A stretch of DNA of 44,274 nucleotides from a bacterium (GTDB lineage: Bacteria; Actinomycetota; Aquicultoria; Aquicultorales; Aquicultoraceae): the NCBI GenBank assembly GCA_902810715.1, contig CADDYS010000008.1, positions 1 to 44,274 of the forward strand, written 5' to 3'. A program made the position numbers and the translations under genes. Shown here piece after piece: positions 1-44,274 of the stretch. The number at the start of each line of letters is the position of its first letter. Positions within the stretch are counted from its first letter, which is position 1. The notes under the pieces are model-generated. The model worked only from the letters and a program-made list of their open reading frames with translations. It was not told the origin of the DNA and did not search any database.

Positions 1-55
1 TTAGCTATCAACTCACATGTAATCCCATTGGCTTTACCCTAAGGAGATGTAAGAA

Positions 56-1447
56 ATGAGCGAACATGTAGAAACGATTACGAGTGAACCAGTAGTGAGA
101 CAACAACTAGGCTGGTCTGAACTATGGAAAAAAGAAGATTGGTGGGCTATATATCTTGGAATCGGCATAGTAATTATCGCACTCATCGCGTTTCTAAACG
201 GCAGCACCCTTATAAAATCGCTCTCCATTAACCCCGGAGGGCTTAAATGGACATCTTTCAACCAGTTGATAAATCACTTCACAGAAAACTATCAACTGTA
301 TATCCTGCAACTAATCTCATGGCTTATTATTTTTGGGGTTTCAACGAGAATAATGGGTATAAGTATGCCCAAATTTATCCCATCCTTTATTGTTCTTTAT
401 GTGCTGTCAATGATAATGTTTTCAATCGGTGGGTGGGCAAATGCTTCTAAGTATAACCTTGAGCCGCCGCTTGTAGCCCTAGTTGCGGGTCTCTTGATAG
501 CAAATATTATCCCTTTGCCTAAATGGATGGACTCCGGATTCAGGGTGGAATATTATATTAAGACGGGAATCGTCCTTCTTGGCGCAACTTTTCCTATAAC
601 ACTGATAGTATCTGCAGGGCCCATTGCTCTTGTTCAGGCGACCGTAATTTCTCTTATAACATGCCTCACAATCTATTTTGTTGCAACTAAAGTATTTGGT
701 CTTGATAAAAGACTTGGGGCGGTTATCGGCACCGGCGGCGCCGTGTGTGGCGTATCGGGGTCGATGGCTATAGCGAGTGCGGTGGGGGCCAAGAAGGAAC
801 ACCTTTATACCTCGGTAACCCTTGTGGTCGTATGGGCTCTGGTAATGATATTGTTTATCCCATTTGTGTCAAAAGCCTTAAACCTTCATCCTGGTGTAGC
901 CGGTGCGTGGGTAGGTACATCTGAGTTTGCCGATGCCGCCGGTTTTGCCGCTGCCACTGCATACGGTCGCATGGCCGGCAATGAGAATGCCGCCATACAG
1001 GGATTTACCCTTATGAAGGTTATAGGCAGAGATATGTGGATCGGAATCTGGTCGTTCATCTTCGCACTTATAGCCTGCCTGAAATGGGAGAAAGAGGAGT
1101 GCGGTAGAAGGCCGGATGCAATGGAAATCTGGTGGAGGTTTCCGAAGTTTGTTATCGGGTTTTTCGTAGCCTCGCTTTTCATGACCAGTATAACGGCCGG
1201 CTATTCGGCGGCGCAGTTTAGTAAAGTTGTGAAGCCGGATTTGATCGCGCCTATAGTCTCGCTCAGGTCATGGGCGTTCATATTTTGTTTCTTAAGCATC
1301 GGGCTTACAACACGGTTTAGAGAACTTAAATCTGCCGGTTGGAAGCCCTTCGGCGCATTCACCGCCGGAGTTTTAGTAAATGTGGCGCTGGGTTTTATCC
1401 TTTCCGTTTTCGTTTTTGGAAACTACTGGATAGGCCTTGGAAAGTAG
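56..1447 (+). CDS. YeiH/PSE-family membrane transporter (putative sulfate exporter family)
   Basis: Predicted 463-residue polytopic inner-membrane protein of the YeiH / UPF0324 (conserved hypothetical 698) family, often labelled putative sulfate exporters; the substrate is not established. A soluble N-terminal stretch of about 30 residues is followed by roughly ten hydrophobic segments. The family core is visible in the glycine-rich stretch GTGGAVCGVSGSMAIASA and in the later FADAAGFAAATAYG region. The start is ATG with an AAGGAG SD about nine bases upstream. It is longer than the usual family member of about 340-380 residues because of its N-terminal extension. A second family member lies 0.4 kb downstream on the same strand with a small Cys-rich gene between them, suggesting a sulfur-oxyanion or related export locus. 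Stop is TAG. Confidence 0.85.
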   Translation: MSEHVETITSEPVVRQQLGWSELWKKEDWWAIYLGIGIVIIALIAFLNGSTLIKSLSINPGGLKWTSFNQLINHFTENYQLYILQLISWLIIFGVSTRIMGISMPKFIPSFIVLYVLSMIMFSIGGWANASKYNLEPPLVALVAGLLIANIIPLPKWMDSGFRVEYYIKTGIVLLGATFPITLIVSAGPIALVQATVISLITCLTIYFVATKVFGLDKRLGAVIGTGGAVCGVSGSMAIASAVGAKKEHLYTSVTLVVVWALVMILFIPFVSKALNLHPGVAGAWVGTSEFADAAGFAAATAYGRMAGNENAAIQGFTLMKVIGRDMWIGIWSFIFALIACLKWEKEECGRRPDAMEIWWRFPKFVIGFFVASLFMTSITAGYSAAQFSKVVKPDLIAPIVSLRSWAFIFCFLSIGLTTRFRELKSAGWKPFGAFTAGVLVNVALGFILSVFVFGNYWIGLGK

Positions 1448-1496
1448 GATCGCCGCTGCTTAGTAATATATCTATTAGCGGTTGGGAGAAATAGCT

Positions 1497-1712
1497 ATGA
1501 AGATCAATAATAGGTGTCTAAACTGCGAGTTTTTTAACAACGATCCCGAGTGGATAGAAGCCGCCTTCCCGGGGCTAAATTCGCTGAGTTCCGCTTATGG
1601 TTCAGTGAGAGCCGAGTCAGGAACATGCAGTCGCCATGAGGTATTCCTTTCCGCCTGGAAAAGTTGTAGAGATTTCAAACACAGCGAGAGGGCGTGCAGC
1701 CCTTCAAACTAA
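1497..1712 (+). CDS. Small Cys-rich (probable metal-binding) protein
   Basis: A 71-residue protein starting at the ATG preceded by GGGAGA about seven bases upstream; a TTG 15 bases earlier is in frame but has no ribosome site. Four cysteines are arranged as CLNCEFF near residues 9-12, a CSRHE motif near residue 44 and SCRDF near residue 57. The spacing resembles small knuckle proteins that bind zinc or iron through four Cys. No specific function is recognised. It sits between two YeiH-type permease genes and is followed by a strong terminator, so it is probably the last gene of the first permease transcript. Confidence 0.7.
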   Translation: MKINNRCLNCEFFNNDPEWIEAAFPGLNSLSSAYGSVRAESGTCSRHEVFLSAWKSCRDFKHSERACSPSN

Positions 1713-1749
1713 TTATTCCCTCCAGCTGATTTTCTATACAGGGATCGGC

Positions 1750-1790
1750 AAAGCAGCCGGAGAGCTCGCTCTCCGGCTGCTTTACGCTTT
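1750..1790 (+). terminator. Rho-independent terminator
   Basis: A perfect inverted repeat with 16-base arms (AAAGCAGCCGGAGAGC and its complement) spans 1750-1783 and is followed by a T-rich stretch. It ends the first permease / Cys-rich gene transcript. Confidence 0.85.
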
Positions 1791-1847
1791 TATACTGTTT
1801 TTGTATTCCCTTTTTTGATAAAATCTAAGACAGTTATTTCTTAAGAT

Positions 1848-3002
1848 TTGTATTTAGGGTTAAGGCGGGGGGCTAGTGTCTTGCGCAGATTCACCCTTTT
1901 TTATAGACCCATCCCCGGTATTTTACTCATGCTGGCTATCGCCGTCCTAGCTCGAGGCGGTGCCGATTTAGGCCTGCCCTGGTGGCCCGGCATTGAGGCA
2001 TATTTTGCCGCAAGCGTCGCCATGAAGAGAATCTTAATCGATGTCTTGCACCTGAATTACATCCTTATATCCATCATCCTGGGGATGCTTCTGACAAACA
2101 TTCTGGGTATTCCTCGCTGGGCCGCATCCGGTGTAGCTACATCAAGACTTTTTATTAAGGTTGGGGTTGTTTTACTGGGCTCACTCTATAGCGTGATGGA
2201 CCTGGCTAGGTTAGGGGGTATGGCGGTTACCATAATTGTGGGGTTTATCGTTTTGATGCTGGCCTTTACCCTGTGGCTTGGTAAAAGAGTCGGCATGGAT
2301 ATATCGGGGGCAGCTACACTGGCGGCCGGAACGGCGATATGCGGCGTAGCCGCGGTTGTAGCCGTAGCCCCAGTTGTAAGGGCCAAAAACACCGATGTAA
2401 TTTACTCCATTGCTGCCATCCTTGCATTTGGCTTGGCAAGCCTATTTTTATTCCCGGTGGTCGGCACACTGGCTGGATTGAGCGCCCATCAATTCGGTGT
2501 CTGGGCCGGTACCGGCATATTAAATTCCGGCCAGGTCCTTGCTGTGTGCTTGGGCTTTGATCCGGGAAGCGTTGCGCATGCTTCGGAGAGCCTTAAAACA
2601 GGTGAGATTTATAATCTCACCCGCGTTATTTTTCTCCCGTTCGTAGTGCTCTTTCTGGCCTTCTCTGCCAGCCGCTTTGCTTCATCGGAGGACGATATAA
2701 ATATCAACACCAGTCTATGGAGTAAGTTCCCGTTGTTCGTGCTGGGTTTTCTAATCGTGGTTTTTCTTACTTCTTTCGGTCTGCTGGGCGCTACGTCACC
2801 GCCTTCGCGAGAGCTTACCCTTGTACGTAACCTGTACAGTTGGTTTTTTGCGATAGGTTTGGCAGGGCAGGGGATGCAGATATCTCTGCCTGAGTTACGG
2901 CGGGCGGGCGGCAAGACATTGATGGTGGGCACCGCCGCGGGCTTCTTTAAGGCATTGGCGGCGCTGGTAGTGGTGCTGCTTTTTGTATCACAACAACCTT
3001 AA
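1848..3002 (+). CDS. Second YeiH/PSE-family membrane transporter
   Basis: Up to 384 residues, a paralogue of the upstream permease and closer to the usual family length. Hydrophobic segments run through the whole protein. The conserved family core is visible as AAGTAICGVAAVVAVAPVV and the GVWAGTGILNSGQVLAV region, where the first paralogue has FADAAG. The start is uncertain: TTG at 1848 has no SD, while an in-frame TTG at 1881 follows a G-rich tract that could pair weakly with 16S rRNA. Transport of sulfate, sulfite or another anion is family speculation. A small membrane peptide gene follows 18 bases downstream. Stop is TAA. Confidence 0.85.
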   Translation: MYLGLRRGASVLRRFTLFYRPIPGILLMLAIAVLARGGADLGLPWWPGIEAYFAASVAMKRILIDVLHLNYILISIILGMLLTNILGIPRWAASGVATSRLFIKVGVVLLGSLYSVMDLARLGGMAVTIIVGFIVLMLAFTLWLGKRVGMDISGAATLAAGTAICGVAAVVAVAPVVRAKNTDVIYSIAAILAFGLASLFLFPVVGTLAGLSAHQFGVWAGTGILNSGQVLAVCLGFDPGSVAHASESLKTGEIYNLTRVIFLPFVVLFLAFSASRFASSEDDININTSLWSKFPLFVLGFLIVVFLTSFGLLGATSPPSRELTLVRNLYSWFFAIGLAGQGMQISLPELRRAGGKTLMVGTAAGFFKALAALVVVLLFVSQQP

Positions 3003-3020
3003 CGTAAGTGGGCGAGTATT

Positions 3021-3167
3021 ATGTGGCAGATGAATACTATGGAATTTAACGATACCGAAAAAGATGAGACCAAGACACTCTCTCTTCTTTCCAACGAGAG
3101 GCTTGAGGACTACATGGCTCTTGCTCTTGCGGCGTTTATATTAATAGTCGTGCTGTTGTTTTATTGA
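3021..3167 (+). CDS. Small single-pass membrane peptide
   Basis: A 48-residue ORF: a charged N-terminal half (MEFNDTEKDETKTLSLL...) is followed by one clear transmembrane helix near residues 31-48 (YMALALAAFILIVVLLFY). It lies 18 bases after the second YeiH-type gene and is probably co-transcribed, which suggests an accessory subunit or small membrane partner of that permease. The SD is weak (GGCGAG). The stop is TGA; 18 more codons follow before TAG but show no recognisable pattern, so I end it at TGA. The family is unknown. Confidence 0.55.
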   Translation: MWQMNTMEFNDTEKDETKTLSLLSNERLEDYMALALAAFILIVVLLFY

Positions 3168-3265
3168 AAGAGCAATGAGTCTGTACAGGATACCGCCAAT
3201 TTAGGATACCACCCCAGCGTATAGTAACCCCGCTGAATATAATCGAAAAAAAATGTAAAAAATAC

Positions 3266-3294
3266 TTGCCTATTTTATCTGAGGTTGCTATTAT
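3266..3294 (+). promoter_or_regulatory. Sigma-A type promoter
   Basis: TTGCCT at 3266-3271, a 17-base spacer and TATTAT at 3289-3294. Transcription would start near 3301, within a few bases of the CsoR-like palindrome, and would meet a hairpin terminator about 110 bases later. Confidence 0.6.
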
Positions 3295-3307
3295 ATGAAC
3301 TATAGGT

Positions 3308-3323
3308 ATACCCTACGGGGTAT
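3308..3323. promoter_or_regulatory. CsoR/CstR-type operator palindrome
   Basis: ATACCCTACGGGGTAT consists of six-base arms around TACG. It closely resembles the G-tract palindromes bound by CsoR/CstR-family repressors (Cu(I) or persulfide sensors). It lies just after the predicted transcription start, where binding would block initiation. A related palindrome lies near 19635, upstream of the rhodanese gene. No regulator of this family is encoded in the window. Confidence 0.5.
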
Positions 3324-3375
3324 CGTATATAAGGATTTGCCTTCCGCGGTGACCTTGCCGGGTTGCCATCTTTTA

Positions 3376-3413
3376 TAAGGCCCTTACCGCTTGCGGTAGG
3401 GGCCTATGTTTTA
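3376..3413 (+). terminator. Rho-independent terminator
   Basis: Hairpin with arms AAGGCCCTTACCGC and GCGGTAGGGGCCT around a short loop, followed by ATGTTTT. Confidence 0.7.
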
Positions 3414-3446
3414 ACTAATCACATAGCCGCAGTATAACTAACAAAT

Positions 3447-3488
3447 GTTAACAAACAATGAACAATCGTTAACAAATAATGAACAATC
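3447..3488. repeat. 21-bp tandem repeat, two copies
   Basis: GTTAACAAACAATGAACAAT(C) at 3447-3467 is repeated at 3468-3488 with a single C-to-T change. It lies in the AT-rich leader of the TGA-containing HTH gene and may be a regulator site or simple slippage. Confidence 0.7.
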
Positions 3489-3599
3489 CCCTTACCAGGC
3501 CAAACAATCTCCGGCAAAATAACTAAACAGTGAGAGTTTATGTTAAAATAAGAAGCTAGCGTGTAAATTAAGAAACCAACAGAAAGGTGGTTTTTTAAG

Positions 3600-4358
3600 A
3601 TGAGCAAGCTTATGGATATAGACGAGCTTACGGCTTACCTTCAGCTGAGCCGTGAAACCATAGAAGGGCTTATGAAGTGTTGAGACTTTCCCGTAGTTGA
3701 TACCGGCGGTCAGGGCCGGTTTAATAAAGAGGAAGTCGATGCCTGGATGATTAAAAAAGGAAGAAAGGCTGGTGGACAAAGGATGTCCAAACTAGATGTT
3801 CTTAAAGGAGATATCGATCCATTAACGAAACGAATTATTTTTATGGCTATTTTAACAACCGAGCTTGAAAAGGAAGGAATCTCCCCAGTTGCAGGCGGCA
3901 ATTATGCGGTTGAGCTTTACACGTCAGGCGGATGTAAGTCTGAGAGTGTAGATGTATTTGCACCTGTTGAGCCGCTTAATAAACTACTATTATCTTGGGG
4001 ATTCGATAAGGAAAATGGCTACTTGAGCAATGGGGACGTTGATATTATAGTTAAGGTACTGGCAGAGGACTTAAATAAAAATGAGCTGGACAGGGTGAAT
4101 CAAATCGATGTTAACGGATTCCCGGTCTATCTATTGGGCCTTGAAGATACCACTATCGCCAAGCTTAAAGATTTTATCCACGGCAGTGAATCGAACGCTG
4201 TTATTCTAGCCCAAGAGCTTATTGAGCTTAACGTTAACGAGATCGACCTGGACTATCTAAAAGAGCGTGCCGTCCAAGAAGGGGTCATAGATGCGCTTCG
4301 GCGGCTACTCCTTGAGCTTAGATTGGAAGACGAAGATGAATACGAGCGCTATGAGTAA
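3600..4358 (+). CDS. HTH (excisionase-like)-DUF6036-type nucleotidyltransferase-like protein with an in-frame TGA
   Basis: Read as one frame this encodes about 252 residues. The ATG at 3600 has a good SD (AAGGTGG). Residues 1-50 form an excisionase/MerR-like helix-turn-helix: DIDELTAYLQLSRETIEGLM, then FPVVDTGGQGRFNKEEVDAWM. Codon 28 (3681-3683) is TGA, exactly between the recognition helix and the FPVV strand, where relatives usually have Gly. The remaining ~190 residues resemble DUF6036-type nucleotidyltransferase-fold proteins (GGNYAVELYTSGG, then DVDIIVKV, YLLGLEDTTIAKL, LDYLKERA). A separate start at ATG 3747 or 3783 is possible for the C-terminal part. Either TGA is read as an amino acid, or the HTH is a recent nonsense pseudogene. 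The PEBP gene overlaps its 3' end. Stop is TAA. Confidence 0.6.
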
Positions 4359-4956
4359 ACTATTGCCGGTAATGATTCTCTTGCTGGTTACCGTTATTTT
4401 TGCCGGCTGCGGGGGTAAAACTCAGGAGACGATAATGACACCGGCATCCGAAACCGCATCGGAGCCTAAACCAACGACCGGCGGCGAGGGCAACATGAGG
4501 GTAACATCAACTGCCTTCCAGGATAACGGACCCATACCGGAGAAATATGCCCGCCAGGGAGCGGGAGGCGATAACGTATCTATCCCCTTATGGTGGACAG
4601 ACGCTCCCGAGGGAGCAAAGTCTTTTGCGTTCGCAATGGTTGATACAAGCGCAAGGAACTGGGTCCACTGGCTGGTGATAAATATCCCGGTAAAGACCAC
4701 TTCTATTATCGAGGGCGCATCAGGAAAGAGTATGCCGGAGGGCTCAAAGGAGCTTACCAACACATTTGGTGAGATTGGCTACGGCGGCCCGCAACCACCC
4801 CCCAGCTCCGGGGTGCATGATTACGTAACCACAATCTATGCCTTAAACGTCGCGGGGCTTGATCTACCCCAGCAGATATCCTACGACGATTTCTTACAGG
4901 CACTTGATGGCAAAGTCCTTGCCAAAGCAAGCATAACCGGAACATTCTCGCGTTAA
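4351..4956 (+). CDS. PEBP-family (YbhB/YbcL-like) lipoprotein
   Basis: 201 residues. I place the start at ATG 4351, which overlaps the previous stop (ATGAGTAA); upstream ATGs would extend into the preceding gene. The N-terminus is a lipoprotein signal peptide ending in IFAGC, with the lipidated Cys at residue 20. The mature part is a phosphatidylethanolamine-binding / Raf-kinase-inhibitor-like domain, with WVHWLVINIP and the YGGPQPPPSSGVHDY ligand-pocket region. The protein is probably anchored to the outer face of the membrane; the bacterial ligand is unknown. Expression is probably translationally coupled to the upstream gene. Confidence 0.85.
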   Translation: MSKLLPVMILLLVTVIFAGCGGKTQETIMTPASETASEPKPTTGGEGNMRVTSTAFQDNGPIPEKYARQGAGGDNVSIPLWWTDAPEGAKSFAFAMVDTSARNWVHWLVINIPVKTTSIIEGASGKSMPEGSKELTNTFGEIGYGGPQPPPSSGVHDYVTTIYALNVAGLDLPQQISYDDFLQALDGKVLAKASITGTFSR

Positions 4957-4976
4957 TAAATCCTTCAACCTACCCC

Positions 4977-5035
4977 TTGACTTTTATTTAGGTAACTATA
5001 TACTGAGTATATAGCTGCGCATATACTCAGTATAT
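4977..5035 (+). promoter_or_regulatory. Promoter and double PadR-type operator
   Basis: The promoter is TTGACT (4977-4982), a 16-base spacer and TATACT (4999-5004). The -10 lies inside a perfect palindrome at 4996-5014 (CTATATACT-G-AGTATATAG). A second palindrome at 5021-5035 (ATATACT-C-AGTATAT) follows. Paired ATATACT/AGTATAT sites directly upstream of a padR gene fit autorepression of the padR-ABC operon. Confidence 0.8.
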
Positions 5036-5059
5036 ACCCAGGTAAACAGAGGTGGTTTT

Positions 5060-5713
5060 ATGAGCGTCAAATATGGCATTCTGGCCATCCTATCCAGAAG
5101 GCCCTTCCATGGATACGAGCTTAGGCAAGAGCTTGAAGCCGAGCTTGGGTCGAACTGGTCCGTAAACTACGGCCAAATCTACTCAACACTTGATCGCCTT
5201 GAGCGTGACGGTCTTGTAATCCAATCCGACACAGTAGCGGTTAACGACGCGCCGGATCGTAAACTCTACACCATAACGCCTGCCGGACAGGACGAGCTGA
5301 ACAAATGGTTCTTAAACCCGGTCACAAAGATCGATAACCTCCGCGATGAATTTTACGCGAAGGTGGTCTTAAGCTTAACCAGCAATGTATCCACCGAAGA
5401 TGTTCTTCAAATCCAGCGAAAGGCCGAGTTACAGAAGCTGCATGAGCTTACCAGATTAAAAGAGGAGGCAGACCCCGCAATCGAGCTTCCCTGGATAATG
5501 CAGATTGATCTTGCCATCCTACATACCGAAGCGACAATGCAGTGGCTTAACATGTGCGAGGCAAGGCTAAGGAAACTTAAAGATATCTACAAGCAGGGCC
5601 CATCGGTCAAAGTCAAAAGGGATGGCAGAGAAATTAGGCCAGCCGGTGATACTGCGGCAGATATAACCAAACGGGAAGAGAAGCAAACTGCTCGTGACTT
5701 TAGGAGGAGATAG
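5060..5713 (+). CDS. PadR-family transcriptional regulator
   Basis: 217 residues. The N-terminal winged helix (residues 1-85) has the PadR signature: YGILAILSRRPFHGYEL, then NYGQIYSTLDRLERDGLV. A helical C-terminal dimerisation domain (about 90-190) follows, then a charged tail. It starts at ATG with an AGAGGTGG SD. It is the first gene of a three-gene operon with an ABC ATPase (three bases downstream) and an FtsX-type permease. The two operator palindromes in front of it suggest autoregulation that is released by a substrate of the pump, which is typical for PadR-linked exporters of antimicrobials or cell-envelope stress agents. Stop is TAG. Confidence 0.92.
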   Translation: MSVKYGILAILSRRPFHGYELRQELEAELGSNWSVNYGQIYSTLDRLERDGLVIQSDTVAVNDAPDRKLYTITPAGQDELNKWFLNPVTKIDNLRDEFYAKVVLSLTSNVSTEDVLQIQRKAELQKLHELTRLKEEADPAIELPWIMQIDLAILHTEATMQWLNMCEARLRKLKDIYKQGPSVKVKRDGREIRPAGDTAADITKREEKQTARDFRRR

Positions 5714-5716
5714 ACG

Positions 5717-6451
5717 ATGATTATGGAGGCAATCGGATTAATTAAGAGCTATGGCGAAGGCTCTGCCACGGTTAAAGCGCTAGATAATGTGACACTGCAA
5801 ATCGAAGATGGGGAGTTCGTTGCTATTATGGGCCCATCTGGCTCTGGTAAGTCGACACTTCTTCACTTGATGGGTGGCCTTGATAGCATAACCTCCGGGC
5901 AGGTAAAGGTAAACGGGCGAGATATAACTACCTTAAAGGAAGCTGAGCTTGCTAGATTTAGACGAAAAGAAATTGGCTTCATCTTCCAGTCCTACAATCT
6001 TGTCTCGGTGCTCACCGCTGAAGAGAACGTCGCCCTTCCCCTTCTTATGGATGGATGTAAAGAGTCGGTCATGAGAGAAAATGTAGGCAAAGCCATTAAT
6101 CTGGTTGGCCTGGATGGCAGGAGTCACCACAGGCCGTCTCAGCTATCAGGCGGGGAGCAACAGAGAGTTGCCATTGCCAGGGCGATCGTCAATAATCCGA
6201 GCATCATCCTTGCCGATGAACCGACCGGAAATCTCGACTCGGTGAACGCCGAAGAGATTATGGATCTTTTAAGCAACCTACGAAATAAGAGCGGTCAGGC
6301 CATTGTTATGGTAACCCACGACCCAAAGATGGCCGCTTATGCCGACCGCATCATCTTCCTCAAAGATGGAAGGATCATCGACGAAGAACGACTAGGCGGC
6401 AAAATCGATCAGAAGAAGCTGGTATCCAAACTAAAGGGATCGACCAATTAA
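5717..6451 (+). CDS. ABC transporter ATPase, LolD/MacB-type
   Basis: 244 residues with all ATPase motifs: Walker [10 protein letters not shown] (residues 39-47), Q-loop near [16 protein letters not shown], signature [14 protein letters not shown], Walker [14 protein letters not shown] and the switch His in MVTHD. The start follows GGAGGAG. It is cytoplasmic and would energise the FtsX-type permease encoded 30 bases downstream. Family members act in macrolide/peptide efflux, lipoprotein release or envelope stress, usually as mechanotransmission ATPases. The substrate cannot be read from sequence. Confidence 0.95.
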
Positions 6452-6481
6452 CCCCAACCGCACTGAAACCAGGAGGCACCA

Positions 6482-9106
6482 TTGTTATCCATAAACCGTT
6501 TATCGGCAAGACAACTACTCGTTCGAAAAGGAAGAACTATCCTCACAGGGCTGGCGATTATGCTTGGGGTAGCAAGTATCTTTAGCTTACTCATAATAGC
6601 TACTAGTGCCACGATGACTTTGGAGAGATATGGAAGGGCCAATTTTGGCTTTGCAGATTTGCAGGTCGTCCCCGACCCTGCAGCCGACCCAAAACAAGTC
6701 GCCAAAGATGTGGCCAGCCTAACTAATATTGAAGGTGTCGCTTTTGAAAGGCAATGGATGCAACGCGGCGATTTAGATGGTCAGAGATTTGAGTTCCATA
6801 TCAAGGGGATTGAGTCCAAAAATGCGGTAGCATCCAGGCTATATTCTTTATCAAGTGGACATCTACCCAAAAGGGATGGGGAAGTTGCATTATCGGCTAC
6901 ATTTGCCCAGGTCAGGGGTTACCAAATCGGGCGGATCTTCACCCTGCCACTTAAGAGTGGGGCAAAGAAACTAAAGATCACCGGTCTTATAAACGATGGT
7001 CCAAGCATAAACTCGGTGATCGCTGGAGTTTATGTTGACATGCCTTTCATTAACAAATTCGGTCCTAAAAACACCGCATGGAATCCTAGTTCGATACAGG
7101 TTGTTCTTAAGAAGGGCGAATCCCAAAGAAGTATAGCTTCACGGATTGAAAAGATGCATGGAGTTGCTCTTGTCATAACAGCCGATGAAGCCCTGGCTGA
7201 TATACGCAGGTCGATGGCATCAACTAGGAGCATGTTCAGCATGTTTGGTGCTGTGGCTCTTGTGGTTGGGATGACATTAATCTACACAGCCTTCGGTATC
7301 ACTGCGGCAGAGCGAGAGCGCGAATTTGGTCTCCTTAAAGCTATTGGCGCCAACAGTCGCTGGGCTAGACGGCTGGTTTACCGTGAGGCGATTATTCTTG
7401 GTTTGCTTTACTCTGCAATTGGCCTTCTGCTGGGCTTGTGTTTGAGCTTTGCTTTTATGTGGATCATGAATACAGGGGAGCCTGGAAACATTGATGTGAC
7501 CGCGCTATCGATTACATCCGAGGATGCAATCATCAGTTTCTTGGCCGGCATCGGTGCCACGCTTTTCTCGGTATTTCTTCCAGCAAGAAAAATCGGTAAA
7601 ATACATCCTCTGGCGGCAATTCGTCCTCAACCTAAATCCGAGCAGAGCATTAGCAAAACTCGCTGGGCCGGATTGCTTATAATCATTGCTGGTATCACAA
7701 TGCTTTTTAAATTCTCAATCGCGAATAACTCGACGAATATGGCGGCAATGGCATTTGCCGCAGTGTTCATCATTTACCTGGGGGTGGCTATTTTTACGCC
7801 CCTTATAATCGGCCCCTTATTTAATCTCTTAGATTGGTTATCGCTTAAGAGAGTCGGTGCTGCTGGTAAGCTTGCCAGCAAAAATTTGAGTGCACAAAGC
7901 TTGCGAAGCTCACGAATGGTAACATCTATTTTAGTTGGCATATCATTCGTATTCTTAGTTGCTTTTTTTGGTGAGAGCGCCGCGTCAATTGGACATCAAA
8001 TTCTTAAAGAGCAGGCAAAGTATGACCTGGCGATAACATCTGAGGATGAAGGGACCTTGCCATTTGTCTCAAAAGAGTTGCTGCGCAAAGTCAAAGGGCT
8101 TAAAGAGGCCGAGCTGGTGACAAGCATACGATTAGATAAGGTAAAGGTAACTAAGCTGGATGTGCAGGGTCGAGAGATGAAAATGGATAAAGGCTTTAAC
8201 AAGAGATTGGAGCAAAATCTCTTTACGCCCGGAATTAATGCTGTTGACCCAAAGCTTTACCCAAAACTGTCAAGCCTTTTCTTTCCTAAAGGAGTAGATG
8301 GCAACAGGGTTTGGAGGCAACTCCATGGTAAGTATGTCCTGGCTAACAGAAACTGGGCTCAAACGCTACGACTTAAGCCGGGCGACAGAGTAAGATTAGT
8401 GGGAAAGGGTGGCAAATCGGAGGAATTTGAGATTCTTGCCCTCTGCGATACATTTCTTGTTGGTACACGCCATTGGGAAGTGGGATCGCTCTTTATATCT
8501 CAGGAAAACGCCAAGAAATATTTAAACCTCAATGAAGATTCCGATATGCTCGTCAAGCTAAAGAAGGGCTCCGACAAAGCTGTTGCGATTGCTAAGATTA
8601 AGCAACTAATAAAAGGGACGCAACTTGAGGTGAAAACGCATAAGCAAATTGCAGATATGGTAGACAAGCTTATGGCAGAGCCGATGCTCTTCCCGTCGTT
8701 AACATTCAACATAGCTGTTCTGGCTAGCCTGCTTGGGTTAATTAACACCATCGCTATAGGCGTACTTGAGCGGCGCCGTGAGATTGGCTTGATTAAAGCA
8801 ATTGGCGGCACCCGGGGACAAGTTAGATTAACGATAGCCTTGGAAGCTGTTCTTACCTCATTAGCCGGCACTATATTTGGTGTGTTGATTGGCACCGGTA
8901 TTGCCGTTATCTTGTTTAAATCCATATCTGCTGCCAATGATATTAAGCCAACCTTCTTTTATTTTCCTGTAATAGTAACTTCATTTCCCCTAATGGCAAC
9001 CGTAGCTCTCTTCGTGATGGTGATTATAGTATCCATAATAGGTGCACTTATACCGGTACGTCTTGCCAACAAGATTACCCCAGTTGAGGCATTGAGGTTC
9101 GAGTAA
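6482..9106 (+). CDS. FtsX/MacB-type ABC transporter permease
   Basis: 874 residues starting at TTG with an AGGAGG SD six bases upstream. A first membrane helix near residues 20-40 is followed by an extracytoplasmic MacB-like periplasmic domain (about 45-240). Next come a three-helix FtsX domain (about 250-375, with EREREFGLLKAIGA), a second helical region and extracytoplasmic domain, and a second FtsX domain at the C-terminus (ERRREIGLIKAIGG, ending NKITPVEALRFE). This double-FtsX layout is typical of ten-helix permeases that pair with a LolD/MacB-type ATPase. It is probably an exporter or envelope-remodelling complex under PadR control. Confidence 0.92.
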   Translation: MLSINRLSARQLLVRKGRTILTGLAIMLGVASIFSLLIIATSATMTLERYGRANFGFADLQVVPDPAADPKQVAKDVASLTNIEGVAFERQWMQRGDLDGQRFEFHIKGIESKNAVASRLYSLSSGHLPKRDGEVALSATFAQVRGYQIGRIFTLPLKSGAKKLKITGLINDGPSINSVIAGVYVDMPFINKFGPKNTAWNPSSIQVVLKKGESQRSIASRIEKMHGVALVITADEALADIRRSMASTRSMFSMFGAVALVVGMTLIYTAFGITAAEREREFGLLKAIGANSRWARRLVYREAIILGLLYSAIGLLLGLCLSFAFMWIMNTGEPGNIDVTALSITSEDAIISFLAGIGATLFSVFLPARKIGKIHPLAAIRPQPKSEQSISKTRWAGLLIIIAGITMLFKFSIANNSTNMAAMAFAAVFIIYLGVAIFTPLIIGPLFNLLDWLSLKRVGAAGKLASKNLSAQSLRSSRMVTSILVGISFVFLVAFFGESAASIGHQILKEQAKYDLAITSEDEGTLPFVSKELLRKVKGLKEAELVTSIRLDKVKVTKLDVQGREMKMDKGFNKRLEQNLFTPGINAVDPKLYPKLSSLFFPKGVDGNRVWRQLHGKYVLANRNWAQTLRLKPGDRVRLVGKGGKSEEFEILALCDTFLVGTRHWEVGSLFISQENAKKYLNLNEDSDMLVKLKKGSDKAVAIAKIKQLIKGTQLEVKTHKQIADMVDKLMAEPMLFPSLTFNIAVLASLLGLINTIAIGVLERRREIGLIKAIGGTRGQVRLTIALEAVLTSLAGTIFGVLIGTGIAVILFKSISAANDIKPTFFYFPVIVTSFPLMATVALFVMVIIVSIIGALIPVRLANKITPVEALRFE

Positions 9107-9154
9107 TCCCCCACAAAATTCACAAGTGCACACTTTTTAGTTAACCGCACATTA

Positions 9155-9325
9155 TTACACCTGGTAATCGACTTGGGCGGTGTCTGACACCGCTGTAGTA
9201 ATTTCGTCCCAGCACCCGCTGCATTTTCCAGCGCACGGTGAGTAATTCAATGAGCAGAATTGGCAGCAAGTATCCAATCCTTCTGGGCATTTGTGATCGC
9301 TTATAGAGCATTTTATATTTTTCAT
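9155..9325 (-). CDS. Small Cys-rich protein downstream of the KamA-family gene
   Basis: A 56-residue ORF with a strong AGGAGG SD six bases before its ATG. It has eight cysteines: Cys6, 13, 20, 21, 24, 31, 35 and 38, including TCCQFC and CAGKCSGCW. It lies 24 bases after the stop of the radical SAM aminomutase and is almost certainly co-transcribed with it. The pattern suggests an Fe-S or zinc-binding small protein, but I recognise no family. It ends with TAA TAA. The GGCGGTGTC/GACACCGCC inverted repeat in its 3' part is read as coding. Confidence 0.7.
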   Translation of the reverse strand: MKNIKCSISDHKCPEGLDTCCQFCSLNYSPCAGKCSGCWDEITTAVSDTAQVDYQV

Positions 9326-9349
9326 GGTGGCCTCCTAATCCTTTAGAAG

Positions 9350-10615
9350 TTAGAGACTGGCGCCAAAGGGATAGTTAACGATTTTACCTTCCCATGTTCT
9401 TAAAAGTACCTTGCCGTCGGTACTCTCCCACATGTTGGTACCGGAAACCGCAACTTTTCCCAAGCCGCCCGGCGCGCTTACTATGTATTCGGGCACGGCA
9501 AGTCCCGAGGTATAGCCCCGCAGCTTACGAATTATTTCTACGCCCTCTTTTATTGGAGTGATAAAGTGAGAGGTGCCCCGCACCGGTTTTGCCTGAAACA
9601 GGTAATAGGGGCGAACGCGGATTTTTAGCAGCTCCTGGTTTAAGACTTTCATGACGTGCGGGTCGTTGTTAACTCCTTTAAGGAGGACGGACTGGTTGTT
9701 GATTACTGCACCTGCTTTTATTAGCCTGTCGCAGGCCTCCGCCGCATCCGGGGTTACCTCGCGCGGATGATTAAACTGGGTATTGATATATATAGGTGGG
9801 TATTTTTCGATGATCTTACAAAGCTCCTTAGTAATGCGCTGCGGCATAGTTGCCAGCGTACGTGTGCCTATGCGCTTGATCTCTACGTGCTTTATCTTGC
9901 TTAGCTCGGCCAAGAGCCATTCAATAACCTGATCGGCAAATGTAAGCGGGTCGCCGCCGGTTATTATTACATCCCTTATTTCTTCATTATCCCTAATGTA
10001 GGCAAGTGCCTTGCGTAATTTTTCCTTGGGGACGTGCCGGTCGCGTTGGCCTATATTTCGCCTGCGCTGGCAATGACGGCAAAAGGTGGCGCACTGGTTT
10101 GTCGTATTTATTATGAGCCTGTCGGGGTATCTTCTTACAACCGTATCGACAGGCGATGTAAATTCCTCAAAGGAGGGATCGTCGGTTTCTAGCGTATCCT
10201 GTAGTTCAAGTATGGATGGAATCGATTGTCGCCTTACAGGCCCCCAACTGTCGCTTATCGACATCAGGCTGACGTAATAAGGCGATATGGCCCAGCGGAA
10301 ACTCTCGGATACTCGTTCGATTTGTTCAATTTCTTTTTTAGTAAGTCTAATTATTTTTGCCAGCGTTTTTGCATCGGTAATGCGGTTTTTGAGCTGCCAC
10401 CGCCAGTTTTGCCAGTCTTTTTCTGCGGCGCCGAAAAGGTCGAGAATACGGATCTTAATCTGCTTGGCTTCATCCTGCATGGTAAAACCGGTATCGATTT
10501 GATGTCTTGCCTCCAGAAATTCCCCAGCACGGTTTTTTAGTTCACCGGCGCGCTTTTTTGCTATGGCTCGTTTAACCGACTTGACCTGCTCAAGTCTTTG
10601 TTCAGAAATAGCCAT
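9350..10615 (-). CDS. KamA-family radical SAM 2,3-aminomutase (glutamate 2,3-aminomutase-like?)
   Basis: 421 residues. The radical-SAM cluster motif is C175-x3-C179-x2-C182 (CATFCRHC). ITGGDPL is the SAM-binding GGD motif and the PLP lysine is K387 in APGGLGK. Clostridial lysine 2,3-aminomutase binds the substrate side chain with two Asp (293 and 330). Here the equivalent positions are K343 (FQAKPV) and S380 (IVSAPGG), with the same 37-residue spacing. From memory, glutamate 2,3-aminomutase also replaces the first Asp by Lys and the second by a polar residue. A beta-glutamate-forming enzyme is therefore more likely than a lysine enzyme, but this is inference. The transcript carries a c-di-AMP riboswitch and continues into a Cys-rich small protein. 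SD is AGGAG. Confidence 0.85.
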   Translation of the reverse strand: MAISEQRLEQVKSVKRAIAKKRAGELKNRAGEFLEARHQIDTGFTMQDEAKQIKIRILDLFGAAEKDWQNWRWQLKNRITDAKTLAKIIRLTKKEIEQIERVSESFRWAISPYYVSLMSISDSWGPVRRQSIPSILELQDTLETDDPSFEEFTSPVDTVVRRYPDRLIINTTNQCATFCRHCQRRRNIGQRDRHVPKEKLRKALAYIRDNEEIRDVIITGGDPLTFADQVIEWLLAELSKIKHVEIKRIGTRTLATMPQRITKELCKIIEKYPPIYINTQFNHPREVTPDAAEACDRLIKAGAVINNQSVLLKGVNNDPHVMKVLNQELLKIRVRPYYLFQAKPVRGTSHFITPIKEGVEIIRKLRGYTSGLAVPEYIVSAPGGLGKVAVSGTNMWESTDGKVLLRTWEGKIVNYPFGASL

Positions 10616-10745
10616 TTTAAGCTCCTTTGCTTTTTAGACAATGACTCACCAATACCGCTGTAGACGGTATTTCTTCAGGCGATTTTTACTTTTTTCTATA
10701 GGGGTGCTAAAGCTGGTGGAAAGATAAATTTCCAATGTATCCGGT

Positions 10746-10871
10746 GCCGAATACACCCCTTCAACGCTTACGAGGTTAGCTGACGGGTTCGGGTTGAAGG
10801 TACCCTACGGCATCCAGCAGATGCCGATTCACCCCAAAGGTGGTTCCCCCGTTTCTGTATAAGAATTCAGC
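10746..10871 (-). promoter_or_regulatory. c-di-AMP riboswitch (ydaO/yuaA type)
   Basis: On the minus strand the conserved ydaO segments appear in order: ACGGGGGAACCACC, TTTGGGGTGAATC, a variable hairpin, GTAGGGTACCTTCAACCCGA, ACCCGTCAGCTAACCTCG and TAAGCGTTGAAGG. A closing helix pairs GCTGAAT (10871-10865) with ATTCGGC (10752-10746). It is the 5' leader of the KamA-family gene that starts 130 bases downstream. No obvious terminator was seen in between; a GGAAA/TTTCC hairpin and an AATACCG/CGGTATT hairpin (about 10660) could be the expression platform. In known cases ligand binding usually shuts the gene off. Confidence 0.93.
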
Positions 10872-10881
10872 GTTAAATTTA

Positions 10882-10910
10882 AGTATACCATTAATGGTAT
10901 TTACATGCAA
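10882..10910 (-). promoter_or_regulatory. Promoter of the riboswitch-aminomutase transcript
   Basis: On the minus strand TTGCAT (10910-10905), a 17-base spacer and TATACT (10887-10882). Transcription would start just upstream of the riboswitch closing helix. The spacer holds an ATACCATTAATGGTAT palindrome, a possible repressor site. Confidence 0.7.
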
Positions 10911-10925
10911 GCTTTGACAAACATA

Positions 10926-11675
10926 TCAAGCGGTAACCTCACTTCCGGTTACCCTTTTCTTCTGGATAGTCTCGGCACCTTTTTTCAACGAACTTGCTTT
11001 TAAAAATCCCCAAAGAAGTAGTGCCGCACCAATCATTTCTGCCGGGTAAAGCCCCTCGGGATGTCCTGATGTTACCATGCTTCCTGAGCCGGCTATCACA
11101 AAAGTGCCTGCAACGATCAAAACGTTGGACCATACCCTATACCGGTACTCTTTCTTGCGCCAAAACCTGAGAATCGAGACAAACGATACACCCAAAAGCA
11201 GCAGGCTTCCCGGGATAGTTAAGAGCATGGAGTAAGAACGCGGGAACGTACCCTTAGGACCCAGCGGTTGCCCACTTACTGTGATTCCGGCCACCAACTT
11301 GCTGGTTATAAGATGGGTTGTAAAAACACCGTGGAAGAATAAGGCCATTATGATAAGTGTGTAAACCAGGAAAAGGTGGCCCCAGATTTTTTTACGCACT
11401 CCCAGGTATGCAGAGCCAAGCCCTAAGAAGCCTACCAGTGATGCCGCAACCACGATGTAGAACCGGTAAACCGTAGGAGTCCACGTACCCGCGATCTCAG
11501 AGTATGCTTCCATTGCTGCAGCAAGTGCATAGAAGAGAAACCCAACAAACCAGGCCAGCTGGTGAGGTTTTCGCTTTTCTATGTACTGGGCAAGAAGAAG
11601 ACCCGCGAAGATAAGGCCGATTAACGCGGTGGCCGCCGCCCAGCCCCAGTGAGCCCAAAACGAAGGTGAACCCAT
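10926..11675 (-). CDS. Polytopic membrane protein of unknown function
   Basis: 249 residues starting at the ATG preceded by GGAGGCGGG; longer in-frame starts lack a ribosome site and read through low-complexity sequence. About seven hydrophobic helices fill the protein (for example ATALIGLIFAGLLLAQYI, AWFVGFLFYALAAAMEAY, NVLIVAGTFVIAGSG), with short loops and a basic C-terminal tail. No catalytic or transport motif is recognised. The stop is TGA. Readthrough would run into the promoter and riboswitch of the next transcript, so here TGA is a genuine stop. Confidence 0.8.
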   Translation of the reverse strand: MGSPSFWAHWGWAAATALIGLIFAGLLLAQYIEKRKPHQLAWFVGFLFYALAAAMEAYSEIAGTWTPTVYRFYIVVAASLVGFLGLGSAYLGVRKKIWGHLFLVYTLIIMALFFHGVFTTHLITSKLVAGITVSGQPLGPKGTFPRSYSMLLTIPGSLLLLGVSFVSILRFWRKKEYRYRVWSNVLIVAGTFVIAGSGSMVTSGHPEGLYPAEMIGAALLLWGFLKASSLKKGAETIQKKRVTGSEVTA

Positions 11676-11781
11676 AAATCCCGCCTCCAAAAACCGTATT
11701 TGCCTCAATTGTAGTATAGAATAACAACAGAAGCCAGAGGACTGAGGCCAGGAGTCAGGAACCGGGATATCAAAAATAGTA

Positions 11782-12324
11782 CTAAGCGATATACTCTTGT
11801 GGCTGGCGTAGCTCATCGATTATAGCATCGCAGAAATCCTGCACATCAGACGGCTCACGACCGGTAACGATATTTCCGTCTACCACCACCGGCTCGTCAA
11901 AGTAAGTCGCCCCCGCGTTTTCTAAATCAACCTTAATTGAAGGGGAGCCGGTGACGTTTTTGTCCTTGAGAATACCAAGCGATATCAAAACCTGCGGCCC
12001 GTGATAGATCGCCCCAACAATTCTGTTGGCATTATACATATCTGTTATAAAACTTAGCGCCGCATCATCTATTCTTATCTCATCGGGAGTGTACCCGTTG
12101 GAAACTATGATCGCATCGAAGTTATAAGAGCGTGCTTCCTCGTAGGTAACCTCGACAGCGACTTCCTGCACATGCTTCCAATCGGTAAGTTTTTTCCCGG
12201 ATTCCTCACCGACTACGCTTACCAGAGCACCTGCTTCAGAGAAACACCTGTGAAGATTATTAAACTCATCTGCATCAAAGTGGTCGGATAGGATTATCGC
12301 CATTTCTCTTCCTGAAATCGACAT
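11782..12324 (-). CDS. DJ-1/PfpI-fold protein lacking the nucleophilic cysteine
   Basis: 180 residues with the DJ-1/PfpI core: MAIILSDHFDADEF, YNFDAIIVSNGY, IVGAIYHGPQVLIS, KNVTGSPSIKVDLENAGATY and VVDGNIVTGREPSD. The nucleophile-elbow residue is Tyr107 (TAT) where active family members have Cys in AICHGP, so glyoxalase, deglycase or protease chemistry of the usual kind is unlikely. It may be a ligand-binding or chaperone derivative. The start has a GGAGGG SD. It is divergent from a second family member with another substitution at the same place. Stop is TAG. Confidence 0.88.
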   Translation of the reverse strand: MSISGREMAIILSDHFDADEFNNLHRCFSEAGALVSVVGEESGKKLTDWKHVQEVAVEVTYEEARSYNFDAIIVSNGYTPDEIRIDDAALSFITDMYNANRIVGAIYHGPQVLISLGILKDKNVTGSPSIKVDLENAGATYFDEPVVVDGNIVTGREPSDVQDFCDAIIDELRQPQEYIA

Positions 12325-12520
12325 TGAATTCCCTCCTTTAACAGTTGGTTTTACCCCTCACGCAATTTTAAAAACAGTTTTCTTACCACTATCTAATAAT
12401 ATTTCTAGAAAACGCTAAATATTAAAGCTTACTAACCGATGATTAAATCAACATACGCAGAGCATAGTATAAATTTCAGCAAGATAATTAAATCAGCTGG
12501 GGCAAATTACGGAGTATAAA

Positions 12521-12730
12521 ATGGAAAAGACAAATCACTTTTATAGCGAAGACGGTTTGATCGGTCCGGCAGGCAAGATAGGATTACCGGGGGAGTTCGC
12601 ACAAATGGATGAAGCGATAATCCGTTGCTTAAAGCGGATGGCGGCAAGAAGGGGAACCGATTGCCATGCGCTTATCCGCAAATGGGTTAGGGAACGCCTT
12701 GAGATCGAGATGAGAAGATTACCTTTCTAA
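12521..12730 (+). CDS. Small ribbon-helix-helix/CopG-like protein
   Basis: 69 residues. The C-terminal half (MDEAIIRCLKRMAARRGT, then LIRKWVRERLEIEM) has the helix pattern of CopG-type antitoxin or regulator proteins. The N-terminal half contains a Gly-rich stretch (GLIGPAGKIGLPG). No toxin gene is adjacent. It lies between two divergent PfpI-fold genes and is followed by a strong terminator, so it is transcribed as a single gene. The assignment is tentative. Confidence 0.65.
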   Translation: MEKTNHFYSEDGLIGPAGKIGLPGEFAQMDEAIIRCLKRMAARRGTDCHALIRKWVRERLEIEMRRLPF

Positions 12731-12762
12731 AGATTTCGGCTTCAATTTTTAAAGTTTTGTTA

Positions 12763-12790
12763 TTACCCGCCTTAAGGCGGGTAAATTTTG
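12763..12790 (+). terminator. Rho-independent terminator
   Basis: Perfect 11-bp palindromic stem TTACCCGCCTT / AAGGCGGGTAA at 12763-12784 followed by ATTTTG. It separates the CopG-like gene from the second PfpI-fold gene. Confidence 0.75.
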
Positions 12791-12820
12791 CTCGTCTAAC
12801 ATATTATGGAGGGATGTTTT

Positions 12821-13369
12821 ATGCAGGCAAGGGGAAAGACCGTTGCTTTACTTTTGCCAAATCACTTTAATGCAAACCTATTTAAGACCCTTCGGGACTG
12901 CGTAATCGGGTCGGGTGGAAAGATCATGATAGTCGGCTTTAAAAAAGATGAGCCGCTAACCGACAGTACGCGTAAAGAAGTATTTACGGTAGATGTCTCG
13001 CCTGAAAACCTGGGCCTTGGCGACTATGATGCCCTGGTTGTTCTGGATAGCGCAACACCCGAGGAAATGATTGCGAGCAGAAAAAACCTGGGTCTTATAA
13101 GGACATCTTACGAGGGCCAGAAAGTAATCGGCACGGTTGACAGGGGCGTAGAGCTTTTAGTTGCGGCGTTAGGCTCTCTGCTAAGTGGTAGAAATATGAC
13201 CGGTCCGGCAGAGTCCAGAATCGATCTGGAGGGCGCTGGGGCAAACTTTGTCGATGAGGATGTAGTTGTGGATAAGTACTTAATCACCGCAAAGACTACG
13301 AGTGATGCCGAAAAGTTCTGCCATGTTCTTATCGATATGCTTCAGTCGATCAGCGGTCTTGCGGCTTAA
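12821..13369 (+). CDS. Second DJ-1/PfpI-fold protein lacking the nucleophilic cysteine
   Basis: 182 residues from the ATG preceded by GGAGGG (an ATG 15 bases upstream overlaps the SD). Overall pattern matches the neighbour at 11782: VALLLPNHFNANLFKTL, YDALVVLDSATP, KVIGTVDRGVELLVAA, GAGANFVDEDVVVD. The elbow sequence is TVDRG, so the nucleophile position is Asp107 instead of Cys; the usual following His is Arg. It is therefore probably catalytically inert in the classical sense. The pair, both altered at the same alignment position in different ways, suggests divergent duplication toward a binding role. Confidence 0.82.
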   Translation: MQARGKTVALLLPNHFNANLFKTLRDCVIGSGGKIMIVGFKKDEPLTDSTRKEVFTVDVSPENLGLGDYDALVVLDSATPEEMIASRKNLGLIRTSYEGQKVIGTVDRGVELLVAALGSLLSGRNMTGPAESRIDLEGAGANFVDEDVVVDKYLITAKTTSDAEKFCHVLIDMLQSISGLAA

Positions 13370-13384
13370 CCGGCTAGGCCGGTT
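13368..13384. terminator. Hairpin shared by two convergent genes
   Basis: AACCGGC-TAG-GCCGGTT overlaps both stop codons of the convergent PfpI-fold and GGDEF/HD-GYP genes. It is short and without a long T tract, so it is only a possible bidirectional terminator. Confidence 0.4.
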
Positions 13385-15587
13385 TGGATTTTGATTGACC
13401 GCCGCGTTTTTCTATGTTCTCGATAAAACTCAGTACCGAGCTGTCTTTCTCGATAACCCGAATCAGGGCACCAACGGCGTTTTCATCCAGCGTAATACCG
13501 CTCTCTTGCCTTAATTCGTCCAGAGCGTCTTTGATGGAAAGAGCTTCTCTGTAGGATGTATCCGAGATCAGCACATCAAATACATCCGCCACTGCAATTA
13601 CCCTGGCATAAAGTGGGATATCTTCTCCCTTTAGCCCATTCGGGTAGCCGCTACCATCGAGCCTTTCATGGTGACAGAGTACAGCTTTAAGCACCGGCTG
13701 CAGGTTCGCCTTTGCCAGCGTTGAGAGTATTCGCTCACCAATTATAGGATGCGGTTTTACCTCTTGGAATTCCTCTTCGGTAAGGGGCCCTGTTTTTTGC
13801 AGTATAAAGGCCGGAATGGCTATCTTGCCGATATCGTGTAGAATACCGGCGATTCTTAAATCCTCGATTTGTGCTACGGTTAGTCCAAGCTCACGGCCGA
13901 TAAGTCCGACAAACATTGCGACGTGTTCGGAGTGGTTGTGCAGGTACTGGTTTTTTGATTCAACGCTTGTTACAAGAGCATGCAGTATATCCATAAGGTA
14001 GGATTCCTCGGTCAGCCACTTGTCCTCTGGGTCTAACTTAACCAGTGGCTCTCCGTTGTATATAAACGTGAGGTTCTTGCCTTGGCGTTTTGCATGGTAC
14101 ATGGCGGTATCGGCCGCCTCGATCACGGTTTCTTTACTAACGCCGTGGTTAGGGAAGGTTGCGATACCCAGGCTGATTGTAATCCTGCCGATATCTTTAA
14201 TCGTTTGAGAAAAGACGCTTAAGCGCAGCCTTTCGGCAACTGTAAACGCCTCATATGATGCTGTCTCCGGCAGTATAATCGCAAATTCCTCTCCACCTAT
14301 CCGGCAAGAAGTATCAATTCCCCTCGTTGATTCTTTTATCTTCTCAGTCAGCAGCTTCAGTGCCTCATCGCCTTTTTTATGGCCGAAGTTATCGTTTACC
14401 TTCTTGAAATCGTCGATATCGATAACTATTAAGCTTAACGGGTGCTTGTACCGCTCAGCCCGCGCAATCTCGTTTGTAAGGGTGTCCTGGAAGTAGCGGT
14501 GGTTATAAAGCCCGGTTAAACTATCCGTATAAGCCCGCTCCTCTAGCTTCTGGCGGTTTTCTTCTAAGGCCTCGCTCATTATATTAAAGCTGGTGGCAAG
14601 CTCATCGATCTCTCTTATATCGGTGTAGTCAATTCTCTGCTTATAGTTACCGTCTGCAATCAGCCGGGCCCTCTGCGACATGACCATTAACGGTTTTGTA
14701 ATGCTATTACTGAATATATAGGCGATAACAGCCATTATGGCAAGCACCGAGAGGTTAATCGTAAGAATGGCGATAACGTTATCTCTTTTAGCCTGGTTAC
14801 CGTTTAACGTAGGTATCAGGGTATAAGCTATTGCTTTGTTGCCACCATTTGTCTTAAGCTCGGTGCGGTCAACAGCGAATGTTGAGTTATATAATAAAGA
14901 GCCATCGATCAGGTCGTCACCCTCTTTAAGAACCTCTTCCTTGAAGCTATCCCTGAGCGCCATATCCTCAGCCATATTGGAGGAGCCGGCAAATAAATTA
15001 CCGTATTCGACAGCAACCTCGGCGCCGGTTTTTTCTTTTACTGTTTTAAGAAGATTTCTATCGATTTTATTTCCGGTTAGAACCAGACCGACTAACTTGC
15101 CGCTCTGCGTGCGTATTGGGGCGACTGCGGTAATCCAGAGGCTATCGTTAGACCGCACAAATAAGCTGACCCGCTCAAGGTCAAAGCCGGCATCGATCAG
15201 CACTTTATGAGTTGGCACGTCGAGCCCAAGTTGCACGAGCTTGTTACCGGTAGCATCGATTATCTTAATAGCGTCGATATCAAAGGTGACCTTTACCGGA
15301 ATAAGTTTCTTTATAAGCGTCTCGGTATCTCCGCGCTCTGTTGCTTCTCTAATAGTTGAATCGGATGTAAGAAATGCAGTCTCGGGCATAAGCTTTTGCT
15401 CTTGCCCGGCGAATTCTTCTTCAATTACGTGTCGGGTGTGATAAAGGTCTGTTTTTAATGCCTGTTCAGCCTGCATTTGTATAAGGTAGATAGATTGCAA
15501 TATTGTTAAAAGGGCTCCAATCAGTGAAATGGAGATAACCGGTATCAATATTCTTTTTCGGATATCGATTTGATATAGAAATTTCAT
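13374..15587 (-). CDS. Membrane sensor with cache-like domain, HAMP, GGDEF and HD-GYP domains
   Basis: 737 residues. Transmembrane helix about 13-35, an extracytoplasmic sensor region to about 285 (cache-like), a second helix, HAMP (about 310-362), GGDEF diguanylate cyclase (GGEEF near 430, intact) and a C-terminal HD-GYP phosphodiesterase with HDIGK near 584 and HHERLDGSGYP near 640. It can in principle both make and degrade cyclic dinucleotides. It is the second gene after a PstS-like lipoprotein, with its SD inside the end of that gene (stop and ATG one base apart), so the lipoprotein may deliver the sensed ligand. Stop is TAG. Confidence 0.93.
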   Translation of the reverse strand: MKFLYQIDIRKRILIPVISISLIGALLTILQSIYLIQMQAEQALKTDLYHTRHVIEEEFAGQEQKLMPETAFLTSDSTIREATERGDTETLIKKLIPVKVTFDIDAIKIIDATGNKLVQLGLDVPTHKVLIDAGFDLERVSLFVRSNDSLWITAVAPIRTQSGKLVGLVLTGNKIDRNLLKTVKEKTGAEVAVEYGNLFAGSSNMAEDMALRDSFKEEVLKEGDDLIDGSLLYNSTFAVDRTELKTNGGNKAIAYTLIPTLNGNQAKRDNVIAILTINLSVLAIMAVIAYIFSNSITKPLMVMSQRARLIADGNYKQRIDYTDIREIDELATSFNIMSEALEENRQKLEERAYTDSLTGLYNHRYFQDTLTNEIARAERYKHPLSLIVIDIDDFKKVNDNFGHKKGDEALKLLTEKIKESTRGIDTSCRIGGEEFAIILPETASYEAFTVAERLRLSVFSQTIKDIGRITISLGIATFPNHGVSKETVIEAADTAMYHAKRQGKNLTFIYNGEPLVKLDPEDKWLTEESYLMDILHALVTSVESKNQYLHNHSEHVAMFVGLIGRELGLTVAQIEDLRIAGILHDIGKIAIPAFILQKTGPLTEEEFQEVKPHPIIGERILSTLAKANLQPVLKAVLCHHERLDGSGYPNGLKGEDIPLYARVIAVADVFDVLISDTSYREALSIKDALDELRQESGITLDENAVGALIRVIEKDSSVLSFIENIEKRGGQSKSKPA

Positions 15588-15588
15588 C

Positions 15589-16479
15589 TTACCTCTTAGG
15601 TTCTATCGGCACATAGCCATTTTTAACCATAATTTTCTTTGCCTCATCGCTATAGAGAAAAGCTACAAACTTTTTAAGTGTCCCGTTTTGATCAAGTGTT
15701 GCGATGCCTATCGGTCTTACGAGCCGGTAACTGCCGTTTCTTACATTTGCCACACTTGGCTCAACACCGTTGATCTTTATAATCCGGCTGTTGCTTGCAA
15801 CTCTTGCCTGAACCGCCGAGTAGTATCCTATCGAGTAGGGAGTGCTGGATATAGCATTTATCATATCGCCTTCCTTCTCAAGGATAACCGCACTACCGGT
15901 TATCTTAAGCTCATCACCGAATACAAATCTTCGCATGGCGATTTTGGCGGTCTCTTCTTCGCTTCTATCACAGACGGTGATTTCGCTTCTATCACAGACG
16001 GTAATAGTTGAATTAGCACTGGTAATTTCACTCCAGTTGCCGGTTTTGCCGGTATATATATCCTTTATTTGGTCCATTGTCAGGCTGTCAATCCGTACGC
16101 TACTGTTTGTAACGACCGCAATGGGGTCGTAGAGAAAAACGTCCAGGCGGAGTTTAGGATCTTTCTCTTCCGGCTTTAGCTCTCTCGCAAATACCGCAAT
16201 ATCGATGATGCCCGACTTTACCTGGCTTAAGGATGACGACATTTTGGTGCCGGGCCCGTATTCAAAAGTAACCCCGTGGTAATTTTTAGAGAACGCATCG
16301 GTCAGAGGCTTTAACGCGACCATAGCAGCAGATGAACCGCTGATTATGAAATGACCGTTATATTCGGTGACCTGCCTGTATGATGGGTTGCTGTTGCTTA
16401 AAATGTTATTGCAGCCGTTTAGCAAAAGCCACATCAATATGAACGCCGGTATGACTATTGCTGTAAGTATTTTCTTCAT
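15589..16479 (-). CDS. PstS-like substrate-binding lipoprotein
   Basis: 296 residues from the ATG preceded by GGGAGA; signal peptide ends in LLLNGC with the lipidated Cys at residue 23. The mature protein has the type-2 periplasmic binding fold seen in phosphate-binding PstS-like proteins: ISGSSAAMVALKPLTDAFSK, FEYGPGTKMSSSLSQV, SGIIDIAVFARE, IYTGKTGNWSEI and SIGYYSAVQARV. An in-frame 24-bp tandem duplication (SEITVCDR twice) lies in a surface region near residue 165. No Pst permease genes are nearby. Because it is operonic with a membrane GGDEF/HD-GYP protein, a sensory role is more likely than transport. Confidence 0.85.
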   Translation of the reverse strand: MKKILTAIVIPAFILMWLLLNGCNNILSNSNPSYRQVTEYNGHFIISGSSAAMVALKPLTDAFSKNYHGVTFEYGPGTKMSSSLSQVKSGIIDIAVFARELKPEEKDPKLRLDVFLYDPIAVVTNSSVRIDSLTMDQIKDIYTGKTGNWSEITSANSTITVCDRSEITVCDRSEEETAKIAMRRFVFGDELKITGSAVILEKEGDMINAISSTPYSIGYYSAVQARVASNSRIIKINGVEPSVANVRNGSYRLVRPIGIATLDQNGTLKKFVAFLYSDEAKKIMVKNGYVPIEPKR

Positions 16480-16698
16480 GAGGGTATTCTCCCGACTGTT
16501 CATCTCTTAGGATTTAAAAAGCACATTATAAACCATAGGCTATATTTATATAGTTATCGGCAGCTTTATGTGTTCAATTAGAGGTTTTTCGAATTAGGCT
16601 TACTGTATTACCTCCCGCTTTCACTTGCAGGATTGGTATAAAGGGTCACCCACTTCCCACCGATAGTTTTAATATTAAACGCATGTCAGGTGAGTTTT

Positions 16699-18516
16699 AT
16701 GGGAATAAACCCATTGCTTATTTTTGACCGGTTAAATCACAATACTATAGCTCCCGGTAATGCTGCCTTTATTACTTTCTGCTTGGCTTTGCCTGTGTTG
16801 GTCGCAATCGTTGCTATACGCCCATGGGAGAACAAATATGGAAAAATAAGGGAGAAGACAAAACGAAGAGAGAGGGAGCTTGAGGCTTTAAACGAAGTAG
16901 CTATGGCGGTCGGCAAGTCGATGGATCTTAAGCAGATACTACAAAACGCCCTTTTATCCGTAATAAAGATAGGTAATTTTGGGATAGGGTTTATTTATCT
17001 ATTAAACCAAGAGAAGAATGTACTTGACCTTGTAGCATCCTACGGTCGCATTCCGGATAACCTGGCGAAAAAGTTGTCGTGCTTAAATCTCGGCCAAGAG
17101 GTCTGAGGAATCGTGGCACAGGAAGGCCGGTCGGTCTACCTGGAGGATATTACATCCGATCCGATTGCCAGCCAATCCGAGACAGTAGTCGGGCTGGGTG
17201 TAAAATCCGTAGCCGGAACGCCCCTTCGCTATGAGGACAAGGTTATCGGCGCTCTAACAGTTGGAAGCACTGATGCTAAGACAATAAGCGATGACGATAG
17301 AACTCTTATCGGCTATATGGCAAACGTTATTACGGCCGCCGTTATCAAAGCCCAGCTTTATGGGGCCGAGAGAGAGAATAGGATAAAACTTAGCGCGCTT
17401 GAGAATATCTCCGAGGCCGGTTTAACCACCTTAGGCATCGGTGAGCTGCTAAATGAAATTGCCGAGCGCATGGCCGATGACATGAGCATGGATTGGTCCG
17501 GGATCATCCTTTTTAATAACAAAAATGGAAAGATGATTGTAGAGCACACTTCAAACGGCTATAGCTCTTTAAAAGGCCGGGATTTAAGTAAGCCCTGCAA
17601 GGCAATCAACGATATGTTAGCCCAGGGAAAAACGCAGATTTTAACGGGAAGCGGCTTAAATCAGTTCAAGCCTTACCTTAACAATGCGGGAGTTAAGTCG
17701 ATTGCACTGGTGCCCGTTAATCTAAGGCAGGGCCGGGCTTGCGTGATTTCGGTAGGAAAAAAATCGAACGGCTTATTTAATAAGAAAGAGTTAAGCTTAA
17801 TAGAAACTCTAAGCCACCGGTCGGCGCTTGCGATTGAAAATGCTCTTTTATTCTTAAGGCTGGAAAACTCCTATCTGGAAACCGTCGAGTCGCTTGTTAA
17901 GGCAATCGAGGCCAAGGATGAGTATACCAGCGGTCACTCAGAGCAGGTCGCCGATCTTGCAAGAAGCACGGCTCTTGCTATGGGTATAGACAAAGAGAAA
18001 GCCGAGCGCATCTACATGGCCGGCCTCTTACACGATGTGGGCAAGATCGGAATTCCAAGTAGAATCTTATATAAGCCGTCGAGACTATCGCCAGATGATT
18101 ATAATTCTATTAAGCTTCATCCAACCAAGGGCTACGAGATATTAGAGCCGATTAGCGGCCTTGAAGATATCGCCATGATGGTTCTTCAGCATCATGAAAG
18201 ATATGACGGATCGGGCTATCCCAGCGGACTTCGTGGTGAGGGCATACTCTTGGAGGCGCGAATCTTGGCTGTGGCCGATGCTTACCAGGCGATGACTTCT
18301 AACAGGCCTTATAGGAAACGCCTCCCGGTTAAAGATGCAAAAATCGAAATAAGAAGGGCTATGGGTACCCAGCTTGATCCCGAGGTTGCCCGGGCTTTTC
18401 TATCGGTTCTTGAGAAGCGAGCCGGGTTAAAAGAGTATCGAGACCGCAAGAAAACGAAAGCAAAAGCTAAACCTAAACCTAAACCTAAGAAAACAAAAAA
18501 GACTTTGGCCGGCTAA
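16699..18516 (+). CDS. GAF-GAF-HD-GYP protein with an in-frame TGA at codon 136
   Basis: Read as one frame this encodes 605 residues. A membrane segment (about 10-35) and a short coiled coil precede GAF domain 1 (about 55-215), GAF domain 2 (about 230-390) and HD-GYP (about 395-575; HDVGKIGIP, HHERYDGSGYPSGLRGEG), ending in a Lys/Pro-rich tail. Codon 136 (17104-17106) is TGA inside GAF 1: the frame runs LNLGQEV, TGA, GIVAQEGRSVYLEDI. This matches the family pattern G-x-G-I-x-G-x-VA-x-x-G, with the TGA in a position often filled by Cys, Ala or Ser. Family-typical sequence continues uninterrupted on both sides. Either UGA is translated, or this is a very recent nonsense mutation or sequence error. 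The ATG has an AGGTGAG SD. Confidence 0.8.
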
Positions 18517-18541
18517 ATTTTTTACAGCTCACTATTCCACC

Positions 18542-18571
18542 GTAATTTCGCCCGATGAATCGGGCAATTAC
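18542..18571 (+). terminator. Hairpin after the HD-GYP gene
   Basis: GTAATT/GCCCGAT pairs with ATCGGGC/AATTAC around a GA loop. There is no T tract, so terminator function is uncertain. Confidence 0.4.
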
Positions 18572-18627
18572 AATTCATAATTCGTAAATTGGGTAAATCT
18601 ATTCGTAAGATTTATGGAGGTGATGTT

Positions 18628-18945
18628 GTGAGGTTTTTGGTAATTGACAGGGGCGGGACTATCGAGCTCCCGCCAGCGCAAGGGCGGAATCTTTTTATCG
18701 AGGCAAGGGACTGGGTTAGAGAAAGGATGGATGAAGGCAAGGTTGAGCTTGCCTACGCCATGTCAGGGCAGATGTCAAGCGTAATGGTATATAACGTCAG
18801 CTCAAATGAAGAGCTTGACGATATGCTGCAGGAGTACCCTTTAAGTAACTATGCGGTCTTTGAAGTTTATCCGTTATCGGACGCTCTTCACTCATACGAG
18901 ATAGCCGCAAAATCTTTTATGGAAAGAGGCGGGATGGCGGCTTAA
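18628..18945 (+). CDS. Small muconolactone-isomerase-like (dimeric alpha/beta barrel) protein
   Basis: 105 residues from GTG with a GGAGGTGAT SD. Longer in-frame starts lack a ribosome site. The pattern VRFLVIDRGG, WVRERMDEGKVELAYAMSG, VYNVSSNEELDDMLQEYPLSNYAVFEVYPL resembles muconolactone delta-isomerase-like proteins. These form ferredoxin-like dimers, but the residues needed for a specific reaction cannot be assigned. It is probably transcribed alone. The function is unknown. Confidence 0.65.
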   Translation: MRFLVIDRGGTIELPPAQGRNLFIEARDWVRERMDEGKVELAYAMSGQMSSVMVYNVSSNEELDDMLQEYPLSNYAVFEVYPLSDALHSYEIAAKSFMERGGMAA

Positions 18946-18952
18946 ACTTATT

Positions 18953-19513
18953 TTACTGGCTTGGGCCGCTTGTTGAGCCCTGCACTGTCCATTGGCCCTT
19001 GTCGTTTTTAACAAACGTCCAGTTTGCTGCCCACGTGCTGTTTACACCTAGATCCATTTTTACGACCACGATTCCGACGTTGCCGTTTATTTGGGGTTTG
19101 CCAATCTCGTAGCTGGTAAGCCCATAACTTTTACGGCTATCAGCAAAGCTGTTGACGTCGCCATCCTTCTTCTTGGAAAGCGGCTGCATGTCGTAAGCCG
19201 TTTGCCAATCTCCGTTTTTCCAGGCGGAGTAGTATTTCTCGCAGTACTGATCAAGTGTCGTTCCATCGGGAACCAGTGTTGCAGGGTCCTTGGAGCTAAC
19301 CGGCTCGCTTGATTGCGGCGCGGTGGTACTTGCGCCGCCCGGGCTCCCTGCGCTGCTTCTCGGCAGTTGCTGCTGGCTGTAGGAGCTGGGCTGCTGGTTT
19401 GTATACCCGCTCTGTGCGGCCTGCGGCGGCTTTAACGCGTAGTAAGCAACGGGTATGAGCACGAGTATCGCTAAACCGATGATTACGATTGGAAGGTTCT
19501 TTTTAAAATCCAC
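18953..19513 (-). CDS. Membrane-anchored extracytoplasmic protein
   Basis: 186 residues from GTG with a GAGGGAG SD. One N-terminal membrane anchor (about 8-27) is followed by a Gln/Ser/Pro-rich linker (to about 85) and a folded C-terminal domain of about 100 residues with WKNGDWQTAYDMQPLSKK and WAANWTFVKNDKGQWTV. This resembles NTF2-like/DUF4878-type lipoprotein domains. It is probably exposed on the outer membrane face. It is convergent with the muconolactone-isomerase-like gene. No function can be assigned. Confidence 0.7.
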   Translation of the reverse strand: MDFKKNLPIVIIGLAILVLIPVAYYALKPPQAAQSGYTNQQPSSYSQQQLPRSSAGSPGGASTTAPQSSEPVSSKDPATLVPDGTTLDQYCEKYYSAWKNGDWQTAYDMQPLSKKKDGDVNSFADSRKSYGLTSYEIGKPQINGNVGIVVVKMDLGVNSTWAANWTFVKNDKGQWTVQGSTSGPSQ

Positions 19514-19611
19514 GTAAACTCCCTCTTTCCTTAATGTGAAAATTTACATTTGCTTGTAAATGTACCTTAAATAGGGATATCTTTCAAGTGGCACATGGAT
19601 GTTGCTCCGTG

Positions 19612-19650
19612 TATAATACATAGAAATGTTTGCCTTACCCGTAGGGGTAT
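19612..19650 (+). promoter_or_regulatory. Promoter region with CsoR/CstR-type operator
   Basis: TATAAT at 19612-19617 has only a weak -35. Downstream, TTACCCGTAGGGGTAT (19635-19650) is a near-palindrome whose complement, ATACCCCTACGGGTAA, closely matches the site at 3308-3323. It lies 43 bases before the rhodanese start. CstR-type persulfide sensors are known to control rhodanese genes, which fits the context. Confidence 0.5.
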
Positions 19651-19692
19651 AGCATTTTAATACAGATAACGAGTTATCGGGAGGTTAAAGAG

Positions 19693-20169
19693 TTGTTTAG
19701 TTTAAAGAGGTTACTTACACCCGCCGTGGTTGCAGCATCCATATTCCTAGTAGCCGGGTGCTCATCTAATCAAGCCACTACACAAGATCAAATCGATACT
19801 CAGCAGGGGTATAATCAGCAGACACAACCACCGGCATCCCAACCCACACAGCAAAGCCAGTCAAGCTACCAGAATGTTAGCGCGGCCCAGGCCAAGCAGC
19901 TGATTGATAGCGATAAGACGCTTCAGCTTATCGATGTCAGGGAAGAGTCCGAGTATAACGAGGGGCACATCGCAGGCGCGAAGTTAATCCCTATCGGAGA
20001 GTTTGCATCACGCATAGGAGAGATCGATAAGACAAAGCCGGTTCTTGTGTATTGCCTATCCGGGTCGAGAAGCGCCGAGGCCGCCCAGGTTCTGGCCCAG
20101 AGCGGCTATACTAAAGTATATAACCTTACAAACGGGGTTAGCGACTGGACGTATGGATTGACTAAATAA
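19693..20169 (+). CDS. Rhodanese-domain lipoprotein
   Basis: 158 residues starting at TTG with a GGGAGG SD. The lipoprotein signal peptide ends LVAGC (Cys23), followed by a Gln/Thr/Pro-rich linker (about 27-58). A single rhodanese domain (about 60-155) contains IDVREESEYNEGHIAGA and the active-site loop CLSGSRS with catalytic Cys121. It would transfer or carry sulfane sulfur at the outer face of the membrane. The persulfide/copper-type operator upstream suggests induction by reactive sulfur species. It is convergent with dapA. Confidence 0.92.
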   Translation: MFSLKRLLTPAVVAASIFLVAGCSSNQATTQDQIDTQQGYNQQTQPPASQPTQQSQSSYQNVSAAQAKQLIDSDKTLQLIDVREESEYNEGHIAGAKLIPIGEFASRIGEIDKTKPVLVYCLSGSRSAEAAQVLAQSGYTKVYNLTNGVSDWTYGLTK

Positions 20170-20221
20170 GTTATCCGGCCATACGCTCTTCTAATTGGAG
20201 GGTGTATCCCAAAAACTAGTA

Positions 20222-21124
20222 CTAGCTTATTTTCCCAAGGTTAAGAAGGGCGTTTCGCAAAATATCCTTGCCCTTATCAGTCATCCCGACGAGTGGAAGT
20301 CTTACCGGCCCGGCCGGTATACCCATCCAGCTCAGGGCTTGTTTTACGGGGACTGGATTTGGCTCCACGAAGAGGGCGTTAACAAGACTTAGCGTTCTAT
20401 AATGTATCTCACGGGCGGCGCTGATGTCTCCCGCATAGACCAGTCTGACCATTTGGTCCACTTCCTTGCCGATGACGTGGCCAACCGCGGCAACCGCGCC
20501 TTGGCCGCCCAGACAGAGCAGCGAGAAGGTGAGGGCATCCTCGCCGGCATAAATATGGAAGTTGGCGCCCTTCGTGCCCTCTATTATCTTCATGGTTTGC
20601 GTGATATCGCCGGAGGCATCCTTTAGGCCGACAATTGTATCTATCTCGGAGAGCTTAATTATTGTATCCGGATCGATGTTTCGTCCCGTCCTGCCGGGGA
20701 TATTGTAAATTATGAGCGGAAGGTCGGTCGCCTTGGCTATTGCCTCATAATGCCGAAGCATACCATCCTGGCTTGGCTTGTTGTAGTAGGGGCCGACCTG
20801 AAGCGTGCCCTGAACGCCGATATCTGCAGCCGCCTTGGTCATATAGATTGCTTCCTCCGTTGAATTTGAGCCCGTACCGGCGATTACCGGAACCCTTCCG
20901 GCAACGGCGTCAACCGTTATTTTTATCACGTCGAGGTGCTCCTGATGTGTGAGGGTGGGGGACTCACCGGTTGTCCCGCACGGGATGATTGCCGCCGCGG
21001 CTTGTTCATCTATCAGGTAATCTATTAGGGTGCGAAGACCCCCCTCGTCAACTTTATAATCATCGGTAAACGGTGTAATCACGGGAATTAGGCATCCCTT
21101 TAGGTCCCATTGCTTCTGGCTCAT
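20222..21124 (-). CDS. dapA: 4-hydroxy-tetrahydrodipicolinate synthase
   Basis: 300 residues from the ATG preceded by GAGGAGG (an upstream ATG would include the SD). It condenses pyruvate with aspartate semialdehyde in the diaminopimelate/lysine pathway. Family signatures are GTTGESPTLTHQEH, VGPYYNKPSQDGM, IIYNIPGRTGRNI and the Schiff-base lysine in VGLKDASGD. It has normal family length (about 290-300) and stands alone here, with no other lysine-pathway gene. Stop is TAG. Confidence 0.96.
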   Translation of the reverse strand: MSQKQWDLKGCLIPVITPFTDDYKVDEGGLRTLIDYLIDEQAAAAIIPCGTTGESPTLTHQEHLDVIKITVDAVAGRVPVIAGTGSNSTEEAIYMTKAAADIGVQGTLQVGPYYNKPSQDGMLRHYEAIAKATDLPLIIYNIPGRTGRNIDPDTIIKLSEIDTIVGLKDASGDITQTMKIIEGTKGANFHIYAGEDALTFSLLCLGGQGAVAAVGHVIGKEVDQMVRLVYAGDISAAREIHYRTLSLVNALFVEPNPVPVKQALSWMGIPAGPVRLPLVGMTDKGKDILRNALLNLGKIS

Positions 21125-21268
21125 TGTAAATCCTCCTCGCTGCATATGTCATTCAATTTTACCCTTTAGGCGGGTAAACGAGTCAAGCCGTAACAGGAAC
21201 TTACATAAAAAATATGGCCGCAAAGGGGCTTTTTGTTGTGATAATCGGCTTTTTGGCGGTAATCTGGG

Positions 21269-21460
21269 CTACTTTTGGCCGTCGATGTTTCTTAGGAAGG
21301 CCTCGATCTCTTCCAGGCCGCGTTCGGTTTGGTATTTTATGAACGCGTCTTTAAGAAGCCGCTGCATTTTCCCATGGTTGGCAATGACTTCATCCAAAAG
21401 GTTGTTTATGCGGTTAATTTTCTCATCTTGGGCCGAGGCCCAGTCGTCTTCATCGATCAT
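21269..21460 (-). CDS. Small acidic coiled-coil-like protein
   Basis: 63 residues, mostly helical with alternating charges (KINRINNLLDEVI, MQRLLKDAF, RGLEEIEAFL). There is no clear SD. A perfect palindrome (TACCATA-T-TATGGTA) lies about ten bases before its start. No family is recognised. The ORF is open and in a gap between genes, so it is plausible but unproven. Confidence 0.45.
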   Translation of the reverse strand: MIDEDDWASAQDEKINRINNLLDEVIANHGKMQRLLKDAFIKYQTERGLEEIEAFLRNIDGQK

Positions 21461-21471
21461 GAACCATATTT

Positions 21472-21486
21472 TACCATATTATGGTA
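21472..21486. promoter_or_regulatory. Palindromic site upstream of the small coiled-coil ORF
   Basis: TACCATATTATGGTA, a perfect palindrome with a T at the centre. It could be an operator for either the small minus-strand ORF or the plus-strand FliK-like gene 100 bases away. Confidence 0.35.
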
Positions 21487-21588
21487 GGTTATGGGAAGGA
21501 AGGGATTGGCGAATTACAAATTTTTAAAATGCTATAATAAAGCTGACTTTAAGACTGGAAGATTTGCAGGAATTGAATTGGAGAACTA

Positions 21589-22338
21589 ATGGAAGCGGGT
21601 GAACTAAACCTATCCGGCATTAAAAACCTTGTGTTTGTAAAAGGGATATCCGGCACCACCGACGGTGCAATCACACTAAAGACCGGCGATACGATTCTGG
21701 CAAGGGTTATTGCGGTCTCGGAGGATAACGTTATCTTAAATATAGGCGGCTCACGGATATCGGCCTCGACCAACCTGTCCCTTAGCCCGGGAGAAACCGT
21801 CTCGCTGATGGTGATCGAAATCGGTCCCGAGAAAGTGGTTCTAAGGCAGTTAACCGGCCAAGGTAGTTCACCCGTGTCAAGATATATGAAGGACGATCTG
21901 TTACTTAACTCCACCGGGGTTTTAAATATGCCGGTCGACTCGCAGGCAAAGGAGCTCCTTTATTTGCCGCTTCCGATAAGGCTGGGAGACGAGCTGCGCA
22001 CAGCGGATATAAGGATATACCGGGACGGCTCGGGCGGGAAGCCCGGCCAGGGGCAGTCTTCTTTTACGGTTGCCTTTGCACTTGATATGCCCGCGATCGG
22101 CAAGACAAGGGCGTGGGTTGAAGTGGTCGAAAAGTTCATAAACTTCTCGATTACAACTGAGAGCAGGGAAGCAATGAAAGAGGCCAGAAGTATGTTCGGC
22201 GAGCTTGAGCGCTCTTTTAACGACCTGGGATACACGGTCGGCAGATTATCTGCTGTTGATGCAAAGGAAGAGACCCCAAAGAGCCTTATCGAAGAAAAAG
22301 TAGGGGTAAGACCTGAGGGAATAGACTTTAAGGCTTAG
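21589..22338 (+). CDS. FliK-like (YlqG-type) protein
   Basis: 249 residues. The N-terminal half has a short beta-rich region (KTGDTILARVIAVSEDNVILNIGG). The C-terminal half (about 120-225) resembles the flagellar hook-length control protein C-terminal domain, with LGDELRTADIRIYRDGSG and a helical region FINFSITTESREAMKEARSM. No flagellar genes are nearby. The downstream FlhB-like gene starts two bases after its stop, giving the widespread orphan FliK-like/FlhB-like pair known as ylqG-ylqH in Bacillus, whose function is unclear. Stop is TAG. Confidence 0.75.
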   Translation: MEAGELNLSGIKNLVFVKGISGTTDGAITLKTGDTILARVIAVSEDNVILNIGGSRISASTNLSLSPGETVSLMVIEIGPEKVVLRQLTGQGSSPVSRYMKDDLLLNSTGVLNMPVDSQAKELLYLPLPIRLGDELRTADIRIYRDGSGGKPGQGQSSFTVAFALDMPAIGKTRAWVEVVEKFINFSITTESREAMKEARSMFGELERSFNDLGYTVGRLSAVDAKEETPKSLIEEKVGVRPEGIDFKA

Positions 22339-22340
22339 CT

Positions 22341-22634
22341 ATGGAAAAGGAAGAGAAAGATAAGAAACCTAAAAAGGCTGTTGCTTTAGGATATGACTCG
22401 GAAAAAGACGGCGCACCGAAAGTTGTCGCCAAGGGTTCGGGTTATGTTGCAGAGCGTATTATTGATCTTGCTAAAGAAAAGGGCGTCGATCTTTATGAGG
22501 ATGCCGCTCTTGTTGAGGCTTTAAGTGCGGTAGATATTGGGAGGGAGATTCCCGAGGAGCTATACAAGGTGGTCGCCGAAGTCTTGGCGTTTATCTATTC
22601 CCTGGATAGGCGTGTGCTAAAGGCCCGCTCGTGA
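22341..22634 (+). CDS. FlhB C-terminal-like (YlqH/EscU-type) protein
   Basis: 97 residues matching the cytoplasmic C-terminal domain of FlhB/EscU export-gate proteins (AVALGYDSEKDGAPKVVAKG, DLAKEKGVDLYEDAALVEAL, GREIPEELYKVVAEVLAFIY). The NPTH autocleavage motif of true FlhB is absent and replaced by a GYDSEKDG-like start, as in other orphan family members. It is co-transcribed with the FliK-like gene. The stop is TGA; continuing would read antisense through the PfkB gene, so TGA terminates here. It overlaps the end of the convergent kinase gene by 18 bases. Confidence 0.85.
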   Translation: MEKEEKDKKPKKAVALGYDSEKDGAPKVVAKGSGYVAERIIDLAKEKGVDLYEDAALVEALSAVDIGREIPEELYKVVAEVLAFIYSLDRRVLKARS

Positions 22635-23615
22635 TCCCCGTTGGACGATTCGCTTTCTAATCTCATCAAGCCGCAGCAGACCCTCTTGCGCCCCGATTTG
22701 GCTTACCACCGATGCCGAGTTGATCGCCGCCATAAACATAGCCGTCCTAATATCATGGCCCATGATGAGAGCGGCGACAAAAGTCGAGCCGAAGGAGTCG
22801 CCCGCACCTGTCACATCAGCAATTTCTGTTTTAATCGCTTCCTGGAAGTATGTATCCTTGCCCTCGGTTGCGTAACTTCCATCTGGTCCACAGGTTACGA
22901 CGACTATATCCGGCCCTGTCTTTATAAGCTCGGCGGCAAGCTGGCGGTTCTCCGTAATAACTATATTTGGGTCTTTGGATCTTAAGATAAGCGTGGCCTC
23001 GGTCTTATTTACAATTAGGACGTTGAGTCTCTCAAGGATGGGTGCCATGTAATCAAATCCCTGCTCGATCTGTCCCAATCCGGGGTTGTTGGCGATTTTG
23101 ATCGACTTGCTGTATGCAAAATCAACGATTTGCTTAGGAAGCTCGGGTTTCTGCCGACTAAGCGGGCCCATGTAAAACCAAGAGGTATCTTCAATCTCGT
23201 GCCAGTCGCGAATCGTAAGGCCACGGTTTGCGCCGGAGTAGAAAAGAATTGTTCTATCTCCTGCACCCTCGGGGATTAAAATAAGGCCGATGCCGGTTCT
23301 AAGCTTCTCATCCGCCCATATAAACTCGGTATTGGCTCCTTCGCGTAAAAGTTCCAGGATGATCTGCTCACCGAGTTCGTCCCGCCCGACGTTTGTATAT
23401 GCGGCCACTTTAAGGCCGAGACGGGCAAAGGCGGTGGCGGCGTTACATGCACCTCCGCCATTTGATGTAAACGCGGTCTCTATCGAAACTTTTGCACCCA
23501 GATAAAAAGCAAGCAGCTTTCCCTCAATGCTTGACGGGTCGGGGATAATCTTCCCGCGATCGGTAATAAAAAAAATGTCCCTGCTCGCGCTCCCAAATGT
23601 TATGACATCAAACAT
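22617..23615 (-). CDS. PfkB-family carbohydrate/nucleoside kinase
   Basis: 332 residues of the ribokinase/PfkB superfamily. It has the N-terminal GGG region (SNGGGACNAATAFARLG), a hydrophobic sugar/nucleoside-binding core and the C-terminal catalytic motif DVTGAGDSFGSTFVAAL with the base Asp. The substrate is undetermined (adenosine, a hexose or ribose). Monocistronic; its end overlaps the FlhB-like gene by 18 bases. Stop is TAG. Confidence 0.9.
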   Translation of the reverse strand: MFDVITFGSASRDIFFITDRGKIIPDPSSIEGKLLAFYLGAKVSIETAFTSNGGGACNAATAFARLGLKVAAYTNVGRDELGEQIILELLREGANTEFIWADEKLRTGIGLILIPEGAGDRTILFYSGANRGLTIRDWHEIEDTSWFYMGPLSRQKPELPKQIVDFAYSKSIKIANNPGLGQIEQGFDYMAPILERLNVLIVNKTEATLILRSKDPNIVITENRQLAAELIKTGPDIVVVTCGPDGSYATEGKDTYFQEAIKTEIADVTGAGDSFGSTFVAALIMGHDIRTAMFMAAINSASVVSQIGAQEGLLRLDEIRKRIVQRGSRAGL

Positions 23616-23662
23616 AATATGTTTATCTCCCTATGTTAGAGTTCAAGTATCAATTCTACAGC

Positions 23663-25492
23663 CTATTTGGGTCTTCCGGGAAGGTCTTCCAGGATGGCGG
23701 AAAGCTCATGTACCGTCTCGGCTGCGGGCAGGCACATCCGGCCGATGCACGGGTATATTACCGGGTGGCGCTCCGGAGGAAACCCTTGCTCCTCCAGAAA
23801 TCTGTAATCCTCGACGGGGTCAAGGGTTACAACCTCCTTGCCGGGAATATACCTGCGCCAGACCTCTTTAAGAAGCGCCCGTGCGCCCGCCTCATCCCTG
23901 TGGCCGACTACTTTTAGTATAACCGGTTCTACCGCTACCTCGTCAACTGCCAGACCATAGAGTGAGACAGCCGGGGTGGGAGCTAGCGGGGCAAGCTCGA
24001 CGTTTGCGAGTATCTGCTCGGCCAACTTCTCATACGTGTCGATGCCGTTTATATAGGCCAGCCTGTATAGCTGCCGGGCCAGCAGGACATTTTCATGTAG
24101 CGGCTTGTTCTTTACAAACATCGCGCCGAGCTCGGGCTCGTCTCCCGCTAAAGCCCTGTCAAAAAACGTGCCGTCTTGCGCTTTGTATAGTCTATTGCAA
24201 ATATCCGCGAGCTCTTTTGCAATACCGAGGTAGGCGTGATCCCCGGTTATGCCGTATGTATCGATGAGGGCTCCCATCATGTGCACTTGATCGGAGAGCC
24301 AGCCCAGGTAATGCGGGCTCCCATCGTAGTAATGGGCCATCCCGTTATCTTTTAAGAAGCAGTTTTCGATTAAGAAATCGACAGTCTTCTTTGCAAAACT
24401 TAAGTATCCGTTATCCCCGAGTATTTTGTACGCCTCAATGTAGGCCGAGACCATCGCCGCATTGGCATCTATGTAGATAATCGGGTCGATATAGGGGATT
24501 TTTGTCTTTAGCCTTCTCTCCGTGCTTAGCTTGTAGAATTCCTCGTTCGCATCCTGGCTTCCAAAAAAGCCGCCGTGCTCTTTATCCGCAAAGAAGCTAT
24601 CGACAAACCCAAGCGTTTTCTCCGCGATATCACGGTATCTTGTAAAGTCGGAGACCTGGTAGCCGTGAAGGTAGGCGGTGATAAGCTCGGCGTTGCCGGA
24701 AAGAAGTTTCTCATAGTGGGGATTGCTCCAATCGCGCTCAGTCGAGTAACGGAAAAAACCGCCCCAAATTTTGTCCATCAGCCCGCCTTCGGCCATATTA
24801 TCCAGGGTGATTGCCGCCATTTCAAGAAGGTAAGCCTCATCCTCAAGGAAGGCCCGCCGCAAAAGAAGCTCAATAGCCGGGGGATTTGGAAACTTGGTCT
24901 CCTCGCCAAACCCTCCATATTTTGAGTCGAAGGACCTCTGCAGATTTTCCATAACTTCGGCAACCGCATTGCGGTTGACCTCGTAGTTGACATCGGGTTC
25001 CCGCGATTGGATAGCAATAATCTGCCCGCGTTTTTGCTCGGATTCTTCCTTAAGCTGGTCGTAGTAGTCGCGATAGTAATCGCTGGTCCTCTGCAAAAGG
25101 TTTCTCAACTGGTTAATCGGGATGTAGGTGCCGCCGGTTACAACTTCGCCCGTGTCGGTTAAAACCGCTGTTGTGGGCCAGCCGCCAAGCAGGTAACGGT
25201 TTTGGATGTCGGGTCGTTTATCCGCATCCACTCTTATCGGAATATACCTCTCGTTGATGAGCCTGATGTTTCTCTCGTCGGAGTAGGATGTCTCGTCCAT
25301 AACGTGGCACCAGTGGCACCAAACGGCCGATATGGCAAGAAGTATGGGCTTTCTTTCTCTTTTAGCCTGCTCGAAAGCCTCAGCCGACCACCCGCGCCAT
25401 CTTATATCACGGGCCCGATTCCGGGTAGGTGAGAAACGAAATTCAGGCGCAGGCCAGCCCGGCTCTCTTGGCTGCGGTTTTGGAAGCTGCAT
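23663..25492 (-). CDS. DUF255 thioredoxin-fold / glycosidase-like protein (YyaL type)
   Basis: 609 residues. The N-terminal thioredoxin-like DUF255 domain (about 35-160) has the redox motif WCHWC (Cys59, Cys62). A long alpha/alpha-barrel-like domain (about 180-600) with GGFFRYSTERDWSNPHYEKLL and DANEEFYKLS follows. Relatives include YyaL and the human SPATA20 protein; the reaction is unknown. The ATG has a GGGAG SD. A 16-bp direct repeat at 22-bp period covers the start region, so the ribosome-site and ATG sequence is partly duplicated just upstream. Stop is TAG. Confidence 0.9.
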   Translation of the reverse strand: MQLPKPQPREPGWPAPEFRFSPTRNRARDIRWRGWSAEAFEQAKRERKPILLAISAVWCHWCHVMDETSYSDERNIRLINERYIPIRVDADKRPDIQNRYLLGGWPTTAVLTDTGEVVTGGTYIPINQLRNLLQRTSDYYRDYYDQLKEESEQKRGQIIAIQSREPDVNYEVNRNAVAEVMENLQRSFDSKYGGFGEETKFPNPPAIELLLRRAFLEDEAYLLEMAAITLDNMAEGGLMDKIWGGFFRYSTERDWSNPHYEKLLSGNAELITAYLHGYQVSDFTRYRDIAEKTLGFVDSFFADKEHGGFFGSQDANEEFYKLSTERRLKTKIPYIDPIIYIDANAAMVSAYIEAYKILGDNGYLSFAKKTVDFLIENCFLKDNGMAHYYDGSPHYLGWLSDQVHMMGALIDTYGITGDHAYLGIAKELADICNRLYKAQDGTFFDRALAGDEPELGAMFVKNKPLHENVLLARQLYRLAYINGIDTYEKLAEQILANVELAPLAPTPAVSLYGLAVDEVAVEPVILKVVGHRDEAGARALLKEVWRRYIPGKEVVTLDPVEDYRFLEEQGFPPERHPVIYPCIGRMCLPAAETVHELSAILEDLPGRPK

Positions 25493-25521
25493 CTGTGTCT
25501 CCCATAAGCTGCATCTGTGTC
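25484..25521. repeat. 16-bp direct repeat at the DUF255 start site
   Basis: AAGCTGCATCTGTGTC at 25484-25499 is repeated exactly at 25506-25521 (22-bp period), on the plus strand. The upstream copy carries a second ATG that is out of frame with the gene. Confidence 0.8.
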
Positions 25522-25595
25522 CCGCCAGTACAATACTTTCTCATACCCGATCGGTTGCCGATTAAATCGTATTTGATATAAAGGCGGTAGCTGTT

Positions 25596-26585
25596 TTAGG
25601 CTGCTTTATTTCGCTTCTGCGGTTCGGCGATACAAGTAGGCAGGCCTTCGTGGACCGTCGGATATATTGGGCTAAACCCGAGTTCGCTTTTCGTCTTCGT
25701 TGTGTCCGCCGCAAAGCTTGAAGTACTAAAAGTTAAGATGTCATTGTTGATGAGTGGAGCGGTTCCTGTAACCGATGCCCAAAAGGTATTCAGTGATGCA
25801 AAAATCCTGTAGAGCCAGATGGGCGCAAATCCCGGTCTCGGCATCCCTATGGTGTCCGCAAGTTCAAAGACGAAGTTTTTAAATTGGATGGGCTCGTTGT
25901 CGGCGACGTTATATATCTGGCCCGCCGCCCTCTCGTTCCCAAGCACCAGGACCATCGCCTGCATTACATCATCAATATGCGCAAAACTCGCAATATAATT
26001 TCCGTCCCCGGGTATACGGTAGAGCCCACGCCTCATAAACGCCTTTAAAATTTTAATAAATCGCATGTCGGGGCCGTACACAGTTCCGAGCCTGAGAATC
26101 GTGATTGCTATGTTCTCGTGTTGATTTATAACGAGAAGGTGCTGCTCGCATAACTTCTTGTAGAGAGCGTGGTAGCTGTTTGGCTGGGTGACCGCCTCTT
26201 CGGGGTTTATCGGCCTGGACGGCTTGGTATGAGGCCCCAGCACCAACGGAAAGCTGGGAAAGATGAACTGCTTGACACCTTTATCGATACACTCGTTCGC
26301 GACATTGATCGTGCCCTCGTAGTTTATCTTTCTTAGCTGCTCCTCCGGGTTTACGACAAAAAGTGCCGCTGCAAGATGATAGGCGGTTTCGACATTTAGC
26401 GCCGCCCCGTCGAGTGTTTTAGGGTCGGTGATATCCGCTATAAATATCTCAACGCCCGGTTGTCTTATCCTGTTGGCTTCTTGCGGTGACCTAACCATAG
26501 CCCTGATTTTGTGTCCTTGCTTAAGAAGGGTGGAAGTTAGGTTGGAGCCGATATCTCCACCTGCGCCGGTTATAAGTATCTTCAT
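25596..26585 (-). CDS. NAD-dependent epimerase/dehydratase (extended SDR)
   Basis: 329 residues from the ATG in ATGAAGATAC. It is an extended short-chain dehydrogenase/reductase with the NAD motif GAGGDIGSNL (near residue 7), the DITD segment and the YxxxK catalytic pair in YHALYKKL. Typical substrates are nucleotide sugars, 3-beta-hydroxysteroids or other hydroxyl compounds; the substrate here is unknown. It is divergent from a 4Fe-4S protein gene with only 45 bases between starts, so they probably share a control region. Confidence 0.85.
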   Translation of the reverse strand: MKILITGAGGDIGSNLTSTLLKQGHKIRAMVRSPQEANRIRQPGVEIFIADITDPKTLDGAALNVETAYHLAAALFVVNPEEQLRKINYEGTINVANECIDKGVKQFIFPSFPLVLGPHTKPSRPINPEEAVTQPNSYHALYKKLCEQHLLVINQHENIAITILRLGTVYGPDMRFIKILKAFMRRGLYRIPGDGNYIASFAHIDDVMQAMVLVLGNERAAGQIYNVADNEPIQFKNFVFELADTIGMPRPGFAPIWLYRIFASLNTFWASVTGTAPLINNDILTFSTSSFAADTTKTKSELGFSPIYPTVHEGLPTCIAEPQKRNKAA

Positions 26586-26630
26586 GTTTATTAGATACCC
26601 AAAAATCAATGAACTGCTATAATCTTCCTC

Positions 26631-27548
26631 ATGGGAAAGAATCAAGCAAAACGGGGTATAGCATTTCTGTTTACGCTGATAATGGGATTGCTGGGCGGCT
26701 GGCTATTTGTAAACCGAAAGAAAAGTACAGAAAAACTGGCCCGCTTCCACGGGTGGCGTATCTGGGATTTCTTGCACAGCTATATTTATCTAAAATGGAC
26801 CGCATCTTATGTAAAGCTGACTAAGTACGTGCTGGAGCACCCGCATGTTTTCCCTAAATGGCTTTACTGGAGCGCAGGGAATAGGTTAATGCAGACCCAT
26901 CACTCCAAGGTAATCACGACCGAGACCGCCAGGCGCCTCATTGACGTTAAAGAGCCTATCGTGATCAAGAACCCAGAGCAAGTTCTACCCTTTGAGATGG
27001 CGAGGGATGTTATTCTTAAGAATTCAGAGCATATCGTCGTAACAGATTGTGCCTGCAGGAAGGCTGTCGAGAACCCGTGTCAACCTATTGATGTCTGCTT
27101 GTACCTTAGCGAGCCTTTTGCAGATTTTCTTATTGAGCACAAGAAGGATAATGCGCGCAGGGTGGATGTAGACGAGGCTCTTGAAATTCTTGAGAGAGAG
27201 CACAAGAGAGGGCGGGTGCATACTGCGTGGTTTAAGAATGTCCTGGGGAATAGATTATATGCCATCTGTAACTGTTGCTCTTGCTGCTGCCAGGGGCTTC
27301 GTGCTATACGGTTTGGCTTTGAGGTGGTCGCCTCATCAGGATTCACCGCCCATATCGACGAAGCTGCGTGCGCCCTATGTGGTGATTGCGTAAGCGCCTG
27401 CCAATTCGGCGCAATCGACATGACCGACTCAGTCGAGATAAATGAGGATAAATGCAAAGGCTGTGGCATATGCGCCGAGATATGTTCCTCTGAAGCGATT
27501 GAACTTCAAAAAGATGACCGCAAACCCAGACCATTAGTTTTACCATAG
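26631..27548 (+). CDS. Membrane-anchored 4Fe-4S protein
   Basis: 305 residues. An N-terminal hydrophobic segment (about 10-27) may anchor the protein. The middle region has two Cys clusters, CACRKAVENPC near residue 141 and CNCCSCCCQG near 215. A bacterial-type two-cluster ferredoxin domain follows (CALCGDCVSAC near 246 and CKGCGICAEIC near 275). It is probably an electron carrier with an additional Cys-ligated site, but no enzyme family is recognised. A TATAAT at 26618-26623 places the transcription start within about one base of the ATG and no SD is visible, so it may be leaderless. Stop is TAG. Confidence 0.78.
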   Translation: MGKNQAKRGIAFLFTLIMGLLGGWLFVNRKKSTEKLARFHGWRIWDFLHSYIYLKWTASYVKLTKYVLEHPHVFPKWLYWSAGNRLMQTHHSKVITTETARRLIDVKEPIVIKNPEQVLPFEMARDVILKNSEHIVVTDCACRKAVENPCQPIDVCLYLSEPFADFLIEHKKDNARRVDVDEALEILEREHKRGRVHTAWFKNVLGNRLYAICNCCSCCCQGLRAIRFGFEVVASSGFTAHIDEAACALCGDCVSACQFGAIDMTDSVEINEDKCKGCGICAEICSSEAIELQKDDRKPRPLVLP

Positions 27549-27568
27549 GTTTGAATCTTGGATTTGAT

Positions 27569-28129
27569 CTAATATATCAAAGGTTCGAATCCGATCCGGG
27601 AAGCACTTTTTTGATGCAAAATGCTGCGTGAAAAAACCGCTTTGTAGAGTGGTTTTTCGCATATCTGCCTACGGTTATGGGGTATAGTTATCGCTTTGTT
27701 TAACGGAAGAGGAAAATTAACGGAGACGTGAGAAGTTTTCCCGGCTCTAAAAAAACCGATATATCCGATGTACGTCCCCCTGGCCCCTGGCCCCCTGATT
27801 TTATCGGTATTGTCGGTGATGTCACCAATTTTCTGGCGAGCGGTCGTCGCTGCATCCGAACCGATTGTAGAAACCTTAGTATCCCCGGCGACTACAAATG
27901 AATCAACCACGGCTTTGAGAGCGACAGAAAATGGTTTGATGCCATCAAAGCTCATCTTGACGTTGGCTAGCTCCCGTTTTGCTTGATCTAGATCTTTTTG
28001 TACGCCATCTTTTTCTTGTTTCACGGCAAGTACTTGTTTATTCGCCTCACTATACTGCCAGTAGAAATAACCGGCAGCGCCGATAGCCAGTGCTGCAACT
28101 AAGGTGATTATTATCGAATATGTTTTCAT
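27569..28129 (-). CDS. Signal-anchored coiled-coil protein with a probably foreign C-terminal tail
   Basis: 186 residues as read. The N-terminal signal anchor (MKTYSIIITLVAALAIGAAG, residues 1-20) is followed by a coiled coil (about 28-60) and a conserved-looking region through residue 110. From about residue 112 the reading frame enters sequence rich in hairpins and repeats (arms of the 27629-27692 element are read as KPLYKAVF) and shows no domain. The true C-terminus may have been lost in rearrangement. It is a hypothetical protein with a possibly truncated end. Stop is TAG. Confidence 0.5.
   Translation of the reverse strand: MKTYSIIITLVAALAIGAAGYFYWQYSEANKQVLAVKQEKDGVQKDLDQAKRELANVKMSFDGIKPFSVALKAVVDSFVVAGDTKVSTIGSDAATTARQKIGDITDNTDKIRGPGARGTYIGYIGFFRAGKTSHVSVNFPLPLNKAITIPHNRRQICEKPLYKAVFSRSILHQKSASRIGFEPLIY
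27578..27605 (+). other. Degenerate tRNA-3'-end-like sequence
   Basis: CAAAGGTTCGAATCCGATCC(GGGAAGCA) resembles a T-arm with the acceptor 3' side. Only the two loop-proximal T-stem pairs form and no matching 5' half is visible. Possibly an old integration site scar. Confidence 0.25.
27629..27692 (+). repeat. Degenerate direct repeat, copy 1
   Basis: About 64 bp beginning with a hairpin (AAAACCGCTTTGTAGAGTGG) and ending with GTTATGGGGTATAGTTAT. A partner with scattered differences lies at 28340-28403, 711 bases away. Confidence 0.6.
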
Positions 28130-28521
28130 AAACGCCCCTCCCTTTATCTACTATAGCACTATCGTTCAGTTTGGCTAGCAGAAAAAGCGGTAAATATCCG
28201 CCATACTTCAGTTTAAGCACAAATTCTCCAAAGGTTCAAAATCCGCTATCCCCAAGCTAAGCAATTAAACTGACAATTTCTGTCATAAGCCTGAATAAAT
28301 GAGAATCCGGGGACGCATTTTAGGGCGTATACAACTACATGAGAAAACCGCTTTGTAGAGCGATTTTTCTAGTTCTTGGGTATTGTTATGGGGTACGGTT
28401 ATAGGTAAACACCAAGCCTCTGGCAATCCAGGATTATTAGAGATTTAAAAGCACTCCCTTCTCTTTTAATCTGGACAAATGCTATTGCATGGTGTGTAGA
28501 ATAATGTGTGAGGTGATGTTA
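28130..28521. other. Intergenic stretch without a supported gene
   Basis: AT-rich DNA between the anchored coiled-coil gene and vapB. Apart from repeat copy 2 (28340-28403) and a T-loop-like AAAGGTTCAAAATCCGC near 28230, I see no coding or RNA gene. Confidence 0.6.
28340..28403 (+). repeat. Degenerate direct repeat, copy 2
   Basis: Begins with AAAACCGCTTTGTAGAGCGA and ends with GTTATGGGGTACGGTTAT. The 5' and 3' parts match copy 1, with a divergent middle. The interval between the copies carries the anchored coiled-coil gene and otherwise non-coding DNA. Confidence 0.6.
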
Positions 28522-28722
28522 ATGGCTACAAATTTGGCAATCGATCAGAAATTATTAGAAGAGGCTCAAAAACTCGGCGGCAAGAAAACAAAGAAAGATA
28601 CCGTAAATGAGGCTTTAGTCGAATACATTCAACGGAGAAAACAAAAAAAGGTTATCGCTCTTTTTGGTCAAGTAGAGTACGAGCCGGATTACGATTACAA
28701 AAGAGAAAGAGAAGCAAGGTGA
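28522..28722 (+). CDS. vapB: VapB-type antitoxin
   Basis: 66 residues from the ATG following AGGTGATG. Pattern MATNLAIDQKLLEEAQKLGGKKTKKDTVNEALVEYIQRRKQKK matches VapB family (type II toxin-antitoxin) antitoxins with a ribbon-helix-helix, and the C-terminal YEPDYDYKREREAR is the usual toxin-binding segment. The stop TGA overlaps the start of a VapC-like remnant (GTG at 28719), as in functional vapBC operons. The toxin is broken, so the antitoxin is an orphan here. Confidence 0.82.
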   Translation: MATNLAIDQKLLEEAQKLGGKKTKKDTVNEALVEYIQRRKQKKVIALFGQVEYEPDYDYKREREAR

Positions 28723-28847
28723 GAATCTTAGTTGGCACCTCCGTGTGGTCACTGGCCTTAAGGAGGAAGAAGGAGTCAAACTCTAGTGCAGCCGGTCTCC
28801 TTAAAGAGTATATAAATTGTATATTCCGTTTTATAATGATATCGTAA
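28719..28847 (+). pseudogene. Truncated VapC (PIN-domain toxin) fused to a dsrJ-like fragment
   Basis: GTG start overlapping the vapB stop. The first 33 codons (VRILVGTSVWSLALRRKKES...) match a VapC N-terminus, but the first catalytic Asp of the PIN domain (LVDTSVW) is Gly here. After about codon 33 the sequence turns into 28824-28844, a near copy of a dsrJ segment, and stops at 28847. A full toxin would be about 130 residues. It is inactive as read. Confidence 0.72.
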
Positions 28848-28892
28848 AATCAGCTAAGGAGGTGAAAAAGATGGAAGTAAGGATACCTTTGT

Positions 28893-28985
28893 GACATCTC
28901 CGTTTTATAATGACATCGGGAAGGCCAATGTAAGGCCCGAACCAAAGACTGGTACACCTGGTATACAGAAACTACCAGAAACGGA
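28893..28985 (+). pseudogene. dsrJ-like remnant upstream of the dsr cluster
   Basis: About 93 bases translate as TSPFYNDIGKANVRPEPK and on to GTPGIQKL, matching intact dsrJ residues about 18-49 (TFPFYNNIGKADVEPKPS...). About four bases in five are identical to 32302-32393 by eye. No haem motif is present. A shorter copy of the same segment (28824-28844) is fused to the vapC remnant. Confidence 0.75.
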
Positions 28986-28991
28986 GGCGAA

Positions 28992-29549
28992 ATGGAGACG
29001 AAGCTTAAGGATATCTTAAGAGAGAAGAAGCCTGCTATCCTAAAGAGATGGTTTGATGTGGTTATGGAGACATATCCTGCGGAAGCGGCTGGCTTTTATA
29101 AAGGGGCAAAGAACAGGTTTACAGGCCCGGTAGGATATACTATCCATGAGGGGATAGATGGGCTTATTGATGGGCTCATCAACGAAGTGCCCTTTGAAGA
29201 GCTTTCTCCTCTTCTAGACAGTATCATCAAGATCAGAGCGGTACAGAAATTTTCTCCTTCTCAAGCTGTAGCCTTTATCTTCCATCTGAAAAAGATAGCC
29301 AGCGAAGAAGTCGAGAACGTAAGTAGCGCGCATAGTGCTATAGATGCTGCGACATTGTCTACGTTCGAGTCAAAAATCGATGACCTTGCGCTTACGGCCT
29401 TTGATCTATATATGCAAGCCCGCGAGAAAATCAATGAGCTGAAAGTGGAAGAAGCGAAAAACATGGTCTATAGATTGATACAAAGGCAAAACCAGTTATA
29501 TGAGATGCAAGGGCAAGGCCCAAAGATTGAAACGCTAAATTTAAAATAA
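28992..29549 (+). CDS. RsbRD N-terminal domain protein of the dsr cluster
   Basis: 185 residues with an RsbRD-type N-terminal sensor fold (LREKKPAILKRWFDVVMETYP, GPVGYTIHEGIDGLIDGLINEV). Such proteins frequently stand directly upstream of dsrMKJOP in sulfate reducers and are thought to be regulatory or assembly partners, but their role is not proven. It starts at ATG with an ACGGAGG SD and lies 18 bases before DsrM. Confidence 0.8.
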   Translation: METKLKDILREKKPAILKRWFDVVMETYPAEAAGFYKGAKNRFTGPVGYTIHEGIDGLIDGLINEVPFEELSPLLDSIIKIRAVQKFSPSQAVAFIFHLKKIASEEVENVSSAHSAIDAATLSTFESKIDDLALTAFDLYMQAREKINELKVEEAKNMVYRLIQRQNQLYEMQGQGPKIETLNLK

Positions 29550-29567
29550 AGAAAAGAGGTGAATAGA

Positions 29568-30632
29568 ATGGGAGCCTTATTTTCCTTTGTTGTAGTTATA
29601 TTGCTTATCCTGATTGCTTATGTTGGAGTTGCGGCTGTCGGAATGCAGTCTATCTTTGGAACTGTTGTACCTTATGCTGCAGTTCTAATATTCATTGTTG
29701 GGGTTGTTTACCGCGTAATAAAATGGGGAAAGTCGCCAGTTCCTTTTCCTATCACCACAACCGGTGGTCAGCAAAAATCCCTCCCATGGATAAAACAAGC
29801 TAAACTCGATAACCCCTCCGGCAGCGCAGGTGTAATTGGCAGAATGGCGCTAGAGATACTACTTTTCCGTTCGCTTTTTAGAAACTCTAAAAGCGAATTA
29901 AGAGATGGGAGGCTTGCCTATGGTTCTGCCAAGTGGCTGTGGTTGGCGGCGATAGCATTTCACTGGTCATTCTTGATTGTTCTACTCCGACATATCAGGT
30001 TATTTGCAACCCCTATTCCTTCATTCGTGAGTCTATTAGAGAATCTCGATGGTTTCCTGCAGATCGGCGCTCCAAGGCTTTATTTAACAGGAGTAATATT
30101 GTTGCTGGCTGTGACCTACCTCCTGCTTAGAAGGTTTTATGTACCTCAGGTCCGCTATATCTCCCTTGCATCCGATTATTTTCCGGTCTTTTTGATTGTG
30201 GCAATTGCTTCCACAGGTATCCTCATGAGGTATTTCTTCAAGGTGGATATCGTGAGCGTGAAGGAGCTAGCAATGGGTTTAGTCAGCTTCAACCCTACCA
30301 TTCCGGCTGGAATCGGCTCTATATTCTATATTCACGTATTTCTTGTCAGCATCCTGTTTGCCTACTTCCCATTTAGCAAACTGATGCATGCGGGCGGCGT
30401 GTATCTCAGCCCCACAAGAAATCTGGCGAATAACAGCCGTGCGGTAAGGCACGTCAATCCATGGGATTATCCTGTTAAGGTTCATACATACGATGAGTAT
30501 GAGAATGAATTCAGAGAGAAAATGATAAATGCCGGGATACCGGTCGAGCATTCCCCAGCGATAACACCCGAAGAAGAAGAGAAATTGACAGAGCCAACGG
30601 ATGACGCTGAGATACCAGTAGGAAAGGAGTGA
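29568..30632 (+). CDS. dsrM: DsrM, membrane haem b subunit of the Dsr electron-transfer complex
   Basis: 354 residues. NarI/HdrE-like membrane subunit with five to six helices in the first 280 residues and a soluble C-terminus (SPTRNLANNSRAVRHVNPWD). It carries haem b and exchanges electrons with the quinone pool, passing them to DsrK. I choose ATG 29568, which has AGAGG nine bases upstream, over the GTG 29559. The stop is TGA (30630-30632), which overlaps the DsrK ribosome site; readthrough yields nothing recognisable. Confidence 0.93.
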   Translation: MGALFSFVVVILLILIAYVGVAAVGMQSIFGTVVPYAAVLIFIVGVVYRVIKWGKSPVPFPITTTGGQQKSLPWIKQAKLDNPSGSAGVIGRMALEILLFRSLFRNSKSELRDGRLAYGSAKWLWLAAIAFHWSFLIVLLRHIRLFATPIPSFVSLLENLDGFLQIGAPRLYLTGVILLLAVTYLLLRRFYVPQVRYISLASDYFPVFLIVAIASTGILMRYFFKVDIVSVKELAMGLVSFNPTIPAGIGSIFYIHVFLVSILFAYFPFSKLMHAGGVYLSPTRNLANNSRAVRHVNPWDYPVKVHTYDEYENEFREKMINAGIPVEHSPAITPEEEEKLTEPTDDAEIPVGKE

Positions 30633-30639
30633 TCATGGC

Positions 30640-32256
30640 ATGGCAAAGCTCCCAAAACCAGAACAGCTTTCAAAGGTAGAGTATAAACTCCCTGGCAAGA
30701 GATGGATGAATACTCCTGTTGAATTTAAAGAGGGGATGTATTGCAATGGGACACGACCCGATTATCTTGAAACCGTTGATTTCCCAAATCCCAGGAAGTG
30801 GGCTCCATCAGATGAAGATTGGAAGCTACCCGAAAACTGGAAAGAGATAGTTTTAAACGGCATGAAAGAAAGGCTTGAAAAGTACCGTTCCTTTCGTCTT
30901 TTTATGGACATCTGCGTGAGATGCGGTGCGTGCGCTGATAAGTGCCAGTTTTACCTTGGCACTGGAGATCCCAAGAATATGCCTGTTCTCAGGGCAGAGC
31001 TTATGAGATCGGTGTATAGAAGATATTTCACAGCGTCAGGGAAAATGCTGGGAAAACTTGCAGGCGGCAGAGAGCTTACGTTAGATGTGCTTAAAGAGTG
31101 GTGGTATTACTTTTACCAGTGTTCAGAATGCCGTCGCTGTTCAGTCTTTTGCCCATACGGTATTGATCAGGCCGAGATAACAATGATCGGCAGGGAGATA
31201 CTGAATCTCCTTGGTCTAAATACAGACTGGATCGCAGGTCCTGTAGCAAACTGCTATATGAAGGGAAACCACCTTGGGCTTGAGCCGCACACAATTAAAA
31301 GCAATTTTGAGTTTATGGTAGATGATATAGAGGAGATAACGGGCATCAAGGTTGAGCCGAGCTTTAACAGGAAAGGGGCTGAGATACTCTTTGTTGCGCC
31401 TTCCGGCGATATGTTTGGCGATCCCGGCACATTTACATGCATGGGTTATATGATGCTTTTTCATGAACTTGGCCTTGACTACACATGGAGCACATTTGCG
31501 TCCGAGGGTGGAAACTTCGGTTCTTTCACCTCGATGGAGATGGGCAAGAGACTCAACTATAAGATATACGCTGAGGCCAAAAGATTGGGTGTAAAATGGA
31601 TAATCGGCGGTGAATGCGGCCACATGTGGAGGGTTGTGAACCAGTACATGGACACATGGAACGGGCCCGCTGATTTTCTTGAGGTTCCGGTTTCACCTAT
31701 AACGGGCACCAGGTTTGAAAATGCCAAATCCACAAAAATGGTTCATATCGCTGAATTTACCGCTGACCTAATCAAGCACGGCAAGTTAAAGCTTGACCCG
31801 TCCCGCAACGACCATCTAAAAGTGACATTCCATGACTCCTGCAACACTTCACGGGGTATGGGGATATTGGATGAACCGAGATATATCATCAAGAATGTAT
31901 GCAACCATTTTTATGAGATGCCTGAAGACACTATTAGGGAGAAGACCTTCTGCTGCGGCAGCGGCTCGGGCTTAAACGCGGCAGAGAATATGGAATTGAG
32001 GATGAGAGGCGGTTTTCCAAGAGCAAATGCGGTTAAGTATGTCCAGCAGACGCACGGCGTTAATATGCTGGCGAACATATGCGCCATCGATAGGGCGGCC
32101 CTTCCAACTCTGATGAATTATTGGGTTCCCGGTGTGGATGTGGCAGGTCTTCACGAACTTGTGGGGAACGCCTTAGTGATGAAGGGGGAAAAGGAAAGGA
32201 CACAAGATTTGCGGCTTGAGGACCTACCTGAAAAGGAGGGTGCTGAAAATGTATAA
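30640..32256 (+). CDS. dsrK: DsrK, HdrD-like Fe-S catalytic subunit
   Basis: 538 residues. Two 4Fe-4S motifs lie near residues 91 (CVRCGACADKC) and 161 (CSECRRCSVFC). The C-terminal half has CCG-type cluster motifs (HDSCNTSRG near 397 and FCCGSGSG near 436), as in heterodisulfide reductase HdrD. Together with DsrM it is thought to couple quinol oxidation to reduction of a DsrC trisulfide. The gene overlaps the dsrJ start by eight bases. Confidence 0.95.
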   Translation: MAKLPKPEQLSKVEYKLPGKRWMNTPVEFKEGMYCNGTRPDYLETVDFPNPRKWAPSDEDWKLPENWKEIVLNGMKERLEKYRSFRLFMDICVRCGACADKCQFYLGTGDPKNMPVLRAELMRSVYRRYFTASGKMLGKLAGGRELTLDVLKEWWYYFYQCSECRRCSVFCPYGIDQAEITMIGREILNLLGLNTDWIAGPVANCYMKGNHLGLEPHTIKSNFEFMVDDIEEITGIKVEPSFNRKGAEILFVAPSGDMFGDPGTFTCMGYMMLFHELGLDYTWSTFASEGGNFGSFTSMEMGKRLNYKIYAEAKRLGVKWIIGGECGHMWRVVNQYMDTWNGPADFLEVPVSPITGTRFENAKSTKMVHIAEFTADLIKHGKLKLDPSRNDHLKVTFHDSCNTSRGMGILDEPRYIIKNVCNHFYEMPEDTIREKTFCCGSGSGLNAAENMELRMRGGFPRANAVKYVQQTHGVNMLANICAIDRAALPTLMNYWVPGVDVAGLHELVGNALVMKGEKERTQDLRLEDLPEKEGAENV

Positions 32257-32644
32257 TGGTGGCAAAATCCTTTTAGGAATTCTTATATTCCTGGCCCTTG
32301 CGACATTTCCGTTTTATAATAACATCGGGAAAGCCGATGTAGAGCCCAAACCAAGCATTGATACACCTGCAATACAGAAACTATCGGAAAAGAAGTGTAT
32401 CGAGCCAACGGCATTTATGAAGGCCGAGCATATGGTACTGCTGAATGAATGGCGGGACTTAGCGGTGCGCGACAACAATAGAGTCTATGTGGCCGGTGAT
32501 GGCAAGAAGTACACCATAAGCCTGCAGAATACGTGCATGAAGTGCCATTCAAACAAGAAGGAATTTTGCGATAAATGTCATAACTATGCGGGTGTAAGTC
32601 CCTACTGCTGGGATTGCCATTTGGCGCCGAAGGAGGGTAAATAA
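32249..32644 (+). CDS. dsrJ: DsrJ, periplasmic triheme cytochrome c
   Basis: 131 residues from the ATG preceded by AAAAGGAGGG (an earlier in-frame start lies within dsrK). The N-terminus has a signal anchor (LLGILIFLALATF). Three CxxCH haem motifs lie near residues 96 (CMKCH), 107 (CDKCH) and 120 (CWDCH). Cys50 in the EKKCIEP region may match the cysteine that ligates one haem in Allochromatium DsrJ. It is exposed on the outer membrane face. A partial copy of this gene lies upstream (28893-28985). Confidence 0.93.
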   Translation: MYNGGKILLGILIFLALATFPFYNNIGKADVEPKPSIDTPAIQKLSEKKCIEPTAFMKAEHMVLLNEWRDLAVRDNNRVYVAGDGKKYTISLQNTCMKCHSNKKEFCDKCHNYAGVSPYCWDCHLAPKEGK

Positions 32645-33441
32645 TGGGCATCGATAGAAGAGAATTCCTAAAAATTATAGGCGCCTCCGCCGCCTTTGCA
32701 CTGGGCGGTATGACGATAGTGGATGCCATTGTGAAGGACGATGCTGAGGCGGCACAGTACACGCCAGAGCCGGGTGCTCTTGTAGCAGGGCAATGGGCTA
32801 TGGTTATTGATATGTGGAAGTTTAAGACAGAGGACGACCGTAAAAGGGTCATAGACGCATGTAATAGTGCCCACAACATTCCTGATTTTGGCGAAGCTAA
32901 GGATGAGGTAAAGTGGATATGGGATGACTCGTTCGAGCATGCATTCCCTGAAACTGAGCAGAAGTATTTGCAAGCATCATTGGAGAAAATGCCCTTTTTA
33001 CTGATGTGTAACCACTGTGAGAATCCTCCCTGCGTAAGGGTATGTCCAACAAAAGCCACGTTTAAAAGGTCGGACGGGATTGTAATGCAGGATATGCACC
33101 GCTGCATCGGGTGCAGATTCTGCATGGCTGCATGTCCTTACGGCTCAAGAAGTTTTAATTGGAGCGACCCAAGGCCGTATATCAAACACGAGAATCCTAA
33201 TTATCCAACGAGGACAAAAGGCGTTGTTGAGAAATGTACATTCTGCGTGGAAAGACTTGCAAAGGGAGAAATGCCTGCCTGTGTAGAGGCATCCAATGGT
33301 GCCATGGTATTCGGCGATTTAAAGGATCCTAACTCAAAAGTCAGAAAGCTCCTCGAATCAACCTATACTATCAGGAGAAAACCTGAGCTTGGGACAGGTC
33401 CAAATATCTATTACGTAATAAGGGGGGCTGACAATGCTTGA
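32644..33441 (+). CDS. dsrO: DsrO, Tat-exported ferredoxin-like subunit
   Basis: 265 residues. A twin-arginine signal (RREFLK, residues 5-10) is followed by ferredoxin-type clusters: CNHCENPPCVRVC near 122, CIGCRFCMAAC near 154 and CTFC near 199. It is exported and works with DsrP and DsrJ. The ATG overlaps the dsrJ stop (TAATG). The stop TGA overlaps the dsrP start (ATGCTTGA). Confidence 0.95.
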   Translation: MGIDRREFLKIIGASAAFALGGMTIVDAIVKDDAEAAQYTPEPGALVAGQWAMVIDMWKFKTEDDRKRVIDACNSAHNIPDFGEAKDEVKWIWDDSFEHAFPETEQKYLQASLEKMPFLLMCNHCENPPCVRVCPTKATFKRSDGIVMQDMHRCIGCRFCMAACPYGSRSFNWSDPRPYIKHENPNYPTRTKGVVEKCTFCVERLAKGEMPACVEASNGAMVFGDLKDPNSKVRKLLESTYTIRRKPELGTGPNIYYVIRGADNA

Positions 33442-34606
33442 GAAGGCGCTAGAGGGAAGTAGAAAATACTGGACATGGGTAATATTTTTGCTTGCCGTCA
33501 TAGGCGTAGGTTTTATTTTCTACCTCCGGCAGTTCGGTTATGGTCTGGGGATAACGGGCATGAGCAGGGATGTCTCGTGGGGTCTTTACATCGGCCAGTT
33601 CACCTTCCTCGTGGGCGTGGCGGCCTCCGCGGTTATGCTTGTCATACCGCTTTATCTGCATAACTTTAAGAAGTTTAGCAAGATTGTTATCCTTGGGGAG
33701 TTTTTGGCTGTAGCCTCTGTTACCATGTGTATGACGTTTATCTTCGTAGACATGGGCCAGCCCACGAGGGTTTTGAATGTAATGTTGCACCCAACCCCCA
33801 ATTCTGTTATGTTCTTTGATTTCTTGGTTTTGACCGGCTACCTGTTGCTTAATATTATAATCGGTTGGACTAGCATGGGTGCCGAGCGCAAAGGATTCGC
33901 GCCGCCGGCCTGGGTCAAACCTCTTGTGTATATATCAATACCGTGGGCAATCAGCATTCACACTGTAACGGCCTTCCTTTATGCAGGTTTGCCCGGAAGG
34001 GAATACTGGCTTACCGCTATCATGGCAGCGCGATTTCTCGCTTCTGCGTTCGCCGCAGGACCTGCTTTACTGATAATCCTGGCCATGATAGTAAGGAAGC
34101 TCACCAAGTTCGACCCCGGTAAAGAGGTTATCCAGTCAATCAGCAAGATTGTGGCCTATGCAATGGCTGCCAATGTATTCTTTTTACTGCTTGAAGTGTT
34201 TACCGCCTTCTATAGCAGCATACCGGGAGAGAAGAATCCTTTCTTCTACCTTTATGCCGGCATAGACGGGTTTGGAAAGCTCGTCCCATTGATGTGGATT
34301 AGCGCCATTCTTGCAGTGATAGCCCTTGTGCTTTTAATCTACCCCGGTACACGGAGAATGGAAAAGACCTTGGCAGCAGCATGTGTGGCAGTATTTGCTT
34401 CTTTGTGGATAGATAAGGGATTCGGCTTGACTGTTGGTGGATTTGTGCCCAATCCTTTTGGCAAAATAACGGAATACTGGCCCACAGTACCTGAGTCGTT
34501 AATAATCCTTGGGGTCTGGGCGATAGGGGCTTTAGTGCTTACCATTCTTTACAAGGTAGCTATCTCGGTTAGGGAAGCAACTGCAGGCATAGAAATAGAA
34601 CATTAA
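33434..34606 (+). CDS. dsrP: DsrP, NrfD-type membrane subunit
   Basis: 390 residues with about ten membrane helices, of the NrfD-like/DsrP family that interacts with the quinone pool and the DsrO/DsrJ subunits. It is the last gene of a complete dsrMKJOP cluster; no dsrAB, dsrC or apr genes occur in this window. The genes overlap throughout, so the complex is probably made from one mRNA. Stop is TAA. Confidence 0.95.
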   Translation: MLEKALEGSRKYWTWVIFLLAVIGVGFIFYLRQFGYGLGITGMSRDVSWGLYIGQFTFLVGVAASAVMLVIPLYLHNFKKFSKIVILGEFLAVASVTMCMTFIFVDMGQPTRVLNVMLHPTPNSVMFFDFLVLTGYLLLNIIIGWTSMGAERKGFAPPAWVKPLVYISIPWAISIHTVTAFLYAGLPGREYWLTAIMAARFLASAFAAGPALLIILAMIVRKLTKFDPGKEVIQSISKIVAYAMAANVFFLLLEVFTAFYSSIPGEKNPFFYLYAGIDGFGKLVPLMWISAILAVIALVLLIYPGTRRMEKTLAAACVAVFASLWIDKGFGLTVGGFVPNPFGKITEYWPTVPESLIILGVWAIGALVLTILYKVAISVREATAGIEIEH

Positions 34607-34641
34607 TCATTGGTGGTAGGCGCAGGCCTTGATTTAAAAAA

Positions 34642-34722
34642 AAGGGGGTCCTAGTATCAATATACCTGCCATAAGGGGAGGGGTAAGTTGATACTTAGGA
34701 TCCCCTTCATCTAGTTACCCCT
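34642..34722 (+). other. Structured intergenic element with competing hairpins (possible pseudoknot RNA)
   Basis: Arms AAGGGGGTCCTAGTATCAA (34642-34660) and TTGATACTTAGGATCCCCTT (34688-34707) pair almost completely around a 27-base loop. Loop bases AGGGGTAA (34679-34686) are an exact complement of TTACCCCT at 34715-34722, giving a possible H-type pseudoknot. AAGGGGA in the loop (34673-34679) can instead pair with TCCCCTT (34701-34707). It lies between dsrP and the PAS-GGDEF-EAL gene and has no T tract. No family is recognised. Confidence 0.55.
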
Positions 34723-34839
34723 AAGTGTTAGTATAGTTAATCTTATCTGTCCGCTAAATTAACAACTGCCTTTCAAGCATAATCCCTTTATACCGGCCGT
34801 TATCCTGCCGATATACTTAGCAAATCTAAGGAGATTAAA

Positions 34840-37344
34840 GTGCCAAAAAAATCCAAAAAGGCTGGAAACAGCACCGATGAGGCAAAGCCTATAAAACGTA
34901 CGCGGGCTGGAGACGCAATACAAGAGGTCAGAGACATATACTGCGCCTCAGTAAAAGATGCCAGCATCGCGATATTGTTGCTTGGCGATGAGGGGACTCT
35001 GCTTGGAGCCAACAAAAGAGCAGAAGAACTCACCGGCTTCACAAGTCAAGAACTCAAGGATTTAAGCCCCAGCCAGCTTTACCCAAAAGAAAAGATGGGA
35101 GAATTTACCGCAGCTCTTAAAAATGGGCGCAAACAGAAAGTATGTTATATGGACAACATGCTTTTGCTGCGGAAAGGCGGAGAGATAATTCCTGTAGACT
35201 TAATAGGTAATATGCTTGAATATGAAGGCAAGCATATATTACAGATAATAATCCTTGACGATAGGGTTCGTAAGCAGGCCGAAGAGATCTTGAGCGAGAG
35301 CGAAGAGAGGTATAGAAGCATCATCAATGCGACCGCAGAAGGATTTTGGTTAATTAACCCGCGGCTTGAAACTATCGAAGCAAACGAATCGCTTTGCAGA
35401 ATGCTTGAATATAGCCGTGAGGAAATGCTGGGCAAAAAGCCATTTGATTTTACCGATGAAGAAAACCGTAAGATTTTCGAAGAACAAACATCAAAGATAC
35501 CGGGAACAACGCATCGTAACTACGATATTGTTTTAAAATCCAAGAGCGGGAAAGATGTTTATTGCAGGTTTCATGCGACAACCGTAAGAGATAGTTCTTC
35601 AAATATAACCAGCGCGTTTGCTTTTGTTACAGACATCACCGAGCTTAAACTTGTTGAGAATTCATTGCTTGAATCGAAAGAGAGAATGGAACAACTATAT
35701 AAGGTTATACCGAGCGCCGTATTTACAGTTGATACTGACCGCAGGATACAAAGCTTTAACAAGAAGGCCGAAGATATAACGGGCTATAATGCAACAGAGG
35801 TGATTGGAAAGGATTGTTCAGTTTTTGCGCTCAACTCCTGCGTAAAGAACTGTGCTTTGTTCAGCGATGAATTGCAAAAGCCTATCATGGGCAAGGAATG
35901 CGGTCTGATAAGGAAAGATGGAGAGATACGCATACTTTCAAAGAATATGGACCTTATAAGGGATATAAAAGGAAACATTATCGGCGGAGTTGAGAGCTTT
36001 GAGGACGTAACAGAGCGCAAGCAGGACGAGGAAACGCTTAATTACCTAGCTTACTATGATGCTCTGACCGGGCTTCCTAACCGTAGGTTGTTTTATGATC
36101 GTTTTGAAATGGCGGTTTCTTCCGCAAAGCGCAACCGAGAAATGTTGGCCATAATATTTCTTGACCTAGATAACTTTAAAACTGTTAATGATACACTGGG
36201 TCATATTGTTGGCGACCAGCTTATCCAAGCGGTTGCCGACAGGTTAAGAAAAACTTTACGTGGTGAAGATACGGTTGCCCGGTTAGGAGGAGACGAATTT
36301 ATCCTATTAATAAAGAGGGCAAGCGAAATAGGAGAGATAGCAAAAGTTGCCCAGAGAGCCATCAGTGCGCTTAAGCCACCGTTTTATTTTAATAACCGAG
36401 AATTCTATATTACTGCAAGCGCCGGCATAGCTGTTTATCCTAACGACGGTAACGAGGTGCACGATCTGCTTAGAAATGCCGATATTGCCCTATATCGTGC
36501 CAAAGAGCAGGGTCGAGACAATTACCAGTTCTATGCGCCAACCATGGGTGACAAAGCGATTGATCGCTTAACGTTAGAAAATAACTTACATAAAGCGCTT
36601 GATAGAGAAGAGTTTTTACTATACTACCAGCCAATCGTGGACCTTAACTCAGGTCGTATTTCAAGAATGGAGGCACTACTTCGCTGGCAGCATCCAAATT
36701 TCGGTTTAGTCTATCCATCAGATTTTATTCCCGCACTAGAGGAAACAGGGCTTATTATGCCGGTTGGCGAATGGGTACTACGTACAGCCTGCAATCAAGC
36801 TAGAGCTTGGCAGGAAAAAGGTCTTATACCGGTGCGCGTTGCGGTGAATCTATCGCCGAAACAGTTCCAACAAAAAGGTTTAGTGGAAATGATTAGTGAC
36901 GTATTGGGCAAGACCGATTTAAGTCCTGATTACCTGGAAATTGAGATTACCGAGAATGCTGTTATGGGCGACATTAGAGTTGCGACCGAGACTTTTTACG
37001 GGATAAAGGAAATCGGCGTACAGGTTTCATTCGATGATTTTGCCACCGGTTACTCATCACTAAGTCTTCTGAAGAAGCTGCCTGCAGATACTTTGAAGAT
37101 TGATCAATCCTTCATAAGTGATATTGTGGCTAGCTCAAACGATAAGGAGATTGTAAAAGCAATCATCACCCTTGCCCACAGTCTAAGCATTAGAGCGATC
37201 GCAGAAGGTGTAGAAACAATGGAACAGTTGGAGTTACTGCGTGAGTTCAATTGTGACGAAATTCAAGGATATGTATTCTCCCGTCCGCTACCAGCCCATG
37301 AGGCAACTGAATTACTAGCCGCTGAGATGCGTTTATGCGCTTAA
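34840..37344 (+). CDS. PAS-PAS-PAS-GGDEF-EAL signalling protein
   Basis: 834 residues starting at GTG with an AAGGAG SD. A lysine-rich start is followed by three PAS domains (about 25-140, 155-270 and 280-400), GGDEF (GGDEF near 484, intact) and EAL (EALLRW near 611, with later catalytic motifs). It could act in c-di-GMP synthesis or hydrolysis. PAS 3 has an unusual cysteine group (CSVFALNSCVKNC near 324-336 and GKEC near 351), suggesting a metal or redox centre. It lies downstream of the dsr operon, behind a structured element. No membrane segment is seen. Confidence 0.93.
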   Translation: MPKKSKKAGNSTDEAKPIKRTRAGDAIQEVRDIYCASVKDASIAILLLGDEGTLLGANKRAEELTGFTSQELKDLSPSQLYPKEKMGEFTAALKNGRKQKVCYMDNMLLLRKGGEIIPVDLIGNMLEYEGKHILQIIILDDRVRKQAEEILSESEERYRSIINATAEGFWLINPRLETIEANESLCRMLEYSREEMLGKKPFDFTDEENRKIFEEQTSKIPGTTHRNYDIVLKSKSGKDVYCRFHATTVRDSSSNITSAFAFVTDITELKLVENSLLESKERMEQLYKVIPSAVFTVDTDRRIQSFNKKAEDITGYNATEVIGKDCSVFALNSCVKNCALFSDELQKPIMGKECGLIRKDGEIRILSKNMDLIRDIKGNIIGGVESFEDVTERKQDEETLNYLAYYDALTGLPNRRLFYDRFEMAVSSAKRNREMLAIIFLDLDNFKTVNDTLGHIVGDQLIQAVADRLRKTLRGEDTVARLGGDEFILLIKRASEIGEIAKVAQRAISALKPPFYFNNREFYITASAGIAVYPNDGNEVHDLLRNADIALYRAKEQGRDNYQFYAPTMGDKAIDRLTLENNLHKALDREEFLLYYQPIVDLNSGRISRMEALLRWQHPNFGLVYPSDFIPALEETGLIMPVGEWVLRTACNQARAWQEKGLIPVRVAVNLSPKQFQQKGLVEMISDVLGKTDLSPDYLEIEITENAVMGDIRVATETFYGIKEIGVQVSFDDFATGYSSLSLLKKLPADTLKIDQSFISDIVASSNDKEIVKAIITLAHSLSIRAIAEGVETMEQLELLREFNCDEIQGYVFSRPLPAHEATELLAAEMRLCA

Positions 37345-37350
37345 GTAAAA

Positions 37351-37410
37351 AAGATCATTCCTGGTAAAATGAAAAATAAAACGTAAAACTATATCGCAGG
37401 GAATGATCTT
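37351..37410 (+). promoter_or_regulatory. Inverted repeat bracketing the hemW leader
   Basis: AAGATCATTCC (37351-37361) is exactly complementary to GGAATGATCTT (37400-37410), 38 bases apart. The right arm partly overlaps the probable hemW ribosome site (GCAGGGA) and ends three bases before its ATG, so folding could hide the start region. Confidence 0.5.
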
Positions 37411-37413
37411 GTT

Positions 37414-38538
37414 ATGACTGCAGTCTACATCCATATTCCGTTTTGTAAACAGAAATGTAAATATTGTGATTTCAACTCGTACGCCGGGCTAAACTCGTTG
37501 TACGGCACATATGTTGATGCCCTGGTGGGGGAAATCACCTCCCAAGCCCCCCTTCTGCACGTGAAGGACGTGGAGAGCATCTACGTCGGCGGCGGCACAC
37601 CCACGCTTTTAGGCCAACCATATATAGGCAGGGTTTTGTCCGCAGTGAGAGAGCATTTCTCGGTTGTGGACGACGCGGAGGTCTCAATTGAGGCCAATCC
37701 CGAGACCGTAACCGGGGGCAAGCTGGCCTTGCTAAGGGAAGTTGGCGTGAACAGGCTCAGTATCGGCTTCCAGTCTCTTGATGATGACCTGCTGGGGCTT
37801 CTTGGAAGAAAACATTCGGCCAAGCAGGCCATCGGCGCGTTTAGGGCGGCAAGAGATGCGGGATTTGAAAATATAAGCATCGACTTAATCTTCGGTATTC
37901 CCGGCCAGTCCCTTGCAAACTGGGCGATCACGTTGGAGCAGGCCGTCTCTTTAGAGCCCGAGCATATATCGTGCTACGGCCTTACTATCGAGCCCGGCAC
38001 GCCTCTTGAGCGTGAGATAGCGGCGGGCAAACTTCAGGTCCCCGACGAAGACCTGCAGGCCGATATGTTTATATACACCATGGAGTCTTTAGGCGAGTCG
38101 GGATTTGAGCATTACGAAATCTCAAACTACGCCAAACCGGGGAGGCGCTGCCGCCACAACCTGGTCTACTGGGAGGATGGCGATTATATCGGCTTTGGAG
38201 CGGGGGCGCACTCAAAGATAGGCAACAAGCGGTTTTGCAACATCACAAAGCCGGGTGATTATATAAAAACCGCAGGAACGGATGCCCGAATCTCCGAGGT
38301 TACCGAGCTCTCGGCAGATGATATAGTAAGCGAGGCCATCTTTCTGGGCCTTAGGACGATGGACGGGATTAAAATGGATGATTTTCAGGCCCGTTTTGGC
38401 CGCCCGCTCTATAATATATATGGCCCCCAAATTGATAAGCTGCTGGAAGAAGGCCTACTGGAGCAGACCGACAGCTCGCTCAGACTATCTCAAAAAGGTA
38501 TTTTGCTTGGGAACGAGGTATTTTCGAGATTTATTTGA
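37414..38538 (+). CDS. hemW: HemW-type radical SAM protein
   Basis: 374 residues. The radical-SAM motif lies at Cys11, Cys15 and Cys18 (CKQKCKYC), followed by YVGGGTPTLL and the EANPET and RLSIGFQSLDD regions of HemW/HemN-like proteins. HemW is a haem chaperone rather than a true coproporphyrinogen oxidase in the species studied. The stop is TGA, followed by T; only eight further codons would be read before TAA. Confidence 0.92.
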   Translation: MTAVYIHIPFCKQKCKYCDFNSYAGLNSLYGTYVDALVGEITSQAPLLHVKDVESIYVGGGTPTLLGQPYIGRVLSAVREHFSVVDDAEVSIEANPETVTGGKLALLREVGVNRLSIGFQSLDDDLLGLLGRKHSAKQAIGAFRAARDAGFENISIDLIFGIPGQSLANWAITLEQAVSLEPEHISCYGLTIEPGTPLEREIAAGKLQVPDEDLQADMFIYTMESLGESGFEHYEISNYAKPGRRCRHNLVYWEDGDYIGFGAGAHSKIGNKRFCNITKPGDYIKTAGTDARISEVTELSADDIVSEAIFLGLRTMDGIKMDDFQARFGRPLYNIYGPQIDKLLEEGLLEQTDSSLRLSQKGILLGNEVFSRFI

Positions 38539-38576
38539 TTGATTTGATCGGTGAATGGTTAATAGGCAAGTTGAGT

Positions 38577-38605
38577 TTGACATTTGCTGCGGTTTTGTAT
38601 AGTAT
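38577..38605 (+). promoter_or_regulatory. Promoter of the rplM-rpsI operon
   Basis: TTGACA (38577-38582), a 17-base spacer and TAGTAT (38600-38605), about 65 bases before the rplM start. Confidence 0.7.
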
Positions 38606-38670
38606 ATTCTGGTTGCAATATTAGCGTTTTAGAGTATTGATTTGCTTTCATATATAGTGTTGGAGGAGAG

Positions 38671-39114
38671 ATGAAGACCTATTCAGCCAAACCGAAGGAT
38701 ATCCATAGAGAATGGTTTGTAGTTGACGCGGCCGGAATACCGTTAGGCCGCCTGGCGACCAGGGTCGCGACAATTCTTAGGGGAAAACATAAGCCGATGT
38801 ACACGCCAAGCATGGATACCGGCGACAATGTGATCGTTGTTAACGCAGAAAAAGTTGCTATGACCGGCAAAAAAGCCCAGAGCAAGAAATACTATCGCCA
38901 CTCCGGCTACCCGGGTGGTCTAAAAGAGATCACGTTTGAAAAAATGATGGCCAAGAGCCCCACAAGAATCATTGAACTTGCAATTAAGGGAATGCTGCCG
39001 CATAACAGCCTTGGCCGTGCAATGTTTAGAAAACTAAAAGTTTATGCAGGGTCGGAGCATCCTCACACCGCCCAGCATCCAAAAACGCTAGATTTTAGGG
39101 CGGAAGGAGAGTAA
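38671..39114 (+). CDS. rplM: 50S ribosomal protein L13
   Basis: 147 residues, the normal length for L13. Recognised by [37 protein letters not shown] and the [17 protein letters not shown] region. SD is GGAGGAGAG. The rpsI gene starts three bases after the stop, the standard rplM-rpsI arrangement. Confidence 0.98.
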
Positions 39115-39117
39115 TCG

Positions 39118-39513
39118 GTGGCTGATAAGGTTGTTTATTATGGCACAGGCCGTAGGAAAGACGCCGTGGCCCGGGTCCGCTTGATGCCCGGCAAGGGTGT
39201 GTTCAATATCGACGGCAAGAGCCTAGAGGTTTACTTTGGCCGCAAGACGCTTCAGACCTTAGTCCAGCAGCCCTTCGATGTAACCGGCACAATCGGCAGG
39301 TTTGACGTTATTGCGTCAATCATCGGGGGCGGCGTAAGCGGCCAGGCCGGAGCCTTGCGTCACGGCATTGCCAGAGCCCTGCTTGAGGCTGATGATGGTT
39401 TCCGCAGTGAGCTTAAAAAAGCCGGCTTGCTGACCCGCGACCCGCGTATGAAAGAGCGTCGCAAGTACGGCTTGAAGAAAGCCCGCAAGCGTCCGCAGTT
39501 CTCCAAGAGGTAA
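39118..39513 (+). CDS. rpsI: 30S ribosomal protein S9
   Basis: 131 residues from GTG. Recognised by [35 protein letters not shown] and the C-terminal [12 protein letters not shown] tail that reaches the P-site tRNA. It is followed by a strong terminator. Confidence 0.98.
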
Positions 39514-39528
39514 TTGTTACGGATTTAA

Positions 39529-39563
39529 AGAGGTTAAAGAGATTTCTTTAGCCTCTTTTTTTT
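39529..39563 (+). terminator. Rho-independent terminator of rplM-rpsI
   Basis: AGAGGTTAAA pairs with TTTAGCCTCT around an eight-base loop and runs into an uninterrupted T tract. Confidence 0.88.
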
Positions 39564-39668
39564 GTAGCTGCCCAATTTATTAGGCGCGCACTTGGGTCAA
39601 AACGGTTAAAGCTACTCCGCGCCCCATAAATGCGGCAACTACATTGTGCTTAGCGATGTAAGGAACCG

Positions 39669-40694
39669 ATGTCTATGGCCTGTCCACAAATAAAAATCGA
39701 TCTAAACAAAATAAAACACAATGCGAGGACTCTTGTATCGGTTTGTGCCGGACTCAACATCGAAGTTGTGGGCGTCGTCAAGGCGTGTCTTGGAAACATC
39801 GAGGTAGCGGGGGCGATGATGCAGGCGGGGGTTACCCTAATCGGCGACTCCAGGCTGCAGAACCTGGAGAATCTAAGCGCGCTCGATATCCCGCTTATGA
39901 TGCTCAGGCAACCCATGTCCTGGGAGATACCCCGGGTTGTGGATATCACCGATATCTGCCTGGTCTCGGAGCTTGAGACCATAAAGAGGATATCCGATGC
40001 GGCAGGGAAAGCCCGTAAGAAATATAAAGTAATCGTGATGGTCGAGACCGGTGACCTGCGTGAAGGTGTTCTCGTCAGCAATCTTTTTGATTTTATGAAA
40101 GAGACGGTGAATTTGCCCTGGATAAAACTCGAGGGGATTGGCTCTAATGTTGCTTGCCTGCAAGGTGTATCACCAATACCTAAAATGCTTGACGTGCTTG
40201 TGGATAATGCAAAGCTGCTGCGGGAGTTTTTAGGAATCGAGCTACCCATCATCTCGGGCGGTAACTCAAGTGCCTGGAAGTTAATCGAATCTAAAGATAT
40301 CCCGCCGGGCATCAACCAACTTAGATTCGGCGAGGCAATCCTACTCGGCCAGGAGACGGTAAATCTCAATCCTATTCCCGGCACATACCAAGATGCGTTT
40401 ATATTGGAGGCCGAGATAATAGAGATCAGAGAGAAGCCCGTGCCAGAATGTAGCGGCGGCTTAAGAAAAAGGGCGATTCTTGCCATTGGCGCTCAGGATT
40501 TGTGCAGAGGTGAGTTAAGACCACTGGATACTCATGTGCAGACCTTAAGGCGCAGCAGCGATCACCTGGTCGCCGACATAACCGGTTCCAGGCAAAACTA
40601 CAGGGTTGGCGACTGCCTATCCTTTATCCCCAGCTATGAGGCGATGCTTGCCGCGATGACCTCGCCTTTTGTTGAGAAGATATTTCTTTCTTAA
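39669..40694 (+). CDS. Ornithine/alanine racemase-family PLP enzyme
   Basis: 341 residues with the fold-III PLP racemase barrel: IKIDLNKIKHNARTLV, the PLP lysine in VVGVVKACLG, IGDSRLQNLENL, VIVMVETGDLREGV and the ISGGNSS phosphate-binding loop. It resembles ornithine racemase-like enzymes more than canonical alanine racemase. It would provide a D-amino acid, possibly for the cell wall or amino-acid fermentation. It lies before the peptidoglycan-precursor genes glmM and glmS. Start ATG has an AAGGA SD. Confidence 0.85.
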   Translation: MSMACPQIKIDLNKIKHNARTLVSVCAGLNIEVVGVVKACLGNIEVAGAMMQAGVTLIGDSRLQNLENLSALDIPLMMLRQPMSWEIPRVVDITDICLVSELETIKRISDAAGKARKKYKVIVMVETGDLREGVLVSNLFDFMKETVNLPWIKLEGIGSNVACLQGVSPIPKMLDVLVDNAKLLREFLGIELPIISGGNSSAWKLIESKDIPPGINQLRFGEAILLGQETVNLNPIPGTYQDAFILEAEIIEIREKPVPECSGGLRKRAILAIGAQDLCRGELRPLDTHVQTLRRSSDHLVADITGSRQNYRVGDCLSFIPSYEAMLAAMTSPFVEKIFLS

Positions 40695-40747
40695 CCTAGA
40701 AATATCTGTTATCTAGAGAAAAGCATAAATGGTATACTATAGGAGTT

Positions 40748-42079
40748 ATGGGAAGGCTTTTTGGAACTGATGGGGTTCGTGGAGTTGCAAATCAAGACCT
40801 TACCGCCGAGTTGGCGTTCAAGCTTGGCCAGGCCGGTGCGGCTGCTCTTAGCAAGGATAAGAGCGGGGTTTTTGTTATAGGAAAGGATACGAGAATATCC
40901 GGGGATATGCTTGAGGCGGCCATCGCCGCGGGCATATGCTCTGTTGGCTCCCAGGCCGTAAAGGTCGGGGTTCTCCCGACACCGGGTATCGCCTATCTTA
41001 CAAAGGCTCTCGGTGCCGATGGCGGTGTGGTTATCTCTGCATCGCATAACCCGGCCGAGTATAACGGGATCAAGTTCTTTGGGCCCGATGGCTTTAAGCT
41101 GGCCGACAGTACCGAGGACGAGATTGAGGCCATCATGGACTCGATCAATGACCTGCCGACCGGCCCCAGTGTCGGCACGGTAAAGGAAAATAAGAGGGCG
41201 GCCGACATCTATATCGAGCATCTTATAAATACCATATCGGGAAATCTCGAAGGCTTCAAAGTTGCGATCGACTGCGGGCACGGCGCGGCGTATCATGTAT
41301 CGCCGACGGTGTTTAGGCAGCTTGGTGCAAAAGTTATGGCTGTAAATACCAAACCCAACGGCGTAAATATCAACCTTGGCTGCGGCTCGACCCATATCGA
41401 CTACGTCCGGGAGATCGTTACCTCTCACGATGTCGATATTGGGTTTGCGCATGATGGGGATGCCGACAGAGTAATTGCCGTTGATGAAAACGGTGAGGTT
41501 GTCGATGGCGACTACATTATGGCGATATGTGCCGCCCACCTGAAAGAGCGCGGGATGCTCCCCAAGAACACGCTGGTCTCAACAGTTATGGCCAACCTTG
41601 GCTTTGATATCGCGATGAAAAAATACGGTATACAAATCGTTAAGACCAAAGTGGGCGACCGCTATGTTCTGGAAGAGATGTTAAAGCAGGGCGTTGCCGT
41701 CGGCGGTGAGCAATCCGGCCATATTATATTTTTAAACCACAACACAACCGGAGACGGCATCATAACGGCGCTTCAGATTGCATCTGTCATGATGGAGACG
41801 GGTAAGCGGCTCTCCGAGCTTAAAACAATAATGGAAAAATTGCCGCAGGTTTTAGTTAACGTCAAGGTTAAAAAGACCGACGGATGGGAAGATATCCCCT
41901 TGATCAGGGAGAGCATTGCAAAAGCCGAGGCTGAGCTAAAGGATAAGGGAAGAATTTTGGTGCGCTCCTCCGGAACCGAGCCTTTGATCAGGGTTATGGT
42001 TGAGAGCGACACCGGCGATAACGCAGGTTTTATCGCAAATAGCGTCGCAAATGTAATTAGACAAGAACTTGGCTATTAA
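40748..42079 (+). CDS. glmM: Phosphoglucosamine mutase
   Basis: 443 residues. It interconverts glucosamine-6-phosphate and glucosamine-1-phosphate for UDP-GlcNAc synthesis. The N-terminal MGRLFGTDGVRGVAN, active-site serine 99 in ISASHNP, metal-binding DGDADR and C-terminal RSSGTEPLIRVM phosphate-binding loop are all intact. Its neighbour glmS makes its substrate, and the glmS ribozyme senses that same metabolite. Confidence 0.98.
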   Translation: MGRLFGTDGVRGVANQDLTAELAFKLGQAGAAALSKDKSGVFVIGKDTRISGDMLEAAIAAGICSVGSQAVKVGVLPTPGIAYLTKALGADGGVVISASHNPAEYNGIKFFGPDGFKLADSTEDEIEAIMDSINDLPTGPSVGTVKENKRAADIYIEHLINTISGNLEGFKVAIDCGHGAAYHVSPTVFRQLGAKVMAVNTKPNGVNINLGCGSTHIDYVREIVTSHDVDIGFAHDGDADRVIAVDENGEVVDGDYIMAICAAHLKERGMLPKNTLVSTVMANLGFDIAMKKYGIQIVKTKVGDRYVLEEMLKQGVAVGGEQSGHIIFLNHNTTGDGIITALQIASVMMETGKRLSELKTIMEKLPQVLVNVKVKKTDGWEDIPLIRESIAKAEAELKDKGRILVRSSGTEPLIRVMVESDTGDNAGFIANSVANVIRQELGY

Positions 42080-42144
42080 TTCTATGATATAATAAGGAGG
42101 TATTGATAAGGGAGTAAAAAATTGAATAGGGGATAATATCATTA

Positions 42145-42325
42145 GCGCCAGAACTGCCCACCTACCAGGTATTTTAGAAGGGCAGTTGACGAGGGAGAGG
42201 TTAATCGAGGAGCTAAAAAAACCATCCAGTAAATGGTTTTAAGCGGTTCGGCGGATGCCTCTCGGCAGGCCACAGCCGATATGATATCTACAAAACCGGA
42301 GGGTGACCACCGGGACAAAAAGGTA
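42145..42325 (+). ncRNA. glmS ribozyme-riboswitch
   Basis: Conserved core AGCGCCAGAACTG, GGGCAGTTGACGAGG, GAGGTTAATCGA, GGTTCGGCGGATGCCTCTCG and the distal GACCACCGGGACAAA appear in order. Self-cleavage is expected between A42144 and G42145. An inserted AAAACCAT/ATGGTTTT hairpin enlarges the region between GTTAATCGA and TTCGGCGG. It lies 150 bases before glmS and shuts glmS down when glucosamine-6-phosphate is abundant. A TATAAT at 42088-42093 is the likely -10. Confidence 0.95.
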
Positions 42326-42475
42326 TTAAGGTGGCGGAAAATAAAGCATACTTAAACTCACGTGCATTTGATTCCTTTTGATCCCCTATTAACCACATCT
42401 AATTATCAATTTATGCGTTTTATGTAGTTGAATTGTCGTTTACCTGGTCATTTAGTATCACCGGAGGGAGAATCT

Positions 42476-44274
42476 ATGTGTGGAATTGTTGGGTATATCG
42501 GTCAGAAGGATACCGTACCCATTCTGATTAATGGGCTGAGGCGATTAGAGTATAGAGGATACGATTCCGCTGGGATAGCGGTCTTAAATGGAGAAATAAG
42601 CGTAATAAGACGACTTGGTAAGTTAAAAGAGCTAGAAGCCGCGCTTTTAGAGAGCGCTCCGACTGGTCTCATCGGTATTGGTCATACTCGCTGGGCTACC
42701 CATGGAAAGCCATCCGAGGAAAATGCCCATCCCCATACCGACTGCATGGGTGATTTCGCCGTAGTCCACAACGGTATAATCGAAAACTTCTTGTCCCTCA
42801 AAGAAGAACTCCAGGCAAGGGGACATATCTTCAATTCCGAGACCGACACCGAGACGATAGCCCATCTTATTGAGGAGAACTATAGCGGAGACCTTCTAGA
42901 GGCAGTAAAAGCGACTATTAAAAGACTCAGAGGCTCCTTTGCGATGGCTGTCATTAGCAGGCACGGACCGGGGAGAATCGTGGCCGCGCGGAAAGACAGT
43001 CCGCTGGTCATCGGGATAGGCGATGGCGAGAACTTCATCGCATCCGATATCCCGGCACTTCTCGGTCACACCAGAGAAGTTGTCTTTCTTGAAAATGATG
43101 AGATGGCTGATATAACTAGCGAAAGTGTAAAGATACTTACCTTTGATGACATGGTCGTTGAGCGCGAGATATTTACGGTGCACTGGGATGATGAGGCAGC
43201 AGAGAAATGCGGTTATGAAGACTTTATGCTCAAGGAGATTCACGAGCAGCCAGCGGCGGTCAAGGAGACCATAAGAAGCCGATTTCAAGATGGCAAGGTG
43301 GTTTTTGAGCAAAGCTCACATCTCACCGATGAAATTGTAAAAGCGGCAAACAAGATATTTATAGTTGCCTGCGGCACGTCTTATCATGCGGGTTTAGTTG
43401 GCAAGAATGTAATCGAGAACTGGGTAAGAATTCCCGCTGAGGTCGATATCGCATCGGAGTTTAGATACCGCAATCCGATAATCGATGATAACACCCTCGT
43501 GGTTTGCATATCCCAATCCGGCGAAACCGCAGATACTCTTGCAAGCTTGCGCGAGGCAAAAGCAAGGGGCGCCAAGGTGTTTGCGATCAGCAATGTTGTT
43601 GGAAGCAGCATCGCGAGGGAGGCGGACGGTACGGTCTACACCCACGCCGGCCCGGAGATCGGCGTGGCTGCAACTAAGACACTCGTATCTCAGATGGCGG
43701 CAGTCTATGCTCTAGCCCTCTATATCGCCCAAGTGCGCGGTACGCTTACACAATCTGAGATCGATAAGATAATCACGGGGCTAAACGAGCTGCCAGATAA
43801 AATAGATGAGCTTCTAAAAGACTTAAACGTGATTAAATCGTGCGCCGTAGAGTTCTCCGACTGCAAGAGCTTTCTCTTCCTGGGAAGGGGGATTGGCGTT
43901 CCCGTCGCAATGGAAGGCGCACTGAAGCTAAAAGAGATATCTTACATCCACGCCGAAGGATACGCGGCCGGCGAGATGAAGCACGGCCCGATTGCGCTTC
44001 TTGAGAAAAACATGCCTGTTGTTGTAGTTGCAACCGAGGGACATACCTACGAGAAAGTCATAAGCAATATCCAAGAGGTAAAGGCGCGCGGTGCCAAAGT
44101 TGTCGCCGTTGCCACTGAGGGTGATAAGGAGATAAAGAATCACGCCGATTATATCTTCTACGTGCCAAGGACATCTGAGCTTCTCGTGGCAATCCCTGCG
44201 GTTATCCCCTTACAGCTTCTCGCCTACTATATCGCGAAGATCAGAGGCTGCAATGTAGACCAGCCGAGGAACCT
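42476..44274 (+). CDS. glmS: Glutamine-fructose-6-phosphate aminotransferase (3' end outside the window)
   Basis: 599 codons are visible without a stop; about ten residues are missing at the C-terminus, judged from the usual 605-610 length. Cys2 of MCGIVGYIG is the glutaminase nucleophile, with HTRWATHG and HNGIIENF behind it. The isomerase half has two SIS domains with CGTSYHAG, SQSGETADT and the C-terminal EGYAAGEMKHGPIAL and DQPRN. It makes glucosamine-6-phosphate from fructose-6-phosphate and glutamine. SD is GGAGGGAG. The gene is controlled by the upstream ribozyme. Confidence 0.98.
   Translation, partial: MCGIVGYIGQKDTVPILINGLRRLEYRGYDSAGIAVLNGEISVIRRLGKLKELEAALLESAPTGLIGIGHTRWATHGKPSEENAHPHTDCMGDFAVVHNGIIENFLSLKEELQARGHIFNSETDTETIAHLIEENYSGDLLEAVKATIKRLRGSFAMAVISRHGPGRIVAARKDSPLVIGIGDGENFIASDIPALLGHTREVVFLENDEMADITSESVKILTFDDMVVEREIFTVHWDDEAAEKCGYEDFMLKEIHEQPAAVKETIRSRFQDGKVVFEQSSHLTDEIVKAANKIFIVACGTSYHAGLVGKNVIENWVRIPAEVDIASEFRYRNPIIDDNTLVVCISQSGETADTLASLREAKARGAKVFAISNVVGSSIAREADGTVYTHAGPEIGVAATKTLVSQMAAVYALALYIAQVRGTLTQSEIDKIITGLNELPDKIDELLKDLNVIKSCAVEFSDCKSFLFLGRGIGVPVAMEGALKLKEISYIHAEGYAAGEMKHGPIALLEKNMPVVVVATEGHTYEKVISNIQEVKARGAKVVAVATEGDKEIKNHADYIFYVPRTSELLVAIPAVIPLQLLAYYIAKIRGCNVDQPRN

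Follow-up and report, generated by a model that had tools for sequence, protein, structure and literature searches.

Selenocysteine as the predicted reading of a conserved in-frame UGA in a GAF-GAF-HD-GYP protein of Candidatus Aquicultor

The gene considered here is encoded on the plus strand of a 44,274-nucleotide stretch of DNA, hereafter the window, which belongs to contig C8 of a 2.43 Mb genome (G000) that is 98% complete. Translation of positions 16699-18516 gives a frameshift-free reading frame with a single TGA at codon 136 and a terminal TAA (Table 1). An earlier, sequence-only reading of this DNA had described the TGA as splitting a continuous frame of 606 codons; the frame is indeed intact apart from the one TGA, but the figure of 606 counts the stop, and the protein is 605 residues long. 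Pfam analysis of the joined frame returned two GAF stretches followed by HD_5/HD, with the best GAF stretch (residues 75-215) crossing the TGA. The HD-GYP catalytic motifs, HDVGK and HHERYDGSGYP, are both present and intact, as that reading had noted. Judged by its translation, the protein is of TM-GAF-GAF-HD-GYP architecture and carries the HD and GYP motifs by which a predicted HD-GYP c-di-GMP phosphodiesterase is recognized; the hydrophobic N-termini of its relatives are longer than its own. At the UGA, standard gene calling would break the gene into one ORF at 16690-17106 and a second at 17113-18516, and similar sensor selenoproteins may be hidden elsewhere as 'pseudogenes'. A second c-di-GMP enzyme, a dCache-HAMP-GGDEF-HD-GYP protein, is encoded nearby on the minus strand (13374-15587 of the window).

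Table 1 Features of the predicted selenoprotein gene and their positions in the window.
Feature	Position	Strand	Basis or remark
Ribosome-binding-like AGGTG	16688..16692	+	6 nt 5' of ATG, read from sequence
Complete CDS, predicted selenoprotein, 605 aa, TAA stop 18514-18516	16699..18516	+	one in-frame TGA; same architecture in orthologues
Hydrophobic N-terminal segment (~residues 21-41), presumed membrane anchor	16759..16821	+	read from translation
GAF domain 1 (residues 75-215), contains TGA residue	16921..17343	+	Pfam GAF_2 1.2e-26, GAF 1.7e-17, joined frame
In-frame TGA, predicted Sec136 codon	17104..17106	+	TGA in 8/8 orthologues
Predicted bSECIS hairpin, apical loop 17129-17132	17119..17142	+	folding, published-model fit, codon identity 100% at +7..+10
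GAF domain 2 (~residues 240-388, approximate bounds)	17416..17862	+	second Pfam GAF stretch
HD-GYP domain, motifs HDVGK and HHERYDGSGYP	17893..18387	+	Pfam HD_5 2.6e-40, residues 399-563

In a pattern scan of named genomes, the nearest relatives of G000 fall in Candidatus Aquicultor (Actinomycetota). A search of the 11 family genomes recovered orthologues in seven others, sharing 54-69% identity with this gene and bringing the total to eight. Exactly one TGA lies inside the matched frame of each orthologue, one of which is spread over two contigs, and when the homologues are aligned the TGA column is occupied by TGA in all eight, across several genera, within the motif GQEV-*-G (the asterisk marking the TGA). 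Flanking genes encoding a muconolactone-isomerase-like protein, a secreted protein, a rhodanese and a DHDPS are conserved in several of these relatives. In comparisons between genera, synonymous differences are saturated (pS ~0.7-0.95), and on both sides of the codon pN stays at 0.14-0.34; close relatives give a dN/dS of ~0.1 for the part of the gene 3' of the TGA. Thus, the proposal that selection acts through the stop is borne out by purifying selection on both sides of an invariant TGA, and the relatives show none of the downstream decay that would have spoken against it. An invariant TGA amid saturated synonymous sites, followed by a protein under selection, leads us to conclude that the UGA is translated. 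A recent nonsense mutation, an assembly error or a pseudogene would be suggested by nothing beyond the presence of the TGA itself, and is at odds with the occurrence of the same TGA in eight independent assemblies, with purifying selection downstream and with the intact HD-GYP motifs; its probability is negligible, and the eight assemblies exclude the nonsense and read-error alternatives that the sequence-only reading had entertained.

Two polypeptides might instead be made, by termination at the UGA and re-initiation at the GTG at 17113, to give a split protein. In this genome the sequence GAGG-AATC-GTG does lie directly 3' of the TGA, and 17113-18516 is listed as an ORF. Conservation argues against such a start: the orthologue in G005 has no in-frame ATG, GTG or TTG in the 29 codons shown after the TGA, and the first in-frame start in G010 lies ~20 codons beyond it. 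Re-initiation would furthermore cut the first GAF domain in two, and leaves both the strict conservation of the UGA and the conservation of synonymous sites in the hairpin described below unexplained. We therefore regard it as very improbable.

A general reassignment of UGA in the lineage, whether to Cys, Trp or Gly, is less probable still. What can be said for it is that the assembly yielded neither a tRNA-Trp nor a tRNA-Asn gene, leaving the Trp anticodon unreadable; their absence probably reflects assembly gaps. Against it, the only UCA anticodon found in the genome is that of selC, and the UGA-decoding tRNA-Cys(UCA) that the sequence-only reading had raised was not found. The release factor gene prfB is present (G000 contig C41:18193-19239) with a classic CTTTGAC programmed frameshift site, and RF2 autoregulation at UGA looks intact from this sequence. 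Within the window, 3 of the 31 genes end in TGA, and the orthologues of G001-G003 pass the internal TGA yet terminate at another TGA. Hence, neither the genome-wide sense UGA nor the lost or changed RF2 expected of a UGA-reassigned code is found, and UGA is otherwise an ordinary stop.

Downstream of the codon lies a hairpin, CAGG-a-AGGCC[GGUC]GGUCU-a-CCUG. The published model of the bacterial SECIS (bSECIS) asks for a loop of 3-9 nt with a G in its first two positions, a stem of 4-16 bp, a spacing of 16-37 nt from the UGA and an energy of no more than -7.5 kcal/mol (PMC13188914). The present hairpin agrees with all of these constraints: its loop is the 4-nt GGUC, its upper stem of 5 bp sits on a lower stem, its energy is -13.2 kcal/mol and its spacing is 22 nt. 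In our own implementation of the model, 48 of the 661 TGA triplets on the plus strand of the window pass, and seven reach -13.

Comparison of codons among the orthologues is more discriminating than the model. All eight genes share the apical codons CGG-TCG-GTC, whereas codon identity elsewhere is ~36%. Among 74 amino-acid columns that are invariant and degenerate, the same codon is used by all eight genes at only four, and these are the CGG, TCG and GTC of the hairpin apex together with the GTC directly before the TGA. Similarly, codon identity at residues with four- to six-fold degeneracy is complete at codons +7 to +10 (84/84), compared with 0.37 upstream and 0.35 downstream. Synonymous sites at the apex are thus frozen, and selection acts on the RNA there and not on the Arg-Ser-Val sequence alone. 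The pairs of the hairpin are kept in 95% of cells, as opposed to 19-58% when the hairpin is slid. A covariation test on the hairpin found too few compensatory changes for significance, because its sequence hardly varies. Folding energy relative to shuffles was not unusual (z ~ -0.4 to -1.3), and we consequently do not use it as sole evidence.

The machinery for selenocysteine (Sec) insertion is encoded in the same genome. A search for selA, selB and selC, another check that the sequence-only reading had put forward, found all three adjacent to one another on contig C119: selA (479 aa), selB (633 aa) and a canonical selC with anticodon UCA (76 bits). Among the eight genomes carrying the gene, seven possess selC, and the eighth is only 77% complete. 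No selD was found in this assembly, in which contig C119 begins just before selA. In G007, of the same genus, the cluster on contig C47:319-5348 has the order selD(TGA)-selA-selB-selC; given this gene order, the missing selD is probably accounted for by a contig break at the end of C119.

FdhA serves as an internal control. In this genome, and likewise in every relative, its known Sec site (CARL-U-H) is encoded by an in-frame TGA, and a hairpin of the GCC-GGTCT-GGC type comes after it, containing the GGUC that is also found in the hairpin of the sensor gene. In SelD of eight relatives, the TGA is followed by hairpins of the AGGTC-CGGGA-GACCT type. In the genome G006 (97% complete), in-frame TGAs occur in two FdhA genes (contigs C31 and C34) and the selC-like tRNA-Cys is present, but selC, selB and selD were not found. 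Either an assembly gap spans its sel cluster, or UGA is read there by other means.

Taken together, these comparisons make SelB/SECIS-dependent insertion of Sec at codon 136 very likely. The sequence-only reading had proposed that the UGA is translated, as Cys, Sec or another residue; translation stands, and the residue can be narrowed to Sec because of the conserved SECIS hairpin, the presence of selA, selB and selC, and the TGA of FdhA with its similar hairpin. In the model that we favor, SelB bound to the hairpin would bring Sec-tRNA(Sec), the product of selC with its UCA anticodon, to the UGA. Sec would then enter as residue 136 of the first GAF domain, allowing completion of a full-length, membrane-anchored GAF-GAF-HD-GYP protein. 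When selenium is lacking, synthesis would stop after residue 135 and yield no phosphodiesterase domain, such that output would be selenium-dependent.

One usual hallmark of selenoprotein prediction is missing. A pattern scan of 84,980 species genomes returned no Cys-containing orthologue (0 GQEVCG relatives), a Cys-containing relative was likewise not found among 396 Actinomycetota, and the protein has no CxxU or UxxC motif. The lack of Cys orthologues is unusual and counts against Sec; the hallmark is neither universal nor defining. Indeed, GrdA provides a precedent for a selenoprotein without Cys homologues (PMC1794560).

The most serious competitor to Sec is Cys, delivered through the same machinery. 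G000 encodes, on contig C41:4602-4693, a tRNASec-shaped tRNA-Cys(GCA) with a long acceptor stem, U73 and a 3' end of CCCCC-U (RF01852, 48.9 bits; anticodon GCA by ARAGORN), which fits the description of selC* tRNA-Cys or tRNAReC in shape, in U73 and in a GCA or UCA anticodon. A CysRS-charged tRNA of this kind, carried by SelB, might read the UGA and make Cys the main product. The tRNA is present in this genome and in five relatives (G002, G005, G006, G007 and G008), and a study of the tRNAReC type reportedly has, as its title finding, the recoding of a Sec UGA by Cys through SelB. The selC* type has, moreover, been described as cysteinylated, in other phyla (PMC7609411). Weighed against this, the UGA gene and selC both occur in G003, G004 and G010, where no selC-like tRNA-Cys was detected (E <= 1e-6), and the tRNA is therefore not required for the UGA gene. 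Canonical selC is present in this genome, and sufficiency of Cys would predict TGC or TGT in some of the eight lineages, where none is seen. Cys as the main product is accordingly unlikely, and Sec is the likely residue; occasional Cys at the UGA could occur, and could serve as a back-up under selenium scarcity. The reviewed range of selC* tRNA-Cys comprises only Firmicutes, Thermodesulfobacteria, Nitrospirae and Proteobacteria. The tRNASec-shaped tRNA-Cys(GCA) with U73 in Aquicultor, a member of the Actinomycetota, lies outside that range.

It is tempting to consider what a Sec residue might do in such a protein. Sec136 would lie within the first GAF domain, at its G-x-G-[IV]-x-G turn. Among non-orthologous GAF domains this column is filled by Leu, Pro, Val, Ile, Ala or Phe, and by Cys in only one distant GAF, from a histidine kinase. 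Besides Sec136, the only other invariant Cys/Sec column is Cys348 in the second GAF domain (Cys in 7/7). The best PDB relatives include the haem GAF (GAF-A) of DevS at ~1e-5. AlphaFold2 models were too poor to place the Sec, with pLDDT of 54 for the full protein and 40 for the first GAF domain alone. In the free-Met-R-sulfoxide reductase (fRMsr), the redox Cys of a GVCG motif sits at the equivalent GAF turn. We considered identity as an fRMsr and rejected it: no fRMsr entry is named among the PDB matches to E = 1, and the second active-site Cys appears to be absent.

Sec136 may act as an oxidant, electrophile or metal sensor that controls the HD-GYP c-di-GMP phosphodiesterase, a role to which we give an even chance at most; the state sensed by Sec136 would be relayed to the phosphodiesterase domain. 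More tentatively, and with the balance somewhat against it, an invariant-Sec GAF sensor may place c-di-GMP under the joint control of selenium supply, through decoding of the UGA, and, by way of Sec chemistry, of redox or electrophile state, with exchange of Sec and Cys at the UGA via the second, SelB-compatible tRNA-Cys setting the reactivity. If our reading is true, a second-messenger enzyme with a conserved Sec in its sensory GAF domain would amount to a selenium-based signalling protein, and selenium supply would be linked to c-di-GMP in subsurface Actinomycetota. The gene also lends itself, as a natural example, to comparing Sec and Cys decoding at a single UGA.

As a selenoprotein gene, the locus resembles those of FdhA and SelD, bacterial selenoproteins that depend on a SECIS, in its in-frame UGA, in the selA, selB and selC of its genome, and in a hairpin with a G-rich apical loop ~16-22 nt downstream, FdhA here having the same GGUC loop. 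The tRNASec-shaped tRNA with U73 and anticodon GCA, comparable to selC* tRNA-Cys or tRNAReC, is a separate component that three relatives do not need. Known selenoprotein families are mostly oxidoreductases, enzymes of selenium and sulfur metabolism, and metal or thiol proteins, whereas here we have a signalling protein. No GAF, HD-GYP, phosphodiesterase or c-di-GMP protein figures among the 119 families of prokaryotic selenoproteins catalogued in 2026 (PMC13188914), a 2025 deep-Sep paper adds no such family, and no NCBIfam model is specific to the full protein. A selenium-containing GAF/c-di-GMP sensor is thus apparently undescribed in published catalogues, GenBank-only or unpublished annotation aside. 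Like GAF-HD-GYP c-di-GMP phosphodiesterases, the protein places sensory GAF domains ahead of an HD-GYP domain whose HD and GYP motifs are intact; it differs from them in that the predicted Sec replaces the residue usually found after G-x-G-[IV], which is aliphatic, Pro or, in a single distant GAF, Cys, and in that its output should depend on selenium. With GAF-A of DevS/DosS it has the GAF fold in common; the two are not orthologous, and DevS has Ile at the Sec136 column. The decoding itself would be ordinary bacterial Sec insertion, and the new element is where Sec is used.
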